The notes beneath the pieces were generated by a model, which had not been told where the DNA came from, did not search any database, and saw only the letters and a list, made by a program, of their open reading frames with translations. Below, one piece after another: positions 1 through 64,000 of a stretch of 64,000 bases of DNA. This DNA is from Leisingera sp. ANG-Vp (GTDB lineage: Bacteria > Pseudomonadota > Alphaproteobacteria > Rhodobacterales > Rhodobacteraceae): NCBI RefSeq assembly GCF_000813725.1, contig NZ_JWLD01000016.1:1-64000 (forward strand). Reading direction: 5' to 3'. Made by a program: the position numbers and the translations under genes. Each line of letters opens with the position of its first letter. Within the stretch, counting starts at the first letter, position 1.

Positions 1-27
1 ATTCAGATGGGGCACTCCAGTAAAACA

Positions 28-105
28 ATGTGAAAAAGATTTACATGGAGACTTGAAAGCACCCGGCCGGGTTCCGATATGCAATCATGTGAAAGGGATT
101 TACAT
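28..105. repeat. Pair of 19-bp dyad-like direct repeats upstream of the DUF2852 gene
   Basis: Two near-identical 19-mers, ATGTGAAAAAGATTTACAT at 28-46 and ATGTGAAAGGGATTTACAT at 87-105, differ at two central bases and start 59 bp apart. Each is also a partial inverted repeat (ATGT/ACAT ends with AAA/TTT inside). This looks like a pair of operator sites for a dimeric regulator acting on the gene starting at 129. The regulator is not identified. Confidence 0.4.
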
Positions 106-128
106 TCACCGCAACCTGGAGGACCCCG

Positions 129-587
129 ATGACGAGTTTCACCCAAACCGCCCCCCATACCCCGGTACAGGGCTGGTTTTCCCGCAGCGAAGCCTGGCTG
201 GACAGCAAGGGCAAAGGCGCCTGGATCGCCGCAATGGTACTGGGTTTCGTGTTCTTCTGGCCGGTTGGCCTGGCCCTTCTCTTCTACATGATCTGGAGCA
301 AACGCATGTTCAGCAAATCCTGCCGCAGCCACAAACGCAAAGCCTGGGCGCATCATGGCTTCTCGGCAATGAAACCCTCGGGCAACAGCGCCTTTGACGC
401 CTATAAGGCCGACACCCTGCGCCGCCTCGAACAGGAACAGCACGATTTTGAGGCCTTCCTGCAGCGCCTGCGCGAAGCCAAGGACAAAGCAGAGTTCGAC
501 GAATTCATGGATGAGCGCGCCCGTGCGGCGGCCTCCGGCGAAGATCTGGAGGATGATCAGGACGGTGGCGAACCCAAGCGCCACTGA
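129..587 (+). CDS. DUF2852 family membrane protein
   Basis: A 152-residue protein with one strong hydrophobic segment at about residues 34-56 (WIAAMVLGFVFFWPVGLALL), followed by a basic stretch and a charged, probably coiled-coil C-terminal half rich in Glu, Arg and Asp. The hydrophobic segment plus helical tail matches the DUF2852 family of alphaproteobacteria, whose function is unknown. The ATG follows CTGGAGGACCCCG, a good ribosome binding site, so the overlapping frame that starts at 53 is a shadow. An RDD-family gene follows 78 bp downstream, so the two may be cotranscribed, with a hairpin between them that could reduce read-through. Family recognised from sequence pattern; function not known. 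Confidence 0.85.
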   Translation: MTSFTQTAPHTPVQGWFSRSEAWLDSKGKGAWIAAMVLGFVFFWPVGLALLFYMIWSKRMFSKSCRSHKRKAWAHHGFSAMKPSGNSAFDAYKADTLRRLEQEQHDFEAFLQRLREAKDKAEFDEFMDERARAAASGEDLEDDQDGGEPKRH

Positions 588-604
588 CCCCTGCACCTCC
601 GGCT

Positions 605-636
605 GCCCCGCCCATCCGTCCGGGCGGGGCTTCCTT
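605..636 (+). terminator. GC-rich hairpin between the DUF2852 and RDD genes
   Basis: GCCCCGCCC (605-613) pairs perfectly with GGGCGGGGC (622-630) across an 8-nt loop and is followed by TTCCTTCC. The T tract is interrupted, so this may be a weak terminator or an attenuating hairpin. Confidence 0.4.
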
Positions 637-665
637 CCTTCCCGCTTCAGCAAAGGACCCCGTTC

Positions 666-1097
666 ATGACCGCCCTGCCCGATCCTGACTACCAGGCGGA
701 ATTCTATGCCTCCGTGCCGGCCAAGCGGCTGGTGGCCTGGATTATCGACAGTGCCCTGATTTTCGGCCTGAGCGCAGCCACCGTGGTGCTGACAGCCTTT
801 ACCGGACTTCTGATTTGGCCGCTTCTGTACCTGGCGGTGGGTTTTGCCTACCGGACGGTAACGATCGCCAATGGCTCGGCCACCTGGGGCATGCGCTTTG
901 CCGGTATCGAATTGCGCGACAGCTCCGGCCGGCGCTTCGACAGCGGTCTGGCGGCGCTGCACACCGCAGGCTACTCCCTGTCGCTGGCGCTGCCGGTCCT
1001 GCAGGTAATTTCCGTCATCCTGATGCTGACCTCCTCCCGCGGCCAGGGCCTGACCGACCATTTCCTCGGCACGGTGATGCTGAACCGGCGGACGTGA
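666..1097 (+). CDS. RDD family membrane protein
   Basis: A 143-residue protein with the RDD pattern: an Arg in the first helix region (AKRLVAWIIDSALI, about residues 19-32), two further hydrophobic segments at about 39-62 and 100-124, and an Asp near the end (LTDHFLGTVML). RDD proteins are small inner-membrane proteins; some relatives have been linked to ion transport, but nothing here shows a substrate. The ATG has AAGGA about 8 bases upstream. It lies just downstream of the DUF2852 gene on the same strand. Family assignment is fairly sure; function is not. Confidence 0.85.
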   Translation: MTALPDPDYQAEFYASVPAKRLVAWIIDSALIFGLSAATVVLTAFTGLLIWPLLYLAVGFAYRTVTIANGSATWGMRFAGIELRDSSGRRFDSGLAALHTAGYSLSLALPVLQVISVILMLTSSRGQGLTDHFLGTVMLNRRT

Positions 1098-1127
1098 CCG
1101 CAACACCTTAGTACCAGTACAGCCAGT

Positions 1128-1156
1128 GCGAAGCCCGGCTTGGTGGCGGGCTTCGC
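1128..1156. terminator. Inverted repeat after the RDD gene
   Basis: GCGAAGCCCG (1128-1137) and CGGGCTTCGC (1147-1156) form a perfect 10-bp stem with a 9-nt loop. It has no clear T run, so factor-independent termination is only possible. It lies in a 255-bp gap that holds no other gene. Confidence 0.4.
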
Positions 1157-1352
1157 CAAAGATTTCGGGATCAGGCCCTATCCGGAACCGGACGGCAGCC
1201 ATCGCCGCGCTGTCTGCGTCAGGCACCCCAGCAACAGCTTTCCGTTAATCCATTTCCCACAACGCTACTTGGCGCACCGCCGCCGCGGCGCTATCATCAT
1301 CCGGGTAACGGCCACCCGCTTGCCTGTCCCGCGAAACTGCTGAAGAGTTCTG

Positions 1353-2177
1353 ATGCGCCACACCCTTCCGATTGCACCGCAGTTTTATGTGACCGCGCCC
1401 CAGCCCTGCCCCTATCTGGAGGGCCGCATGGAGCGGAAACTGTTCACCGCGCTTCAGGGCGACGGGGTGGAGCAGCTGAACAACAGCCTCAGCCAGCAGG
1501 GTTTCCGGCGCTCGCAGAACGTGCTCTACCGGCCTTCCTGCTCGGAATGCTCGGCCTGCCTGTCGGCACGGATCGATGTCTCGGCCTTCAAGGCGACCAG
1601 GAGCCAGAAGCGCACCCTGAAGCGCAATGCGCATCTGGAGCGGCGTGCCACGTCGCCCTGGGCGACCGAGGACCAGTTTGCCCTGTTCCGCAGCTATCTC
1701 GACAGCCGCCACGCCGATGGCGGCATGGCCGATATGGATGTGTTCGAATATGCCGCAATGATCGAGGAGACCCCGGTGCGTAGCCGGGTGGTGGAATATG
1801 CGGCGCCGGGCTCCAGCCAGCTGACCGCAGTGTCGCTCACAGACGTGCTGGAGGACGGCCTCAGCATGGTCTATTCCTTCTACGCGCCGGATCAGCCGCA
1901 GAACTCGCTTGGCACATTCATGATCCTCGATCATATCGAAATCGCGCGCGAAGCCGGGCTGCCCTATGTCTACTTGGGCTACTGGGTCCCGGGCAGCCAG
2001 AAGATGGGCTACAAGGCCAAGTTCTCCGGCCTCGAGATCTACCACCGCAGCGAGTGGAAAAAGATGACCGACCCATCAGAGTTCGAAACCGCCAGCCACC
2101 CGCTGTCGACCGATCCGATTGCCGAACAGGTCGCCAATATCCAGCTGCCCGAACAGCCCATTCACCGCCAGCGCTGA
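1353..2177 (+). CDS. bpt: Aspartate/glutamate leucyltransferase (Bpt, arginyltransferase family)
   Basis: This 274-residue protein belongs to the bacterial Ate1/Bpt family, which moves leucine from Leu-tRNA to proteins with N-terminal Asp or Glu and marks them for ClpS/ClpAP degradation (N-end rule). The N-terminal domain has the family pattern [14 protein letters not shown] (from Cys19) and the Cys cluster [15 protein letters not shown] (Cys63, Cys66, Cys69). The C-terminal acetyltransferase-like domain carries [18 protein letters not shown] near residue 210. Length is normal for the family. The next gene overlaps its stop codon by one base, so the two are probably translated together. Very likely correct; the exact donor amino acid (Leu rather than Arg) is taken from bacterial relatives. 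Confidence 0.93.
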
Positions 2178-2560
2178 TGCAGTACCTGCATGCCGTCTCT
2201 TTGGTGGTGCCGGATTATGACGCCGCCATCGCCTTCTACTGCGGCCAGCTCGGCTGGCAGCTGGCCGAGGACATCGACCAGGGCCGCAAGCGCTGGGTGC
2301 GGATCCTGCCGCCGGGCGCAGATCAAGGCAGCCTGATCCTGGCCCGGGCCGAAGGGCCTGCGCAGCAGGCCGCCATCGGCAACCAGTTCGGCGGCCGCGT
2401 CGGGCTGTTCCTGGCCACCAATGATTTCGCCCGCGACCACGCCGCCATGCTGGCCCAGGGCGTCACCTTCGAAGAAGAGCCCCGCATTGAGCCCTATGGC
2501 ACCGTCGCTGTCTGGCGCGACCCGTTCGGCAACCGCTGGGACCTGATCCAGTTCGCCTGA
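2177..2560 (+). CDS. VOC (glyoxalase/bleomycin-resistance-like) family protein
   Basis: A 127-residue single-unit vicinal-oxygen-chelate protein. It begins [27 protein letters not shown] and ends with the typical PYGTVAVWRDPFGNRWDLIQF, which would hold the second metal-ligand region. Members include glyoxalase I-like enzymes, dioxygenases and resistance proteins, so the substrate cannot be told. The ATG overlaps the TGA of bpt (TGATG), which points to translational coupling. A longer frame from 2054 is only the unused upstream reading inside bpt. Confidence 0.85.
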   Translation: MQYLHAVSLVVPDYDAAIAFYCGQLGWQLAEDIDQGRKRWVRILPPGADQGSLILARAEGPAQQAAIGNQFGGRVGLFLATNDFARDHAAMLAQGVTFEEEPRIEPYGTVAVWRDPFGNRWDLIQFA

Positions 2561-2578
2561 CCCTGCCAGTCCCCGCCG

Positions 2579-2642
2579 CTTCTTTCTGGTCCTAAGTACC
2601 CCGGGGTGAATACGCCAAAGGCGCAGAGGGGCAGCGCCCCTC
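2579..2642 (+). repeat. Dispersed intergenic repeat, copy 1
   Basis: The stretch from CTTCTTTCTGGTCC through a CCCCGGGG core to GGGGCAGCGCCCC recurs at 55618-55684 on the same strand, at 30597-30650 inverted, and in a diverged form at 63657-63722. All copies are intergenic and lie just after a gene end. Confidence 0.7.
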
Positions 2643-2656
2643 CCCCGCCAAACAGC

Positions 2657-2681
2657 AAAGGGGCCCGCAGGGGCCCCTTTT
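2657..2681. terminator. Bidirectional terminator between the VOC and TRAP permease genes
   Basis: AAAGGGGCC (2657-2665) pairs with GGCCCCTTT (2672-2680) over a 6-nt loop. It gives a T tract on the plus strand and, because of the leading AAA, a short T tract on the minus strand. It separates two convergent genes. Confidence 0.7.
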
Positions 2682-2704
2682 CCGTTTCACTTGCCTGATC
2701 CCGC

Positions 2705-5059
2705 TCAGTTCGGGATCAGCGCCGGCACGATGGTCACGATCGACGGGAACAGCCACAGAATGCCGATGCCCACCACCTGGATCAGCACAAACGGCACGAT
2801 CCCGCGGTAGATGTGGCCCGTGGTCACCTCCTTGGGTGCCACCCCGCGCAGGTAGAACAGCGCAAACCCGAAGGGCGGCGTCAGGAACGAGGTCTGCAGG
2901 TTCACCGCCACCATGATGGTCACCCATTTCGGATCAAACGAGCCGCCATAGATCACCGGCCCGACAATCGGGATCACGATGTAGATGATCTCCAGGAAGT
3001 CCAGCACAAAGCCCAGAATGAACAGCACGATCATCACGATGATGAAAACTGTCATCTCATTGTCGAAGCTCTTCAGGAACTGCTGGATATAGTGCTCGCC
3101 GCCAAAGGAGATCACCACCAGGTTCAACAGCTGCGAGCCGATCAGGATGGTGAAGACCATCGAGGTCACCTTGGCGGTTTCCCGCACCACCGGGGTCAGC
3201 ACGCCGGACTTGAACAGCACCCAGCAGCCGTACAGCAGGCCGAACAGCGCATAGAGGTAGGTGGCATAAGCTGCAAAGAAGGCAATCCAGCTTTCAACGC
3301 TCACCCCGCCCTGGTTCACACGCAGGTCGAAGTTCATGCCGATCAGGATGCACAGCATGACGGCAAAGGTGGACCAGATGATGATCCTGCCCGACTTGCC
3401 CTCATCCTGCAGCTTGCGGTAGGCCGCCAGCATGATGGCGCCGCCTGCCCCCAGCGCCGCAGCCGGCGTCGGGTTGGTGATGCCGCCCAGGATCGAGCCC
3501 AGCACCGCAACGATCAGCACCAGCGGCGGGAACACCACCCGGATCAGATCGTTCCTGGCGCAGCGCGCAGCCGCCTCGCGGCAGCCGTAAAGCGCCAGCA
3601 GCACCGGCAGCGCGATCCACAGCACCGTCGCACCGGCAGACGTGGTTGGCGCAATCGCCACCAGATCCACCAGCGCGATCAGCAGGATGCCGATGGACCC
3701 CAGGATCAGCGGCTTGGCATCGCGCGACGGCGCCACACCGCGGCCGAATGCCAGCACCAGACCCAGCAGAACCATGATCACGGAGATGCCGGTGCCAATG
3801 GGGGCTGCGGCAGCGATCTTGGCGTCGCGGGCGGCGGCGATTTCTTCCTCGCTCAGCTTCTCCGCCAGGGTCACACCGCCTGCGGCATCAATGGCTTCCT
3901 GCTCTGCCACCGCGGCGTCCCAGGCCTCCTGCCCGTGCAGGTCGATCATCGAGGCCTTGCACTCGGCGCCCACATTGGTGCGCAGAGAAGCGGTTTCACC
4001 GGCGTCCGAGAAGGCCGAGACGGTGATGTTCTGGCTGCCGATCACGTTGAAGCTCGACAGCAGCACCGCGCCGCCGATCAGCGCGGCAGGCACGCCCAGG
4101 AACCAGATCAGGCCTTCGTTGCGGGTGATCACCTCGCCGGTGCCGCCTTCGATGGTGACGGCCGGCGCCTTATGCGGGTTCAGCAGCGCATAGCCGAAGG
4201 CATAGATCGCATAAAGCAGCGCCAGCAGGATGCCCGGCAGCAGCGCCGCCTGGAACAGGGTGCCGACCGAAACCACCGCTGGCTCGCCCAGATAAGTGAG
4301 CGCGTCGGAGCAGCCTGCCTCCATCGCGCGGGTCTCCTGCGCGGTGGAATAGAGGTCGCCCGCCAGCGTGCCCAGAAGAACGATCACAATCGACGGCGGA
4401 ATGATCTGGCCCAGGGTGCCCGAGGCTGCGATCACACCGGTCGCCAGTTCCGGCGAGTAGTTGTTGCGCAGCATGGTTGGCAGCGCCAGCAGGCCCATGG
4501 TCACCACGGTTGCGCCGACGATGCCGGTGGAGGCCGCCAGGAAGGCGCCCACAACCACAATCGATACCGCCAGGCCGCCCGGCAGCGGACCAAAGACGCG
4601 CGCCATGGTGGTCAAGAGGTCGTTGGCGATCTTGGAACGCTCCAGGGTGATGCCCATCAGCACGAACATCAGCACCGCCAGCAGGGTTTCAATCGACGCA
4701 CCCGCCAGCACCCGCTCGTTCATCCGGTTGACGATGAAGGAGATGTTGCGGTCCAGCGCCACTTCCCAGCCCTGCGCGAACACAGGTTCTGCCAGTCTTG
4801 GCAAGTCCGGGTAGCGGAAGACCGACACCTTGTCGGGCCTGATGCCCGAATTCAGCAGGTCGCGGTAGGCCTGCGACGAGGTATCGATCGCCTGGTGGAT
4901 CAGGATGCCGGCACTGTCCAGCGCCGCGATGATCCCGAAGGAGATGATCCCGGCACCGCCGATGGCAAAGGCCACCGGGAAGCCGGAAAGGATGCCCCCG
5001 AAGAGGCAGAAGAATACGATGAGCAGGCCGATCTCGACGCCATCAAGTCCAAATAGCAT
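2705..5059 (-). CDS. TRAP transporter large permease subunit, enlarged DctM type
   Basis: The large membrane subunit of a TRAP transporter, which imports an organic anion delivered by the periplasmic binding protein using the sodium gradient. It starts like DctM (GLLIVFFCLFGGILSGFPVAFAIGG) and carries the DctM signatures GTLGQIIPPSIVIVLLG near residue 210 and LQTSFLTPPFGFALFY near residue 725. At 784 residues it is far longer than the usual 425-440. The extra length includes a segment at about 60-105 and a long central insertion with several extra hydrophobic helices and a charged soluble stretch near residues 360-430. It follows the small subunit by 15 bp and is the last gene of a binding protein-small-large operon. 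Long DctM variants are known in marine alphaproteobacteria; the role of the insertion is unknown. Confidence 0.9.
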   Translation of the reverse strand: MLFGLDGVEIGLLIVFFCLFGGILSGFPVAFAIGGAGIISFGIIAALDSAGILIHQAIDTSSQAYRDLLNSGIRPDKVSVFRYPDLPRLAEPVFAQGWEVALDRNISFIVNRMNERVLAGASIETLLAVLMFVLMGITLERSKIANDLLTTMARVFGPLPGGLAVSIVVVGAFLAASTGIVGATVVTMGLLALPTMLRNNYSPELATGVIAASGTLGQIIPPSIVIVLLGTLAGDLYSTAQETRAMEAGCSDALTYLGEPAVVSVGTLFQAALLPGILLALLYAIYAFGYALLNPHKAPAVTIEGGTGEVITRNEGLIWFLGVPAALIGGAVLLSSFNVIGSQNITVSAFSDAGETASLRTNVGAECKASMIDLHGQEAWDAAVAEQEAIDAAGGVTLAEKLSEEEIAAARDAKIAAAAPIGTGISVIMVLLGLVLAFGRGVAPSRDAKPLILGSIGILLIALVDLVAIAPTTSAGATVLWIALPVLLALYGCREAAARCARNDLIRVVFPPLVLIVAVLGSILGGITNPTPAAALGAGGAIMLAAYRKLQDEGKSGRIIIWSTFAVMLCILIGMNFDLRVNQGGVSVESWIAFFAAYATYLYALFGLLYGCWVLFKSGVLTPVVRETAKVTSMVFTILIGSQLLNLVVISFGGEHYIQQFLKSFDNEMTVFIIVMIVLFILGFVLDFLEIIYIVIPIVGPVIYGGSFDPKWVTIMVAVNLQTSFLTPPFGFALFYLRGVAPKEVTTGHIYRGIVPFVLIQVVGIGILWLFPSIVTIVPALIPN

Positions 5060-5074
5060 GTTTCCGACGTCCCT

Positions 5075-6001
5075 TTAGTGCGTGCCTTCGTAGGCTTCTT
5101 CACCCTCTCCAAGGCTGTCCTTGTCGAGGTATTTGTTTTCACTGCCCTGGCCTTCGACGAACTCGAGGAACGAGCGGTAGAAGAAGGCGATGGCGTGCAG
5201 GAACACGAGGCCGGCAAAGGCGACCAGCAGGATCTTGAACAGAAAGTAGGCGTTGAAGCCGTTGGGGCTGAAACCGATGGTCTCGACGTTCCAGCGCAGG
5301 GCGCGGGACTTCATCACCAGCCGGTCCAGGCTGTCCGAGGCCGAGGGCTTCGGCACGATCAGGTGCCGCCACAGGAAAAACCAGCCGTACATCCAGGTGA
5401 GCACCGCCGCGGGCATCATGAACAGCAGCGAACCGATCATGTCCACAACCTTCTTGGCGCGGAAGCTGATACCGGAATAGATCAGGTCAACGCGCACATG
5501 GCCGCCCTGCACGAAGGTGTAAGTCACACAAAGGCAGACGACCAAGGCGTTGTAAAACTTCAGTTCCTCGGCAAACCAGCTGATGTCCTGGCTGAACGGA
5601 ATGCCAAAACCGAAGCTGATGTCAGGCCGGGCAAAAACGCGCTGCATGAAGACGATGATGATCTGCTGCAGAACCATCAGAAGGCCTGCCCAGGCGAAGA
5701 AACGGCCGACGGTATTGGCCACTCCCTCAAGCCCGCGCACCATGCCCCACATGAAGCCGCGGAAGTACAAGCCCACGCCGGTCAGCACCAGGAAGGTGGT
5801 GAAGACGACAAAAAAGAACTCGACCGAGCCGCCATAGTAGACAAAGCGCATGACCGAGGCCTTGTCGGACCAGTCAAGCCAGAGCTGCGGATGGGTGATG
5901 GCGTAGCCGAAATTGTAGAAGGCGCCTGCGAGGTTCTGGATCAGCCAGACAAGCCCGCCCCAGATTGCGCCAAAGAAGGTGATGCCACTCTCTTCCTGCA
6001 T
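5075..6001 (-). CDS. TRAP transporter small permease subunit, enlarged DctQ type
   Basis: The small (DctQ) subunit that pairs with the large permease in the membrane. The chosen ATG at 6001 follows GGGGGAAAC, so the product is 308 residues; the frame extends to 6049 but lacks a good ribosome binding site there. DctQ proteins are usually 160-200 residues. Here the DctQ-like core (LKFYNALVVCLCVTYTFVQGGHVRVDLIYSGISF, about 150-185) is preceded by about 140 residues with two or three extra hydrophobic segments and followed by a charged tail. It is 15 bp from the large permease gene and 139 bp from the binding-protein gene, with a hairpin in the latter gap. Both permeases are enlarged, which suggests they evolved as a matched pair. 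Confidence 0.88.
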   Translation of the reverse strand: MQEESGITFFGAIWGGLVWLIQNLAGAFYNFGYAITHPQLWLDWSDKASVMRFVYYGGSVEFFFVVFTTFLVLTGVGLYFRGFMWGMVRGLEGVANTVGRFFAWAGLLMVLQQIIIVFMQRVFARPDISFGFGIPFSQDISWFAEELKFYNALVVCLCVTYTFVQGGHVRVDLIYSGISFRAKKVVDMIGSLLFMMPAAVLTWMYGWFFLWRHLIVPKPSASDSLDRLVMKSRALRWNVETIGFSPNGFNAYFLFKILLVAFAGLVFLHAIAFFYRSFLEFVEGQGSENKYLDKDSLGEGEEAYEGTH

Positions 6002-6091
6002 GTTTCCCCCGGGAAGATTGCTGCGAAGCTGCTGCGCTGGGTTTGGCACGCGGCGTCTGCCGGCCGTCCCGCGTCACTAGCAACTGCATGT

Positions 6092-6119
6092 GGATCCCCC
6101 GCGCCGCGGCGGAGGATCC
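6092..6119 (-). terminator. Stem-loop between the TRAP binding-protein and permease genes
   Basis: GGATCC at 6092-6097 pairs with GGATCC at 6114-6119, and a GC-rich inner stem extends it with one mismatch. There is no T run. In TRAP operons such hairpins often leave more mRNA for the binding protein than for the permeases; that role is inferred here. Confidence 0.4.
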
Positions 6120-6140
6120 GATGAATGCCGGTACGGCAGA

Positions 6141-7223
6141 TTAGCCCAGGACGCGGTCGCGCTGAACGCGGTAGGCGCCTTCGGATTTGGTGATCCAGCC
6201 CGAGGAAGCTTTCATCGACGCTTCGACGCTGTTGCGGATCTTCGCGAACAGCTCGTCGCCCATGAACTCGTCCAGGGTTTCCTTGGTCGCGGAGCCGAAG
6301 GCATCCCAGACGCTGTCCGGGAATTCCAGGGTCTTCACGCCGCCGGACTGCAGACGCTGCAGCGCTGCACCGTTGTTGTTCATGAACTGCGCCAGGCTCC
6401 ACTGGTGGCCGGCACCGGCTGCGGTTTCGATGATCTTCTGATGCGCCGGCGACAGGCTTTCGAAGACGTCGCGGTTGGTGGCAACCGACAGCGCCGCGCC
6501 CGGCTCGTGGAAGCCCGCGGTGTAGTAGGTCTTGGTGATTTCCTGGAAGCCGGCCTTTTCGTCCGCCCAGGGGCCGATCCATTCGGTGCCGTCAATCGCG
6601 CCGGAGGACAGAGCCTGATACACTTCGGAGCCGGGGATGTTCTGCACGGATGCGCCCAGCTTGCCCAGCGCCTTGCCGCCCAGGCCCGGCATCCGGAACT
6701 TCAGGCCGTTGAAGTCTTCGGGGCCGTTGATTTCCTTGTTGTACCAGCCGCCGGCCTGCGGGCCGGTGTTGCCGCCGATGAAGGACTTCAGGCCGAAGAT
6801 CTGGCCCAGCTCGTCATGCAGCGCATGGCCTTCGCCGTGGTAATACCAGTTCACCAGTTCCTGCGGGGTCATGCCGAACGGCACGGCGGTGAAATAGGCA
6901 TAGCCCGGGTGCTGGCTGACAAAGTAGTAGTCAGCGGCATGGTACATGTCGGCCTGGCCCGCGGTCACGGCGTCGAACACTTCGAATGCGCCAACCAGCT
7001 CGCCTGCAGCTTTCAGGTCGATGGTCAGGTCGCCATCGGACATGGCGGTGATGGTGTCGGCAATGAACTGTGCAGAGTCATGCACGCCTGCCAGGCCGCG
7101 GCCCCAGGTTGTGACCATGGTCAGGGTGCGTTTGCCCTGGGCATAGGCCGGTGCCGCCAGGGTGCTGGCTGCTGCTGCGGTCCCGCCCAGCGCGGAAGTT
7201 CTCAAGAAAGAACGGCGATCCAT
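6141..7223 (-). CDS. TRAP transporter substrate-binding protein, TakP-like (DctP family)
   Basis: A 360-residue periplasmic binding protein with a twin-arginine signal (MDRRSFLRTSALGG, cleavage near APAYAQG). The mature part resembles TakP of Rhodobacter sphaeroides, which binds 2-oxo acids: see WYYHGEGHALHDELGQ, GGNTGPQAGGWYNKEIN and GAIDGTEWIGPWADEKAGF. The substrate is therefore most likely a 2-oxo acid or similar small monocarboxylate, but this is inferred from family likeness. The ATG follows GGAGGAGTAATTT. It is the first gene of the operon. The gene for a histidine kinase starts divergently 283 bp away, and its product is a good candidate to control this operon. Confidence 0.92.
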   Translation of the reverse strand: MDRRSFLRTSALGGTAAAASTLAAPAYAQGKRTLTMVTTWGRGLAGVHDSAQFIADTITAMSDGDLTIDLKAAGELVGAFEVFDAVTAGQADMYHAADYYFVSQHPGYAYFTAVPFGMTPQELVNWYYHGEGHALHDELGQIFGLKSFIGGNTGPQAGGWYNKEINGPEDFNGLKFRMPGLGGKALGKLGASVQNIPGSEVYQALSSGAIDGTEWIGPWADEKAGFQEITKTYYTAGFHEPGAALSVATNRDVFESLSPAHQKIIETAAGAGHQWSLAQFMNNNGAALQRLQSGGVKTLEFPDSVWDAFGSATKETLDEFMGDELFAKIRNSVEASMKASSGWITKSEGAYRVQRDRVLG

Positions 7224-7328
7224 AAATTACTCCTCCCATTATAAATCGGATGCCCGGGGATTTGCCCCTCGGGCGGATCGGTTCGAGTGGGGCCAGCCTA
7301 GCGGCGATGAATTTTATGTGAATACCTA

Positions 7329-7339
7329 CTACTGCGTAG
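7329..7339. promoter_or_regulatory. Small palindrome between the TRAP operon and the kinase gene
   Basis: CTACTGCGTAG is a dyad with 4-bp arms and a 3-bp centre, lying in the 283-bp divergent gap. It could be an operator for the LuxR-type response regulator encoded at 8983-9630. The assignment rests only on position and symmetry. Confidence 0.25.
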
Positions 7340-7506
7340 AACGGGACGTTTTTCTCCGGTTTGCCCGCAAATGTTGCGCACATCAGGGGCGAATCGGCTA
7401 ACTGCCACACCCGCCCCGCGCGCAATTCTGCCCTGCCCCGCCGATTCTTCTGGGCGGCCGCGCCATGATTCGGTACAAGAATCTGACCAATTCCGGGACA
7501 CCGTGC

Positions 7507-8934
7507 ATGCGCCTGTTTGATACTCTTCTGCGCCCCAACTATGCGCAGAAACTCTCGCTGCTGATGACACTGCCGCTGATCGTGGCGGGCACCGCGATAG
7601 CGGTGCTGGTGGGCTATCAGTCGCGCGCTCTGGCCGAGCGCGAGATTCAGGCGCTGGAACTGCAGCTGCTGGAGGCCAAGAAGGCGGAACTGCGGAACTA
7701 TGTGACCCAGGCGCGCAACGGCTTTGCCCATATCTATGGCCTGGCCGCACCCGATGACGCCAAAGCCAAGGAACGGGTGACCCAGATCCTCAGTGCGATG
7801 ATCTACGGCAAGGACGGGTTCTTCTTTGTCTATGACTACGACGGCACCAACCTGGTGAGCCCGCGCCAGACCGAATACATCAACCGCAACTGGGCGGGGC
7901 TGACGGACAGCGACGGGGTGCCGGTGGTGGACGAGTTCATCCGCCTCGCCCGTGACGGTGCCGGCTGGCACAGTTTCACCTGGGAAAAGCCCTCGACCGG
8001 GGAAGAGGCGCAGATGATCGCCTATGTGCTGGGGCTGCAGGACTGGCAGTGGGCGATCGGCACCGGCGTTTTCATTGACGATGTGCTGGCCACGGTGGCG
8101 GCCTCGCGCGCCGAAGTGGAGGCACGGGTGCAGCGCACCTTCTTCTACATTGGCGGCATTACCCTGGTGTCGCTGATACTGGTCTTTGCCTCCGGCATGT
8201 TCCTCAACATCCGCGAGCGGCGCTTGGCCGATGCCAAGCTCAAGGAATTGACCCAGCGGGTGTTCGACGCCCAGGAAGAAGAGCGCGGCCGGGTGGCACG
8301 CGAGCTGCACGACGGCATCAGCCAGCTGCTGGTCGGGGTACGCTATGCGCTGGACAATACACGGCGGCGGCTCACGCGCGGCGACAGCGAGGCGGCGCAG
8401 GCGCCGCTTGAGAAAGGCACCGAGAACCTGCTCACCGCCATTACCGAGGTCCGCCGCATCAGCCGCGACCTGCGCCCCGGCGTGCTGGACGACCTTGGCC
8501 TTGGCCCGGCGCTGAAGGCGCTGACCGATGATTTTGCCGCCCGCACGGGCATCGAGACGGAATTCTCGACCGTCGTCTTCCGCAACCGGCTGGACCAGGA
8601 TTCCAAGATCGCGCTGTACCGGATCGCCCAGGAGGCCCTGACCAATATCGAGCGCCACGCAGAAGCGACCAAAGTCAGCATCGACCTGCGCGGCCACAAG
8701 CGCGGCGCTACCATGCGGATCACCGACAACGGCCGCGGATTGCCGCCACGGGATGCCCGCTCCGGCCCCGGAATCGGCCTCAGGAACATGCAAGAGCGGA
8801 TCGAACAGCTTGACGGAGCCTTACGCATTCTGTCATCACGTGGCACCCAAAGCGGCACGGTGATCGAGGCCAGCCTGCCTCTCAGCCACCTGCTGCCGCC
8901 TGGGGAAGAGGGAACGCCGGTTCAGCTGCCATAG
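7507..8934 (+). CDS. Cache-domain sensor histidine kinase (NarL-partner type)
   Basis: An inner-membrane sensor kinase. From the ATG at 7507 it has 475 residues: a transmembrane helix at 18-37, a periplasmic single-cache domain at about 40-210 (GKDGFFFVYDYDGTNLVSP), a second helix at 211-233, a coiled linker, a HisKA_3 dimerisation domain with phospho-acceptor His268 in RELHDGISQLL, and an ATPase domain with N-box NIERHAEA and DNGRGLP. HisKA_3 kinases pair with LuxR-type regulators, and such a gene follows 48 bp later. An in-frame ATG at 7465 would add 14 residues; I prefer 7507 because the helix then sits in the usual place, but the binding site is weak for both. Small-molecule cache sensors often detect carboxylates, which fits the divergent TRAP operon. 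Confidence 0.9.
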   Translation: MRLFDTLLRPNYAQKLSLLMTLPLIVAGTAIAVLVGYQSRALAEREIQALELQLLEAKKAELRNYVTQARNGFAHIYGLAAPDDAKAKERVTQILSAMIYGKDGFFFVYDYDGTNLVSPRQTEYINRNWAGLTDSDGVPVVDEFIRLARDGAGWHSFTWEKPSTGEEAQMIAYVLGLQDWQWAIGTGVFIDDVLATVAASRAEVEARVQRTFFYIGGITLVSLILVFASGMFLNIRERRLADAKLKELTQRVFDAQEEERGRVARELHDGISQLLVGVRYALDNTRRRLTRGDSEAAQAPLEKGTENLLTAITEVRRISRDLRPGVLDDLGLGPALKALTDDFAARTGIETEFSTVVFRNRLDQDSKIALYRIAQEALTNIERHAEATKVSIDLRGHKRGATMRITDNGRGLPPRDARSGPGIGLRNMQERIEQLDGALRILSSRGTQSGTVIEASLPLSHLLPPGEEGTPVQLP

Positions 8935-8982
8935 GGAGATGGCAGGCGGGCGGGCCCGGCAAAGGAAAGCTGCATTGGGGGA

Positions 8983-9630
8983 ATGATGGCTGATCCGGTG
9001 AAAGTTCTGATCGTGGATGACCACCCGATGGTGGCCGAAGGCATCCAGTCGATCCTGGAAAGCTACGATGATATCGACGTGGTCGGCTCGCTGACCGATG
9101 GACAGGACGCAGTCGATCACATGGGCGCGCTGGCGCCCGATGTAGTGTTGATGGATTTGAACATGCCCAAGCTCGGCGGCCTCAGCGCCACCGAAATCAT
9201 CCTCGAGCAGCACCCCGGCACCCGCATCCTGATCCTGTCGATGCATGACAGTCCCGAGTACATCTCGACCGCCCTCAGCCATGGCGCCATGGGCTATGTG
9301 CTGAAGGACGTGCCTACGGACGAGATCAAACAGGCGATCGACGCGGTGATGGAAGGCCAGACCTACCTTTGCACCGGCGCAGAAGGCTCCCTGAAGCCAA
9401 AAGGGGATGATGCCCGCGAAGCACTCACCGGCCGGGAACAGACGATCCTGCTGGAGCTGGCGCAGGGCAAGTCCAACAAGGAAGTCGCGCAAGCGCTTGA
9501 TATTTCGGTCAGAACCGTCGAGACCCACCGCAAGAACATCAAACGCAAGCTGGGCATCTCTTCAACTGCCGGCCTCACCCGCTATGCGCTGGAGCATGGC
9601 GTGCTGCAGGGCACCGGCGCCGGGTTCTGA
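8983..9630 (+). CDS. LuxR/NarL-type response regulator
   Basis: A 215-residue response regulator. The receiver domain (1-125) has the acidic pocket DDH (12-14), the phospho-accepting Asp58 in VVLMDLNMP, and Lys108 in LKDVP. The LuxR-type DNA-binding domain is at about 148-210, with LTGREQTILLELAQGKSNKEVA and SVRTVETHRKNIKRKL. It is the natural partner of the kinase encoded just upstream, and its likely targets include the divergent TakP-like TRAP operon. The start could be either ATG of the ATGATG pair at 8983 or 8986; both follow a GGGGG stretch. Confidence 0.93.
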   Translation: MMADPVKVLIVDDHPMVAEGIQSILESYDDIDVVGSLTDGQDAVDHMGALAPDVVLMDLNMPKLGGLSATEIILEQHPGTRILILSMHDSPEYISTALSHGAMGYVLKDVPTDEIKQAIDAVMEGQTYLCTGAEGSLKPKGDDAREALTGREQTILLELAQGKSNKEVAQALDISVRTVETHRKNIKRKLGISSTAGLTRYALEHGVLQGTGAGF

Positions 9631-9700
9631 TCCCGTCACCCAGAATTTCCTTTGCGGTTTGGCCTCCCTGCCCTAGCCTCCCGGGCCAAGGAGACGCGCC

Positions 9701-10669
9701 ATGACTTTCGCCAAGCCCCCGATCCCGCCGGAAACCCAGGCCAAGTGGCAGCGGGTGGTGGATCTGGTGGCGGAGCTGACCGATGTGCCGGCCGCGCTGA
9801 TCATGGCAACCGTGGACAAGGATCACCGGGTCAAGGTCTCGAACTCTGCCGAAAACAACCCCTACTACCCGGGCCGCAAGTACCATTTGAACGAAAAGCT
9901 CTATTGCTTCGGCGTCTTTGAAAACGACGGCGAGCTGGTGGTTGAGGACGCCCAGTGCGAGCCGCGCTGGCAGGACAACGAGGATATGGAGCACGCCATG
10001 TCCTTTTATATCGGCTACCCGATCAAATGGCCGGACGGCGAGGTTTACGGCACCATCTGCGTGCTCGACACCCGGCGCAACAAGCGCGCGCTGATGTTCC
10101 GCAAGGGCCTGCAGGAGTTCTGCCGGGTGGTTGAGGGCGATCTGGCGCTGCTCTTGGAAGTCGCCCAACGCAAACAGGCCCAGGCCGAGCTGCGCGAGAC
10201 AGTGCGCGCCCGCGAGGACACCATCAAACGCCGCACCAAAGCGCTGGAGGATGCCAATACTGCGCTGCGCGTGCTGATCGACAATGTCGAGGCCTCGCGT
10301 CACGAGACCGAGCAGCAGATCGTGCAGCAGATCAAAGGGATGGTGCTGCCCTATATCGCCAAGCTCCGCCATCTGGACGCGGACCGGGAGCTGCAGAGCG
10401 CCTATCTGCTGATGGTCGAGGACAACCTCAAGAACATCACCTCAGCCCTGTCGTCCAAGCTGACGGAAACGCTGGAGCAGCTGACACCGGCCGAGACCGA
10501 GATCATGCAGCTGATCATGATGGGCCGCACCACCAAGGAAATCGCCGCCACTTTGGGCCGCGAGACCAGCACCATCGACTTTCACCGCAACAACATCCGC
10601 CAGAAACTGGGCCTCAGCCGCCGCGAAAACCTGCGCCAGCACCTGATTGCGCTGAGTTCAGCGGAGTAG
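9701..10669 (+). CDS. GAF domain-LuxR DNA-binding regulator
   Basis: A 322-residue cytoplasmic regulator with an N-terminal GAF sensor domain (about 10-155, including YCFGVFENDGELVVEDAQ and GYPIKWPDGEVYGTICVLD), a coiled-coil at about 160-210, and a C-terminal LuxR-type helix-turn-helix (about 250-315, LTPAETEIMQLIMMGRTTKE and TIDFHRNNIRQKLGL). It has no receiver domain and no phosphorylation site. It is codirectional with the two-component pair, 70 bp downstream. Together they give a membrane sensor and a cytoplasmic sensor next to one TRAP transporter, so it may sense the imported compound or a product of it; that is inference. The GAF ligand is not known. Confidence 0.88.
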   Translation: MTFAKPPIPPETQAKWQRVVDLVAELTDVPAALIMATVDKDHRVKVSNSAENNPYYPGRKYHLNEKLYCFGVFENDGELVVEDAQCEPRWQDNEDMEHAMSFYIGYPIKWPDGEVYGTICVLDTRRNKRALMFRKGLQEFCRVVEGDLALLLEVAQRKQAQAELRETVRAREDTIKRRTKALEDANTALRVLIDNVEASRHETEQQIVQQIKGMVLPYIAKLRHLDADRELQSAYLLMVEDNLKNITSALSSKLTETLEQLTPAETEIMQLIMMGRTTKEIAATLGRETSTIDFHRNNIRQKLGLSRRENLRQHLIALSSAE

Positions 10670-10672
10670 CCG

Positions 10673-11818
10673 TTAGTTCAGGCTGTCAAGCAGCGCCTTG
10701 GACGGATCACCCGTTGCAGGCAGTCCGCGGCTGGACTGAAAAGCGCTGATCGCAGCGCGGCTCTTGGGTCCCAGCACCCCGTCGGCGCCGCCGGTGTCAA
10801 AGCCCCTGGCGGTCAGGCGTTTCTGCAGCAGGATGCGGTCGTCCTTGGTCAGCCCGTATTTGTCCGGCGGGAAGCTGGCACGCAGCGGTCCGCCGCCTGC
10901 GATACGGTCGGCTAGATGGCCCACCCCGATCGCGTAGGAATCCGAGTTGTTGTATCGCTTGATGGCATTGAAGTTGCCGGTGACAATGAACACCGGCCCG
11001 CCTTCCTGCGGCTGCAGGCTGCGGCCGCCGGGCGTGCCCGGCGCCCCGGCCTCACCGCCCCACTTCACGCCGCGGGTCCAGCCGTTCCGTTGCAGATAGG
11101 CGGCGGTCGAGGCCAGCGCATCCGAAGGATCCTCGGACCATATGTCACGCCGCCCGTCACCGGTGAAATCCACCGCAAAGGCCTGGTAGGAGGTTGGAAT
11201 GAACTGGGTGTGCCCCATGGCCCCCGCCCAGCTGCCGGTCATCCGTGCAGGGGTGATGTCGCCGTTTTGCAGGATCCGCAGCGCCGCCAGCAGCTGCTTT
11301 TCGAAAAACGCGCCGCGCCGCCCGTCGTAGGCCAGCGTCGAGGTGGCCGAGATCACCGGCACATTGCCGCGGCGCTCGCCATAGAAACTCTCCAGCCCCC
11401 AGACCGCACAGATGATTTCAGCATCAACGCCATAGGTGCGCTCCAGCGCCCGCAGGGTTGCGCCATGCCGGGCAAAGGCGGCGCGGCCTTTGCTGAGCCG
11501 TTCGTCAGACACCGCAATCGACAGGTAATCCTCAAGTGTGCGCTTGAATTCAGTCTGGTTGCGGTCGCGCTTGACGACCCCCGGCAAATACCCCGCACCG
11601 CGGAAGGCCGCACGCAGGGTCGCCGAGGAAATGCCCTTTGCCTCAGCGCGGGTCCGGAATGCCGCCACCCATGCGTCATAGCCTGCGTTCGGTGCGGGCC
11701 GCAGGTCTGCCGGCAGACCGGGCGAGCCGGAACTGCCGCTTGCCGGCACCGTGCTGCTGCACGCCGTCAGGCCCAATGCCGCGAGGCCAAATCCAAAATG
11801 CCGCCGTGTGATGCTCAT
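10673..11818 (-). CDS. Lytic murein transglycosylase (MltB family) lipoprotein
   Basis: A peptidoglycan-cleaving enzyme that forms 1,6-anhydromuramic ends. From the ATG at 11818 it has 381 residues: a signal MSITRRHFGFGLAALGLTAC with a lipobox ending at Cys20 and an RR pair resembling a Tat signal, the MltB-type SLT_2 domain at about 45-300 with catalytic Glu143 in VWGLESFYGERRG, and a peptidoglycan-binding domain at about 315-381 (DRILLQKRLTARGFDTGGADG). The frame runs to 11908 but that extension looks non-coding. The gene converges with the GAF regulator, with only 3 bp between stop codons, so no separate terminator fits. Confidence 0.92.
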   Translation of the reverse strand: MSITRRHFGFGLAALGLTACSSTVPASGSSGSPGLPADLRPAPNAGYDAWVAAFRTRAEAKGISSATLRAAFRGAGYLPGVVKRDRNQTEFKRTLEDYLSIAVSDERLSKGRAAFARHGATLRALERTYGVDAEIICAVWGLESFYGERRGNVPVISATSTLAYDGRRGAFFEKQLLAALRILQNGDITPARMTGSWAGAMGHTQFIPTSYQAFAVDFTGDGRRDIWSEDPSDALASTAAYLQRNGWTRGVKWGGEAGAPGTPGGRSLQPQEGGPVFIVTGNFNAIKRYNNSDSYAIGVGHLADRIAGGGPLRASFPPDKYGLTKDDRILLQKRLTARGFDTGGADGVLGPKSRAAISAFQSSRGLPATGDPSKALLDSLN

Positions 11819-11958
11819 GCCGCTGCCCGTTCTGGTGAGTTCTGATTTGCCCCGGTTCTCCCGGGGTCCGTTGCAGGTCAGGCTGCCAGAAAGCGCGCCC
11901 CGCGCCAAGGCCGGGAATTCCCCCGCAGCAAGGACCCGCCACCGCGGTTTTTGCAGCC

Positions 11959-11992
11959 ATTATGGGGAGAACCCCCATATTCCCCCCATAAT
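11959..11992. promoter_or_regulatory. Three-part inverted repeat with two mutually exclusive hairpins
   Basis: ATTATGGGG (11959-11967) can pair with CCCCATAAT (11984-11992), while its inner part TATGGGG (11961-11967) can instead pair with CCCCATA (11973-11979). Both pairings are perfect and share the 5' arm. The element lies 94 bp before the metallo-beta-lactamase-fold gene. It may be an operator or an RNA switch. Confidence 0.4.
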
Positions 11993-12085
11993 CTTCCGGG
12001 GCACCCCTCAGCGCTTTCGCTGCCTAGCCTGTTTGCAGCGCTGCCCCGCAGGGTGGCCAGAACCAAAAACAGGGAGACGCGAACA

Positions 12086-13075
12086 ATGGACGAGCAAAAG
12101 AAGAACCTGAAACCGGCCCGGCTGGACGGGCGCAAGGACGATCTGGCACCGGGCCTGTCGCGGCGCAGTTTCTTTGCAGCGGCAGGCGCTGCGGGCGTGG
12201 GCTCGGCGGCCAGCCTGCTTGGCTCCACCAGCGCCCAGGCGCAATCCACCGACTGGCTGCAGCCCGGCAACAACAACCATGTGATCGACCTGCAGAACAT
12301 GTCTGCCTTTGCTGATGGCGAGGTAAAGATCGATTTCTACGGCCACTGCGCAATCAAGATCACCTCCCCCGGCGGTGCCTCAATCCTGTTCGACCCGTGG
12401 CGCGATGACCCCTCCGGCGCCTGGGGGCTGTGGTTCAAGCAGAAGTTCCCGGAAACCCTGGTCGACATCACCATGTCCACCCACACCCATTTCGACCACG
12501 ACGCTATCGACCGGCCGCAATCCACCATGGTGCTGGACCGGATGGTGGGCACCTTTGAATTTGCCGACCTCAAGATCACCGGCTATGCCGACAAACACGC
12601 CTGCGTGGCCCCCGGCTGGTATCCCTGGACCGACGCGCTGGCCGAATTCGGCGTCGATGCCTGCCCGCCCAACAACCCCGGACACATGGATATGGTGACC
12701 TATGTGGTGGAAACCGGCGGCATCCGCACGCTGATCTGGGGCGACAACCGGCCGGATCCGGCGGACGGTTTCTGGGACGCCATCGGCCGCATTGATGTGC
12801 TGACCCTGCCGGTTGATGCTTCCGAGCACATCCTGTCCTATGAGCAGGCCAACGCGCTGGTTGAACGGATCAACCCGAAGGTGGTGATCCCCACTCACTA
12901 CCTGTCCGAAACGACGACTTACACGCTGTCGACCCTGCAGCCTGCAGACAGCTGGGTCCAGGACCAGAAAAGCTTCAAGATGCTGGATGGCGCCTCGCTC
13001 ACCCTGGCGGCGGCAGAGGTGCAGGGGATGAACAAGGAGTTTCTCTATTTCGGGCACAATGCGCTGACGGAGTAA
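12086..13075 (+). CDS. Tat-exported metallo-beta-lactamase-fold hydrolase
   Basis: A 329-residue protein with a twin-arginine signal (LSRRSFFAAAGAAG, residues 24-37, cleavage near SAQAQ) and an MBL-fold domain. The metal-binding motif is THTHFDHD, with His133, His135, Asp137 and His138; later ligands are likely in IWGDNRP and PTHY. It resembles the UlaG-like branch of MBL hydrolases, but the substrate is not known. Export by Tat means the protein folds with its metal in the cytoplasm before secretion. The ATG follows AGGGAGACGCG; the frame open from 11951 crosses the inverted repeats and is not coding. The gene stands alone, and a strong hairpin separates it from the convergent oxygenase gene. 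Confidence 0.85.
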   Translation: MDEQKKNLKPARLDGRKDDLAPGLSRRSFFAAAGAAGVGSAASLLGSTSAQAQSTDWLQPGNNNHVIDLQNMSAFADGEVKIDFYGHCAIKITSPGGASILFDPWRDDPSGAWGLWFKQKFPETLVDITMSTHTHFDHDAIDRPQSTMVLDRMVGTFEFADLKITGYADKHACVAPGWYPWTDALAEFGVDACPPNNPGHMDMVTYVVETGGIRTLIWGDNRPDPADGFWDAIGRIDVLTLPVDASEHILSYEQANALVERINPKVVIPTHYLSETTTYTLSTLQPADSWVQDQKSFKMLDGASLTLAAAEVQGMNKEFLYFGHNALTE

Positions 13076-13109
13076 TCCTCGGCGTTGCCGCAAGCAAGTG
13101 CCCGGCAGA

Positions 13110-13136
13110 CCGGGCGCCCTCCCCCAGGGCGCCCGG
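13110..13136. terminator. Hairpin terminator between convergent genes
   Basis: CCGGGCGCCCT (13110-13120) pairs perfectly with AGGGCGCCCGG (13126-13136) over a CCCCC loop. There is no long T tract, but the position between two convergent genes fits a bidirectional terminator. Confidence 0.55.
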
Positions 13137-13143
13137 AATTCCG

Positions 13144-13995
13144 TCAATCCCTGAGCGCGTCCGCCCGCAACCCTTCCCGCTCGTAGTGGCGCGGCAGCAC
13201 CCGGCCGTAAAGCTGCTTGGTGCGCTCGACACCGCCGCACATGCCCTCCTTTTCGACAAAGGAGAAGATGCCGACATAGCGTTTGCGCGGCCCCTCGACC
13301 GGCGCCACCCTGTGCAGTGAATAGCGGCCGCGGAAGATCTGCAGATCGCCGGGCTGCAGCACCAGCTTGCGCACCATCGGGGAATTGCCTGCCAGCACCC
13401 GCGCCACGCCATCGTAGTTTTCATCGGTGGGCGTGCGCAGCATCGGCACATATTCAAAATCCCCACCGGCCTCGCCGTTCTGAATGGCCAGCGTCACCGT
13501 GTAATTGTTGGTATCGAAATGCCAGGGGAAGCCCTGCCCCTCCTCAACCATGTTGATGATCACATCCGCCAGCGGATCGTCATAACGGAAGAACCGGTCC
13601 TCGGGCTCTCCCAAAGCGGTGCGGATAAAGGGCATGAAGCCCGCAAATTCATAAATCGAGCGCAGCGGGCTGGCGGGCCCGAAATTGTCCGCCGGGATGA
13701 AGGCGTTGGAGCGGTCATAGAACTGCCGAACCGGGTGGCTCTCGGACAAGGTGCTGTCGTCCTTGGAGAAATAGGCATTGGTCCGGCTAAAGGACTTGTG
13801 CCCTTTGTCTGCGACAGTATTCGCTTCGGCAACCAGCCTTGCCACCCCTTCCTCGTGGACAAACCCGGGCAGCACCGCGCAGCCATCCGCTTCCAGCTCC
13901 CGCTGCAAATCCGCAATGAGCCGCTCGTAAGCTCTGGAGCTGGGTCTGTCGATCGGGTAGCGGCCCAAATCCACCAGGTCAGCGAGATGCGCCAT
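13144..13995 (-). CDS. 2-oxoglutarate/Fe(II)-type oxygenase, ArpA-like
   Basis: A 283-residue protein with the facial triad of 2OG-Fe(II) oxygenases: His159 and Asp161 in FPWHFDTNNYTVTLAI, and the distal His228 in SLHRVAPVEGPRKRYVGIFSF, where the following Arg would bind 2-oxoglutarate. Residues 175-185 (GEAGGDFEYVP) form the expected strand before the distal ligand. It resembles proteins annotated ArpA or HalD-like, which hydroxylate small molecules such as amino acids. The substrate is not shown, and no biosynthetic neighbours help. The gene stands alone and its upstream region abuts the ilv promoter region. Confidence 0.8.
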   Translation of the reverse strand: MAHLADLVDLGRYPIDRPSSRAYERLIADLQRELEADGCAVLPGFVHEEGVARLVAEANTVADKGHKSFSRTNAYFSKDDSTLSESHPVRQFYDRSNAFIPADNFGPASPLRSIYEFAGFMPFIRTALGEPEDRFFRYDDPLADVIINMVEEGQGFPWHFDTNNYTVTLAIQNGEAGGDFEYVPMLRTPTDENYDGVARVLAGNSPMVRKLVLQPGDLQIFRGRYSLHRVAPVEGPRKRYVGIFSFVEKEGMCGGVERTKQLYGRVLPRHYEREGLRADALRD

Positions 13996-14196
13996 TCAAT
14001 GTCCTTCCCTGCAAACTCTTTTGAGTTGAGCTTGCCTGCGGAAAACCCGCCGATCTGGCACAAACAGGACAGCCGGATGCCGGTTTTGAACGATTTCGCA
14101 ACTCTGTGACCGGGCATTTTCGCGGAAATTTCGCCGCACCCCGGGATTTGAGCAAGAAAATGTCTCTGGACAGGGCTTTTTAGACACCTTTCCCTG

Positions 14197-14224
14197 TTGA
14201 CGCCCCTGTCCAGCCCACATAATG
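14197..14224 (+). promoter_or_regulatory. Putative sigma-70 promoter of the ilv operon
   Basis: TTGACG at 14197-14202 is followed after 15-16 bases by CATAAT or ATAATG (14218-14224). It lies about 30 bp before the leader-peptide gene, the expected place for an attenuated operon. The spacer is slightly short. Confidence 0.55.
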
Positions 14225-14254
14225 TCCGCTGCAACGCAAAAAGGAGCCAGTGAC

Positions 14255-14302
14255 GTGAACGCACTAGTCGTAATCGTAGGAACCAAGCGCATGGGCCGGT
14301 AA
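14255..14302 (+). CDS. ilv leader peptide (15 residues, branched-chain rich)
   Basis: GTG start with AAGGAG at 14241-14246, 8 bases upstream. The peptide is MNALVVIVGTKRMGR. Residues 4-8 are Leu-Val-Val-Ile-Val, exactly the amino acids made by the pathway of the downstream genes. The codons 14264-14278 would stall a ribosome when charged branched-chain tRNAs are scarce. The remainder of the small gene (14287-14295) is the 5' arm of an antiterminator hairpin. This is the classical design of amino-acid attenuation. The gene is too short for ordinary gene calling. Confidence 0.8.
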   Translation: MNALVVIVGTKRMGR

Positions 14303-14357
14303 CGGTAGACCATAATCGAACCCATGCGCCTCCGAATGAAAATCGGGGGCTTTTTTT
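14287..14357 (+). promoter_or_regulatory. Attenuator: antiterminator and intrinsic terminator before ilvB
   Basis: Antiterminator: GCGCATGGG (14287-14295) pairs perfectly with CCCATGCGC (14321-14329). Terminator: GCCTCCGA (14328-14335) pairs with TCGGGGGC (14343-14350; one G-U pair) and is followed by seven T (14351-14357). The two structures share bases 14328-14329 and a GGA/TCC pairing could extend the conflict. A ribosome reaching the leader stop at 14302 would cover the antiterminator arm and favour termination; one stalled on the Leu-Val-Val-Ile-Val codons would leave it free. Confidence 0.78.
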
Positions 14358-14397
14358 ATGCGAAACGGACGATGCCGCCAATTGGAGCAAAAAGCAG

Positions 14398-16149
14398 ATG
14401 ACACGTGAAATGACCGGCGCAAAGATGGTTGTCCAAGCCCTGAAGGATCAGGGTGTGGATGTAGTCTTCGGATACCCAGGCGGCGCCGTGCTGCCGATCT
14501 ATGACGAGATCTTTCTGCAAAACGACATCCGCCACGTGCTGGTGCGCCACGAGCAGGGCGCGGTTCACGCCGCCGAGGGTTATGCCCGCTCCACCGGCAA
14601 GCCCGGCGTTGTGCTGGTGACCTCCGGCCCCGGTGCCACCAACGCGGTGACCGGCCTGACCGACGCGCTGCTGGACTCGATCCCGCTGGTGGTTCTGACC
14701 GGCCAGGTGCCGACTTTCATGATCGGCTCGGACGCCTTTCAGGAGGCCGACACCGTTGGCATCACCCGCCCCTGCACCAAGCACAACTGGCTGGTCAAGG
14801 ATACCGACAGCCTGTCGGGCACCCTGCATGAAGCCTTCCATGTCGCCACCTCCGGCCGTCCCGGCCCGGTTCTGATCGACATCCCCAAGGACGTGCAGTT
14901 TGCCACCGGCGAGTACACCGGCCCGAAACCCGCCGCCTCGCACTACCAGCCGCAGGTCAAGGGCGACATGGAGGAGATCACCGAGCTGGTTGCCGCCATC
15001 GAGGCCGCCGAGCGCCCCGTGTTCTACACCGGCGGCGGCGTGATCAACTCCGGCAATGCCGCCAGCCAGCTGCTGCGCGAGCTGGTCGATGCCACCGGCA
15101 TCCCGGTCACCTCGACCCTGATGGGCCTTGGCGCATATCCGGCCTCGGGCAAGAACTGGATCGGCATGCTGGGCATGCATGGCCTTTACGAGGCCAACCT
15201 GGCGATGCACGGCTGCGACCTGATGATCAACATCGGCGCCCGTTTTGATGACCGGATCACCGGCCGCCTGGATGCCTTCAGCCCGAATTCCAAGAAAGCG
15301 CATATCGACATCGATCCCTCCTCGATCAACAAGGTGATCCGGGTCGACATTCCAATCGTTGGCGACGTAGCCCATGTTCTGGAAGACGTGCTGAAGGTCT
15401 GGAAGGCGCGCGGCCGCAAAGTGAACCGCGAGGCGCTGGCCAAGTGGCACGCCCAGATCGACGACTGGCGCGCGGTCAACTGCCTGTCCTTCAAGAACTC
15501 GGAAAAGACCATCAAGCCGCAGTACGCGCTGCAGCGCCTGGAAGAGCTGACCAAGGGCCATGACCGCTATGTCACCACCGAGGTCGGCCAGCACCAGATG
15601 TGGGCTGCGCAATACCTGGGTTTCGAGGATCCGAACCGCTGGATGACCTCAGGCGGCCTCGGCACCATGGGCTATGGTTTCCCGGCCTCGATCGGGGTGC
15701 AGATGGCGCACCCGGATGCGCTGGTGATCAATGTGGCGGGCGAAGCCTCCTGGCTGATGAATATGCAGGAAATGGGCACAGCGGTGCAATTCCGCCTGCC
15801 GGTCAAGCAGTTCATCCTCAACAACGAGCGCCTGGGCATGGTGCGCCAGTGGCAGGAACTGCTGCACGGCGAGCGCTACAGCCACTCCTGGTCGGAAGCC
15901 CTGCCCGATTTCGTAAAGCTCGCCGAAGCTTTCGGCGCCAAGGGCATCATGGTCAGCGATCCCAAGGATCTGGACGATGCGATCATGGAGATGATCGAAT
16001 ACGACGGGCCGGTGATCTTCGACTGCCTGGTCGAGAAGCACGAAAACTGCTTCCCGATGATCCCGTCAGGCAAGGCGCATAATGAAATGCTGCTGGGCGA
16101 GGCCGAGACGCAAGGCGTCATCCAGGCCGGCGGCGCAGTGCTGGTGTAA
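14398..16149 (+). CDS. ilvB: Acetolactate synthase large (catalytic) subunit
   Basis: A thiamine-diphosphate and FAD enzyme that condenses two pyruvates to acetolactate, or pyruvate with 2-oxobutyrate, the first common step of valine, leucine and isoleucine synthesis. It has 583 residues, the normal length. Seen: catalytic Glu52 in VRHEQGAVHAAEGYAR, the N-terminal ThDP domain, a central FAD-binding domain at about 190-340, and the C-terminal ThDP domain with NN475-476. The Mg-binding motif reads AGEASW (Glu449), where most relatives have Gly-Asp-Gly or Gly-Asp-Ala. The gene sits behind the attenuator and is followed 85 bp later by the regulatory subunit gene. Confidence 0.96.
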   Translation: MTREMTGAKMVVQALKDQGVDVVFGYPGGAVLPIYDEIFLQNDIRHVLVRHEQGAVHAAEGYARSTGKPGVVLVTSGPGATNAVTGLTDALLDSIPLVVLTGQVPTFMIGSDAFQEADTVGITRPCTKHNWLVKDTDSLSGTLHEAFHVATSGRPGPVLIDIPKDVQFATGEYTGPKPAASHYQPQVKGDMEEITELVAAIEAAERPVFYTGGGVINSGNAASQLLRELVDATGIPVTSTLMGLGAYPASGKNWIGMLGMHGLYEANLAMHGCDLMINIGARFDDRITGRLDAFSPNSKKAHIDIDPSSINKVIRVDIPIVGDVAHVLEDVLKVWKARGRKVNREALAKWHAQIDDWRAVNCLSFKNSEKTIKPQYALQRLEELTKGHDRYVTTEVGQHQMWAAQYLGFEDPNRWMTSGGLGTMGYGFPASIGVQMAHPDALVINVAGEASWLMNMQEMGTAVQFRLPVKQFILNNERLGMVRQWQELLHGERYSHSWSEALPDFVKLAEAFGAKGIMVSDPKDLDDAIMEMIEYDGPVIFDCLVEKHENCFPMIPSGKAHNEMLLGEAETQGVIQAGGAVLV

Positions 16150-16161
16150 CGCGGCCCCGCC

Positions 16162-16185
16162 GCAAATTTCTTCTAAGAAATTTGC
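16162..16185. repeat. Palindrome 1 between ilvB and ilvN
   Basis: GCAAATTTCTT (16162-16172) and AAGAAATTTGC (16175-16185) are perfect inverted repeats separated by CT. The AT-rich stem stands out against the GC-rich surroundings. It shares two bases with the next palindrome. Confidence 0.75.
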
Positions 16186-16209
16186 CAAGAAAATTCGAAT
16201 TTTCTTGGC
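16184..16209. repeat. Palindrome 2 (26 bp, perfect) between ilvB and ilvN
   Basis: A perfect 26-bp palindrome with the half-site GCCAAGAAAATTC, centred between 16196 and 16197. It lies 25 bp before the ilvN start. In the mRNA both palindromes would form strong hairpins, without a T run. They could set the ratio of large to small subunit by processing or stability, or be a mobile repeat element. Confidence 0.75.
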
Positions 16210-16234
16210 AGCGAGATACGAAAGAGAGGCACGA

Positions 16235-16795
16235 ATGTCTGCCCTGCATATCAAAAAAGGCTCCACCCGCCACTCCGCCTACAACCTGCGCCCGACCTTT
16301 TCGGATGTGCAGGAGCGGCACACCATTGCGGTTCTGGTGGAAAACGAACCCGGTGTCCTAGCCCGCGTGATCGGCCTGTTCTCCGGCCGCGGCTACAACA
16401 TTGAAAGCCTGACCGTGGCCGAGGTCGACCATACCGGCCACCTCAGCCGTATCACCATTGTCACAACCGGCACTCCGCAGGTGATCGAGCAGATCAAGGC
16501 GCAGCTGGGACGGATCGTATCGGTGCACGACGTTCATGACCTGACCGTCGAAGGCGACGCAGTGGAACGCGAGCTGGCGATTTTGAAAGTGGCTGGCGAA
16601 GGCGAAAAGCGGGTCGAGGCGCTGCGGCTGGCGGATATTTTCCGCGCCAATGTGGTTGACAGCACCCTGAACAGTTTTGTTTTCGAGATCACCGGCGCGC
16701 CCGACAAGATCGACGCGTTTGCCGATCTGATGCGGCCTTTGGGTTTGACCGAGATTGCCCGCACAGGCGTTGCCGCGCTGCTGCGCGGCGCCTGA
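16235..16795 (+). CDS. ilvN: Acetolactate synthase small (regulatory) subunit
   Basis: The regulatory subunit binds valine through an ACT domain and stimulates the large subunit. It has 186 residues, with the ACT domain at about 28-100 (TIAVLVENEPGVLARVIGLFSGRGYNIESL) and a second ALS_ss_C domain ending in GLTEIARTGVAALLRG. The ATG follows AAGAGAGGCACGA; the frame that runs back to 16082 overlaps ilvB and both palindromes and is not used. It is cotranscribed with ilvB and ends in a hairpin terminator. Confidence 0.95.
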   Translation: MSALHIKKGSTRHSAYNLRPTFSDVQERHTIAVLVENEPGVLARVIGLFSGRGYNIESLTVAEVDHTGHLSRITIVTTGTPQVIEQIKAQLGRIVSVHDVHDLTVEGDAVERELAILKVAGEGEKRVEALRLADIFRANVVDSTLNSFVFEITGAPDKIDAFADLMRPLGLTEIARTGVAALLRGA

Positions 16796-16815
16796 TCCGA
16801 ATTTACACCTAAACG

Positions 16816-16840
16816 GCGCCGGCCATTGGGTGGCCGGCGC
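16816..16840. terminator. Hairpin terminator after ilvN
   Basis: GCGCCGGCCA (16816-16825) pairs perfectly with TGGCCGGCGC (16831-16840) over a 5-nt loop. It separates ilvN from the convergent small gene that ends at 16841 and may serve both strands. Confidence 0.55.
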
Positions 16841-17200
16841 TCAGCGCCGCCCGGCCTGTAGCGCCGCTGCGGCGTTTCTTTTGCTTGCTTCCCGCACCGG
16901 GAATGGAATCACCGTGCCACCGCTGGCATCCTCAGAAGAGGTTCCGGCGGCACAGCCGGCCGCTGCGCTCAGCCGCCCGGCCAGATCCGGGCTGCCTTTC
17001 TCCATCAGCACCACCAGATTCTCTGCGATCCTGAAATTACCGCTCACGGTTACATCGAATTCAACCCAGTCCCCCGCATTCAGCTCCTGGAAACCGGCCT
17101 CTGCATCTTTGTTTGTGTAAAAAGCAAGGTCGCCCTGATCATCGCACCAGATAACAGCTTTGTTCAGGGTTTCATCACTCCATAAAACGACTCCAATCAT
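16841..17200 (-). CDS. Uncharacterised small protein
   Basis: From the ATG at 17200, which has GAGGA five bases upstream, the product has 119 residues. The first 70 residues look like a small beta-rich domain (MIGVVLWSDETLNKAVIWCDDQGDLAFYT, then DWVEFDVTVSGNFRIAENLVVL), somewhat like a cold-shock or OB-type barrel. The rest is low-complexity and Ala/Ser-rich. The frame stays open to 17338 but that part has no binding site and looks non-coding. The gene is divergent from an XRE regulator across 236 bp, so the two may share a control region. I do not recognise the family; the barrel likeness is weak. Confidence 0.6.
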   Translation of the reverse strand: MIGVVLWSDETLNKAVIWCDDQGDLAFYTNKDAEAGFQELNAGDWVEFDVTVSGNFRIAENLVVLMEKGSPDLAGRLSAAAGCAAGTSSEDASGGTVIPFPVREASKRNAAAALQAGRR

Positions 17201-17436
17201 ACCAGTCCTCGCATTGCCGCTCTGCAATTCTGGAACAATTGATGTGACGCCAACATGACTAAATCCGTGCCGGCCTATTGCATTTTGTGTCAGTTTGACT
17301 AGCCTGCTGACGTGAAGTAGCGACAACGCTGACGCCACACGGCAGCACCCACTGAGGCGATGCTGTCAGATATTGGCACAAGCTGCTCGTATGAAACGCA
17401 AAAAAGCCGCAAATTGCCGAACGACCAGGGGCAAAG

Positions 17437-18234
17437 ATGAACAGCCAAAGCCGCTCCCCAGCTGATTTGAGAAACATGTTTGGCGCCAACCTGCGTCAAT
17501 TATCGAGGCAATACCCGTCCGTTTCGGAACTGTCCCGCCAGCTGGGGATCAACCGGACCCAATTCAACCGCTACCTCTCGGGGGAGAGCTTTCCCCGACC
17601 TGACGTCCTGGACCGCATCTGCCGGTTTTTCGAAGTCGATGCGCGTATTCTGCTGGATCCGGTGGAGAAACTGTCGAAGGCCGGCCAGGTTGTAAACGGC
17701 GCCTTTCTGGCCGATTTCCTGGGCCGCGGCGTACAGCAGCTGAGCGAGGAGTTTTTCCCGTCCGGGTTTTACCGCTTCACCCGCCGCAGTTTCATCAACG
17801 AGGAAATGTTCGTCATTGGCCTGGTCTATGTGTTCCGCGACGCAGGTGTGACTTATATCAAGGGGTTCGAGGCAAAAGAAGCAATGCGCAGCCAGGGGTT
17901 GTCGGCAACCCCCGGAGTACGGGAATTCCGCGGCTATATCAGCGGCCACGAGGATGGTGTCGCCTTTGTCATCGCCCGCCGCAAGGCGATGACCTACTCG
18001 TTCAACTACCTGGCGCGGGTGGCATCGCTGGAGAACAACTTCTGGTCCGGCTATGTGGCCCGCACCGTCCGCGAAAGCCAGACCGGCGAGCGCGTGACAC
18101 GGATGGTGTATGAGCATCTGGGCCGCGACACCAAACAGGTTCTGGAGGCCGCCCGCAGCGCAGGCTTTGCCGATGAAGAGGCGCTGCTGCCCTTCCACCG
18201 GCGCCTGCTGCAGACAGATCAGCCGTTCCGCTGA
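17437..18234 (+). CDS. XRE-family transcriptional regulator
   Basis: A 265-residue protein with an N-terminal Cro/C1-type helix-turn-helix (about 10-70, VSELSRQLGINRTQFNRYLSG followed by PRPDVLDRICRFFEVD). The long C-terminal part (about 90-265) contains a mixed alpha/beta region (FINEEMFVIGLVYVFRDAGVTYIKGFEA) and is not a known ligand-binding domain to my eye. The ATG is preceded by AGGGGCAAAG. It is divergent from the small gene ending at 16841. Its 3' end lies 2 bp from the end of the convergent DUF2189 gene. Target genes are unknown. Confidence 0.85.
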   Translation: MNSQSRSPADLRNMFGANLRQLSRQYPSVSELSRQLGINRTQFNRYLSGESFPRPDVLDRICRFFEVDARILLDPVEKLSKAGQVVNGAFLADFLGRGVQQLSEEFFPSGFYRFTRRSFINEEMFVIGLVYVFRDAGVTYIKGFEAKEAMRSQGLSATPGVREFRGYISGHEDGVAFVIARRKAMTYSFNYLARVASLENNFWSGYVARTVRESQTGERVTRMVYEHLGRDTKQVLEAARSAGFADEEALLPFHRRLLQTDQPFR

Positions 18235-18236
18235 CG

Positions 18237-19007
18237 CTACTCAGCAGCAGCCAGCCGGTAAATGTGCCAGGTGGCGTGCCCCAGCAGCGGCAGCACCAGA
18301 AACAGGCCGAGGAACCAGGGCAGCAGAGCGGCAAAGGTGACCGCGGCAATGAATGCGGCCCACAGGATCATCACTGCAAAGTTCTGCTGCACGTACTGAA
18401 AACTGGTGATCATCGCGGTCACGAAATCCACCTCCCGGTCCAGCAGCAAGGGCAGCGAGATCACCGTGATCATGTATAGCAGCAGCGCAAACAGCGCTCC
18501 GACGGCGGTGCCCACCGCCAGCATGGTCAGCCCGTTGGCAGACAGGAACACTTCGGCAGAGCTCGATATGTTGGTCATCGTGGCATGGCCGAGGAACAGC
18601 GCAAAAATCATGTGGCCCAGGAAAAACCAGAACAGGAACACCACGATGATAATGGCGCAGATCGACGGCAGCTGGCGGCGGCTTTGCTGCAGCACCACGC
18701 CAAGGATCCGGCCGACGGCAATACCCCTGCCCTGTTCCAGCCGGTGCGACACTTCATAAAGCCCCACAGCCGCAAAGGGACCGATCAGAGGAAAACCAAT
18801 GGCTGCCAGCACCAGCCAGTAGGTGGTGCCGGTCCGGACCGTCACCCAGGCCATTGCCCAGCCGGCCAGCACGTAGAAACCGGCGAAGAACAGCCCGTAG
18901 ACCGGCTTCCTGCGGAAATCGGCCCAGCCCCGGCGCAGCGCTTCCAACAGCATCCCGGTTGAAACCGGCTGAAGCGGCGGCACTCCAAAGGGCTTTTCTG
19001 TGTTCAT
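18237..19007 (-). CDS. DUF2189 domain-containing membrane protein
   Basis: A 256-residue integral membrane protein with about six hydrophobic segments, beginning after [23 protein letters not shown] (from about residue 27), a start typical of DUF2189 proteins. An RR(Q)LPS turn near residue 115 separates the two halves. Function is unknown in the family. The ATG at 19007 has GGAGG about 10 bases upstream; the frame runs to 19151 through an AT-rich stretch that is more likely the promoter region. The 3' end almost touches the convergent XRE gene. Confidence 0.85.
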
Positions 19008-19152
19008 GTCCGTCCATCCTCCCCAGCGCAGGCTTTCGCCCATGAAAAGCAGCATCAAAAATATGCCATTTAAGCCTAACGCTATTGATGCCGTTATAAA
19101 ATGCTTTGAGCATACATGTTTACCAGCGCAGCCTGCCCCCAATGGCGGCAAA

Positions 19153-19180
19153 GAAAAAGGGCAGCCTCACTGGCTGCCCT
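19153..19180 (-). terminator. Rho-independent terminator of prfB
   Basis: Read on the minus strand, AGGGCAGCC (19180-19172) pairs with GGCTGCCCT (19066+ region, 19066 read as 19166-19158) over a 5-nt loop, and TTTTTC follows. It lies 42 bp after the prfB stop. Confidence 0.72.
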
Positions 19181-19221
19181 GTCTCTCAATCCGCCATCCC
19201 CCGCGCCCGCCGGCGCCGGGT

Positions 19222-20349
19222 TTATTCTTCGCCTTGCGCGTCCGCACGGCTCTTGCCGGAGACGTTCATCGCCAGGGTCGCGGCCATGAACCCGTCCAGA
19301 TCGCCGTCCAGCACACCCTTGGTGTCCGAGGTCTCGTGGCTGGTGCGCAGGTCCTTCACCATCTGGTAGGGCTGCAGCACGTAGGAGCGGATCTGGTTGC
19401 CCCAGCCGGCATCGCCCTTGGCCTCGTGGGCGGCGTTGATCTCGGCGTTGCGACGGTCCAGCTCCTGCTGGTAGAGGCGCGATTTCAGCGCCTTCATGGC
19501 GATGTCGCGGTTCTGGTGCTGCGATTTCTCCGACGAGGTCACCACGATGCCGGTCGGAATGTGGGTGATCCGCACCGCCGAGTCGGTGGTGTTCACGTGC
19601 TGGCCGCCCGCGCCCGAGGAGCGGTAGGTGTCCACGCGGATGTCGGACGGGTTCACGTCGATCTCGATATTGTCGTCCACCACCGGGTAGACCCAGACCG
19701 AGCTGAAGGATGTGTGCCGCTTGGCCGCCGAGTCATAAGGCGAGATCCGCACCAGCCGGTGCACGCCGCTTTCGGACTTCAGCCAGCCATAGGCATTGTG
19801 GCCCGAGATCTTGTAGGCGGCGGATTTGATGCCTGCCTCGTCGCCTGCGCTTTCGGACTGCAGTTCGACTTTATAGCCCTTTTTCTCTGCCCAACGCACA
19901 TACATGCGTGCCAGCATCGAGGCCCAGTCGCAGCTCTCGGTGCCGCCGGCGCCTGCGTTGATCTCCAGGAAGGTGTCATTGGCATCGGCTTCGCCGTCCA
20001 AGAGCGCTTCTAGCTCCTTCTCGGCCGCCTTCTCTTTCAGCGCAACCAGCGCCGCCTCGGCGTCCTTGACGACGTCTTCATCCTCTTCCATCTCGCCCAG
20101 TTCAATGAGTTCGATGTTGTCGGACAAGTCCTGCTGGATGCCTTTGTAAGTGTTGATGGAATCCACCAGCGCCTGACGCTCGCGCATCAGCTTCTGCGCC
20201 GCTTCGGGGTCATCCCACAGGTTCGGATCCTCGACCCGCGCGTTGAACTCCTCGAGACGGAATTCCGCAGTCTCCCAGTTCATCCGCTGGGCCAGCAGCT
20301 CCAGCGATTTTTCGATGTCCGACACGATGTTCTGGGTTTCCGCGCGCAT
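19222..20349 (-). CDS. prfB: Peptide chain release factor 2
   Basis: Recognises UAA and UGA stop codons and triggers hydrolysis of the peptidyl-tRNA on the ribosome. It has 375 residues, the full length, with the catalytic GGQ loop in [17 protein letters not shown] and the stop-codon recognition region [15 protein letters not shown], where the usual tripeptide Ser-Pro-Phe reads Ser-Pro-Tyr. The reading frame is uninterrupted from the ATG at 20349, so the programmed +1 frameshift found in many bacteria is absent. The next gene upstream in the window, for the RTX protein, is divergent. A rho-independent terminator follows. Confidence 0.96.
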
Positions 20350-20586
20350 GGGGTGTCCTTGCATTCTAAGCTCAGGCCTGGGTGATAAACCACCCATGCG
20401 CCGCGGGCAAGCCGCCAAGCCCCGCCCCGGCGTCCCCGGTACTGCAGAAAATCCGATTCAAATGCCAAGGACATTCCTTCCCGAGAACACTCGGCGAACA
20501 CCCGGAATTAACGCGGCCTGACTATTCCTTAACTCCGGTGCGGCTGCCAGCGGGAGGCTGCCAAGGAATTTGGGGAATACGGAACG

Positions 20587-22566
20587 ATGCCAAGCGGATA
20601 TCTTGTCCAGCTCGGAGACGGCTCACTGGATCATGGCGATACGATTACCGCCACCTATTCCTCGTTCACTACCGACACCAACCTCGGCACAGGAAACTGG
20701 AGCTGGACCGGATGGCACGGCGGCAGCCCCTATACCAGCGAAGTTGAAAGCGGCGTCTACTACCTGGCCACCGATGGCAACGTCTATTTCGTGCCCGACC
20801 TGGGGGCAGTGGACACGCTCACCTCGGCCACCGCGGACAATCCCCCTGCCTACACCGCCGAAGACGGCACCATAGAGGGCACCGCAGCAGGCGAGCTGAT
20901 CGACAACAGCTACACTGATAGCGACGGCGACCAGATCGACAACGGCAACGGCGGCGGCGTCTCCGGCAATCAGGACACGGTGGAGGCCGGCGCTGGCGAT
21001 GATACGGTGGATGCAGGCGCAGACAACGACCTGATCCTGGGCGGCGAAGGCGCGGACAGCCTGGAAGGCGGCGCTGGCGACGACACTATCTATGGCGACA
21101 GCAGCACCGAGGCCGGGCTGACCAGCTCGCAGCAAAGCATCGATGACAGCAATGTCACTGATACCACCAGCGGCTTCACCGTCACGGCCAAGGATGTATC
21201 CGGAAACACCAGTGCCGCAAACATTGATTACTATGACAACGCCTACGGGGTCGCGGGCGCGATCTCGGATTCCGACAGCGGAGTCGACGCGCAGCTAGGC
21301 TATGACAAGGCCTCAGGCATCTCCGAGGAACTGATTGTCGACTTTGATCAGGCAACAACCAGCGCCAGCGTCTCTTTCAAGCACCTCTACACTTCTTCAA
21401 ACGGTGAAGAAGGCCACTGGGAAATTTACAAAGACGGTGTTCTGGTCGCCCAAGGCGACTTTACCGAGGACGTCGCCGGCTCCGGCACCGGCACGGTAGA
21501 TATCAGCGGATACGGCGAATTCGATCAGCTGGTCTTGTCTGCCAATATTCAGACCGACCTGAGCGACGGTTCCGACTACATGATCTCGGACATCACCTTC
21601 ACGGTGCCGCCCGAAGATCCGGCGGCTGGCAACGACAGCATTTCCGGCGGCGACGGTGCCGATCTGATTTACGGCCAGAGCGGCGATGACACTCTGGACG
21701 GCGGCGGCGGCGCGGACACATTGGATGGGGGCGCCGGTGATGACAGCATTGTCGCCGGTGAAAGCGATTCAGCCACCGGCGGCGATGGCGACGACTATTT
21801 CACAATAGCCTCCGACAACGCCTTCATCACCGGCGACATAACAATCACAGGCGGTGATGACGGCGAAACAACAGGCGATACGCTGGACTTCAACGGCCAG
21901 CTGGATCCCGGCACACTGAACATCACCGATGACACGGGCGGCAGCAAGACCGGCACGGCCACGCTGCTGGACGGCAGCACCGTCTACTTCTCCGGCATTG
22001 AAAACATCATCTGCTTCACCGCAGGCACTCAGATCGCCACCACTGCCGGGCTGCGCGCCATCGAAACACTGCGCCCCGGCGACCTGGTGATCACCCGCGA
22101 CAACGGGCTGCAGCCGGTGCGCTGGATCAGTCAGTCCACGGTCCCGGCCGAGGGCAGCCTGGCACCGGTGCGCATCCCCGCGGGCCTCTTCGGTGCCGGA
22201 CGCGACCTGCTGATCTCGCCCCAGCACCGGATGCTCTATACCGGCGCAGGCGCCGCTCTCTTGTGCGGCGACAGCGAGGTGCTGGTCTCAGCCCTGCATC
22301 TGGTCAACGGCACCACAATCCGCCAGCAGCCCGGCGGCATGGTCACCTATGTGCATCTGCTGTTCGACCGGCATGAGATCATCTATGCCGAAGGCGCCCC
22401 GTCAGAGAGCTTCCATCCTGGGGTGCAAGCCGTTTCGGCCCTGGGCGCGCCGGTGCGCGAGGAATTGTTCCGGATCATGCCTGACCTGCGCTGGTGCACC
22501 GGCACCTATGGCGACACGGCGCGCCAATGCATGGCGCGCCATGAGGCGGTGTTTCTGGCTCAGTAA
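20587..22566 (+). CDS. RTX calcium-binding protein with C-terminal Hint domain
   Basis: A 659-residue acidic, Gly/Asp-rich protein. Hemolysin-type nonapeptide repeats (GGxGxDxxx) occur at about 126-170 and 350-405, for example GGAGDDTIYG and GGGGADTLDGGAGDDS. Between them, about 190-340, is a beta-sandwich-like region. The C-terminal part (from Cys476 in CFTAGTQIATTAGLRAIETLRPGDLVITRDNGLQPVRW) is a Hint_2-type domain, related to inteins and hedgehog autoprocessing domains. There is no N-terminal signal peptide, as expected for type I secretion. Such proteins are common in Roseobacters; no type I exporter is encoded in the window. Its last 7 bp overlap the convergent PBP1A gene. Confidence 0.88.
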   Translation: MPSGYLVQLGDGSLDHGDTITATYSSFTTDTNLGTGNWSWTGWHGGSPYTSEVESGVYYLATDGNVYFVPDLGAVDTLTSATADNPPAYTAEDGTIEGTAAGELIDNSYTDSDGDQIDNGNGGGVSGNQDTVEAGAGDDTVDAGADNDLILGGEGADSLEGGAGDDTIYGDSSTEAGLTSSQQSIDDSNVTDTTSGFTVTAKDVSGNTSAANIDYYDNAYGVAGAISDSDSGVDAQLGYDKASGISEELIVDFDQATTSASVSFKHLYTSSNGEEGHWEIYKDGVLVAQGDFTEDVAGSGTGTVDISGYGEFDQLVLSANIQTDLSDGSDYMISDITFTVPPEDPAAGNDSISGGDGADLIYGQSGDDTLDGGGGADTLDGGAGDDSIVAGESDSATGGDGDDYFTIASDNAFITGDITITGGDDGETTGDTLDFNGQLDPGTLNITDDTGGSKTGTATLLDGSTVYFSGIENIICFTAGTQIATTAGLRAIETLRPGDLVITRDNGLQPVRWISQSTVPAEGSLAPVRIPAGLFGAGRDLLISPQHRMLYTGAGAALLCGDSEVLVSALHLVNGTTIRQQPGGMVTYVHLLFDRHEIIYAEGAPSESFHPGVQAVSALGAPVREELFRIMPDLRWCTGTYGDTARQCMARHEAVFLAQ

Positions 22567-25061
22567 AGCCCGCCCGAGCTGATGGTGCCAAAGGTTGCTT
22601 TGGGCCCCAGCACTGCAGTGCCGCCGCTGGAGGTCACCACTTTGCGTCCCGATTCTTGCACCTCTTCGATCAGCGGCAGGTTCGATCCCATGGCAAAGCC
22701 GCCGTCGTAGGTCAGGCCGAAGATCGGTTCGAACCCATCGCGGAAATACTCTGCCACCACATAAGGACCGGAAGCATCATCGGGCAGCCGGGCGCCGGTG
22801 TAACGGTCGATCTTGATGAAATGGCCGCCTTCCGGCACGTCAAACGGGCCGCCGCCGAATTTCTCGGTCGCCTTGGTCATGAACTGCTGGAACACCGGCC
22901 CGCACATGGTGCCGCCATAGGCGCCCCGCCCCATCGGCCGCGGCTGGTCAAAACCCATGTAGCAGCCCGCCACGATGTTCGACGTAAAGCCCACGAACCA
23001 GACATCGCGCGAATCGTTGGTGGTACCGGTTTTACCCGCCGCCGGAACCGGCAGGTTGATGACGCTGGAAGCAGTGCCGCGGTCCACCACGCCCTTCATC
23101 ATCGACGTGAGCTGATACGCGGTGATCGGGTCCATCACCTGTTCGCGGTCGGTGACAATCCGCGGCGCCTGGCCGGGGATCAGGTTCGGGTCGGCGCAGT
23201 CGACGCAATCGCGGTCGTCATGGCGGTAGATGGTGCGCCCGAACCGGTCCTGCACCCGGTCCACCAGTGTCGGCTGCACCCGCTCGCCGCCATTGGCAAA
23301 CATCGCGTAGGACGCCACCATTTTGTACAGCGTGGTTTCTTCCGCCCCCAGCGAGTTGGCCAGGAAGGCGCCCATATTGTCATAAACACCAAACCGTTCC
23401 GCATAGCCTGCAACCACCGGCATGCCGACCTCCTGCGCCAGGCGGATGGTCATCAGGTTCCGGCTCATTTCGATACCGGTGCGCAAAGGTGTCGGGCCAT
23501 AGAACTTGTTGGTCGAGTTCTTCGGCCGCCACAGGCCCTGGGGCGTGTTGATCTCGATCGGCGCGTCGACCACGATGGTCGCCGGGCTGTAGCCGCTGTC
23601 CAGCGCCGCCGCATAAACAAACGGCTTGAAGCTGGAGCCCGGCTGCCGCAGCGCCTGTGTCGCGCGGTTGAACACCGAATGCTGGTAGGAGAAGCCGCCC
23701 TGCATCGCCAAGACCCGGCCCGAGTTCACATCCATCGCGACAAAGCCGCCCTGCACTTCCGGCACCTGCCGCAGCGACCAGTGGCTGAATTCGCCATTCT
23801 TCTCTTCGGCCCGCACCAGCACCACGTCGCCTCGGCTGATGTTGTCCCTGAAGCTGCCCTTCATCCACTTGATGTCCGAGCGCGGCACAGTCCCGGTGCC
23901 TTCACTGCCTTCGACACCCACGGTCAGGGACTGGTCGCCAACCTCCAGCGCAACGGCCGGATACCACTTGCCGCCCAGATCGATGTCGCGCGACACCTCG
24001 GCAGCTGCCAGCGCCTCGCGCCACGTGGCTTCATCCGCCAGCTGCGCTTCCTCCAGCGCCACACCTGTGCCGCGCCAGATGCCGCGGGAGCGGTCGTACT
24101 TCTGCAAGCCGGTGCGCATCGCCAGCGCCGCCTCGGCCTGCATCTCGTGGTCAATGGTCGCGCGCACGGTAAAGCCGCCGGTAAAGAACTCGCCCTCGCC
24201 GAAGTCCTGGGTCAGCTGGCGGCGGATTTCATCCGTGAAGTAGTCCCGCGGCGGCAGCGCGGTGCGGAAACCCTCGAAGTCGCCGTTCTGCACCGAGCGC
24301 AGCGGCTGGGCCACCTCGACCTCATAGACATCATCCGAGATATACCCGTTCTCGCGCATCTCCCGCAGCACATAATTGCGGCGCGCCAGCAGGCGCTCCT
24401 TGCGGCGCACCGGGTGGTAATCCGACGGCGCCTTGGGCATCGCAGCCAGGGTTGCCGCCTCATGCGGCGCCAGCTCGCCCAGGGTCTTGTTGAAATAGGT
24501 CTGGGCAGCCGCGGTCACCCCATAGGAGTTCTGGCCCAGGAAGATCTCATTGAGATACAGCTCCAGGATCCGTTCCTTGTCGAGCGTCTCCTCCAGCCTT
24601 GTGGCGAGGATGATCTCCTTGATCTTGCGCTCGGCCCGGCGGTCGCCGGACAGAAGGAAGTTCTTCATCACCTGCTGGGTGATGGTCGAAGCGCCGCGCA
24701 CGTTCTTGCCGCGCGATTGCACAGCCTCGATCGCTGCTGCGGCAATACCGCGGGCGTCATAGCCCTTGTGCAGGTAAAAGTTCTTGTCCTCAGCCGAGAT
24801 AAACGCCTGTTTCACCAGATCCGGGATCTCAGCCGATGGGGTGAACAACCGGCGTTCCTTGGCGAACTCGTCAATCAGATGCCCCTCGCCCGAATAGATC
24901 CGGCTGATCGTTGGCGGCTGGTACTGCGCCAGCGATTCATGGCTCGGAAGATCGCGCCCGTAGATCCAGAACACCGCTCCCACGGTCAGCGCCACCATTG
25001 CCACCCCAAGGGTGATGGTGCTGAAGATGGAACCGAAGAAGGAGAGTATGAACCTGAGCAC
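22560..25061 (-). CDS. mrcA: Penicillin-binding protein 1A (class A, bifunctional)
   Basis: A membrane-anchored enzyme that polymerises glycan strands and cross-links the peptides. It has 833 residues: an N-terminal membrane helix (about 5-34), a GT51 transglycosylase domain with catalytic Glu91 in ISAEDKNFYLHKG and the motif GASTITQQVMKN, an inserted OB-like domain at about 330-430 typical of PBP1A, and a transpeptidase domain with Ser476 in SSFK, Ser533-x-Asn535 and Lys677-Thr-Gly. The start is GTG at 25061, preceded by AAAGG. It converges with the RTX gene and shares 7 bp with it. Confidence 0.95.
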   Translation of the reverse strand: MLRFILSFFGSIFSTITLGVAMVALTVGAVFWIYGRDLPSHESLAQYQPPTISRIYSGEGHLIDEFAKERRLFTPSAEIPDLVKQAFISAEDKNFYLHKGYDARGIAAAAIEAVQSRGKNVRGASTITQQVMKNFLLSGDRRAERKIKEIILATRLEETLDKERILELYLNEIFLGQNSYGVTAAAQTYFNKTLGELAPHEAATLAAMPKAPSDYHPVRRKERLLARRNYVLREMRENGYISDDVYEVEVAQPLRSVQNGDFEGFRTALPPRDYFTDEIRRQLTQDFGEGEFFTGGFTVRATIDHEMQAEAALAMRTGLQKYDRSRGIWRGTGVALEEAQLADEATWREALAAAEVSRDIDLGGKWYPAVALEVGDQSLTVGVEGSEGTGTVPRSDIKWMKGSFRDNISRGDVVLVRAEEKNGEFSHWSLRQVPEVQGGFVAMDVNSGRVLAMQGGFSYQHSVFNRATQALRQPGSSFKPFVYAAALDSGYSPATIVVDAPIEINTPQGLWRPKNSTNKFYGPTPLRTGIEMSRNLMTIRLAQEVGMPVVAGYAERFGVYDNMGAFLANSLGAEETTLYKMVASYAMFANGGERVQPTLVDRVQDRFGRTIYRHDDRDCVDCADPNLIPGQAPRIVTDREQVMDPITAYQLTSMMKGVVDRGTASSVINLPVPAAGKTGTTNDSRDVWFVGFTSNIVAGCYMGFDQPRPMGRGAYGGTMCGPVFQQFMTKATEKFGGGPFDVPEGGHFIKIDRYTGARLPDDASGPYVVAEYFRDGFEPIFGLTYDGGFAMGSNLPLIEEVQESGRKVVTSSGGTAVLGPKATFGTISSGGLY

Positions 25062-25191
25062 GGGTTTGGCCTTTCTCGCGAGGTGCCGCCTATATAGGTG
25101 CGGCGGCCCCCGGGGTCAAAACAGGAAACAGCGAATATATGCCGGGCGGGACGGGAGAATCCTAGCACATTTCCCCGCTGCTTGCCGGGTC

Positions 25192-25980
25192 TTACGCAGC
25201 GGGACCGCCGCGTGCATAGTCACAAAACTGGCATTGCTGCAGGGTCAGCCCGTTTCTGCCGTATTCCAGAACTGTCAGTGCAGGCGCCTCGGCGGCGGGC
25301 TGGAAGCTGTCCCAGTCCCATGCAGGCCTTGGCGGCGGTGCCTGGTACAGCACGGATTTTGCAGTGGTAAAGGGAATGCCGCGCACTGTGCCGGAGCAAG
25401 GCCGGTGCACATGGCCCGCCAGAAGATGCAGCACATTGGGATAACCCGCCAGCAGTTCCAGCAGGTCTTCACCGTTCTGCAGGTTGTCGGGGTCCAGCAT
25501 CGGCAGCCCCAGCTTCATAGGCGGGTGATGCATCGCCGCAATTGCGGGCCGCCCGCCCAGAGCTTCCAGCTCCGCTTGCAGCCAGCCCATGCGATCCGGG
25601 CACAGAACCCCCGCACCCTCTCCCGGAACCAGCGTGTCCAGACAAAGCACGGCGAGATCCCCAAAGTCCGCCCGGTACTGAACAAAGCCCGCCATAGCCC
25701 CCTCCGGCAACGGCAGAACCTCACGCAAAGCGGTGCGGTCGTCATGATTTCCCGTCAGCGGCAGCACCGGCATTGGCAATTCGTTAAGAAACTCTTGCAA
25801 CGCGTTGTAATTATTAACGGTTCCGGTTTCCACAAGGTCACCGGTAATCAGGCAGGCGGCAGCCTCAGCATGGTGCTCGGCGACAAAATCCACCGCGGCC
25901 TGCAGCCGCTTCCGGGGGTCATGGCCCAGCACCAGCCCCTCTGCTTCGAAATGCAGATCGGACATCCAGATCAGTTTCAT
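25192..25980 (-). CDS. Metallophosphoesterase, CpdA/Icc-like
   Basis: A 262-residue calcineurin-like phosphoesterase with all metal-site motifs: Asp8 and His10 in SDLHFE, Asp48 in GDLVETG, Asn78-His79 in GNHDD, His151 in MHHPP, and His190/His192 in GHVHRP. This is the arrangement of class III cyclic-nucleotide phosphodiesterases such as CpdA, so 3',5'-cAMP is a fair guess at the substrate, but the family also hydrolyses other phosphodiesters. It starts 9 bp after the amidase gene ends, so the two are probably cotranscribed. Confidence 0.88.
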   Translation of the reverse strand: MKLIWMSDLHFEAEGLVLGHDPRKRLQAAVDFVAEHHAEAAACLITGDLVETGTVNNYNALQEFLNELPMPVLPLTGNHDDRTALREVLPLPEGAMAGFVQYRADFGDLAVLCLDTLVPGEGAGVLCPDRMGWLQAELEALGGRPAIAAMHHPPMKLGLPMLDPDNLQNGEDLLELLAGYPNVLHLLAGHVHRPCSGTVRGIPFTTAKSVLYQAPPPRPAWDWDSFQPAAEAPALTVLEYGRNGLTLQQCQFCDYARGGPAA

Positions 25981-25989
25981 AGCCGCCCC

Positions 25990-27219
25990 CTACTGCCGCA
26001 CCAGTGCCCGGCGCGCGTCATCTTCGATACGCCAGGCAATCAGCCCGTTCAGAATCCCGCGCGCCGCCTTGGCACGCCATTCCGGGTCGACCAGATTCTC
26101 AAGATCCCGCTTGCTGGACAGAAAGCCGATCTCCACCAGAACCGAAGGGATATCCGCGGACTTCAGCACCGAGAACCCGGCAGACCTCAGCGGCCGGTTG
26201 TTGACCGGCCCGCCCTGTTTGCGCAGCCCGTCAATCAAGGCCGCCGCCAGCGCATCGGTCCGCGGCTGGGTTTCCTGCCGCGCCAGATCCAGCATCACGC
26301 CGGTCACCCGGTCATCCGCTTCGCTAAGGTCGGTGCCCGACAGCAGATCCCCGCGCAGATGCCGCTCTGCCAGCTTCTCGGAGGCGACATCCGAAGCTTC
26401 CTTGGAAAGCGTATACACGGTCGAGCCATGCGCCCGGCCCTCGGAGATCGTATCCGCGTGCAGCGAAATGAACACATCCGCCCCTGCCTGATGCGCCAGC
26501 GCAATGCGGCGCTCCAGCGAAACGAAGTAGTCGTCATCCCGGGTCATCTGCACGGTGAACTGGCCCGAGCGGATCAGCACCTCGCCCAGCTCCCTCGCAA
26601 ACTGCAGCATCAGGTGTTTCTCGACCACATGGCCGCTGTGGTGGTCCCGCTCAGCACCCGGATCAATGCCGCCATGGCCCGGGTCCAGCATTACCAGCAA
26701 AGGCGCGTTCTCGTCCCGCTCCCCGCGGCCCTGCACGGCTTCCGGAGCGGGCAAGTCCCAGCGCGGATCCTTCGGAGCCCCGGCCTTGGCGGCAAATTCC
26801 TCGTCGCTGGCCGGCTCCAGCAAAACCGACAGACGGGCCGCAGCAGTCACCTGATCCACCGTCATCGCGGCCTGGGACACCTGCATCGGTGCAGTCAGTT
26901 CCAGAACCAGCCGCGACCAGCCTGGCACATAGGTGCCGAACTGCGCGGCGGAAACCTGACCGCCCTGCAACAGCGCCTCCGGCGTCAGCCCGGTCCAATC
27001 CACTTCCTGAAAGTCCAGCACCAGACGCGGCGGTCCGTCCAGGGTGAACAGCCGGAACGGCACACCTTGGCTGAGGCCAAGCGTGACTTCCGCCCCCTGC
27101 CCGGCATCAGTGACCCGGCTGGTTTCCTCGTCGATGCGGGCAAGGCCGCTGAACCCCTGAGCCCAGGCGCCCGCGGCCAGCATCCAGATCAATGCGGTAA
27201 ATTTGAACAGTCTGCCCAT
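25990..27219 (-). CDS. N-acetylmuramoyl-L-alanine amidase (AmiC type)
   Basis: A periplasmic zinc amidase that cuts the peptide from muramic acid, used for daughter-cell separation. It has 409 residues: a signal peptide (cleaved near WAQGF, residue 21), an AMIN domain at about 40-135 that targets the septum, and an Amidase_3 domain at about 175-395 with zinc ligands His182 (DPGHGG), Glu200 and His254 (SLHAD), and catalytic Glu363 (LVEIGF). The sequence between the ligands, about 265-310, could be the regulatory helix that is displaced by EnvC-like activators. The gene is followed within 9 bp by the phosphoesterase gene. Confidence 0.93.
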   Translation of the reverse strand: MGRLFKFTALIWMLAAGAWAQGFSGLARIDEETSRVTDAGQGAEVTLGLSQGVPFRLFTLDGPPRLVLDFQEVDWTGLTPEALLQGGQVSAAQFGTYVPGWSRLVLELTAPMQVSQAAMTVDQVTAAARLSVLLEPASDEEFAAKAGAPKDPRWDLPAPEAVQGRGERDENAPLLVMLDPGHGGIDPGAERDHHSGHVVEKHLMLQFARELGEVLIRSGQFTVQMTRDDDYFVSLERRIALAHQAGADVFISLHADTISEGRAHGSTVYTLSKEASDVASEKLAERHLRGDLLSGTDLSEADDRVTGVMLDLARQETQPRTDALAAALIDGLRKQGGPVNNRPLRSAGFSVLKSADIPSVLVEIGFLSSKRDLENLVDPEWRAKAARGILNGLIAWRIEDDARRALVRQ

Positions 27220-27289
27220 GCCACGCCTCTTGGTCTTTTGGCGGGCAGACTATGCAATTTGCGCGGCATTGAAAATCCGCCTTCTGCGC

Positions 27290-28435
27290 TCAGCCGCGCT
27301 CTGCCATGAACCGCTCCAGCCGCGCCAGGCCTTCCTCGATATCGGCAGTGGAACGCGCATAGGAGAACCGCAGCGTGGTGGCGCCGCGGACGGGATCGAA
27401 GTCCAGCCCAGGGGTCACCGCGACCCCAGCCTTTTCAAGGATTTCCGCGGCAAAGCTGCGGCTGTCTGCGGTCAGGTCCGAGACATCGGCATAGACGTAA
27501 AACGCCCCGTCCGGCGGCGCGATCCTGCTGAACCCGGCTTTCGGCAGGCCATCCAGCATCAACTGGCGGTTTTTTGCGTAAACAGCCAGATTCTCCCGCA
27601 GCTCGTCCTCGCAGTCCATCGCCGCCAGCGCCGCAACCTGGCTCGCGTGCGGCGCGCAGATGAACATGTTCTGGGCGATACGCTCCACCACCCGCACGTG
27701 ATCCTCCGGCACCACCATCCAGCCGACCCGCCAGCCGGTCATCGAGAAGAACTTGGAGAATGAGTTGATGACGTAGCACTCATCCGTCAGCTCCAGCGCG
27801 GTGACCGCCTTCGCCTCGTACTCCAGCCCGTGATAGATCTCGTCGGAGATAAAGCTGGCGCCCTCGCCCCGTGCCGCGTCGATCAGCGCGCCCATCGCCG
27901 CATGATCCAGCATGGTGCCGGTGGGGTTGGCAGGCGAGGCCACCATCAAACCTGCCAGGTCCTGCCCCTTCAGATCCGCCGCCACCGGCTGCAGCCGGTT
28001 TTCCGGGGCAGTCTGGATATCAACGGGCGTCAGCCCCAGCGCCTTCAGGATCTGCCGGTAAGAGGGATAGCCCGGCGCCCCGATCCCAACCCGGTCGCCG
28101 CTGTCAAACAGCGCCGTGAAGCTCAGCAGGAAGGCGCCCGAAGAACCTGGCGTCACAATTACCCGCTCCGGGTTTAGATCGACGTTGTACCATTCGCCAT
28201 ACATCTGCGCGATGCGCTTGCGCAGGGCGGGCAAACCCAGGGCCACCGTATACCCCAGCGCATTGCCCTCCAGCGATGACGCCAGCGCCTTCAGCGCCCC
28301 CGAAGGCGCTCCGGTCGAGGGCTGCCCTACCTCCATGTGGATGACGTGGCGTCCGGCTTCTTCGGCCTTGCGGGCAGCCTCCATCACATCCATCACAATG
28401 AAGGGATCGACCTCTGACCGGGTTGAGTTTCGCAT
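27290..28435 (-). CDS. PLP-dependent aminotransferase (class I/II)
   Basis: A 381-residue fold-type I aminotransferase. Seen: Asn170 in SPANPTG, Asp198 and Tyr201 in SDEIYHG, the cofactor Lys228 in SFSKFFSMTGWRVGW, and a C-terminal Arg in LRFSYAR that would hold the substrate carboxylate. Its sequence is closest to the general aspartate/aromatic group, but the substrate cannot be told. The ATG at 28435 follows GGGAGATCAGC; the frame runs on to 28678 but that part overlaps the M48 gene. Only 22 bp separate its start codon from that of the divergent M48 protease gene, so each promoter must lie inside or close to the other gene. Confidence 0.9.
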   Translation of the reverse strand: MRNSTRSEVDPFIVMDVMEAARKAEEAGRHVIHMEVGQPSTGAPSGALKALASSLEGNALGYTVALGLPALRKRIAQMYGEWYNVDLNPERVIVTPGSSGAFLLSFTALFDSGDRVGIGAPGYPSYRQILKALGLTPVDIQTAPENRLQPVAADLKGQDLAGLMVASPANPTGTMLDHAAMGALIDAARGEGASFISDEIYHGLEYEAKAVTALELTDECYVINSFSKFFSMTGWRVGWMVVPEDHVRVVERIAQNMFICAPHASQVAALAAMDCEDELRENLAVYAKNRQLMLDGLPKAGFSRIAPPDGAFYVYADVSDLTADSRSFAAEILEKAGVAVTPGLDFDPVRGATTLRFSYARSTADIEEGLARLERFMAERG

Positions 28436-28457
28436 GCTGATCTCCCATGGTGCGCGC

Positions 28458-29816
28458 ATGAGTTTTGACCGTTTCTTCCGGCTGGCGTCAATCCCGGCTC
28501 TTTTGCTTTGCGCGCTGTTCACATTTGCGGCCGGCGCAGCGCAGTCGGCGTCGATCTCTCTGCTGCGCGATGCGGATATCGAACACGGGCTGAACAAACT
28601 GGCAGCACCTGTTCTGCGGGCCGCGGGCCTCAACGCAAACCGGGTCCGGATCCTGCTGGTGAACGATTCGTCCTTCAACGCGTTTGTTGTCGATTCCCGA
28701 ACAATTTTCGTCCATTACGGGCTGATCCTGAAGGTCACCAGCCCCGAGATGCTGCAGGCGGTGATCGCCCATGAATCCGCCCATATCACCAACGGCCACC
28801 TGGCCCGGCGGATGCAAAACCTGAGGTCAGCCAACAGTGCTGCGGGACTTGGCGTGGCGCTGGCGGTGCTGGCTGCGGCGGCGGGCGGCAGCGAGGCAGC
28901 TGGCGGTATCGCCATCGGCACGCAGAACTCCGCCCTGCGCGGCTTCCTGGCCCATACCCGCGCCGAGGAAAGCTCTGCCGACCGCTCAGCCGCGGATTAC
29001 CTGAACCGCGCCGGCATCAGCCCGCAAGGCCTGGTCGATCTGCACCGCGCCTTTGCCGGCCAGGAAGTGCTGAGCACATCCAGCCAGGACCCTTATTCCC
29101 GCTCCCATCCGCTCAGCCGCGACCGCATCCGCGCCGCCCAGGCCTATCTGGCAGCGCACGGCGACAGGGGGCAGCCCAACAGCGAGGCGCAATACTGGTT
29201 TGCCCGGGTGCGCGGCAAGCTCTCTGCCTTTACCCGGGCGCCGAAATGGACCCTGCGGCGGGTGCGTGAAGAACAATACAAAGATGTGCGTCTGATGCGG
29301 GAGGCCGCCGCCTACCACCGCCAGAGAAACCTGAAGAAGGCGCTGCGGGCGATGAACGGCGCACTGGCCATCCGCCCCTCCGATCCCTTTTATCACGAGA
29401 TGAAGGGGCAGATCCTGATCGAGAACCGCCAGTGGAGCGCTGCCCTGGCAGCCTATGGCAAGGCGGTCAGCCTGGCCCCCCGCGATCCGCTGATCCTGAC
29501 GGGCTACGGCCGGGCGCAGCTCGCTGCGGGCCAGCCAAAGGCAGCGCTCAAGACTATGGAAAAGGCCCGCGCCATCGATTTCCGCAACACGGTTCTGCTG
29601 CGCGACATGTCGCTGGCCTATGCCAAAACCGGACAGCGCGGGCTGGCCTCGCTGGTCACGGCCGAACGCTATGCCCTGCAAGGGCGTCTGAATGACGCCG
29701 GAATTCATGCCAAACGGGCCGTTGCCCTGCTGCCCGCGGGCTCTCCTGCTGCGCGCCGCGCGCAGGACGTGCTGACGGCCTATGAACAAGCTGAGAAAAG
29801 GAAAAGACGAAAATGA
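28458..29816 (+). CDS. Periplasmic M48 metalloprotease with TPR repeats (BepA/LoiP-like)
   Basis: A 452-residue exported zinc protease. It has a signal peptide (1-30, cleaved near AAQSAS), an M48 domain with His105-Glu106-x-x-His109 in AHESAHITNGH and the third ligand Glu171 in ESSADRSA, followed by tetratricopeptide repeats from about 280 to 430. This layout matches BepA-type proteases that check outer-membrane protein assembly. The ATG at 28458 lacks a good ribosome binding site; an in-frame ATG at 28434 would overlap the divergent gene. It shares 4 bp with the DsbA-like gene downstream, so the two form an envelope-quality-control operon. Confidence 0.9.
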   Translation: MSFDRFFRLASIPALLLCALFTFAAGAAQSASISLLRDADIEHGLNKLAAPVLRAAGLNANRVRILLVNDSSFNAFVVDSRTIFVHYGLILKVTSPEMLQAVIAHESAHITNGHLARRMQNLRSANSAAGLGVALAVLAAAAGGSEAAGGIAIGTQNSALRGFLAHTRAEESSADRSAADYLNRAGISPQGLVDLHRAFAGQEVLSTSSQDPYSRSHPLSRDRIRAAQAYLAAHGDRGQPNSEAQYWFARVRGKLSAFTRAPKWTLRRVREEQYKDVRLMREAAAYHRQRNLKKALRAMNGALAIRPSDPFYHEMKGQILIENRQWSAALAAYGKAVSLAPRDPLILTGYGRAQLAAGQPKAALKTMEKARAIDFRNTVLLRDMSLAYAKTGQRGLASLVTAERYALQGRLNDAGIHAKRAVALLPAGSPAARRAQDVLTAYEQAEKRKRRK

Positions 29817-30577
29817 AGCCTTTCACCCGCGCAGCCGCTGCCGCGGCCACTGCCCTCGCGCTGCTGAGCGCTCCGGCGCAGGCCTTTGACATCAGCAGCA
29901 TGACCGATGCCGAGCGCGAGGCCTTTGGCAAGGAGGTGCGCGAATACATCCTCGCCAACCCGGAGCTGATCCTGGAAGCGGTGGATCTGCTGGAACAGCG
30001 CCAGCAGCAGGCCGAGGCAGCGCGGGACGATGTGCTGGTTGCCGACAATCTGGAAGAGCTGCAGAACGACGGCTATTCCTGGGTGGGCGGCAATCCGGAT
30101 GGCGACATCACCCTGGTCGAATTCATGGACTACCGCTGCGGCTATTGCCGCCGGGCCGCGCCGGAAGTGGCCAAGCTGTTGGAAAGCGACGGCAACATCC
30201 GCCTGGTGATCAAGGAATTCCCGATCCTGGGCGAGGCTTCGGTGCTGTCTTCGCGCTTTGCGGTGGCGGCCAAGCATGTTGCCGGGGACGACGCCTACAA
30301 GCAGGTGCATGACGCGCTGATCGACTTCGGGGCTGAGCCGAATGACGTCGCCCTGCGCCGTCTGGCCGATGGGCTGGGCCTGGATGCCGAAGCGATCTTT
30401 GCCAGGATGGACAGCGAAGAAGTTACTGCCGAGCTGCGCCAGACCCGGGCCCTGGCCCAGCGGATGGCAATCTCCGGCACGCCGACCTTTGTGCTGGGCA
30501 ACGAGTTGCTGCGCGGCTACCTGCCCGCCGATCAGATGGAGATCATGGTTGCCGAGATCCGCGACCAGCGCAGCTGA
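29813..30577 (+). CDS. DsbA-family thiol oxidoreductase
   Basis: A 254-residue periplasmic thioredoxin-fold protein with a signal peptide (1-24, APAQA/FD), an N-terminal helical segment at about 25-75 typical of the ScsC/Com1-like DsbA group, the active site Cys109-Gly-Tyr-Cys112 in DYRCGYCRRAAPE and a cis-Pro loop SGTPTFV. The CGYC site suggests isomerase or oxidase activity; which is not decided by sequence. The N-terminal helices could mediate oligomerisation. The start overlaps the M48 gene by 4 bp (ATGA). Confidence 0.92.
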   Translation: MKPFTRAAAAAATALALLSAPAQAFDISSMTDAEREAFGKEVREYILANPELILEAVDLLEQRQQQAEAARDDVLVADNLEELQNDGYSWVGGNPDGDITLVEFMDYRCGYCRRAAPEVAKLLESDGNIRLVIKEFPILGEASVLSSRFAVAAKHVAGDDAYKQVHDALIDFGAEPNDVALRRLADGLGLDAEAIFARMDSEEVTAELRQTRALAQRMAISGTPTFVLGNELLRGYLPADQMEIMVAEIRDQRS

Positions 30578-30596
30578 CAGGCTGGATTGAACCAGT

Positions 30597-30650
30597 GGAG
30601 CCGGGGCGCTGCCCCGGACCCCGGGGTATTTTAGACCAGAAAGAAGCTGC
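30597..30650 (-). repeat. Dispersed intergenic repeat, copy 2 (inverted)
   Basis: On the minus strand the block reads CTTCTTTCTGGTC, then an AAAATACCCCGGGG core, then GGGGCAGCGCCCC. It matches the copies at 2579 and 55618. Its GC-rich part, CCGGGGC-GCT-GCCCCGG (30601-30617), forms a hairpin that may terminate the M48-DsbA transcript. Confidence 0.65.
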
Positions 30651-30667
30651 AGGGAGCTTGCGGCTCC

Positions 30668-31789
30668 CTACTCCGCCGCGTCCTGGGCCGCCTCGATCTG
30701 GGCGGCCTTCTTTTCCACCTCTTCGACGATGTGGTCGACCATCTGCTCGTTGGACATCTTGTGGCTGGCCTTGCCGGCCAGATAGACCATGCCGGAGCCC
30801 GCACCGCCGCCGGTGAAACCGACATCGGTCATCAGCGCCTCGCCCGGGCCGTTCACAACGCAGCCGATAATCGAGAGGCTCATCGGTGTTTTCACGTGCT
30901 CCAGACGCTTCTCCAGGGTTTCCACCGTCCTGATCACGTCAAAGCCCTGCCGCGCGCAGCTGGGGCAGGAGATGATGTTGACACCGCGGTGGCGCAGGCC
31001 GAGGGATTTGAGGATTTCAAAGCCCACCTTCACCTCTTCCACCGGGTCGGCTGAGAGGCTGACGCGCAGGGTATCGCCGATGCCCATCCACAGCAGCTGT
31101 CCCAGCCCGATCGCCGATTTGATGGTGCCGGAGACAAAGCCGCCCGCCTCGGTGATCCCCAAATGGATCGGCGCGTCAGTGGCTTCTGCCAGCTGCTGGT
31201 AGGCAGCAGCGGACATGAAGACGTCAGACGCCTTTACCGAAATCTTGAACTCGTGGAAGTCGTGGTCCTGCAGGATACGGATGTGGTCGAGGCCCGATTC
31301 CACCATCGCCTCCGGGCAGGGCTCGCCGTATTTGTCCAAGAGATGCTTTTCCAGCGAGCCTGCATTGACGCCGATGCGGATCGAGCAATTGTGGTCGCGG
31401 GCCGCCCTGATCACTTCGGCCACGCGTTTTTCATCGCCGATGTTGCCGGGGTTGATGCGCAGACAGGCCGCCCCTGCTTCAGCCGCCTCAATCCCGCGTT
31501 TGTAGTGGAAATGAATGTCGGCGACGATCGGCACCGGGCTTTCGCGCACGATCTCCTTCAGCGCTTTCGACGAGGCCTCATCCGGCACCGAGATCCGAAC
31601 CAGGTCGGCCCCCGCCTCTGCCGCGGCTTGAACCTGGGCCACAGTTGCCGCCACATCGGTGGTCAGCGTATTGGTCATGGTCTGCACCGCAATCGGGGCA
31701 TCGCCGCCAATGGCGACATTGCCCACATGGATCTGGCGGCTTTTGCGGCGCTCGATATGGCGCCAGGGGCGGATGTGGTTCATCGACAT
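30668..31789 (-). CDS. ispG: 4-hydroxy-3-methylbut-2-en-1-yl diphosphate synthase (flavodoxin)
   Basis: A 4Fe-4S enzyme that converts MEcPP to HMBPP in the non-mevalonate isoprenoid pathway. It has 373 residues: a TIM-barrel domain (about 20-255) and a C-terminal domain with three cluster cysteines Cys275 and Cys278 (SCPSCAR) and Cys310 (GCVVNGPGE) plus the fourth ligand Glu317. The N-terminal motif [14 protein letters not shown] is standard. The start is ATG at 31789, with another Met two codons later. It stands alone between the DsbA-like and RodZ-like genes. Its cluster would depend on the Fe-S assembly proteins, two of which are encoded at 52-55 kb. Confidence 0.96.
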
Positions 31790-31887
31790 GAAGCGGGTGT
31801 CCCGGCTGGATCCTGTTAGCAGCTAGATACGCGCTGGCAGGCCCCGCTGCAATGGCAGCCGGCCGCTTTGCCCGGTTTCACAGGGTG

Positions 31888-33087
31888 TTATTCGGCAGGC
31901 TGCTGCGCCTGCAGTTCGGCCACCAGGGTCGCCAGCGCCTCGTTGCGGCCATCGGACAGATCCGCCAGTTCAAACCGGCCGGTGATCGCGTCCATCGACA
32001 GGTCGATATTCTTGGACACTTGGCCGCGCTCGCCCACCGGGCCGAAATGCTCGCCGTTCACAGCAAAGTAGATGGCACTGCTTTCGCCGGTGCGCAGCCG
32101 CGGCGCATCCTCGGTCAGCGGCACTTCGAAACGCTGGCCTGCATCCATGATGGTTTCCAGGATCACGCTGCCGTCGGCTGCGGTGACCTGCACCCAGGAG
32201 GGGCGCACCGCCACCATTTCAACGCCCGGCTTAACTTCCGCAACCACCTGCGGCACCTGCTGCAGCGCGTCTTCCTCGTACGAAAGGCTTGCGTCGGCCA
32301 GCAGAACACTTGGCAGTTCAGGCACTGCAAAATTGCCCAGCTCTGACGGATCCAAGGTGGAAATCGGCGCATCGCGCGCCACCAGCACCGGCACATCCAG
32401 CGCCTGCGGCCGGTACAGCCGATCCAGCGCCTCAGCCGCCGGATCTGCTGCGCCTTCTGCAACTTCCAGAACCGCGCTGTTCAGCGGGTCGAGATCAGCC
32501 AGAACCGCCGGGGTCTGGTCGACGGGCGCAAACTGCACCTGCTGGATTTCCTTCAGCACCGACCAGCCGCCATAACCGATACCGCCGATCAGCGCCGCCA
32601 GAACCATCAGCGAGCCGACTGCGCGCAGTTCGATCTGGCTGAGGAGACCCGCCGGCGCCGGAATAAAGGGGGTGTTGGGCGAGGCGAAGGCATCACCGCC
32701 CAGGCCCGTCGCGGCCGTTACCGGCGCGCTGCCGGGCTTGCTGCGGCTTGAGGCCTCGGCCGACATGCCATGGGCCACGGTGAACCCGCTTTCGGTGCAG
32801 AAATCCTGGAACGCCTGTTCCGGATCCATGTTCAGGTAGCGGGCGTAAGAACGCACATACCCGGCAATGAAGCCGGGTGTGTCAAAAGCGGACGGGTCCG
32901 AGTTTTCGATGGCAGCAATGTAAGAGGCCTTGATCCGCAGCTCGCGCTGAACGTCGAGCAGCGATTTGCCCATCGTCGCCCGCTCGCCGCGCATCACGTC
33001 GCCGAGCTTGAGTTCGAAATCGTCAAACCCTTTGGGTTCAACGGTTTCGCCACGCTCTTCATGCTTGCGGGTAAACCGCCCGATCAT
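31888..33087 (-). CDS. RodZ-like membrane protein (HTH plus DUF4115)
   Basis: A 399-residue bitopic protein. An N-terminal helix-turn-helix domain (about 22-95, GDVMRGERATMGKSLLDVQRELRIKASYIAAIE) lacks the features of a DNA-binding regulator and in RodZ contacts MreB. A proline-rich linker follows, then a transmembrane helix at about 155-177 and a periplasmic DUF4115-like domain near the C-terminus (PSWVQVTAADGSVILETIMDAGQ). RodZ helps shape rod-like cells. The name is given by domain layout, and alphaproteobacterial relatives are less well studied. The ATG at 33087 is the first sensible start; the extension to 33162 has no support. Confidence 0.8.
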   Translation of the reverse strand: MIGRFTRKHEERGETVEPKGFDDFELKLGDVMRGERATMGKSLLDVQRELRIKASYIAAIENSDPSAFDTPGFIAGYVRSYARYLNMDPEQAFQDFCTESGFTVAHGMSAEASSRSKPGSAPVTAATGLGGDAFASPNTPFIPAPAGLLSQIELRAVGSLMVLAALIGGIGYGGWSVLKEIQQVQFAPVDQTPAVLADLDPLNSAVLEVAEGAADPAAEALDRLYRPQALDVPVLVARDAPISTLDPSELGNFAVPELPSVLLADASLSYEEDALQQVPQVVAEVKPGVEMVAVRPSWVQVTAADGSVILETIMDAGQRFEVPLTEDAPRLRTGESSAIYFAVNGEHFGPVGERGQVSKNIDLSMDAITGRFELADLSDGRNEALATLVAELQAQQPAE

Positions 33088-33180
33088 GCCTGCCGTCCCA
33101 TTTTTTGCCTGCCGCAATCTGTTCAGAGTGGTGAAAGAATCACATATGCGACTCAAATCCACTCATTGATTGACAACAGC

Positions 33181-33221
33181 GTAACACACTCAGAGTAAAT
33201 TTACACTGATCAGTATGTTAC
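33181..33221. promoter_or_regulatory. Nested palindromes between hemA and the RodZ-like gene
   Basis: GTAAATTTAC (33195-33204) and ACTGATCAGT (33205-33214) are adjacent perfect 10-bp palindromes, flanked by GTAACA (33181-33186) and TGTTAC (33216-33221). They sit just after the hemA stop, in a 130-bp gap. Operators or a weak terminator are both possible. Confidence 0.35.
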
Positions 33222-34453
33222 CCGGCAAGTTCGGCACGATTCAGCGCACAATGCGACCACAATGCGTCCATCGCGTGGACCAGCGCGTCGATTTCCTTGG
33301 GGCCATGCACCGGTGACGGCGTGAAACGCAGCCGCTCGGTGCCGCGCGGCACGGTCGGGAAATTGATCGGCTGCACATAGATGCCGTAGTCTTCCAGCAG
33401 GTGGTCGGACAGCACCTTGGTGTGGACCGGGTTGCCGACAATCACCGGCACAATGTGGCTGCCGTGGTCGATGATCGGCAGGCCCAGGCCCTTCAGGCGC
33501 AGCTTCAGCACCTTGGCCTGGTCCTGATGCTTGTCGCGCAGATCCTGCGCACCTTTCAGATAGGCAACCGAGGCCGCCGCCCCTGCAGCTACCGACGGTG
33601 CCAGCGAGGTGGTGAAGATGAAGCCCGGCGCATAGGAGCGGATCGCGTCGCACATCTTGGCCGAGGCCGCGATATAGCCGCCCATCACGCCATAGGCCTT
33701 GGCGAGAGTGCCGTTGATGATGTCGATGCGGTGCGCCAGACGGTCACGCTCGGTCACGCCGCCGCCGCGGGGGCCGTACATGCCGACCGCGTGCACTTCG
33801 TCGATATAGGTCAGCGCGCCGAATTCGTCCGCCAGGTCGCAAATCGCTTCGATCGGGCCGAAATCGCCGTCCATGGAGTAAACCGATTCAAAGGCAATCA
33901 GTTTGGGCGCCTTCGGATCGTCGGCTTCCAGGAGCTCGCGCAGATGCGCCACGTCATTGTGGCGGAAGATACGCTTGGCACCGCCGTTGCGGCGCACGCC
34001 TTCGATCATCGAGGCATGGTTCAGCGCGTCGGAATAGATGATCAGCCCCGGGAACAGCTTGGGCAGCGTGCTCAGCGTCGCGTCATTGGCAATATAGGCC
34101 GAGGTGAACAGCAGCGAGGCTTCCTTGCCGTGCAGGTCGGCCAGCTCAGCCTCCAGCTGCTTGTGGTAAACCGTGGTGCCCGAGATGTTGCGGGTGCCGC
34201 CCGAGCCAGCGCCGGTCGCGTCGATGGCGTCATGCATCGCATCCAGCACAACCGGGTTCTGGCCCATGCCCAGATAGTCATTGCCGCACCACACGGTGAT
34301 ATCCTGCTGGCTGCCGTCCGGACGGGTCCAGACCGCATGCGGGAAGTGGCCCTTCTTGCGCTCGATATCGATGAAGGTCCGGTAACGGCCTTCGTCGTGC
34401 AGGCTGGCAATCGCTGCGTCCAGTTTCGCGGTATAGTCCACCGGCATCTCCAT
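33218..34453 (-). CDS. hemA: 5-aminolevulinate synthase
   Basis: Joins glycine and succinyl-CoA to make 5-aminolevulinate, the first step of heme and tetrapyrrole synthesis in alphaproteobacteria (Shemin pathway). It has 411 residues, with the PLP Lys252 in [16 protein letters not shown], Asp218 in YIDEVHAVG, and the substrate-binding DGRYRTF-like motif [15 protein letters not shown]. Length and order match Rhodobacter HemA. Start choice lies between ATG at 34453 and ATG at 34447; I keep the first, which has GGGGGGA upstream. A good FNR-type box lies about 150 bp upstream, so oxygen control is likely. Confidence 0.96.
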
Positions 34454-34835
34454 GGCTTCAAGCGTCCCCCCAGGGCACGCGGGCTGTGTAAAGGGCACGG
34501 CCTTCTGGCGATGCGGCCACATTCACGTTCCAGAATGACTACCGCAGGCGCCCCTTTCGATCAACTGCATACGCCCCGGCAAAGGTGCGCAACATTGATG
34601 CAGGTCAAATAGAACTTAAACAATGCCCCGGCAAGAACGCCTGCGCCAAGTCAAACCCCGTTTGCGTCCTATTTGCCGCGCACTCCGGTCACAAATGCGC
34701 AAGATCGGAAACTCATGACCCCGCAAATACAAGGGACAGGCACCCCCTGCCCCTCTGGCCCCTGCTTCGGGCCGCTGCTAGGGTCCGCTTCAAATTGGCC
34801 TATGCCCGGGCCCACCCGAATTGCAGGAGAGCAAA
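34454..34835. other. Divergent 382-bp control region of hemA and the M20 peptidase gene
   Basis: No gene is visible here; the short open frames on both strands lack binding sites and homology. The region holds the FNR-type box at 34595-34608 and should contain the promoters of both divergent genes. AT-rich patches near 34600-34625 fit a promoter for hemA, but no clean -35/-10 pair stands out. Confidence 0.5.
34595..34608. promoter_or_regulatory. FNR/FnrL-type box upstream of hemA
   Basis: TTGATGCAGGTCAA matches the FNR consensus TTGAT-N4-ATCAA at nine of ten positions. In Rhodobacter, FnrL sites are known to control hemA. The centre is about 148 bp before the hemA start codon. It could also affect the divergent M20 gene. 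Confidence 0.65.
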
Positions 34836-36227
34836 ATGGCATTGAATGATGTTCTTGACCGGATCGACGCAGAGCTGGACGCCGCAACCGAACGGCTGAT
34901 GGATTTGCTGCGCATCCAGTCGATTTCCACCGACCCCGCCTTTAAGGAAGACTGCGGCAAGGCCGCCGACTGGCTGGTTGCGGACCTCAACGCCATCGGC
35001 ATCAAGGCTGAGAAGCGTGAGACACCCGGCCACCCGATGGTTGTGGGCCATGTGGGCGAGGAAAACAGCGACGCGCCGCATGTACTGTTCTACGGCCATT
35101 ACGACGTGCAGCCGGTCGACCCGCTGGACCTGTGGAACACGCCGCCGTTTGAGCCGCAGCTGGAAGAGACCCCGAACGGCACCGTGATCCGCGGCCGCGG
35201 ATCGTCGGACGACAAGGGCCAGCTGATGACCTTTGTCGAAGCCTGCCGCGCCTGGAAAGCCGTGAACGGCTCCCTGCCCTGCCGCATCACCTTCTTCTTT
35301 GAGGGCGAAGAGGAATCGGGCTCGCCCTCGCTGATCCCCTTCATGGAGGCCAACGCTGAAGAGCTGAAAGCCGATCTCGCGCTGATTTGCGACACCTCGA
35401 TGGTGTCGCGCGGGGTGCCGTCGATCTCGTCGCAGCTGCGCGGCATGCTGAAAGACGAATTCACCATCGTTGGCCCCCGCATCGACCTGCACTCCGGCCA
35501 CTACGGCGGCCCGGGCCTCAACCCGCTGCGGGTGCTGTCGAAGATTGTTGACTCCTTCTACGACGACGGGACCGGCCGCGTCGCCGTCGACGGGTTTTAT
35601 GACGGTGTCCACGAAGTGCCCGCCGATCAGCTGCGCCAGTGGCAGAACTGCGGTTTTGACGAAGCCGAGTACCTGAACTCGGTCGGCTACACCCAGCCGC
35701 ATGGCGAAAAGGCCTATTCCACCCTGGAACAGCAATGGGCCCGCCCGACGCTGGAGGTGAACGGCCTCTGGGGCGGCTACAACGGCGCCGGCTCCAAAAC
35801 CGTGATCCCCTCGGAAGCGCACTGCAAGATCACCTGCCGCCTGGTGGGCGATATGGACCCGGATGCGCTGCGGCGGAACATCCGCAAACACGTGGAAGAA
35901 CGCCTGCCCGCGGATGCCAAGGTGGTCTGGAAAAACGACTCCGAAGGCTCCCGCGCCGCGGTGATGAACATCACCCGCCCCGAGTTTGAGGCCGCCCGCG
36001 GCGCCTTGTCGGATGAATGGGCGCGCGAAGCAGTTTTCTGCGGCATGGGCGGCTCGATCCCGATTGCCGGATTCTTCAAGTCGATCCTGGATATGGACGC
36101 CATGCTGATCGGCTTTGCCAATGACGACGACGCGATCCATTCACCGAATGAGAAATACGACCTGAAGAGCTTCCACAAGGGTATCCGGTCCTGGGCCCGC
36201 GTGCTGTACGCCCTGTCCCAAAAGTAA
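34836..36227 (+). CDS. M20-family metallopeptidase (dipeptidase)
   Basis: A 463-residue di-zinc hydrolase of the M20A/M20F type that cuts small peptides or related amides. Metal site motifs are FYGHYDVQPVD (His88, Asp90), GRGSSDDKGQ (Asp126, the bridging ligand) and FEGEEESGS (catalytic Glu158 and ligand Glu159). A dimerisation domain lies at about 220-340. The length is close to the carnosinase-like dipeptidases. The ATG has GGAGA 8 bases upstream; a TTG five codons earlier is not needed. A hairpin follows the stop. The precise substrate is unknown. Confidence 0.9.
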   Translation: MALNDVLDRIDAELDAATERLMDLLRIQSISTDPAFKEDCGKAADWLVADLNAIGIKAEKRETPGHPMVVGHVGEENSDAPHVLFYGHYDVQPVDPLDLWNTPPFEPQLEETPNGTVIRGRGSSDDKGQLMTFVEACRAWKAVNGSLPCRITFFFEGEEESGSPSLIPFMEANAEELKADLALICDTSMVSRGVPSISSQLRGMLKDEFTIVGPRIDLHSGHYGGPGLNPLRVLSKIVDSFYDDGTGRVAVDGFYDGVHEVPADQLRQWQNCGFDEAEYLNSVGYTQPHGEKAYSTLEQQWARPTLEVNGLWGGYNGAGSKTVIPSEAHCKITCRLVGDMDPDALRRNIRKHVEERLPADAKVVWKNDSEGSRAAVMNITRPEFEAARGALSDEWAREAVFCGMGGSIPIAGFFKSILDMDAMLIGFANDDDAIHSPNEKYDLKSFHKGIRSWARVLYALSQK

Positions 36228-36237
36228 CGCCATGACT

Positions 36238-36264
36238 GGGCGGGGCAGCCTCAGAGCCCCGCCC
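36238..36264 (+). terminator. Hairpin after the M20 peptidase gene
   Basis: GGGCGGGGC (36238-36246) pairs perfectly with GCCCCGCCC (36256-36264) over a 9-nt loop. The following CCTTAG is a poor T tract, so this is a moderate candidate. Confidence 0.45.
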
Positions 36265-36290
36265 CCTTAGCCAGGCCAGGGAACGCAAAC

Positions 36291-37211
36291 ATGAAATTGT
36301 TCTTCAAGACGTGTACAGTGTTTGCTGCGGCCTTGACACTGCTTCTCTTTGCTCCGCCCGGTGCCGCCGGAGAGAATAGCAGCCTGCCAAATGTGCGGGC
36401 GGAAATTTTCTCGCCCGAGAGAGTGCGCACATATGGCAAGGAACAATACTCCATCGGACCGGATGGCAGTCTCCTTGGCGGATACAAAGCGTCCCGCAAA
36501 CAGCCAGTCGATTATTCGGCATTGCTGAGCAACGAAACCCTGATCCGGGATTTCCTGAAATCCGTCCAGGGATGCATTGAATGCGGATCCATACCCTTTT
36601 CATGGCCGGATACTGGGCTGACTTTCCACGTCCACACGGCTGCTGAAGCAAAAACTCCCCACCTGATCTTCAAGGGCGGAGAGGAACTATACGATGTCTT
36701 CAGCGAAGCCTTGATCGATTCGACCCCTGAGAAACGGCAAGATATGGCCAACATGGTTGTCTTCGCCGGGGACGCTGAGTTCCTGGCGAGAAAGGCACAG
36801 CAAGCAGGCGCGGCGAATGCAGCAGCTTTCTTTTCGAACGGGAAGCGGGCCACGGCAAGACCCGGTTCTACCGAGGATCTGCTCGACCGGCTGTTCTCCG
36901 GAACCAATTGCACAGTTTCGCTGAAAGACCGGGCCAGCAAAGGACGGTCTTATGTTTTCACAACACTTGAGGATTTGGACGCCTGCCTTTCGAGACAGTT
37001 TCTGCTGGTAGCCGGCCTGCTTCCATTCGAAGGAGACACTCCTAGCGCGCTGAACCTCAACTTCAATTACACCAAGGCAACCCTGGCAGACGTCGCATTT
37101 CTGCGAATCCACTACTACATCAGAAAGACGCCGAGCCTCGCCCGGCTGAAACTCCAGACCGCCGCGGCAAAGATGTTTGACCTCTACGATTTTGGCAAAC
37201 GGATGCACTAG
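36291..37211 (+). CDS. Exported protein of unknown function
   Basis: A 306-residue protein with a clear signal peptide (MKLFFKTCTVFAAALTLLLF, cleavage near AAGENS). The mature part has four cysteines (CIECG near residue 95, NCTVS near 205 and DACLSRQ near 227), which may form disulfides. The C-terminal portion, ACLSRQFLLVAGLLPFEG to DVAFLRIHYYIRKTPSLARL, resembles the end of DUF2927-type secreted proteins, but the match is weak. Base composition is clearly lower in GC than its neighbours, and synonymous codons are more mixed, which hints at a gene gained by transfer. It lies 63 bp after the peptidase gene, with a hairpin between. Confidence 0.75.
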   Translation: MKLFFKTCTVFAAALTLLLFAPPGAAGENSSLPNVRAEIFSPERVRTYGKEQYSIGPDGSLLGGYKASRKQPVDYSALLSNETLIRDFLKSVQGCIECGSIPFSWPDTGLTFHVHTAAEAKTPHLIFKGGEELYDVFSEALIDSTPEKRQDMANMVVFAGDAEFLARKAQQAGAANAAAFFSNGKRATARPGSTEDLLDRLFSGTNCTVSLKDRASKGRSYVFTTLEDLDACLSRQFLLVAGLLPFEGDTPSALNLNFNYTKATLADVAFLRIHYYIRKTPSLARLKLQTAAAKMFDLYDFGKRMH

Positions 37212-37610
37212 TGTGCTGCGCAGCACTCCCGCCCGTCATCCGGCCTTGAAAGGCCGTCTTCCCGTTGGGCTAAGCGCCGCTTGCGCGGCGCGCGCCGTGC
37301 CTTGGGCACGGCGTCAGGCCCAAGGCTTGACGCTGCATCTTTGATGCTGCGCCAAGGCGCGGGAGCCCCCCGGTGCCTGCAAGCCTCTCAGCGACAGCAG
37401 GACTCACAAGCCCCGTTTGCACCTGCGGCCGCACGGCAGCCGGGAATTTGCGCGCAACGGCTCCGCCCGAGCGGGCGCGCCCGCGGCAAAACGCCTTATA
37501 TCCGCTGATTTCACGCCGCCGCCGGCCTCCGGTTAAGACTTGGTTATCCCATCCGCCGAATACTCGCTCCTGACATTGCCGCCGCCGCGGCCCATGATTG
37601 GAGACAGTAA
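37212..37610. other. 399-bp gap with a cluster of hairpins
   Basis: No gene is supported. The stretch holds at least three perfect inverted repeats: GTGCTGCGCAGCAC (37213-37226), CGGCCTT-GA-AAGGCCG (37241-37256) and GCCGTGCC-TTG-GGCACGGC (37294-37312). The last can alternatively pair through GCCTTGGGC with GCCCAAGGC at 37318-37326. Part of it (CCCGTTGGGC then GCGCCGCTTGCGCGGCGC) resembles 63616-63648. This looks like an intergenic repeat element, with the promoter of the next small gene near the right end. Confidence 0.5.
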
Positions 37611-37832
37611 ATGGTACAGAGCAGGTTCAAACGCCCGCCCGGATTTGAAGGCACCCAGACCGACCCCGAGGAAAGCTACCGCGCCGGCTACCAGCATGGC
37701 ACACGCGTCCTGCTGCGCTACCTTGAGGCCAACCCCAAGCCGGACCTTGAACGCCTCAAGGCCTGGGTCGACGCAGACCTCACCGGCTGGCGCCACGATA
37801 CAGATGCAGAGCCGGCACCCCCGGCACTCTGA
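37611..37832 (+). CDS. Small uncharacterised protein
   Basis: A 73-residue, soluble, charged protein (MVQSRFKRPPGFEGTQTDPE to the C-terminus) with a central amphipathic helix YRAGYQHGTRVLLRYLEANP. The ATG follows TTGGAGACAGTAA, a good binding site, and codon use fits the surroundings, so I take it as real. A longer overlapping frame starting at 37540 is a shadow. No family recognised. Confidence 0.6.
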   Translation: MVQSRFKRPPGFEGTQTDPEESYRAGYQHGTRVLLRYLEANPKPDLERLKAWVDADLTGWRHDTDAEPAPPAL

Positions 37833-37887
37833 CAGCCCTGGTCCCTACCGGCTTGCCGCATCAGGCACTTTGCGGCAGGCTGCCGCC

Positions 37888-38277
37888 ATGACCACAAATA
37901 TTCAAACCGGCGGCCCTTTGCTGGCCGATATCCTCGCTTTGGAAACCCGGGTTTGGGAGGCGCTGGTGCAGGGCGACCCCGAGGCCGACGGGCAGATGCT
38001 GTCGGAGGACTTTCTTGGCGTCTACCCCAGCGGCTTCTCGGACAAGGCCGGTCATTGCGATCAGCTGCGCGACGGCCCGGTCATGGCAGAGTACCGCCTC
38101 AGCAACAGCCGCCTGTGCCTCATCACTGAAGGGGCCGTTCTGCTGTCGTACCATGCAGCCTACAGGCCGGCGGGCAGCGAAGACTGGAAAGCGATGCTGA
38201 TTTCATCGCTCTGGGAACGTCATGCCACGGGCTGGCTCAACACCTTCAGCCAGGACACGCCGGTGAATTCCGCATAG
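37888..38277 (+). CDS. NTF2-like/SnoaL-type small protein (DUF4440-like)
   Basis: A 129-residue protein that looks like a single NTF2-like barrel: an N-terminal helix (LLADILALETRVWEALVQGD), then SEDFLGVYPSGFSDKAGHCDQLRDGPVMAEYRLSN and alternating strands ending SSLWERHATGWLNTFSQDTPV. DUF4440/SnoaL-like proteins of this shape range from enzymes to binding proteins, so no reaction is claimed. The first 116 codons of the open frame, from 37540, are not coding. It starts 55 bp after the small gene at 37611. Confidence 0.75.
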   Translation: MTTNIQTGGPLLADILALETRVWEALVQGDPEADGQMLSEDFLGVYPSGFSDKAGHCDQLRDGPVMAEYRLSNSRLCLITEGAVLLSYHAAYRPAGSEDWKAMLISSLWERHATGWLNTFSQDTPVNSA

Positions 38278-38328
38278 CGGGAACCGGCCGCACAGGCTGA
38301 AAGAACTGGAATTCGGTATCAGGGAAAG

Positions 38329-38405
38329 TGGCGCGGTTGACGGGGCTCGAACCCGCGACCCCCGGCGTGACAGGCCGGTACTCTAACCAACTGAGCTACA
38401 ACCGC
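38329..38405 (-). tRNA. tRNA-Asp (GTC), copy 1
   Basis: A 77-nt gene with encoded CCA. The acceptor stem pairs GCGGTTG with CAACCGC, the D arm is AGCTCAGTTGGTTAGAGT, and the anticodon loop CTGTCAC holds GTC. It is identical to the two copies that follow upstream on the transcript. Confidence 0.97.
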
Positions 38406-38472
38406 GCATGGGCCTTTCGGCTATGGTCCCCATCCGGGGCGGACCCTGAAGCACCAGGGCAGTGGATGAAAG

Positions 38473-38549
38473 TGGCGCGGTTGACGGGGCTCGAACCCGC
38501 GACCCCCGGCGTGACAGGCCGGTACTCTAACCAACTGAGCTACAACCGC
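38473..38549 (-). tRNA. tRNA-Asp (GTC), copy 2
   Basis: Same 77-nt sequence as copy 1, 67 bp away. The spacer carries the block GTCCCC-TCCGGGGCGGA-CCTG, also found in the other spacer, which shows that the unit arose by tandem duplication. Confidence 0.97.
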
Positions 38550-38631
38550 ACTTTCATCTAACACCGGCCTGTTGCCAGACCATGTCCCCTCCGGGGCGGA
38601 TCCTGTTTAACCTCAGGACGAGGCGCAGCAG

Positions 38632-38708
38632 TGGCGCGGTTGACGGGGCTCGAACCCGCGACCCCCGGCGTGACAGGCCGGTACTCTAACCAACTGAGCT
38701 ACAACCGC
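38632..38708 (-). tRNA. tRNA-Asp (GTC), copy 3 (promoter-proximal)
   Basis: Third identical copy, first in the direction of transcription and 82 bp from copy 2. A clean sigma-70 promoter lies 38 bp upstream and probably drives the whole array as one precursor. Confidence 0.97.
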
Positions 38709-39012
38709 CCGCTGCTCATCCAGCGCTGCCGCTGAATGTTGGGCTGTAATATTCTCACCCCCCGGAGCCGTCAAGCGATGTTTTGCCTTTTTCGGAACTT
38801 TCCCTGAAAAAAATTGCGCATCCCGGGTAACACGCTGGAAAATAGAAGAAATACCACTTGGGCGCAGCTTCCGGACGCGCTCGGCGCAATCCGGAAAGAA
38901 AACGCAGCCCTCCCCTGGCTGCCCGGCATGCCGGCATCTCCGGCACGGCCGGGAAAGCCCCCGGCCCGCCGGTCGGAAAGACGGAAAACAGCCCGCCGGC
39001 TGCCTGCTGCTC
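38709..39012. other. 304-bp gap: tRNA-Asp promoter, otherwise no gene
   Basis: It contains the promoter at 38746-38774. Further right, around 38925-38990, GC-rich inverted and direct repeats of GCCCGCCGG and CGGCATGCCGG could end the amino-acid dehydrogenase transcript, which stops at 39013. No coding frame is supported. Confidence 0.5.
38746..38774 (-). promoter_or_regulatory. Sigma-70 promoter of the tRNA-Asp array
   Basis: On the minus strand TTGACG (38774-38769) is followed by a 17-bp spacer and TATTAC (38751-38746). The GC-rich stretch after it resembles the discriminator of stable-RNA promoters. Confidence 0.72.
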
Positions 39013-40062
39013 TTAGGCGGCGCGCTGCGCCATCTTGGCTTGCACCGCGGCCACGGCAACCGCATCCGGAGCCGCGTTCTCTGCCTTGGCCTGGTTCAGG
39101 ATTGCCGCCATTGTGGCATCCAGCGCCTCCAGCTTTTCCGCAACAAACCCCTGAGGGTCCGAGATCCGCAGAATTTCCGTGGCCACATTGATGATACCGC
39201 CGCCATTGGCAACAAAATCCGGTGCGTAAAGAATACCGCGCCGGTGCAGCGCTTCGCCATCTGCAGCCGTGGCCAGCTGGTTGTTGGCACCGCCAGCAAC
39301 GATATCCGCCTTCAGCTGCGGAATCGTTACCTCATTCAGGATGCCGCCAACCGCGCAGGGCGCAAACACATCGGCTTCGACCGCATAGATCTGCTCCAGA
39401 GGCACCGCCCTGGCGCCGAATTCCGCAACCGCCTTCTCCACCCGGTCCGGGTCGATGTCCGTCACCACCACCCCTGCGCCGGCCTCATGCAAAAACCGGC
39501 AGAGATGCCAGCCGACATGGCCAAGCCCTTGCACCGCCACTGTCACCCCAGCCAGCACAGAACTGCCGTGTTTATGGACGCGGGCCGTGCGGATTGCGTT
39601 GAAAATGCCGCGTGCGGTAATCGGCGAGGGGTCGCCGCTGGCAAAATCGCCATCCGCCAGCCCGGCAACGAAAGCGGTTTCCTCCGCCATAACACCCATG
39701 TCCGCAGGGCTCATCCCCATATCCTCGGCCGTGATATAGCGGCCGTCCAGCGACTGGATCGCCCGGGCAAAGGCGCGCAGCAGTTCCGGTGTCTTCTGCG
39801 TGGCGGGATCCCCGATGATCACCGCCTTGCCGCCGCCCAGCGGCAGGCCCGCTGCGGCGTTCTTGTAGGTCATGCCTTCGCTCAGCCGCTCGACATCGGT
39901 CAGCGCCTCCGCCTCGCTGGCATAGGGGCGCATCCGCAGGCCCCCGGCCGCCGGGCCCAGGTGCGTCGAATGAATTGCAATAAAGCCCAGGAGCCCGGCC
40001 GAGGCCTCCTCGACGCGATAGATCTCTTCATGGGTGCTTGATGCAACGGCTGTCACTGTCAT
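39013..40062 (-). CDS. Glu/Leu/Phe/Val dehydrogenase (leucine dehydrogenase-like)
   Basis: A 349-residue NAD-dependent amino-acid dehydrogenase that oxidatively deaminates a branched-chain or aromatic amino acid to its 2-oxo acid. Catalytic motifs are MTYKNAAAGLPLGGGKAV (Lys67 and Lys79) and AEDMGMSPADM; the Rossmann domain has VAVQGLGHVGWHLCRFLHEAG at about 175-195. The start ATG at 40062 follows GGAGGAGCGGACAG. A divergent Lrp-family gene lies 131 bp away, the classic place for its regulator. Substrate preference (leucine or valine) is not decided by sequence. Confidence 0.9.
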   Translation of the reverse strand: MTVTAVASSTHEEIYRVEEASAGLLGFIAIHSTHLGPAAGGLRMRPYASEAEALTDVERLSEGMTYKNAAAGLPLGGGKAVIIGDPATQKTPELLRAFARAIQSLDGRYITAEDMGMSPADMGVMAEETAFVAGLADGDFASGDPSPITARGIFNAIRTARVHKHGSSVLAGVTVAVQGLGHVGWHLCRFLHEAGAGVVVTDIDPDRVEKAVAEFGARAVPLEQIYAVEADVFAPCAVGGILNEVTIPQLKADIVAGGANNQLATAADGEALHRRGILYAPDFVANGGGIINVATEILRISDPQGFVAEKLEALDATMAAILNQAKAENAAPDAVAVAAVQAKMAQRAA

Positions 40063-40193
40063 CTGTCCGCTCCTCCTCAACTTGCTCCAATGATAAGAGT
40101 GCGCCCGCGCCGGTTTTCACCAAAAAACTTTGCCATTCAAACAGGATTTAGCGATATCCTCTACGGAACTCCGAAACCGCAGGGGAAAACTCC

Positions 40194-40649
40194 ATGGATT
40201 CCATCGACCGCAAGATCGTGGCCGCGCTCCAGCGCAACGGCCGGCTGAAAATCTCGGAACTGTCGGAGATGGTCGGCCTGTCACCGACCCCCTGCGCGCG
40301 CCGGGTTGCCAACCTCGAGGAAAGCGGCGTCATCTGCGGCTACTCGGCCCGGGTCGACCAGGCCAAGCTGGGGCTGCCGGTCACCATCTTTGTTGCGGTT
40401 GAGCTGGACCGGCAATCCACCGAAGCGCTCAGCGCTTTTGAAAGCGCAGTGCGGCAGTTCGACCAGGTGATGGAATGCTATCTGATGACCGGCACACGGG
40501 ATATCCTATTGCGGGTCGTGGCCGAGGATCTGCCGGATTTCGACCGGTTTCTGGAGGACCGGCTGATGCGGGTGCCGGGCATCCGCAACACCCGCTCGAG
40601 CTTCACGTTGCGCACGATGATCCGCCGCGACGCCCTGCCCGCCTGCTAA
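40194..40649 (+). CDS. Lrp/AsnC-family transcriptional regulator
   Basis: A 151-residue regulator with an N-terminal winged helix (1-55, IDRKIVAALQRNGRLKISELSEMVGLSPTPCARRVANLEESG) and a C-terminal RAM ligand-binding domain (about 65-145, MECYLMTGTRDILLRVVAEDLPDF). Such proteins form octamers that sense amino acids. It is divergent from the amino-acid dehydrogenase gene and probably controls it in response to its substrate. A possible promoter is TTGCCA at 40130-40135 with GATATC 17 bases on. Confidence 0.93.
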   Translation: MDSIDRKIVAALQRNGRLKISELSEMVGLSPTPCARRVANLEESGVICGYSARVDQAKLGLPVTIFVAVELDRQSTEALSAFESAVRQFDQVMECYLMTGTRDILLRVVAEDLPDFDRFLEDRLMRVPGIRNTRSSFTLRTMIRRDALPAC

Positions 40650-40783
40650 CCGGTTCACGGAACAGGCAGAAATGTGTTAAGCTGAAACCACAGGACAAGC
40701 CTGCCCGGACGGATGCGGCTCTTGCAAGGAGCTGTCTTCCGTTTCTGCCGGAGCAGGACAATAAAGGGCAAGTGGGGCAAGAC

Positions 40784-41323
40784 ATGGCACGAGCATCAAG
40801 CAAAACCAGCACATCCGCGCGCAAAACCAGCACGCGCAAATCAACCTCCCGCAAGAGCGGAACGCTGACCGCAGCCGCTGGGAAACCCGCGGCCTCCAAG
40901 CCGCGCACAGCAAAGGCACCGCTGCCCGAGCTGCCGGAGGTCAAACCCGCCGCCAAGCCGGCTGCCGCTCCAGAACCGGTTGTTGTCGAAACTGCCACGC
41001 CGGTGGTTTCCGCTCCGGAACTTGGCAAGAAAGAGCTGGTGGAACAGGCGGTTGAACGTTCCGGCATCAAGAAACGCGATGCCAAACCGGTGGTCGAGGC
41101 GGTATTGGCACTGCTGGGCGAAGCGGTCGCGGAAGGCCGCGAGCTGAACCTCAAACCTTTCGGAAAACTGCGCATCAACCGCAGCCAGGAACGCAGCAAC
41201 GGCAAGGTTTTTGTCTGCAAGCTGCGCCAGCCTGAAGCCACCGCAGAAGCCGGGAAAGAAAATGCGGGAGAAGACAAAGAATCTTCGGCGGACCCTCTTG
41301 CGGAGGCCGCAGCAGGCCGTTAA
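40784..41323 (+). CDS. HU/IHF-fold DNA-binding protein with long basic N-terminal tail
   Basis: A 179-residue protein. Residues 1-95 are disordered: first rich in Lys, Ser, Thr and Arg (RKTSTRKSTSRKSG), then in Pro and Ala. Residues about 100-160 form an HU-like domain (ELGKKELVEQAVERSGIKKRDAKPVVEAVLALLGEAVAEGRELNLKPFGKLRINRSQE), followed by a short acidic tail. Ordinary HU proteins have about 90 residues. The tail recalls the basic tails of histone-like proteins and may bind DNA or RNA, which is inference. The ATG at 40784 is in the middle of a longer frame that starts inside the Lrp gene. A tRNA-Val gene begins 14 bp after the stop, so the two could be cotranscribed. Confidence 0.85.
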   Translation: MARASSKTSTSARKTSTRKSTSRKSGTLTAAAGKPAASKPRTAKAPLPELPEVKPAAKPAAAPEPVVVETATPVVSAPELGKKELVEQAVERSGIKKRDAKPVVEAVLALLGEAVAEGRELNLKPFGKLRINRSQERSNGKVFVCKLRQPEATAEAGKENAGEDKESSADPLAEAAAGR

Positions 41324-41336
41324 AAGCCTGCCTCAC

Positions 41337-41411
41337 GGGTGATTAGCTCAGTGGTAGAGCGCTTCGTTCACATCGAAGATGTCAGGAGTTCAAATCTCTT
41401 ATCACCCACCA
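41337..41411 (+). tRNA. tRNA-Val (CAC)
   Basis: A 75-nt gene with encoded CCA. Acceptor stem GGGTGAT/ATCACCC, D stem GCTC/GAGC, anticodon stem CTTCG/CGAAG with loop TTCACAT, so the anticodon is CAC. A strong terminator follows at 41443. Confidence 0.97.
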
Positions 41412-41442
41412 TCATTCAGGCTGCCCAAGATGGCATGCTGAG

Positions 41443-41482
41443 ACGGGCGCTCCCAATTCTGGTTGAGCGCCCGTTGTTTTTT
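41443..41482 (+). terminator. Rho-independent terminator of the tRNA-Val (CAC) transcript
   Basis: ACGGGCGCTC (41443-41452) pairs perfectly with GAGCGCCCGT (41465-41474) over a 12-nt loop, followed by TGTTTTTT. Confidence 0.85.
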
Positions 41483-41632
41483 CCGGCCCGTATTGCCAGC
41501 CGCCGAAGCCAGGAACCACTCCTGCAAGGCAGGCAGAATACCCCTCCTCGGCGCGGGTGCCGCTGCGCCGCCTTTGCAGCGCAACAGCCTGTTTCATAAG
41601 CCTGACGCGGTCCGGTTTGGGCCGCCCGCCAG

Positions 41633-43585
41633 TCAGACCGCCGGAACCGCAGTGTCCAGATAGAATTGATAGGCCTCCGGCACATCGGCAATCGAGTCGT
41701 AAGTCGAAGTCAGCTTGCCATCCGCCCCGAATTCAATGAGCTTGACCTCCCACGGGTCGCTGCCGTCCAAGTCCACTTCGAGCTGCGCAATGCGCTCCTG
41801 GTTCTGGTAGATGCCAAGCAGCACATCGCTGTCATCCTGAATGGTCTGCCGCAGCACCAGCTCGCCTCCTTCGTAGGCAGACATGATGCTGTTCCATTCA
41901 AACTCGTCGGCCGTGTCCACTTTCTCGCTGAACGTGCGGGTGCCGTTTTCGAACTGAATGCGGGTCCAGGCCCCGTTGTCAGACTGGATAACGCGGTCTG
42001 TCAGCATGCCATATGGGCCGTAGAAGCTCTGGATTGCCTCCCAGTCCTCCACATTTTCACCGTCCGACTGGAAGGTCGCAGTGCGGAAGCCGTCCTGGAA
42101 GAATTCCGACTTGGCCGTGCCATTGTCAAAGTCGGTCTGACGTTCGGCCAGCCGGCCGTCCTGGTCAAAAAAGCTGGCAGAGCTTGTCCAGTCAGCGGCA
42201 TTCTCCCGATCCTCAAGGAACGTGGCCTTGCGGGTGCCGTATTCGAAAGTTTCAGTCTTCAGGATTCCGTTGTCGAAATTGGTGACACGTTCCTCCAGGC
42301 TGCCATTAGCATCGAAGGTGGTCTCGATCGTCTCCCACTCTTCTGCGCTGGCGTTGAAGGCGTCCGATTGGAAGGTCGATTTCCGCACGCCGTCCTGAAA
42401 ATCCTCCAGCTTGGTACTGCCATTATCAAACCGGGTCATGCGCAGATCCAGCTCACCTTCGGGGGTGTAGAAGGTTTCGATACTGTCCCACGCGGCCACG
42501 TTCTGCTCGTCCGTCTCATAGACCGACCTGCGGAAGCCGTCTTCGAACCTCTCCTCCTTGATGATGCCATCGTCATAAAGAGTAACACGCCCGCCCATTT
42601 GGCCATCCGGGCCAAAGAATGTCTCAATGCGCTCCCAAGCAGCGGCGTTTCCTTCGTCGAACTGGGATGTCATTGTGCGGGCGCCGCCTTCGAACCGCTC
42701 TGCTTTGATGATGCCATCATCATAAAAGGTAACCCGCTCGGCCAACCTGCCGTCCGGGCCAAAGAATGTTTCAATGCTGTCCCAGCCAGCCACGTTCCCT
42801 TCGTCGAACCGGGACGTCACTGTGCGGATGCCTCCCTCGAACTGCTCCGCTTTGATAGTGCCGTCGTCAAAATATGTGACGCGCTCGGCCACTCCGCCAT
42901 CCGGATCAAAGAATGTGTCGATGCTCTCCCAAGCGGCCACATGCCCCTCGTCGAACTTGGATGTCACCGTGCGGGCGCCCGCCTCGAACTGCTCCGCTTT
43001 GATGATGCCGTCGTCATAGTGGGTGACGCGCTCGGCCAGTTCCCCATCGGAGTCATAGAAGCTTTCGATCTGCCCCCATGCCTTTGCATCGGAGTGATCC
43101 GTTTCCGTCATGGAGTGCCGGACACCCGCTTCAAAGTTCTCTGCTTTGAAAACGCCGTTGTCATACTCGGTCAAACGCTGGGCAAAGCTGCCGTTTTCAT
43201 CCCAGATCCTGACGATGGAGGCCCAGGAGTGAAGCCCGAGCCCGCCGTTCGCAGGGCTTTCGTCGAACAATTGGATCGTCTCAGGCACACCGTTGTAGTA
43301 GTTGATGATCTCCCGCTGGTAATCATCATCCAGTTTTTCGGACTCCGTGATCTCCCCGTGACCATTGTATTTGACCGACAGTGTCTGAATCGGCAGGGCA
43401 TCTTCCGGGTCCTCCAATTCGAACCGGATCAGGATGTCATCGCGGTACGCTTCGTGCTCGGTGTGGCCGTCATCAAAGAGGGTATAAACATCCTTGGACG
43501 TATACGTGCTGTGCGTGGCTTCCACCGTTGTGCGCTCGGCCCAGTCAAACGCATCTTCCAGATCGTACTCAGTTGTAATCGGCAT
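41633..43585 (-). CDS. Protein of tandem 49-residue repeats, function unknown
   Basis: A 650-residue, acidic, soluble protein without signal peptide or membrane helix. From residue 121 onward it consists of about eleven repeats with a period of 49: the conserved Trp lies at 121, 170, 219, 268, 317, 366, 417, 466, 515, 564 and 612. A typical unit reads W-x-x-I-E-T-F-F-G-P-D-G, then L-x-E-R-V-T, then Y-D-D-G-I-I-K-x-E-x-F-E-x-G-x-R. Units 2-6 are nearly alike; outer ones are worn. The short D-G turns recall MORN or YD-type beta-hairpin repeats, but the period fits neither. Residues 1-120 are unlike the repeats except for a faint likeness near residue 15. GC content is lower than around it and it lies between two tRNA-Val genes. 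No family is recognised. A 7-bp hairpin covers the binding site and start codon. Confidence 0.85.
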   Translation of the reverse strand: MPITTEYDLEDAFDWAERTTVEATHSTYTSKDVYTLFDDGHTEHEAYRDDILIRFELEDPEDALPIQTLSVKYNGHGEITESEKLDDDYQREIINYYNGVPETIQLFDESPANGGLGLHSWASIVRIWDENGSFAQRLTEYDNGVFKAENFEAGVRHSMTETDHSDAKAWGQIESFYDSDGELAERVTHYDDGIIKAEQFEAGARTVTSKFDEGHVAAWESIDTFFDPDGGVAERVTYFDDGTIKAEQFEGGIRTVTSRFDEGNVAGWDSIETFFGPDGRLAERVTFYDDGIIKAERFEGGARTMTSQFDEGNAAAWERIETFFGPDGQMGGRVTLYDDGIIKEERFEDGFRRSVYETDEQNVAAWDSIETFYTPEGELDLRMTRFDNGSTKLEDFQDGVRKSTFQSDAFNASAEEWETIETTFDANGSLEERVTNFDNGILKTETFEYGTRKATFLEDRENAADWTSSASFFDQDGRLAERQTDFDNGTAKSEFFQDGFRTATFQSDGENVEDWEAIQSFYGPYGMLTDRVIQSDNGAWTRIQFENGTRTFSEKVDTADEFEWNSIMSAYEGGELVLRQTIQDDSDVLLGIYQNQERIAQLEVDLDGSDPWEVKLIEFGADGKLTSTYDSIADVPEAYQFYLDTAVPAV

Positions 43586-43614
43586 AAGAAAACTTTCTTA
43601 AGTTGCAATGCAAC
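43585..43614 (-). promoter_or_regulatory. Hairpin over the start of the repeat-protein gene, plus adjacent palindrome
   Basis: In the mRNA TAAGAAA (43600-43594) pairs with TTTCTTA (43591-43585) over a 2-nt loop, or with slight slippage a larger one. The stem contains the only purine-rich binding-site candidate (AAGAAAG) and the A of the start codon. Just upstream, GTTGCA-A-TGCAAC (43602-43614) is a perfect dyad. Both suggest control of this gene. Confidence 0.4.
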
Positions 43615-43814
43615 GCGGGTAATGAAGAGTTAACATGGCAAAAATATGTCTGAACCTAAGGACTTAGCAGGCTCCTTGGCGATCCTGCAGATTTAACGGC
43701 TTGCTGATGCTCCAGCCCCGCCACGCCGTCCCGGTTCAGCAAACGTGCATTCGGGGTTCCGGTCCGGCCCGCTTGCCGCTACCAATTCCTCATCACTCAG
43801 GCAGGGGGCACCAC

Positions 43815-44384
43815 ATGCAATTTCCGAAGATCTGGCTGCTGCGCCACGGACAGACCGAATGGAACGCCGAGCGCCGCATCCAGGGGCAGCTGGAATCGCC
43901 GCTGACGCCGCTGGGGGTCGCGCATGCCCGCAAGCAGGCTGAGCTGATGCGCCCGGCGCTTGCCCTGGGCCCGTCCTGCTACGCCTCGCCGCTGGGCCGC
44001 GCCCAGCAGACCGCGGACATCGCCCTGGGCGGAGCCCCGTTTGTGACCGATGCGCGCCTGGCCGAGGCTTATGCCGGCGCTTTCCAAGGGATGACCTGGG
44101 ACGATGTCGCCCAGCAGTACCCCGGGATCCACGCCGCCAACCCGCAGGCTCTGGACCTGTTCTGCGAAGCACCGGGCGGCGAAGGCTATGCCAGCTTCCA
44201 CGGCCGCATTCTCGACTTCATGCTGTGCCTGCCCGGCCCGTCAGTGGTGGTGGCGCATGGGCTTTTGGGGCAAGTGATGCGCGGTATCGTCTGCGGTCTG
44301 AGCCGCAGCCAGATGGCGGAACTGCCCAATGGCCAGGGCTGCGTCTATGTGCTGGAAAACGGGACGGAAACTGTTTTGCAGTGA
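43815..44384 (+). CDS. Histidine phosphatase family protein (phosphoglycerate-mutase-like)
   Basis: A 189-residue phosphatase of the PhoE/GpmB type. The catalytic His11 lies in LLRHGQTEWNAERRIQGQ; the second His is in VVVAHGLLG and the acid/base Glu in RLAEAYAGAFQGM. Such enzymes act on a wide range of phosphomonoesters, so the substrate is unknown. The ATG at 43815 has GGGGGC before it; the frame that opens at 43701 is not coding. It is divergent from the repeat-protein gene, 229 bp away, and codirectional with the tRNA-Val gene that follows. Confidence 0.9.
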   Translation: MQFPKIWLLRHGQTEWNAERRIQGQLESPLTPLGVAHARKQAELMRPALALGPSCYASPLGRAQQTADIALGGAPFVTDARLAEAYAGAFQGMTWDDVAQQYPGIHAANPQALDLFCEAPGGEGYASFHGRILDFMLCLPGPSVVVAHGLLGQVMRGIVCGLSRSQMAELPNGQGCVYVLENGTETVLQ

Positions 44385-44419
44385 ATGCACCCGCGGCGCA
44401 AAAAATCTGCTTTTTTCTC

Positions 44420-44448
44420 TTGCACCGCCCGGCGGCATTGTCTAAATC
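44420..44448 (+). promoter_or_regulatory. Putative promoter of tRNA-Val (TAC)
   Basis: TTGCAC (44420-44425), 17-bp spacer, TAAATC (44443-44448). It ends 10 bp before the tRNA, a normal distance. Confidence 0.45.
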
Positions 44449-44458
44449 CCCGCTCATC

Positions 44459-44534
<76 letters not shown>

Positions 44535-44708
44535 TCCCCCCAAGAGAAAATTCGGCCGCGGACCTTTATACGTCCGCCTGAAACTGTGCTGGATTTCGCG
44601 AATCTCAGCCGGCGGCTTGCCGCCCGGAACGCTAGGGATTCAGTCCTGAACAGCACGCTGCAGCAGCCCTCTGCAGCCAGAAGCAAATAAATACCGCTAG
44701 AACTCAAA

Positions 44709-44735
44709 CGCCTGCCAGGAAACTCCTGGCAGGCG
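44709..44735. terminator. Bidirectional hairpin between tRNA-Val (TAC) and lon
   Basis: CGCCTGCCAGGA (44709-44720) pairs perfectly with TCCTGGCAGGCG (44724-44735) over a 3-nt loop. On the plus strand CCTTGTTTTC follows, on the minus strand TTTGAGTT. It ends lon on one side and the tRNA transcript on the other. Confidence 0.65.
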
Positions 44736-44797
44736 CCTTGTTTTCTTCCCCCGGGAAATCCGCGGGAAGGTTCTGCTTGCAACCCTGCGGATGCCGG

Positions 44798-47209
44798 TCA
44801 GTGGGCCGTGGCCCCTGCCCCTTTGCCGGTCTCCTTCAGCGCCGCCTTGGCGGCAGCGGCCTCTTCGGCTTCCTCGTCCCATTCGATGGGATCCGGCTGC
44901 GACACCAGCGCATGCTTCAGCACTTCCGACACGTGAGACACGGGAATAATCTCCAGCCCCTCTTTCACGTTGTCCGGAATATCCGGCAGGTCCTTTTCGT
45001 TCTCCTGCGGGATCAGCACCGTCTTGATACCGCCGCGCAGCGCCGCCAGCAGCTTTTCCTTCAACCCGCCGATGGCCAGCGCGTTGCCGCGCAGTGTGAC
45101 CTCGCCGGTCATCGCAATGTCCTTGCGCACAGGAATCTGGGTCAGCACCGAGACGATGGAGGTGACCATCGCCAGGCCGGCCGACGGCCCATCCTTGGGC
45201 GTGGCGCCTTCCGGCACGTGCACGTGGATGTCCCAATTGTCGAACCGCGGCGGCTTGATGCCCAGCTTCGGCGACACCGAGCGCACATAGGAAGACGCCG
45301 CTTCAATCGACTCCTTCATCACGTCGCCCAGCTTGCCGGTGGTCTTCATCCGGCCCTTGCCCGGCAGGCGCAGCGCTTCAATCGACAGCAGCTCACCGCC
45401 CACCGAGGTATAGGCCAGCCCGGTCACCACACCAACCTGATCCTCTTTCTCGGCCAGGCCAAAGCGGAACTTCGGCACGCCCAGGAAATCGTCAAGGTTC
45501 TCCGGCGTGACGGTCACGCTGTCGGCCTCTTTCTTGACGATCTTGGTCAGCGACTTGCGCGCCACCTTGGCGATCTCGCGCTCCAGATTCCGCACGCCCG
45601 CCTCGCGGGTGTAGGTGCGGATCATCTCGGTCACCGCATCCTCAGTCAGCTCGAACTCCTTGGCCTTCAGGCCGTGGTTCTTCACCTGCTTGGAAATCAG
45701 GTGCTGCTTGGCGATCTCGCGCTTTTCATCCTCGGTGTAGCCCGAGAGCGGAATGATCTCCATCCGGTCCAGCAGCGGGCCCGGCATGTTGTAGCTGTTG
45801 GAGGTGGTCAGGAACATCACGTTCGAGAGGTCATACTCGACCTCCAGATAGTGATCCATAAAGGTGTTGTTCTGTTCCGGATCCAGCACCTCCAGCATCG
45901 CCGAGGCCGGGTCGCCGCGGAAATCCTGGCCCATCTTGTCGATTTCATCGAGCAGGATCAGCGGGTTGGTGGTCTTGGCCTTCTTCAGCGCCTGGATGAT
46001 CTTGCCCGGCATCGAACCGATATAAGTGCGGCGGTGGCCGCGGATCTCGGACTCGTCGCGCACGCCGCCCAGGGAAATACGGATAAACTCGCGCCCGGTG
46101 GCTTTTGCAACCGATTTGCCCAGCGAGGTCTTACCCACGCCGGGAGGGCCGACGAGGCAGAGGATCGGCCCCTTCAGTTTGGCCGAACGCTGCTGCACCG
46201 CCAGGTATTCGACGATCCGCTCCTTGACCTTCTCCAGGCCATAGTGATCCGCATCCAGGATCTCCTGCGCCTTGTTCAGGTCCTTCTTGACGCGGGACTT
46301 GTTGCCCCACGGGATCGACAGCATCCAGTCGAGGTAGTTGCGCACGACGGTGGCTTCCGCCGACATCGGCGACATGTTCTTAAGCTTCTTCAGCTCCGCA
46401 TCGGCCTTCTCGCGTGCCTCTTTCGAGAGCTTGGTGGCGGCGATTTTCTCTTCCAGCTCGGCGATTTCGCCGGCACCCTCTTCGCCGTCGCCCAGCTCCT
46501 TCTGAATGGCCTTCATCTGCTCATTCAGATAATACTCGCGCTGGGTCTTCTCCATCTGGGATTTGACGCGGGTCTTGATCTTCTTCTCGACCTGCAGGAC
46601 CGACATTTCGCCCTGCATCAGGCCATAGACCTTCTCCAGCCGCTCGCTGACAGAGAGCGTCTCCAGCAGTTCCTGCTTGCGGTCGACCTCAATGCCCAGA
46701 TGGCCGGCCACCAGGTCGGCCAGCTTGGCCGGCTCGGCGGTCTCACCCACGGCAGACAGGGCTTCCTCGGGGATGTTCTTGCGCACCTTGGCATAGCGCT
46801 CGAACTCATCGCCGACGGTGCGCACCAGCGCCTCGGTGGTGGTGATGTCGCCTGGAATCTCGGTCAGCTCTTCGGCCTTGGCCTCGAAGAAGTTGTCGTT
46901 TTCCAGAAATTCAGTGATCTGCACGCGGGTCTGGCCCTCGACCAGCACCTTGACGGTGCCGTCGGGCAGCTTCAGCAGCTGCAGCACATTGGCCAGCACA
47001 CCGGTGGTGTAAATGCTGTCGGTATCAGGATCATCCTCGGAAGGGTCGATCTGGCTGGACAGCAGGATCTGCTTGTCATCCGCCATCACCTCTTCCAGGG
47101 CGCGCACCGATTTTTCCCGGCCCACGAACAGCGGCACGATCATGTGGGGGAAGACCACGATATCGCGCAGCGGAAGTACGGGGTAGGAGGAATTGAGTGG
47201 CTCTTGCAT
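44798..47209 (-). CDS. lon: ATP-dependent protease Lon
   Basis: A cytoplasmic hexameric protease that unfolds and degrades damaged and regulatory proteins. It has 803 residues in the usual order: N-terminal substrate domain (1-200), coiled-coil (about 200-285), AAA+ module with Walker A GPPGVGKT (354-361), Walker B LILLDEID (417-424), and a C-terminal protease domain with the catalytic dyad Ser676 (PKDGPSAG) and Lys719 (GGLKEK). It stands alone, with a bidirectional hairpin after it. A possible heat-shock-like promoter lies upstream but is weakly supported. Confidence 0.97.
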
Positions 47210-47541
47210 ACTCGGTCCTTTGGTTTGGCAAGACGGCCCGGCCCCGGCGTCCGGCAGCTTTGGCCCGTCTCCTCATTGGAGGTCTTTATCTGGTGCAGCG
47301 GCGGCGGGTTTTCAACCGCCCGCTTTCAAGGCTGGGGCACACCTTGCCTGCAGCCGTCCCGGATCACAAGGCAGGAATGCGGTAAAGATTCGGTAGCGAG
47401 ATTCAATTTTCCATACATTTACCGCTGAGCTGCGATTTCGAGCCTGGATCCCCTTCGACCTGCCAGCGGAGCGGAAGTCATCCAGGCTGGCCGAACCACG
47501 TTTCAACCAACTGCAACCACACATAGCCTCGGCAGGCTGCT
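47210..47541. other. 332-bp region upstream of lon
   Basis: No gene is supported. It must hold the lon promoter. On the minus strand CTTGAAA occurs at 47330-47324, and TTGAAA (47315-47310) is followed after 18 bp by AGATAA (47291-47286). Whether the first is a sigma-32-type -35 element is unclear because no matching -10 is seen. The part near 47500 is the tail of the RraB-like gene transcript. Confidence 0.4.
47286..47315 (-). promoter_or_regulatory. Possible lon promoter
   Basis: TTGAAA, an 18-bp spacer and AGATAA, read on the minus strand, 77 bp before the lon start. A second CTTGAAA 9 bp further upstream resembles a heat-shock -35 element. Weak evidence. Confidence 0.25.
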
Positions 47542-48354
47542 TCACCCGCCATTGCGCGTCTTGATGACCTGAGTTTCCCAGCCATCATACTCGCCGCCGG
47601 CTTCCAAGGCTGCCTGCTTCAACTTCAAAGTACGCTCCGAGATTTCCCATACATCGATAACCCCAAAGTGGCGAAAACGGACCAGATGCTCCCCGGGCCC
47701 CGCTTCGGCCTTCGATGTTTTTGAATGAATGTACCCATAAGACTTGATCAGGTTTTCAAAGGCCGCGGCACCCTCTGCATTCTTGAAATATGCAAAGTGC
47801 TCCACATCTCTGGCAACCTCAGCCAGATCGCCCTGCTTTGCCAGAGCCTGGGTCACAGCCAGATTGTATTGCACCTCATAGTCGTAGAGCGTTGGCAGCA
47901 GAAACGAGGCATAGAACTCCTCATGCCCGCCAAGTTTGGCCCGCAAATCCGGCTCATGCCCCAGCGCCCTCACATTTTTAAGAAGCGCGTCCCGCAGGCC
48001 GTCGTTGGGCAAGGGAATTGCAGCATAAATGCTGGTGACATTTCCGCCGCTCTGCTCTCCCAGATAGATCCCGCCGAATTCTTTCAGCGCGGCCGAAACA
48101 GTATCGCTGAAGGCCTGCAGCATGGGCGCATCCGCCTGGGCTGGAAGACCATTGGCGGTTGGCTCTTTCCTGCTGATGCTGATGGCCATGAGGCCATCCA
48201 TAGCCTCCAGGTTCAGATCGCCCTGCTCTGGTACATGGACGTAAATCCAGGAAACCCAGCCATCCCGCAAGGCCAGATAGCGCATGATTGGTTCCGAGGC
48301 CTGCAGCGGGCTCACGAGAAGCAGGAAAGAAAGCAGCGCCAGAATACGCGTCAT
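47542..48354 (-). CDS. Exported DUF695/RraB-like protein
   Basis: From the ATG at 48354, which has GAGG six bases upstream, the product has 270 residues. It starts with a signal peptide (MTRILALLSFLLLVSPLQASE). Residues about 25-145 resemble DUF695, with LRDGWVSWIYVHVP at the start. Residues about 165-270 have the RraB fold pattern: DVEHFAYFKNAEGAAAFENL, then VRFRHFGVIDVWEISE and the end GGEYDGWETQVIK. RraB itself is a cytoplasmic inhibitor of RNase E, so an exported copy is unexpected and must do something else. GC content is somewhat lower than its neighbours. It follows tgt by 65 bp on the same strand. Confidence 0.78.
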   Translation of the reverse strand: MTRILALLSFLLLVSPLQASEPIMRYLALRDGWVSWIYVHVPEQGDLNLEAMDGLMAISISRKEPTANGLPAQADAPMLQAFSDTVSAALKEFGGIYLGEQSGGNVTSIYAAIPLPNDGLRDALLKNVRALGHEPDLRAKLGGHEEFYASFLLPTLYDYEVQYNLAVTQALAKQGDLAEVARDVEHFAYFKNAEGAAAFENLIKSYGYIHSKTSKAEAGPGEHLVRFRHFGVIDVWEISERTLKLKQAALEAGGEYDGWETQVIKTRNGG

Positions 48355-48419
48355 GAAAAGCCTCATCGGGAATGTGCTGAGTGCACTCAGCACAACCCAA
48401 GGGCATAGCGCAACCGCAA

Positions 48420-49550
48420 TTAGAGCCGTTCGATATCGCCCTGCTCGCGCATCTCGTGAAAGTTCTTCTGCCAGGCTTCGAACGTTCCCGCCGCAATCGC
48501 CTCGCGCATGCCTGCCATGATGTCCTGGAAGTAATGCAGGTTGTGCCAGGTCAGCAGCATGCCCGAGATCATCTCGTTCGACCGGAACACATGATGCAGG
48601 TAAGCGCGGGAGTAATTCGCACACGCCGGGCAGGAGCAGTTTTCGTCCAGCGGCCGCGGATCGTCCTGGTGGCGGGCGTTCTTGATATTCACCACGCCGT
48701 GGCGGGTGAACGCCTGCCCGGTGCGGCCCGAACGCGACGGCAGCACGCAGTCCATCATGTCGATACCGCGGGCCACAGCGCCGACAATGTCGTCCGGCTT
48801 GCCGACGCCCATCAGATAACGCGGCTTGTCCTCGGGCAGGTAGCCGGGTGCGTAATCCAGACAGTCGAACATCGCCTCCTGCCCCTCGCCGACTGCCAGG
48901 CCGCCCACGGCATAACCGTCAAAGCCAATCTTTTTCAGCGCTTCGGCAGATTCCTCGCGCAGGTCGGATTCCAGCCCGCCCTGCATGATGCCGAACAGCG
49001 CATGCCCCGGCCGGTCGCCAAAGGCCTCGCGGCTCCGTTCCGCCCAGCGCATCGACAGGCGCATCGACTCGGCAATGCGTTTGCGGTCCGCAGGCAGCGC
49101 CGGGCATTCGTCAAAGCACATCACGATGTCCGAGCCCAGCAGCCGCTGGATCTCCATCGAGCGCTCCGGTGTCAGCTCATGCTTGGAGCCGTCGATGTGG
49201 CTCTTGAAGGTCACGCCCTTCTCTGTGAGCTTGCGCAGCCCGGCCAGGGACATCACCTGAAAGCCGCCGGAATCGGTCAGGATCGGCCGCTCCCAGTTCA
49301 TGAACTTGTGCAGGCCGCCCAAGCTGTCGATGCGCTCAGCCGTCGGGCGCAGCATCAGGTGGTAGGTATTGCCCAGGAGAATATCCGCGCCGGTGGCGCG
49401 CACGCTTTCCGGCATCATCGCCTTGACCGTTGCCGCGGTCCCCACCGGCATAAAGGCAGGGGTCCGGATCTCGCCCCGCGGCGTATTGATGACACCGGTG
49501 CGGGCCTTGCCATCGGTGGCTTTCAGATCAAAGGAGAAACGGGCGGTCAT
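48420..49550 (-). CDS. tgt: tRNA-guanine transglycosylase (queuine/preQ1)
   Basis: Exchanges guanine-34 in the anticodon of tRNA-Asp, -Asn, -His and -Tyr for preQ1 on the way to queuosine. It has 376 residues: a TIM barrel with the catalytic region [12 protein letters not shown] and CFDECPALP, the nucleophile Asp in the MMDCVLPSR region, and a C-terminal zinc site [16 protein letters not shown]. The ATG at 49550 follows AGGACCCGTC; the frame to 49598 is not needed. One of its substrates, tRNA-Asp, is encoded in three copies at 38.3 kb. It is divergent from the band-7 gene. Confidence 0.96.
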
Positions 49551-49908
49551 GACGGGTCCTTGGGTTTGGGCAGGGGCGGCAGCGGCGAACTGGCGCAAAC
49601 CCGCAGCATTTGCCCGAAATCCTGCGGCAATTCAACCCTGCGGGGCTTGCCAGCGGCAAGCGCTTGGCGCCATACAGTTATTGAAATCAGCGCCGGAAGA
49701 CCTAAATGTATACCATTGCACACAATAGGGCCGCGCATTGAACAAAACCAAGACACCCAGCGGCCAGGCAGCGCCCTCCGGCCCGTCGGCGCGGGCAGAG
49801 CAGCCGCCGCCGCCCCCGGAGCCGGCCGCAGCGGACTCTGCCGCCCCGGCCCCGCCGCCGGCCAGCAGCGAGCTGCCCGCCCCCATTGAGCAAGCAAAGG
49901 ACTCTTTC
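49551..49908. other. 358-bp divergent region between tgt and the band-7 gene
   Basis: No separate gene is supported. A Pro/Ala-rich frame from a TTG at 49738 stays open into the band-7 gene and could be an N-terminal extension of 57 residues, but the internal ATG at 49909 has a better binding site. TTGAAA at 49681-49686 is followed after 16 bp by TAAATG, a possible promoter for the band-7 gene. Confidence 0.4.
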
Positions 49909-50799
49909 ATGAACGAAGATCTCATCCTGGAGCTTCTCTCCAGCAACCTCCTTTACATTCTCGGGGCGGTGCTGCTGGTCATCATCATCTTCAAAGGCAT
50001 CAAGATCGTGCCGCAATCAGAGAAATACGTGGTGGAACGGTTTGGCCGTCTGCACTCGGTCCTAGGGCCCGGCATCAACTTCATCGTGCCCCTGCTGGAC
50101 GTGGCCCGCCACAAGATCTCGATCCTGGAGCGCCAGCTGCCCAATGCCACCCAGGATGCGATCACCAAGGACAATGTGCTGGTGCAGATCGACACCTCGG
50201 TGTTCTACCGCATCCTCGAGCCGGAAAAGACTGTGTACCGGATCCGCGATGTGGACGGCGCCATTGCCACCACCGTGGCCGGCATCGTGCGCGCCGAGAT
50301 CGGCAAAATGGACCTGGATGAGGTGCAGTCGAACCGGGCCCAGCTGATCTCCCGCATTCAGGAAGCCGTGGAAACCGCTGTCGACGACTGGGGCATCGAA
50401 GTGACCCGCGCCGAGATCCTCGACGTGAACCTCGACCAGGCCACCCGCGACGCGATGCTGCAGCAGCTGAACGCCGAACGCGCCCGCCGCGCCCAGGTGA
50501 CCGAGGCCGAAGGCCAGAAACGCGCCGTCGAACTGGCGGCCGACGCCGAGCTCTATGCCGCCGAACAGGCTGCCAAGGCCCGCCGGGTGCAGGCTCAGGC
50601 CGAAGCCTATGCCACTCAGGTCGTTGCCAAGGCGATCCGCGAGCACGGCATCGAGGCCGCGCAATACCAGGTGGCGCTGAAACAGGTCGAGGCGCTCAAC
50701 GCGCTTGGCAACGGCGACGGCAAGCAGACCATTGTCCTGCCCGCCCACGCGATGGAGGCCTTCGGCGACGCCTTCAAGCTGCTGAAGGGGCGCCTGTGA
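49909..50799 (+). CDS. SPFH/band-7 membrane protein (paraslipin/QmcA-like)
   Basis: A 296-residue stomatin-like protein with one N-terminal membrane helix (about 12-30, NLLYILGAVLLVIIIF), a band-7 domain (about 33-190, KIVPQSEKYVVERFGRLHSVLGPGINFIVPLLD) and a long coiled-coil rich in Glu and Ala, where the ring-forming contacts lie. Such proteins organise membrane domains and often recruit proteases. The ATG at 49909 has AAAGGA eight bases upstream. The next gene encodes an NfeD partner and overlaps by one base, a widely conserved pair. Confidence 0.93.
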   Translation: MNEDLILELLSSNLLYILGAVLLVIIIFKGIKIVPQSEKYVVERFGRLHSVLGPGINFIVPLLDVARHKISILERQLPNATQDAITKDNVLVQIDTSVFYRILEPEKTVYRIRDVDGAIATTVAGIVRAEIGKMDLDEVQSNRAQLISRIQEAVETAVDDWGIEVTRAEILDVNLDQATRDAMLQQLNAERARRAQVTEAEGQKRAVELAADAELYAAEQAAKARRVQAQAEAYATQVVAKAIREHGIEAAQYQVALKQVEALNALGNGDGKQTIVLPAHAMEAFGDAFKLLKGRL

Positions 50800-51077
50800 T
50801 GGAGACCCAAATCTGGACACTCTGGTGGGTCTGGTGCGCGGCGGCGCTGGCGCTGGCCATTCTCGAGGTGCTGGCACCCGGGTTTATCTTCCTCGGCTTT
50901 GCCATCGGTGCCGCTGCCGTAGGCCTGTTGCTGCTGACCACCGGTGCCGCCTGGGGCCTGCCGCTGCTGCTGCTGATCTTTGCAGGCATCTCGCTGGCCG
51001 CCTGGCTGCTGCTGAAACGTTTCTTTGCCTTGCCCAAAGGCCAGGTGAAAAGGTTCAACCACGACATCAACGACTGA
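50799..51077 (+). CDS. NfeD-family membrane protein
   Basis: A 92-residue short NfeD protein with two or three hydrophobic segments (WWVWCAAALALAILEVLAPGFIFLGFAIGAAA and LPLLLLIFAGISLAAWLLL). It lacks the C-terminal OB domain of longer NfeD proteins. It partners the band-7 protein of the preceding gene; the ATG overlaps that gene's stop codon (TGATG). The exact role is unknown. Confidence 0.9.
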   Translation: METQIWTLWWVWCAAALALAILEVLAPGFIFLGFAIGAAAVGLLLLTTGAAWGLPLLLLIFAGISLAAWLLLKRFFALPKGQVKRFNHDIND

Positions 51078-51124
51078 CCGGCGCGGCGCACATCCCGATT
51101 TGCGACCCCCAGCCTGCATAACAG

Positions 51125-51160
51125 CCTGACGCGACAGGATCAGCCTCGTTTCGCGTCAGG
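51125..51160 (+). terminator. Hairpin after nfeD
   Basis: CCTGACGCGA (51125-51134) pairs perfectly with TCGCGTCAGG (51151-51160) over a 16-nt loop. It is followed by ATTTCAAAC, a weak T tract. Confidence 0.4.
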
Positions 51161-51191
51161 ATTTCAAACAATTTGCGATCAGCCGGCGCAT

Positions 51192-51359
51192 AACGCCCGC
51201 ATCTATGTCCTCATCCATAACGCCCGCACCACATGGTTTGCCCTGCTCGGCACGCTGATATTTGTGGGCATCACCCTGGGGCAAGTCCGGCTTATCGGCT
51301 TCTACGGCGTGGACCGGCTGACCCGGCTGCCGCTGATAAACCTGCCGGTTCCCACATCC
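51192..51359 (+). pseudogene. Remnant of a membrane-protein gene (pentapeptide-repeat protein N-terminus type)
   Basis: This short in-frame stretch translates to NARIYVLIHNARTTWFALLG, then TLIFVGITLGQVRLIGFYGV and DRLTRLPLINLPVPTS. That is a convincing protein fragment with one membrane helix. The run H-N-A-R-T-T-W-F...V-x-L-P-L-x-x-x-x-V-P-T is one I recognise from the N-terminal membrane part of long pentapeptide-repeat proteins in this group. There is no start codon with a binding site in front, and after VPTS the reading becomes non-coding. I take it as a decayed fragment left by a deletion; the family name is from memory of pattern. Confidence 0.5.
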
Positions 51360-51434
51360 CGCCGCCCGAAGGCTGCACATGAAAACCCGGCCCGATGCCT
51401 GTCTGGCACGACGGCGGATGCTAAGCACCCGGCC

Positions 51435-52187
51435 TCAGAACCGGAACCCCACTCCCGCCAGAAGGCTGTGTGTCACCGCGTCATGTCTGAAAAAAGTGCC
51501 CGTGCCTCGGGTTCCCTCTTCATACTCCACCCCCAGCCCGCGGTAGAGCAGATAGATCGAGGCACGCTCCCAGCGGTCATAGACCAGCCCGCCCATCGCC
51601 GACCAGCTTTCCTCAGAGTCCCCGGCAAAGCCCACGTCGCCCTCCAGCAGCACCGAGAACTCCGGCGACAACCGGCGCTGCCAGCGCAGCCCGGCAATCG
51701 GATCGCTCCAGCTGCCGCCCTGCCGCAGCGTGCCGCCCGGCAGATCCGCAACCGTGTCCACGTCCCAGTGGCGCAGCCCGCCGAAAACCTCGAACCGGTT
51801 GCGGGTGCTGCCGAAGCGGTAGCCCACCACAGCCTCGCCCAGGTTCTGGTCATAACGCAGCGGCACAGCGGACCCGGCACTTGACCTGGTGCTGTCCGCA
51901 TCCAGCACACCATAGCGCAGCCGGAAACCGAAATTGCTGGCATGGAACCCCTCAAACTGCAGCATGCCGCCCGCCTGCAGCTGGTCAAACACATCGCCCG
52001 CATCGATAGACACATCCCCCGCGGGGCTTCCAAGTTCCGTTGTCCCTTCAATGGAGGGCGCCAGCGCAAAAGGGGTGATTTGCCACTGCCAGGCGCCCTG
52101 ATCCTGAGCTCCTGCTGCCTGAGGCAGCGCCGCAGCCAGCAAACAGGCTGCAGCAACAAGACGCAGAAGGGCAGTCGGCTTCGGCAT
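51435..52187 (-). CDS. Outer-membrane beta-barrel protein
   Basis: A 250-residue protein with a signal peptide (1-27, cleaved near AAGAQDQ), followed by alternating amphipathic strands and a C-terminal strand ending SLLAGVGFRF, a phenylalanine end typical of outer-membrane barrels. About 8-10 strands are visible. The strand GEAVVGYRFGSTRNRFEVFGGLRHWDV is typical of OmpW/Surface-antigen-like barrels. The ATG at 52187 follows GGAGGAGAC. Its 3' end borders the gene remnant, which may have been disrupted by the same event. Ligand unknown. Confidence 0.82.
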   Translation of the reverse strand: MPKPTALLRLVAAACLLAAALPQAAGAQDQGAWQWQITPFALAPSIEGTTELGSPAGDVSIDAGDVFDQLQAGGMLQFEGFHASNFGFRLRYGVLDADSTRSSAGSAVPLRYDQNLGEAVVGYRFGSTRNRFEVFGGLRHWDVDTVADLPGGTLRQGGSWSDPIAGLRWQRRLSPEFSVLLEGDVGFAGDSEESWSAMGGLVYDRWERASIYLLYRGLGVEYEEGTRGTGTFFRHDAVTHSLLAGVGFRF

Positions 52188-52426
52188 GTCTCCTCCAGAC
52201 TCCTGCCGGAACCCGCAGCAAAGCCAGGGCGGCACCCTGCCTGCTGCGCTCGGGCAGCTTTGCAAAACATCTTGGGGGAACCACAACTTAGCGCGCATAC
52301 CCGCACAGATCAAATGATCAAGGACCGGCTGGTAAACAGAACCTGCACCTGGAGACTGCCGCCGCCTCTGGACGCCGGGCCGCGGTTTTCCTATATAAAC
52401 GGTCGGAATATCAAACCGGGACTATC

Positions 52427-52789
52427 ATGACCAACCCTTCCGAACCGCTTGAAGGCGCACCGCTGATCGCGCCCTCCTCAGTCAGCCACCCGCTGTATGA
52501 GTCCATCGTCGATGCCTGCCGCACGGTGTATGACCCGGAGATCCCGGTGAACATCTACGAGCTGGGGCTGATTTATACGGTCGACATCAACGCCGAAAAC
52601 GACGTCAAGATCATCATGACCCTGACCGCGCCGGGCTGCCCGGTGGCAGGCGAGATGCCGGGCTGGATCGTTGATGCGATATCCCCGGTGGACGGCGTCA
52701 AAAGCGTCGATGTCGAGCTCACCTGGGAACCGCCCTGGGGCATGGAGATGATGTCCGACGAAGCCCGGCTGGAACTGGGGTTCATGTAA
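52427..52789 (+). CDS. sufT: SUF-type Fe-S assembly protein SufT (MIP18/DUF59)
   Basis: A 120-residue MIP18-family protein that helps deliver Fe-S clusters. The DUF59 domain reads [22 protein letters not shown] and carries the conserved Cys in [12 protein letters not shown]; the C-terminal [21 protein letters not shown] matches SufT. No other suf genes are in the window, although an IscA-type gene lies 1.5 kb downstream. The ATG is the first in frame. Confidence 0.9.
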
Positions 52790-52910
52790 CCCCGGCACCC
52801 TCTCCGGGTGCCTTTGTCACAAGACCTTAACCTGCCGGTTACTGAACCGCCCTCTGGCTGTTACAAACTTGCGCTCTGGTGCCGGCAGATTTGCAGCACC
52901 GGAGTTTTTC

Positions 52911-54122
52911 ATGCGCCTTGCCCTGCTTCCGGCAGCCGTCTGCTTGCTTCCCGCAGCCGTTTTTTCCGCCCCGCCGGAAGCCGGCCTTAGCTATGGCCCC
53001 CGCCCGGCCTACCTGATCAGCAAACTGCCTGCGGGCCCGCTGAAGGACAAACTTCAGTCCTGCGCCGCCCAGACACCTGCGCGCACGGATTTCTCCATCG
53101 GCCACCGCGGTGCGCCGCTGATGTTTCCCGAACATACCGTCGAATCCAACGTGGCCGCCGCACAGATGGGGGCCGGCATCCTGGAATGCGACGTGACCTT
53201 TACCAAGGATCTGGAGCTGGTCTGCCGCCACGCCCAGAACGATCTGCACACGACCACGGACATCCTGACCACGGATCTGGCAGAGACCTGCATCCAGCCC
53301 TTCACCCCGGCAAACGGCGGCACGCCCGCCAATGCCGAATGCCGCACCTCCGAGCTGACCCTGGCCGAGTTCCGCAGCCTGCAGCCCAAGATGGACAGCG
53401 CCGACAGGACCGCCGTAACACCTGAGGCCTATCAGGGCGGCACCGCGGCCTGGCGCACCACGCTTTACGCCGGAGGTGCCGCCTTGATGACCCACGCGGA
53501 CTCGATAGCGCTGTTCAAATCCTTAGGCGCCAAATTCACCCCCGAGCTGAAAAGCCCCGCCGTCGCGATGCCCTTCAACGGCTTCACGCAGGCAGACTAT
53601 GCCCAAAAACTGATCAATGAGTACAAGGCCGCCGGCATCCCGCCTGCGGACGTCTGGGTGCAAAGCTTCAACCTTAAAGACGTGCTCTACTGGATCGAGC
53701 ACGAGCCCGCGTTCGGCAGGCAGGCGGTGCTACTGGACAACAGCTACCGACGGGAGGGGTTTGACGCAAACAACCCGGACACTTTCCCGCTCGATTTTGC
53801 GGAGCTGCACGCTCAGGGCGTCAACTACCTCGCCCCGCCGATGTGGATGCTGGTGACGCTCGACAACGGCAGGATTGTCCCCTCGGCCTATGCCAATGAA
53901 GCCAAAGCTGCGGGCCTCAAGCTGATCACCTGGACGCTGGAGCGTTCCGGCCCGCTGGCCTCCGGCGGCGGCTGGTACTTCCAGTCGGTCCGGGACGCCG
54001 CCGCCGGCGACGGCATGGCCTACCAGCTTTTGGATGTGCTGGCTCAGGACGTGGGCGTCGAAGGCGTGTTCTCCGACTGGCCTGCCACCGTCACATACTA
54101 TGCGAATTGCATGGGGCTCTGA
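52911..54122 (+). CDS. Exported glycerophosphodiester phosphodiesterase
   Basis: A 403-residue periplasmic enzyme that splits glycerophosphodiesters into glycerol-3-phosphate and an alcohol. It has a signal peptide (cleaved near VFSAPPEA, residue 20), and the catalytic HRG motif His65-Arg66 in [17 protein letters not shown], Glu92 and Asp94 in ECDVTFTKD, and His107 in VCRHAQND. The C-terminal [15 protein letters not shown] is typical of periplasmic GlpQ-like enzymes. The ATG at 52911 follows GGAGTTTTTC. A strong terminator follows. Confidence 0.92.
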
Positions 54123-54160
54123 CCACCGTCCCTTTCCTATTGTCACATAGCCCCGGCAAC

Positions 54161-54192
54161 GGCCGCCTCCCCGCCCAGGAGGCGGCCTCTTT
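54161..54192 (+). terminator. Rho-independent terminator after the phosphodiesterase gene
   Basis: GGCCGCCTCC (54161-54170) pairs perfectly with GGAGGCGGCC (54178-54187) over a 7-nt loop, followed by TCTTTAATTT. Confidence 0.72.
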
Positions 54193-54308
54193 AATTTCCG
54201 CATCAGAGATTTATGTTATTCTGCCGTCCGGCCCCGATTCCGCAGCGTTGCGGGGTTGAGCCGCCCCGGCACCCGTCCTAGATAGATGGGAAGTGTAAGG
54301 AGAAACCC

Positions 54309-54668
54309 ATGTTCGGCATTCCCGGCAAACAGGCTGTGACCATGACGCCCAAAGCGGCGGCGCAGATCGCCAAGCTGATGGCCAAGGACGGCCATGCGGG
54401 CCTGCGCATCGGCGTCAAGAAAGGCGGCTGCGCGGGCATGGAATACACCATGGAATATGTCGATGCGCCCGACACCAACGACGAGGTGGTGGAACAGGAC
54501 GGCGCCCGCATCCTGATCGCGCCGATGGCCCAGATGTTCCTGTTCGGCACTGAGATCGACTATGAGGTGACGCTCTTGGAAAGCGGCTTCAAGTTCAACA
54601 ACCCGAATGTCTCCGAAGCCTGCGGCTGCGGCGAGTCGATCTCCTTCAAGGAAATGCCCGGCGCCTGA
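54309..54668 (+). CDS. IscA/SufA/ErpA-type Fe-S carrier protein
   Basis: A 119-residue A-type carrier with the three conserved cysteines Cys41 (GGCAGM), Cys105 and Cys107 (EACGCGES), which hold an Fe-S cluster between two monomers on its way to target enzymes. Which of the A-type proteins it is (SufA, ErpA or IscA) cannot be told from sequence alone. It has its own terminator. Together with SufT it makes this stretch relevant to Fe-S supply for enzymes such as IspG. Confidence 0.93.
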   Translation: MFGIPGKQAVTMTPKAAAQIAKLMAKDGHAGLRIGVKKGGCAGMEYTMEYVDAPDTNDEVVEQDGARILIAPMAQMFLFGTEIDYEVTLLESGFKFNNPNVSEACGCGESISFKEMPGA

Positions 54669-54706
54669 GCCGGCCGCCGGCAGGCACCCATCGCAGGGAA
54701 TTCAGC

Positions 54707-54731
54707 AGGCGGGGCTTTCCCCGCCTTTTTT
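54707..54731 (+). terminator. Rho-independent terminator after the Fe-S carrier gene
   Basis: AGGCGGGG (54707-54714) pairs with CCCCGCCT (54719-54726) over CTTT and is followed directly by a run of T. Confidence 0.85.
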
Positions 54732-54820
54732 GATGTTCTGCACAGCCCTCAAGCGAATTGCGCCGCCCCGCTGCCGGTGCTACCAGTCACGCCCAAATGA
54801 CGAGGATCGGAGGCACCCCC

Positions 54821-55570
54821 ATGCGGCGGAAACTGGCAGCAGGCAATTGGAAGATGAACGGCACCGGCGCAAGCCTGGCGGAACTGGCAGCGCTGGCCGA
54901 AAGCCATGCCGGGCCTTCTGCAGACATCCTGATCTGCCCGCCCGCCACCCTGCTGTCGCGCGCCGCGGACACCGCCAAGGGCAGCGCTGTCGCCGTCGGC
55001 GGCCAGGACTGCCACGCCAGCGCTGCGGGCGCCCACACCGGCGACCTGTCTGCCGCCATGCTGAAAGACGCAGGCGCCACCGCCGTGATCCTCGGCCACT
55101 CCGAGCGCCGCGCCGATCATGGCGAGACCGACGCCCAGGTCTGCGCCAAATCCGAAGCCGCCATCAACGAAGGCCTGACAGCTGTGATCTGCCTCGGCGA
55201 GACCCTGGAAGAGCGCGAAGCCGGCGACACCCTCAAAGTGGCCGGCGCCCAGCTCGCAGGCTCTGTCCCTGCTTCCGCCACCGGCGCAAACACCGTGGTC
55301 GCCTATGAGCCGGTCTGGGCCATTGGCACCGGCAAGGTGCCGACCCTGGAGCAAATCGCAGAAGTGCATGATTTCCTGCGCGCCGAACTCACCGCCCGCT
55401 TCGGTGCCGAAACTGCAGACAGCATCCGCCTGCTCTACGGCGGCTCGGTCAAACCGTCGAACGCGGCAGAAATCTTTGCCGTCTCCAACGTCGACGGCGC
55501 CCTGGTGGGCGGCGCCAGCCTGAAGGCCGCGGATTTCTCCCCCATCATCGCAGCGCTTGAGGCCAGCTGA
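54821..55570 (+). CDS. tpiA: Triosephosphate isomerase
   Basis: Interconverts dihydroxyacetone phosphate and glyceraldehyde 3-phosphate. It has 249 residues, with the catalytic residues Asn9 and Lys11 (GNWKM), His93 (LGHSERR) and Glu163 ([11 protein letters not shown]), and the phosphate-binding loop [12 protein letters not shown]. The ATG at 54821 follows CGGAGGCACCCCC; the open frame back to 54758 is not used. It stands alone, ahead of an inverted pair of dispersed repeats and a bidirectional terminator. Confidence 0.97.
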
Positions 55571-55578
55571 GGCTTTTC

Positions 55579-55640
55579 GGGTATTTTAGACCAGAAAGAA
55601 GCAGCGGATTTCATGCGCTTCTTTCTGGTCCGAAATACCC
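55579..55640. repeat. Large inverted repeat made of two dispersed-repeat copies
   Basis: A 23-bp arm at 55579-55601 (begins GGGTATTTTAGACCAG) and its near-complement at 55618-55640 (begins CTTCTTTCTGGTCC) differ at two positions and are separated by 16 bp. The right arm continues into copy 3 of the dispersed repeat, up to about 55684. In RNA this would be a long hairpin just after tpiA. Confidence 0.75.
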
Positions 55641-55694
55641 CGGGGTGAATTGGCCCGAAGGGACAAGAGGGGCAGCGCCCCTGCCCTGAAACGA

Positions 55695-55727
55695 AAAACG
55701 CCCCGGCTCTCCGGGGCGTTTCTTTTT
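55695..55727. terminator. Bidirectional terminator between tpiA and dctM
   Basis: AACGCCCCGG (55697-55706) pairs perfectly with CCGGGGCGTT (55711-55720) over CTCT. The plus strand continues TTCTTTTT, the minus strand TTTTTCG. Confidence 0.8.
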
Positions 55728-55736
55728 GGCACAACC

Positions 55737-57215
55737 TTACTTTGTTATGATCTCCGGCCCCATCACCGCGTTTGGCAGCACAGTCGACAGCCAAGGCACA
55801 TAGGTGATCAGGATCAGGAACACGAACAGAACCGCCAGGAACGGCAGGGCCGCGCGCACCACCCCCATCATCGGCATCCCCGCCACGCCCGAGGTCACAA
55901 ACAGGTTCAGGCCAACCGGCGGGGTGATCATGCCGATCTCCATGTTCACCACCATGATGATGCCCAAGTGGATCGGGTCGATGCCCAGCTCGATGGCAAT
56001 CGGGAACACCAGGGGCGCCACGATGACCAGCAGGCCCGAGGGCTCCATGAACTGGCCGCCAATGAGCAAAATCACGTTCACCACCACCAGGAACATCACC
56101 GGGCCAAAGCCTGCCGACAGCATTGCATTGGCGATATGCTGCGGAACCTGCTCATCGGTCAGCACATGCTTCAGGATCAGTGCATTGGCGATCACGAACA
56201 GCAGGGTGACGGTCAGCTTACCGGCCTCGAACAGCGTGTGCTTGGTATCCCGGTGCACCAGCGACGGAACCAGATACACAGCACTCTCCGCAAAGTTCAG
56301 CACAAAAGCCTTGGCCCGCAGCCAAAGCTGCTCCGGCAGCCTGGCAAAGAAGCCCGCAAAGCTGCTGCCGCCTTGCAGTTTGGCGGCTTCCGCCTTGGCG
56401 CCTGCCCCCCAGGAGCTGGCTTCCGAGCGCGGTCCCATATCCCGGTAGACGAAGCTGGCGATGAAGAAGGCATAAACCGCTGCCACTGCTGCCGCCTCGG
56501 TCGGCGTGAAGATCCCGCCATAGATGCCGCCCAGGATTATCACGATCAGGAACAGTCCCCAGCCGGCTTCGCGCGCCGAGGTGAGGACTTCGCCCCAGCC
56601 CTTCCACTCGCCCTTGGGCAGGTTCTTGACCTTGGCCATCACGTAGATGGTGACCATCAGCATCAGGCCCGCCATCAGCCCTGGGATCACACCGGCCAGG
56701 AACATCCGGCCTACCGAAACCTCAACCGCAGCCGCATAAACCACCATCACAATCGACGGCGGGATCAGAATACCCAGAGTGCCCGCGTTGCAAATCACGC
56801 CCGCTGCAAACTCCTTGGAGTACCCAACCTGCCGCATGCCTGCGATCACGATGGAACCGATCGCCACCACAGTGGCAGGCGAAGACCCCGACAAAGCGGC
56901 AAACAGCATGCAGGCAAACACGCCCGCAATCGCCAGACCGCCCGGCAGGTGACCGACACAGGCGATGGAGAAACGGATGATCCGCCGCGCCACACCGCCG
57001 GTTGTCATGAAGCTGGACGCCAGAATGAAGAACGGGATCGCCAGCAGGGTGAAATGCCCCTCAAAGGCTTCAAACAGCGTGCCTGCGACCGAAGCCAGCG
57101 AGCTATCGGAGTAGATCAGCAGAAAGATGGTGGAGCTGAGGCCCAGGGAGACCGCAATCGGCACCCCGATCAGCAAGAGGCCGATCACCATCGCAAAAAG
57201 GATTACCACTTCCAT
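55737..57215 (-). CDS. dctM: TRAP dicarboxylate transporter large permease (DctM)
   Basis: The large membrane subunit of a sodium-driven TRAP importer, probably for C4-dicarboxylates. It has 492 residues, slightly longer than usual, with the signatures FFILASSFMTTGGVARRI, GSSPATVVAIG and TLGILIPPSIVMVVYA, and near the end EIGMITPPVGLNLFV. A hydrophilic insertion of about 70 residues (YRDMGPRSEASSWGAGAKAE, near 265-335) accounts for the extra length. The ATG overlaps the dctQ stop by one base. It closes the dctP-dctQ-dctM operon. Confidence 0.94.
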   Translation of the reverse strand: MEVVILFAMVIGLLLIGVPIAVSLGLSSTIFLLIYSDSSLASVAGTLFEAFEGHFTLLAIPFFILASSFMTTGGVARRIIRFSIACVGHLPGGLAIAGVFACMLFAALSGSSPATVVAIGSIVIAGMRQVGYSKEFAAGVICNAGTLGILIPPSIVMVVYAAAVEVSVGRMFLAGVIPGLMAGLMLMVTIYVMAKVKNLPKGEWKGWGEVLTSAREAGWGLFLIVIILGGIYGGIFTPTEAAAVAAVYAFFIASFVYRDMGPRSEASSWGAGAKAEAAKLQGGSSFAGFFARLPEQLWLRAKAFVLNFAESAVYLVPSLVHRDTKHTLFEAGKLTVTLLFVIANALILKHVLTDEQVPQHIANAMLSAGFGPVMFLVVVNVILLIGGQFMEPSGLLVIVAPLVFPIAIELGIDPIHLGIIMVVNMEIGMITPPVGLNLFVTSGVAGMPMMGVVRAALPFLAVLFVFLILITYVPWLSTVLPNAVMGPEIITK

Positions 57216-57892
57216 CAGTCATGCTCCCCGCGCTGCGCCTGCACCTCGGCGATCTCATCCTCGACCTCATGGCTGGCCACCAGCCGGTCGGCCTCGCCGC
57301 GGAAAATCTGCAAGGCCGCCTGAATGAAGCGGTACACCAGAAGCAGCATCGACACCGGCAGCACCAGATACGGCACCACCTTGGGCAGCTTCTCGTAGGC
57401 GTCGCCGTAATTGATCAGGTCCTCCAGGAACCGCAGGAAGCTCACCATCGGCACGTCCTGCACTTCATAGAAGCTCTGCGAACGCGCTTTCATGTCGAAC
57501 CCGGTCGGGAACCACCGCCCCGAGGTGGGCGGCAGATCGGCAAAGACCGCCCAGTAGTCATAGGCGCCTTTCAGCAAGAGCAGCGAAAACACCAGGCAGC
57601 AGCCGACAGCAAACAGCCCGACCGCCCGGCGCGCAGGTGCACCCATCATGTTGATCACGGCATCGACCCCCAGATGCGCGTGCACCTTCACGGCATAAGA
57701 CGCCCCCAGCAGCACCAGCCAGGCAAACAGGAACACGGTCAGCTCCAGCGCCCACAGAATGTTGGAATTGAACACAAACCGCGCAATCACATTGGCAAAA
57801 GTGATGGCCGTCATCAGCCCCAGGAGGAGCGCGATCAGGGTTTCTTCGAGTGAATGGATAAACCCGGACGGACCGGTTCTGGACCCCGTCAT
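57215..57892 (-). CDS. dctQ: TRAP dicarboxylate transporter small permease (DctQ)
   Basis: A 225-residue small membrane subunit with four helices at about 14-38, 50-72, 90-112 and 170-190. The DctQ core reads LEETLIALLLGLMTAITFANVIARFVFN and LFAWLVLLGASYAVKVHAHLGVD. A loop of about 45 residues between helices 3 and 4 is longer than usual. The ATG at 57892 follows GGGGGAACTGCC; the open frame back to 58069 covers the hairpin and is not used. The end overlaps dctM by one base. Confidence 0.93.
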   Translation of the reverse strand: MTGSRTGPSGFIHSLEETLIALLLGLMTAITFANVIARFVFNSNILWALELTVFLFAWLVLLGASYAVKVHAHLGVDAVINMMGAPARRAVGLFAVGCCLVFSLLLLKGAYDYWAVFADLPPTSGRWFPTGFDMKARSQSFYEVQDVPMVSFLRFLEDLINYGDAYEKLPKVVPYLVLPVSMLLLVYRFIQAALQIFRGEADRLVASHEVEDEIAEVQAQRGEHD

Positions 57893-57916
57893 GGCAGTTC
57901 CCCCAATTGTCAGCGG

Positions 57917-57954
57917 AAAAAGAAAAGCAGGCGGCGGATCCCCACGCCGCCTGC
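57917..57954 (-). terminator. Hairpin with T tract between dctP and dctQ
   Basis: On the minus strand GCAGGCGGCG (57954-57945) pairs perfectly with CGCCGCCTGC (57936-57927) over an 8-nt loop and is followed by TTTTCTTTTT. It would end part of the transcripts after dctP, giving more binding protein than permease. Confidence 0.6.
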
Positions 57955-57996
57955 TGTAACCGGGCGCCCGCCAGGGCACCCCGGATGCGGCCTGCT

Positions 57997-58998
57997 TCAG
58001 AGGCCTGCGTTGATTGCCTGTGCGGCGTCGATCTTCTCCTGGCCGACGTCGCCAGCAAATTTCTCCCACACGGGCTTCATCGCTTCGACCCAGGCCGCGC
58101 GCTGCTCGGCGCTCAGCTCGCGCACCACGCCGCCGGCATCGATGATCGCCTGGCGTGCCTCGCCGTTCACCTTGGTGGACTCAGCGTTCCGGGTGGCTGT
58201 CACTTCGGTCAGGATGGTCAGGAACTGGTCGCGCACCGCAGGGTCCAGGCTGTCCAGCCAGTCGACCGAGGTCACCACCAGATAATCCAGCGCGCCGTGG
58301 TTGGTCTCGGTGACGCCGTCCTGCACCTCAAAGAACTTCTTGCCGTAGATGTTGGACCAGGTGTTCTCCTGCCCGTCGACAACCCCCTGCTGCAGCGCGC
58401 CGTAAACTTCCGAGAACGCCATTTTCTGAGGCGAGCCGCCAATTGCTTCCATCTGCGCCACCAGCACGTCCGAGGACTGCACGCGGAACTTCAGGCCGTT
58501 GGCGTCGGTGGGCTCCACCAGCGGCTTGTTGGCCGACATCTGCTTCATGCCGTTGTGCCAGTAGGCCAGCCCCTGCAGGCCGCGGCGCTGCATCGAATCC
58601 AGCATTTCCTGGCCGGTCTCGGAGGCCTGGAACGCATCCACCGCCTCGATGTTCTTGAACATGAACGGCAGATCGAACAGGCGGAACTGCTTGGTGAACT
58701 TCTCAAACTTCGACAGCGACGGCGCGGCCAGCTGCACATCGCCCTGCAGCATCGCTTCCAGAACCTTGTTGTCGTTGTAGAGCGTGGAGTTCGGGTAGAC
58801 CTCCATGCACATGGTGCCGTTCATCTCTTCGTTCACGCGCTGTTCCAGCAGCGAGGCCGCAATGCCTTTCGGGTGCTTGTCGGTGTTGGTGACGTGGCTG
58901 AACTTCACCACGATCTCGCCATCATCACAGGCCGCGGATGCGGCGCCTGCAGTCACGGCCAGTGCCAATGCGGTTGCGGCAGTGGTCAGGAATTTCAT
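57997..58998 (-). CDS. dctP: TRAP dicarboxylate-binding protein (DctP)
   Basis: A 333-residue periplasmic binding protein with a Sec signal (1-22, cleaved near ASA/ACDDG). The family pattern IVVKFSHVTNTDKHPKGIAASLLEQRVNEEMNG starts the mature part, and the ligand-binding Arg lies in NGLKFRVQSSDVLVAQ, with VYGALQQGVVDGQENTWSNIY after it. Neighbouring dctB and dctD make succinate, fumarate or malate the likely ligand. The ATG at 58998 follows GGGAGGAGAGATC. Two DctD-type boxes lie about 185-235 bp upstream. Confidence 0.95.
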   Translation of the reverse strand: MKFLTTAATALALAVTAGAASAACDDGEIVVKFSHVTNTDKHPKGIAASLLEQRVNEEMNGTMCMEVYPNSTLYNDNKVLEAMLQGDVQLAAPSLSKFEKFTKQFRLFDLPFMFKNIEAVDAFQASETGQEMLDSMQRRGLQGLAYWHNGMKQMSANKPLVEPTDANGLKFRVQSSDVLVAQMEAIGGSPQKMAFSEVYGALQQGVVDGQENTWSNIYGKKFFEVQDGVTETNHGALDYLVVTSVDWLDSLDPAVRDQFLTILTEVTATRNAESTKVNGEARQAIIDAGGVVRELSAEQRAAWVEAMKPVWEKFAGDVGQEKIDAAQAINAGL

Positions 58999-59182
58999 GA
59001 TCTCTCCTCCCAAGGAATTCGCTGCGCTCCTCTGCGCAGAGTTGAAGACTGACAGCAGCATCGGGAATCGAGAGGAACCGCTCAAGAAATGATTCGAGAA
59101 TCAGACAGGATCAATAATTACCAATAATTCACAGTCACTTACGGAAATCACCTCACCTGCAGCACCAAGCTTGGCCGAAAGC

Positions 59183-59200
59183 TGTGCGAAATCCCGCACA
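59183..59200. promoter_or_regulatory. DctD-type box 1
   Basis: TGTGCGAAATCCCGCACA, an 18-bp dyad with perfect 6-bp arms. Tandem palindromes of this kind are the DctD-binding sites upstream of rhizobial dctA, as I recall them. This one is the copy nearer to dctP. Confidence 0.65.
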
Positions 59201-59215
59201 GGCCGGATTTCAATC

Positions 59216-59233
59216 TGTGCGGATTTCCGCACA
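59216..59233. promoter_or_regulatory. DctD-type box 2
   Basis: TGTGCGGATTTCCGCACA, an 18-bp perfect dyad centred 33 bp (about three turns of the helix) from box 1, so both would lie on the same face of the DNA. Confidence 0.65.
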
Positions 59234-59361
59234 AATGTTAGCGCCATACATTTTCAGAAGGGAATCGGGTGCTTCCTCTTTGCCCCTGAGCGGGCAGCAG
59301 GCGGCGCCGCCTCCTTTACACTCCCGGCCGGACAGGCCGGACCAGACCACGCCTGCACCTT

Positions 59362-60591
59362 TCAGCGGCGGTAGTCCTCGGGCCGGATGCCATAGCGCGC
59401 CAGCTTGTCATAAAACGTCTTGCGCGGCAGCTTCAGGGCTTCGGCGGCCGCAGCCGCACGCCCGTTCTGCCGCCCCAGCGCTGCGATCAGCAGCGACCGT
59501 TCCACCTGCGCCATCTGCTCGGCCAGCCCCAGCCCTGCTGACTGCGCAGCTTCCTCCGGCATTCCCAGAACAAACCGCATTGCCGCCGACATCAGGGACC
59601 GCGCATTGCCCGGCCAGTCCTGCGCCATCAGCGCCGCCAGGTGCTCCTGGCTGATCTCCGGCGGCTCGACCCCTGCCTGCTCAGCAGCCTGCGCCACGTA
59701 ATGGCGGAACAGCACCGGAATATCGCCGGGCCGCTCGGCCAGGGACGGGATCCGCACCCGCATCACGTCCAGCCGGTAGAACAGGTCCGGATTGAATCCG
59801 CCCGCCTGCACCCGTGCCGCCAGATCGCCGCTGTTGCCTGCGATGACCCTTGTGCCATTGCCCTGCTCCAGATGCTCCACCAGGGCATATTGCGCAGGCT
59901 CCGGCAGCGCCTGGATCTCGTCCAGAAACAGCGAGCCCCCTGCAGCCTCCTGGCTGAGCGCAGCAACCGCCTCCGCTGCCAGCCCCGCGGCAGGCCGTTT
60001 CACAAACGGCCCCTGGCCCGCCGGCGACATCAGATGGATCACCTCAGCCACCTTGGAAATACCGCTGCCCGGCGCTCCGGTCACCAGAACTTCAGCGCCC
60101 GTAGGCGCCACCGCCCGCACCCTCTGCCGCATCTCTTCGGCCTGCGGCGAGGTGCCGAACAGCAGCCGCGAGGCCGGATCGCCGGTCTCCAGCTGGCGTT
60201 TCAGCCGCCGGTTCTCCAGAACCAGCGCCCGGGTTTTCAAGGCGCGTTCCAGAACCTGCAGGAAATCGGCAGGCGCACAGGGTTTCTCCAGGAAATCAAA
60301 GGCCCCCTGCGACATTGCCTTCACCGCCATCGGAATGTCGCCCTCGCCGGTCAGCAGTACCACCGGCAGTTCCTCATCGGCGCCGCGGGCGTAGTCCAAA
60401 AGGTGAAACCCGTCCCGCCCCGGCATCCGGATGTCCGAGACGATGATGCCGTCAAAGCCAGGCGTGATATGATCCTTGGCCGCCACAAAGGAGCCGCAGA
60501 CCACCACTTCCAGATCATTCAGCTCCAGCGTCTGTGCCAGCGCCTCGCGCAGATCGGCATCATCATCGACCAGCAGCACCTTGCGTGTCAT
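59362..60591 (-). CDS. dctD: DctD-like response regulator with degenerate AAA+ domain
   Basis: A 409-residue NtrC-family regulator: receiver domain (1-120) with Asp10-Asp11, phospho-acceptor Asp53 (VSDIRMPGRDG) and Lys103, a central AAA+ region (about 145-345), and a Fis-type helix-turn-helix (about 365-409, RNGRAAAAAEALKLPRKTFYDKLARYGI). The AAA+ region is worn. The Walker A motif reads GAPGSGIS, without the Lys. The GAFTGA loop that touches sigma-54 is missing, together with about 20 residues around it. Walker B (GGSLFLDEI) is kept. It therefore probably cannot hydrolyse ATP or open sigma-54 promoters, but could still bind DNA when phosphorylated. It overlaps dctB by 4 bp. Confidence 0.9.
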   Translation of the reverse strand: MTRKVLLVDDDADLREALAQTLELNDLEVVVCGSFVAAKDHITPGFDGIIVSDIRMPGRDGFHLLDYARGADEELPVVLLTGEGDIPMAVKAMSQGAFDFLEKPCAPADFLQVLERALKTRALVLENRRLKRQLETGDPASRLLFGTSPQAEEMRQRVRAVAPTGAEVLVTGAPGSGISKVAEVIHLMSPAGQGPFVKRPAAGLAAEAVAALSQEAAGGSLFLDEIQALPEPAQYALVEHLEQGNGTRVIAGNSGDLAARVQAGGFNPDLFYRLDVMRVRIPSLAERPGDIPVLFRHYVAQAAEQAGVEPPEISQEHLAALMAQDWPGNARSLMSAAMRFVLGMPEEAAQSAGLGLAEQMAQVERSLLIAALGRQNGRAAAAAEALKLPRKTFYDKLARYGIRPEDYRR

Positions 60592-62324
60592 GCGGCATTT
60601 TCCCTTTCGCCTGCTGCGCTCCACGGCTCCAGCTCCACCGTGAACTCCGCCCCGTCCGCGGTGTTGGCCCCGCGGATATTGCCGCCAAAGCTCTGCACCA
60701 ATCCGTAGGAAATGGACAGCCCCAGCCCCATGCCTTCCGAGCTGCCCACCGCTTTGGTCGAGTAAAACGGGTCAAACACTTTCTCAGGCTCTTTCAGCCC
60801 GGGACCGATGTCAGCCACCGTCACCGTCAGCGGCGCACCGGTGCGCACCGCGATCCGGATCAGCCGGTCCTCCTGGTCCAGCATCGCATCCGCGGCATTG
60901 TTGATCAGATTGACAAACACCTGCGTCAGCCGCACCTCGCCGCCGCGCACAAAGACCTCTCCCCGCGGCTGCGGCGCCCAGTCCAGGCGCACGGAACACT
61001 CGCGCAGCCGCGCCTGCGTCAGCTCCACCGCATCCTCCAGCACCTTGATCAGATCGACCCGCCCCACCGGCTCGCTTTCGTTGCGGGCAAAGGCGCGCAG
61101 GTTCTTGATGATCCGCGCCATCCGCGCCGCCATATCGGCAATCCGGCCGAGGTTTTCCCCCGTCCGCTCTGCCTTGCCGCGCTCCAGAAATGCAGACCCG
61201 TTCTCGGCATATTGCTGGATCGCCATCAGCGGCTGGTTCAGCTCATGGCTGATCCCCGCCGACATCTGCCCCAGCGCCGACAGCTTGCCCGCCTGCACCA
61301 GTTCCTCCTGCGCCCGCTTCAAGGCCGCCTCGGCCTCCTCGCGCTCCCGCACCTCGCGGCGCAGCTGCACATTGGCCTGCGACAGCGCCTCGGTGCGCGC
61401 CGCAACCCGGCTTTCCAGCACGGCGTTCGCTTCCGCCAGAGTGCGCCGGCGCTCCATCACAAAGAACAGCATGGCGCCAAAAGCCAGGCAGGTCCCCGCC
61501 AGCGCCGCGGCCTGCAGGGCCGCAATCCGCCGGGCCGGCGCCACATCCACCAGGATCTCTCCGGTCATGCCTATGACCGGCAGCTGCACCGCCAGATGCA
61601 AAGCCCGCTGCGGCAGATAGGGGCTGCCCTGCAGCGACCAGATCTCGTGCCCGCCATGGAGGTCACGGCGCATCACTTCCGGGCTGCCCTCGCCCTGGCG
61701 CCAGAACAGAAGTTCCGAACGGTTGGCAATGAAGACCTCGCCCGACGCCCCGGTGAAAAACACTGCCGGCAAGGAGCCGCGCCAGGTCTGTTCCACATCC
61801 GCCACATCAGCGACAACCACTAGCGCCCCGCGCACGCCGCCATTTGCGGCAAAGGCTGGAGCGGCGTAGAAGTAAGCGCGTTTGCCTTCGGGCTGCAAAA
61901 CCCCGTGGCCAGTGCCCAGGGCCCCCTGTTTGGCGCGGCGGAAGTAGCTTTCCTGCGCCACTGAGGCCCCCGGCACCCCTTCCGCCGCTGCCAGCACCGC
62001 ACCATCGGCACCGGCAAAGAACACATCCAGCGCCGCGGTCTTGTCAGCCACCGCGCGCAGCAGCGCGGCTGCCCTTTCCCGCGCCGCGGCTGTGGAGAGG
62101 TCCTCCAGAACCGGATGCCCGGCGGTCAGCACCGCCAGTTCCTGGTAGATCTGCAGCTGGCTGCTGACCCGGTCCGAGGCGAGCGCCAGATCCGCGGCAC
62201 TGCGCTCGGCCAGGCTGTCCAGCGCCTGCCGGTAGCCATAGGACCAGACCGCCAGCGCCAGCGCCGCCACCGCCAGCAGAAATCCGGCGGGCAGGCTGAG
62301 ACGGAGAATTCTCTGTGTTTTCAT
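60588..62324 (-). CDS. dctB: C4-dicarboxylate sensor histidine kinase (DctB)
   Basis: A 578-residue inner-membrane sensor. Two helices (about 10-30 and 272-292) flank a double-cache periplasmic domain, where dicarboxylates bind in DctB relatives (QESYFRRAKQGALGTGHGV). A coiled linker leads to the dimerisation domain with His360 (GISHELNQPL) and an ATPase domain with N-box VNLINNAADAM and DIGPGLKEPEKVFDPFYSTK. It is the first gene of dctBD and sits next to the TRAP dctPQM operon, so it presumably senses the same ligand. It is divergent from the P450 gene, 59 bp away. Confidence 0.95.
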   Translation of the reverse strand: MKTQRILRLSLPAGFLLAVAALALAVWSYGYRQALDSLAERSAADLALASDRVSSQLQIYQELAVLTAGHPVLEDLSTAAARERAAALLRAVADKTAALDVFFAGADGAVLAAAEGVPGASVAQESYFRRAKQGALGTGHGVLQPEGKRAYFYAAPAFAANGGVRGALVVVADVADVEQTWRGSLPAVFFTGASGEVFIANRSELLFWRQGEGSPEVMRRDLHGGHEIWSLQGSPYLPQRALHLAVQLPVIGMTGEILVDVAPARRIAALQAAALAGTCLAFGAMLFFVMERRRTLAEANAVLESRVAARTEALSQANVQLRREVREREEAEAALKRAQEELVQAGKLSALGQMSAGISHELNQPLMAIQQYAENGSAFLERGKAERTGENLGRIADMAARMARIIKNLRAFARNESEPVGRVDLIKVLEDAVELTQARLRECSVRLDWAPQPRGEVFVRGGEVRLTQVFVNLINNAADAMLDQEDRLIRIAVRTGAPLTVTVADIGPGLKEPEKVFDPFYSTKAVGSSEGMGLGLSISYGLVQSFGGNIRGANTADGAEFTVELEPWSAAGERENAA

Positions 62325-62383
62325 GGCGCCACGTTAACAGCGCCCCCCTTGCATTGGCCAGCCGCAACGGCAAGATCAGCACC

Positions 62384-63568
62384 ATGAAGACATTGACCCA
62401 GTCCCCGACCGACCCCGGATTCGTGCAGAATCCCTACCCGTTCTATGCAAAGGCGCAGGAACAGGGCCAGCTGCACTACTGGCAGGACTACAGCATGGTG
62501 GCCGCCTTCGGAAACACAGCGGTGCATATGCTGCTGCGCGACCGCCGGTTCGGACGGGAGATGCCGGAGGAAATGCGCAAACCCGGCCCCGCTCATCTCG
62601 CCCCATTCCTTGAAGCCGAAGCGCATTCGATGCTGGATGCCGAGCCGCCCCGCCACACCCGGCTGCGCAAACTGGTGCTGCACGCCTTTACATCCCGCGG
62701 GATTGCAGCACTGGAGCCGGGTATTACCGCGCTGTGCCATGGGCTGATCGATGCCTTCCCGGACCAGCCCTTCGACCTTTTGGACGCCTATTGCTCCCAG
62801 GTGCCGGTGATCACCATCTGCCGCCTGCTCGGCGTGCCCGAGGAAATGGCGCCGCAGCTGCTGGACTGGTCGCACAGGATGGTTGCAATGTACCAGGCCG
62901 CCCGGACCGAAGAGATGGAGCACGCCGCGGCCCAGGCAGCGCAGGCGTTTTCGGATTTCCTGCGCGGCTATATCGAGGAACGCCGCAGCGATCCCCGCGA
63001 TGACCTGATCACCCGGCTGATCGCGGCCGAGGAGGAAGGCGACAAACTGTCCGCGGATGAGCTCACCGGCACCTGCATCCTGCTGTTGAACGCGGGCCAC
63101 GAAGCGTCGGTGCATGCCCTGGGCAATGGGGTGAAAACCCTGCTGCAGCACGGCTGGGATCCGGCCTGGCTGGCGCCGGAAGCTATTGAAGGGCTGGTGG
63201 AGGAGATCCTCCGGTTTGATCCGCCGCTGCACCTCTTCACCCGCTATGCCTACGAGGAGGCCGAGGTCTTTGGCCATACCTTCAAGCGCGGCGACCAGGT
63301 CGCTCTGCTCCTGGGGGCAGCCAACCGCGACCCGAAGGCACTGGATCAGCCGGACCGCTTCAATCCGGCTCGCCCGCCGAAGGTGAACAAAAGCTTCGGC
63401 GGCGGCTTGCATTTTTGCGCCGGCGCGCCGCTGGCGCGGCTGGAGATGCAGATCGCCTTGCAGGTCCTGTTCGCCCGCTGCCCGGATCTGAAACTGGCGG
63501 CAGAACCGGAGTACGCCAACTGCTACCACTTTCACGGGCTCTCTGAACTGCTTGTGACACGAAAATAA
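62384..63568 (+). CDS. Cytochrome P450
   Basis: A 394-residue soluble bacterial P450 mono-oxygenase. The heme-thiolate Cys345 lies in SFGGGLHFCAGAPLARLE, the K-helix ExxR is Glu274-x-x-Arg277, and the meander NPARPP is present. In the I helix the oxygen-activating segment reads AGHEAS (237-242), where most P450s have AG-x-D/E-T-T, so the usual Thr is replaced by Ala with a Ser next to it. No ferredoxin or reductase gene is near, so it must use partners from elsewhere. The ATG at 62384 is in a longer frame from 62315. The substrate is unknown. Confidence 0.92.
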   Translation: MKTLTQSPTDPGFVQNPYPFYAKAQEQGQLHYWQDYSMVAAFGNTAVHMLLRDRRFGREMPEEMRKPGPAHLAPFLEAEAHSMLDAEPPRHTRLRKLVLHAFTSRGIAALEPGITALCHGLIDAFPDQPFDLLDAYCSQVPVITICRLLGVPEEMAPQLLDWSHRMVAMYQAARTEEMEHAAAQAAQAFSDFLRGYIEERRSDPRDDLITRLIAAEEEGDKLSADELTGTCILLLNAGHEASVHALGNGVKTLLQHGWDPAWLAPEAIEGLVEEILRFDPPLHLFTRYAYEEAEVFGHTFKRGDQVALLLGAANRDPKALDQPDRFNPARPPKVNKSFGGGLHFCAGAPLARLEMQIALQVLFARCPDLKLAAEPEYANCYHFHGLSELLVTRK

Positions 63569-63656
63569 AACCGGCAAGCTCCCGCCCGCGCTGCAGGGAT
63601 CGGAGATCCCTTTGCCCGGTTGGGCCCGGCGCCGCTGACGCGGCGCGGCTCCCCCT

Positions 63657-63722
63657 GTTTCTTCTTTGCCCAAATACTCCGGGGGTGCGGCGCCTAAGCG
63701 CCGAGGGGGCAGCGCCCCCTGC
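63657..63722 (+). repeat. Dispersed intergenic repeat, diverged copy 4
   Basis: TTTCTTCTTTGCCCAAATACTC and then a GGGGGTG core, a GGCGCCTAAGCGCC hairpin and GGGGGCAGCGCCCCC. It shares layout and the end block with the copies at 2579, 30597 and 55618. Just before it, 63616-63648 resembles part of the hairpin cluster at 37261-37295. Confidence 0.5.
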
Positions 63723-63738
63723 CTCCCCTTTCCGTGTA

Positions 63739-64000
63739 TCACCCCGGCAAAACCGGTGCCGCAACCATGGCAGAACTGTTCAGCAGCCAATCCCGGAAGG
63801 CTGCCACCTTGGGATCATGCCATTTCTGCCGTTCTCCGATCAGGGCATAGGCCCCGGTTGGGGTGCCGCAGGTCATCTCCGGGAACGGCAGCACCAGATC
63901 TCCCCGCGCCAGTTCATCGCGGCACAGAACCAGATCCGCCATCACCACGCCAGCCCCGATCACCGCCGCGCGGGTGGCCATGTCCAGGTTGGGGAAGACC
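63739..64000 (-). CDS. LysR-type regulator, C-terminal end (truncated by window)
   Basis: The frame enters from beyond the right edge and ends at 63739, so only the last 87 residues are seen (from VFPNLDMATRAAVIGAGVVM). They match the end of a GcvA/AmpR-like LysR effector-binding domain: LCRDELARGDLVLPFPE, then YALIGERQKWHDPKVAAFRDWLL. The start codon and the DNA-binding domain lie outside the window. Target and effector are unknown. Confidence 0.8.
   Translation of the reverse strand, partial: VFPNLDMATRAAVIGAGVVMADLVLCRDELARGDLVLPFPEMTCGTPTGAYALIGERQKWHDPKVAAFRDWLLNSSAMVAAPVLPG

What the first reader, a model, noticed from the sequence alone, without database searches (positions are those of the whole stretch)
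41633..43585. Large protein built from about eleven 49-residue repeats, in a locus bounded by two tRNA-Val genes
Conserved Trp residues recur at 121, 170, 219, 268, 317, 366, 417, 466, 515, 564 and 612, giving a strict 49-residue period with a W...FF-x-P-D-G...R-V-T-x-Y-D-D-G-x-x-K-x-E-x-F-E-x-G-x-R core. Middle units are nearly identical, so expansion is recent. There is no signal, membrane helix or known domain, GC is lower than around it, and tRNA genes on both sides suggest an insertion hot spot. The unit length fits no repeat family I know.
Basis: partly seen in the sequence, partly recalled or inferred. Interest (0 to 1): 0.72.

Follow-up and report, generated by a model that had tools for sequence, protein, structure and literature searches.

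The report
Free-standing array of secreted-protein repeats
A bacterium, probably a marine Leisingera, carries a large acidic protein made almost only of a 49-residue sheet-forming repeat that elsewhere forms the tail of giant, probably exported proteins, so it is probably an exported extracellular protein itself rather than a wholly unknown invention.

Summary
The repeat is real: the 650-aa ORF at 41633-43585(-) holds nine clear units of 49-51 residues, found also by a profile built without them, plus degenerate ones. 'Nearly identical, recent' is wrong: units 2-5 share 62-73% of residues with their neighbours, with 0.6-1.0 silent changes per site. The unit is not unique. It forms the C-terminal block of 12 long Roseobacteraceae proteins, several RTX- or serralysin-type, and nine free-standing arrays in eight genomes. 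Related, shorter units stand near type I secretion genes on 4 of 4 rhizobial plasmids opened, but not on the Leisingera plasmid. A confident AlphaFold2 model has four strands per unit; Foldseek's nearest are OspA single-layer sheets and MORN/Rhs-type repeats. Pfam MORN_2 just passes. All nine free-standing proteins lack Lys/Arg in the last 20 residues, against 4 of 70 annotated controls, as RTX-type tails tend to. Best explanation: an RTX-less type I secretion substrate forming a long extracellular beta ribbon. The site is a true insertion hot spot, empty in 17 of 21 genus genomes. Export was not shown.

The parts
41633..43585 (-). free-standing repeat protein gene, 650 aa, net charge -90, no Cys
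43226..43585 (-). residues 1-120: short N-cap and two degenerate units (W15)
   Evidence: weak profile matches at 34-63 and 72-102; other free-standing members also begin almost directly with a unit, starts chosen by me
43079..43225 (-). unit 1 (residues 121-169)
   Evidence: E 2.3e-18 with a profile free of window units
42932..43078 (-). unit 2 (170-218)
   Evidence: E 3.6e-18
42785..42931 (-). unit 3 (219-267)
   Evidence: E 7.8e-19
42638..42784 (-). unit 4 (268-316)
   Evidence: E 5.2e-20; modelled
42491..42637 (-). unit 5 (317-365)
   Evidence: E 1.3e-20; modelled
42338..42490 (-). unit 6 (366-416, 51 residues)
   Evidence: E 1.7e-18; modelled
42191..42337 (-). unit 7 (417-465)
   Evidence: E 6.1e-22; modelled
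42044..42190 (-). unit 8 (466-514)
   Evidence: E 1.4e-16; modelled
41897..42043 (-). unit 9 (515-563)
   Evidence: E 1.8e-11
41753..41896 (-). unit 10, strongly diverged (564-611), aligned with the same place in four other free-standing members
   Evidence: only 570-588 matches weakly
41636..41752 (-). C-terminal tail (612-650) without Lys/Arg in its last 20 residues; proposed type I secretion signal
   Evidence: PMC8861453
41337..41411 (+). tRNA-Val (CAC), left edge of the variable interval
40784..41323 (+). HU-type DNA-binding protein gene, left neighbour
   Evidence: PF00216 match; start
43830..44384 (+). histidine phosphatase gene, right edge of the variable interval (stretch used as query)
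   Evidence: PF00300 match; found in 21 of 21 genus genomes
44459..44534 (+). tRNA-Val (TAC)

Best explanation
The gene encodes a free-standing member of an alphaproteobacterial repeat family that elsewhere serves as a block near the C-terminus of RTX-type and other long, probably type I-secreted proteins. Each 49-residue unit folds as four antiparallel strands with Gly/Asp turns, and successive units add on to one long single-layer beta ribbon (about 50 strands; at the usual 4.8 A per strand roughly 25 nm, inference). The protein has no N-terminal signal that I can see. It most likely leaves the cell through one of the genome's PrtD-type exporters by its Lys/Arg-free C-terminal tail, and acts outside as an acidic scaffold or adhesive protein of the cell surface or matrix. 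Shown: the repeat, its C-terminal place in 12 long proteins, a confident beta model of five units, the tail composition, the variable insertion at this site. Inferred: export, single-layer form over the whole length, extracellular role, binding partner.
For: Same unit at the C-terminus of 12 long proteins: the last profile match ends 3-38 residues from the end in 11, and in the twelfth the array goes on by eye. Pfam finds RTX nonapeptides in 3 of 4 long unit-bearing proteins scanned, one of them with serralysin-type domains. Related arrays stand near type I ATPase and HlyD genes on 4 of 4 rhizobial plasmids opened, of 7 rhizobial records matched. No Lys/Arg in the last 20 residues in 9 of 9 free-standing proteins (two are nearly identical) and 7 of 12 long ones, against 4 of 70 annotated CDS and 10 of 100 mechanically chosen ORFs; D/L/T/V/I/F enriched too (free-standing p 0.0011, long p 3.8e-7). 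RTX tails are described as rich in D, L, T, V, I, F and poor in R, K, E, P (PMC8861453, passages). PrtD-type exporter over cut-off in 14 of 14 host genomes searched. Model pLDDT 92, pTM 0.81.
Against: No exporter gene next to this gene or, by eye, next to the other free-standing genes read; none among the annotated genes within 15 kb of the giant on the Leisingera S132 plasmid either. The exporter is in 21 of 21 genus genomes, so its presence discriminates nothing. No RTX nonapeptides. The [FLI][VAI] ending is met in 1 of 8 free-standing proteins (p 0.33) and low R+K+E+P is not significant for them (3.62 vs 4.99, p 0.064). The full-length model ends in a helix (low confidence), while RTX tails are reported helix-poor. 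In five relatives and the four rhizobial proteins other sequence follows the array. One long host (L152) has no Pfam match at all at E <= 1e-5.
Confidence: 0.6

Rival explanations
1. It is a cytoplasmic MORN_2-type repeat protein (as in YwqK-like proteins, name recalled) acting as a binding scaffold or an antitoxin- or immunity-like protein inside the cell.
For: MORN_2 passes its cut-off in the window protein (30.7 vs 29.6) and in the G018 ortholog (49.0 vs 29.6); fold neighbours include many MORN proteins; no adjacent exporter.
Against: In long relatives the unit sits on RTX/serralysin-type proteins and related arrays lie near exporters; tails are free of Lys/Arg; net charge -90; no partner toxin gene seen at the site by eye.
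Confidence: 0.2
2. It is a decaying fragment of a giant RTX-type protein, cut loose by rearrangement and no longer functional.
For: Homologous with the C-terminal block of a giant in the same genome; patchy presence: 2 of 21 genus genomes at this site.
Against: Intact 650-codon frame; dN/dS 0.10-0.40 in the five unit pairs that could be computed, of six; ortholog at the same site in another genome with its own intact frame; nine intact free-standing members, most with a similar start and all with a Lys/Arg-free tail.
Confidence: 0.07
3. The unit is a non-RTX folding and export module: Asp-rich turns bind calcium outside the cell, so the array folds only after export and pulls the chain out, as RTX blocks are thought to do.
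For: Array lies next to the C-terminus in 12 long hosts; invariant or nearly invariant W1, G12, D22, G24, G34, D43 over 52 units; strongly acidic, Cys absent in eight of nine free-standing proteins.
Against: No calcium site tested; the model folds confidently without ions; long hosts read here often keep RTX repeats as well.
Confidence: 0.25

Closest known systems
MORN_2 repeat (Pfam PF07661, 22 residues)
   Same: Gly-turn hairpin repeat; window protein and G018 ortholog pass the curated cut-off; fold search against viral models returns many MORN proteins.
   Different: Period 49, four strands per unit and an invariant Trp; no single stretch passes alone; 5 of 7 free-standing proteins scanned are below the cut-off or unmatched.
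RTX / type I-secreted giant proteins (HemolysinCabind, Cadherin_4/5, Big_9, tandem-95)
   Same: Same unit (49-54 residues) near the C-terminus; Lys/Arg-poor tail.
   Different: Window protein has only the repeat block: no RTX nonapeptides, no cadherin-like or Ig-like domains.
OspA single-layer beta-sheet
   Same: Best Foldseek match is an engineered OspA, E 3.1e-8.
   Different: TM on the query at most 0.57 among the 50 rows shown, rmsd near 10 A, 15% identity for the best row; local hairpin geometry is shared, overall shape is not. OspA is a lipoprotein (recalled); this protein shows no such signal by eye.
YD/Rhs and teneurin shells
   Same: Hairpins with Y/F-D-x-x-G turns; Foldseek matches with E about 1e-5; RHS_repeat hit in 1 of 20 two-unit rows.
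   Different: Longer unit; no RHS_repeat match and no toxin domain in this protein. Rhs and teneurin form closed shells (recalled).

Membership tests
MORN_2 (PF07661) | whole-protein score over Pfam cut-off 29.6 | tested here: met
   30.7 bits, no single stretch passing; G018 ortholog 49.0; paralog 21, G166 28.3, G021 25.2 below; G305 and G024 none
MORN_2 (PF07661) | 22-residue period | tested here: not met
   period 49 (147 bases)
RTX protein | calcium-binding nonapeptide repeats (PF00353) | tested here: not met
   absent from the Pfam matches up to E 10
Type I secretion substrate | C-terminal tail of RTX-type composition | tested here: inconclusive
   free-standing proteins: Lys/Arg absence (p 9.7e-6) and DLTVIF enrichment (p 0.0011) met; low R+K+E+P (p 0.064) and [FLI][VAI] ending (p 0.33) not (8 proteins against 70 annotated CDS; the proteins are related, so p overstates)
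Type I secretion substrate | exporter genes adjacent | tested here: not met
   none beside the window gene by eye; present near the rhizobial relatives
Type I secretion substrate | actual export by an ABC exporter | not testable with these tools
   needs an experiment
OspA-like single-layer beta-sheet | open antiparallel ribbon exposed on both faces | tested here: inconclusive
   20-strand model, pLDDT 92; OspA best hit but TM <= 0.57, rmsd about 10 A; solvent exposure not computed
RHS/YD repeat (PF05593) | match to the RHS_repeat model | tested here: not met
   no match in the window protein; 1 of 20 two-unit rows at E <= 0.1

The most novel reading that the evidence does not exclude
A repeat family that Pfam and NCBIfam do not model acts as an RTX-independent type I export and folding module: acidic four-strand units that build a single-layer beta ribbon outside the cell, used both as a tail on giant proteins and, set free, as a secreted ribbon protein that comes and goes at a tRNA-bounded insertion site.
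Probability: 0.25. Interest if true: 0.62.

Novelty: new variant of a known kind. Interest (0 to 1): 0.42.

Why it matters
RTX-like proteins without signal peptides were the most abundant exported proteins of the relative Ruegeria pomeroyi (PMC2953401, passages). The repeat described here is a recurrent block, without a Pfam or NCBIfam model of its own in the searches made, of such proteins in this bacterial family. Naming it would improve annotation, and its free-standing form offers a small piece with which to ask what the block does. If it is exported without RTX repeats, it would help separate the roles of RTX and tail in type I secretion. A natural ribbon of about 50 strands would also interest people who engineer single-layer sheets from OspA.

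Tried and rejected
Phage origin: no match in 50,697 phage records and no confirmed relative in viral contigs (53 pattern stretches). Recent duplication: rejected by silent-site distances. Relatives by peptide patterns in genome contigs: none of 17 stretches with the single protein, 3 of 49 with an alignment. Class-level profiles found only the own genome among 385; a phylum draw at a looser cut found 11 of 398, all in the same class, so class-level absence is a matter of threshold and sampling. Full-length single-sequence folding was poor (pLDDT 49) and was replaced by five units with a 5-row alignment. Order of duplications against the G018 ortholog is unresolved: mean unit identity 44.8% and 45.5% within, 43.2% between. 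The first tail control (100 ORFs picked mechanically) may hold frames that are not genes, so I repeated it with 70 annotated CDS; the result stands. The first unit profile held window units, so I repeated it without them. Literature: eight searches listed no paper that, by title and start of abstract, describes this repeat; four papers were opened, by passages only, so absence from print is not established. DUF5793 (below its cut-off) was not pursued.

Full report
What is there. The ORF at 41633-43585 on the minus strand codes for 650 residues. All eleven stated Trp positions are right. Nine units of 49-51 residues (121-563) match at E <= 2.5e-20 with a profile that contains them and at E 6e-22 to 1.8e-11 with one built from 48 units of other proteins. 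A strongly diverged tenth unit (564-611) and a tail (612-650) follow; residues 1-120 are degenerate repeats. Over 52 diverse units W1, G24, G34 and D43 are invariant, G12 and D22 nearly so.

How old. Neighbours among units 2-5 differ by 0.62-1.01 silent changes per site with dN/dS 0.17-0.30; two other pairs give 0.10 and 0.40, and 317/366 could not be computed because silent sites are saturated. Identity of the best three pairs is 69-73%.

Where else. The own genome has a second free-standing copy (contig C109, about 403 aa) and a giant protein (open frame 3082 aa) whose end carries four units. In the genus 4 of 21 genomes match at E <= 0.001. A draw of 295 family genomes, nearly all from different genera, gave 12 with a unit at E <= 1e-6. 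Class sampling gave only the own genome of 385; a phylum draw at 1e-5 gave 11 of 398, all the same class. The genus is taken as Leisingera because genome G018 of the same genus has a contig of exactly the length (155,271) of the Leisingera sp. S132 plasmid that matches the query, with the match at the same place; the window itself is unnamed.

Two architectures. Nineteen proteins read from the genus and family searches carry the unit. Seven are free-standing; two more came later, identical in 562 of 563 residues and in loci 98% alike, so they count as about one. Start codons are my choice. Twelve are long, with the array at the C-terminus: the last match ends 3-38 residues from the end in 11; in the twelfth (L078) the array goes on by eye. 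Four long unit-bearing proteins were scanned with Pfam: three have RTX nonapeptides, of which one has cadherin-like and Ig-like repeats and one serralysin-type peptidase domains; the fourth (L152) matches nothing at E <= 1e-5. Exceptions: in L153-L157 and in the four rhizobial proteins read other sequence follows the array.

Secretion. Seven of eight plasmid records matched are rhizobial, at 21-27% identity. Four were opened: all four have a type I ATPase and a HlyD gene downstream, directly in three and after one gene in the fourth. Their units are shorter (about 38 residues by eye). The Leisingera plasmid was opened too: no such genes are annotated within 15 kb of its giant. The free-standing genes have no exporter neighbour by eye. 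PrtD-type exporters over the curated cut-off are in 14 of 14 host genomes searched, of 15 then known, but also in 21 of 21 genus genomes, so this permits and does not support. Tails: against 70 annotated CDS, Lys+Arg in the last 20 residues average 0.00 in eight free-standing proteins (one of the twins left out) and 0.50 in twelve long ones, against 2.43 (p 9.7e-6 and 9.6e-6). D/L/T/V/I/F: 9.75 and 11.50 against 6.77 (p 0.0011 and 3.8e-7). R+K+E+P: 3.62 (p 0.064) and 1.67 (p 3.6e-6) against 4.99. The [FLI][VAI] ending: 1 of 8 (p 0.33) and 3 of 12 (p 0.012) against 3 of 70. The long proteins thus fit the published RTX tail pattern well and the free-standing ones in part. Within the free-standing proteins, 9-20% of 20-mers have no Lys/Arg in six of seven, 2% in G305. 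The proteins are related, so the p values overstate. A 19-residue hydropathy scan of the nine free-standing proteins peaks at 1.05, below the usual membrane-helix level (threshold recalled), and no N-terminal signal is seen by eye; no signal predictor was run.

Structure. Residues 268-514 with a 5-row alignment gave pLDDT 92.2, pTM 0.81 and 20 strands, four per unit. Foldseek against the PDB ranks OspA variants first (best E 3e-8), then teneurin and Rhs proteins among further OspA rows; 117 matches at E <= 0.001. TM on the query is at most 0.57 in the 50 rows shown, with rmsd near 10 A for the best, so the local hairpin ribbon is shared, not the whole shape. Against viral models many MORN-repeat proteins appear. 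By sequence MORN_2 barely passes.

The site. The histidine phosphatase gene is in 21 of 21 genus genomes. In 17 the tRNA-Val(CAC) starts 201-212 bases before the aligned start of the phosphatase: an empty site. The own genome and G018 carry this gene (nine and seven full units). In G004 and G010 the same CAC tRNA lies some 14 and 13 kb from the phosphatase; the stretch between holds an integrase-like gene and a DUF927 protein in G004, a resolvase and a cytosine methylase in G010. A second integrase in G010 lies beyond the TAC tRNA, outside this interval. In G006 and G008 the TAC tRNA is some 900 bases further from the phosphatase than in most others, not examined. So the interval is a hot spot, but how this gene came in is not seen.

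Judgement. A real, coherent repeat family of a known type (hairpin repeat), without a database model or paper found here, tied to RTX-type and probably type I-secreted proteins. The free-standing form is the unusual part. Export, calcium and function are untested.

Noticed in passing
window 38329-38708, 39013-44534, 44798-47209; L012: Compared with G018 (lon, dehydrogenase, Lrp-type gene, tRNA-Val, repeat gene, phosphatase, tRNA-Val, tRNA-Asp genes), the window has the same block with the flanks swapped and turned (tRNA-Asp genes left on minus, lon right on minus), as if a block of about 6 kb were inverted. The HU gene is in the window but there seems no room for it in G018.
   Followed up: partly
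L079/L080 (G085 contig C6): A 10,320-residue open frame with RTX repeats by eye ends in twelve matches to the same repeat, several nearly identical: here recent expansion does fit.
   Followed up: partly
L074 (G281), 3014-5887: A protein with serralysin-type peptidase domains whose C-terminal part is nine units of this repeat.
   Followed up: partly
L154, L155 (G988, G829): Long proteins with another N-terminal domain (looks like a glycoside hydrolase by eye, not tested) and many shorter, weakly matching repeats before a different end.
   Followed up: no
window 20533-22563: ORF over a tandem repeat at 21680-21745 that would code for RTX-like GGDDTLDGG, a possible further type I secretion substrate.
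   Followed up: no
L038, L039, L160, L161: Two genus genomes carry 13-14 kb at the same tRNA-Val/phosphatase interval: one with an integrase-like gene and a DUF927 protein, one with a resolvase and a C-5 cytosine methylase.
   Followed up: partly
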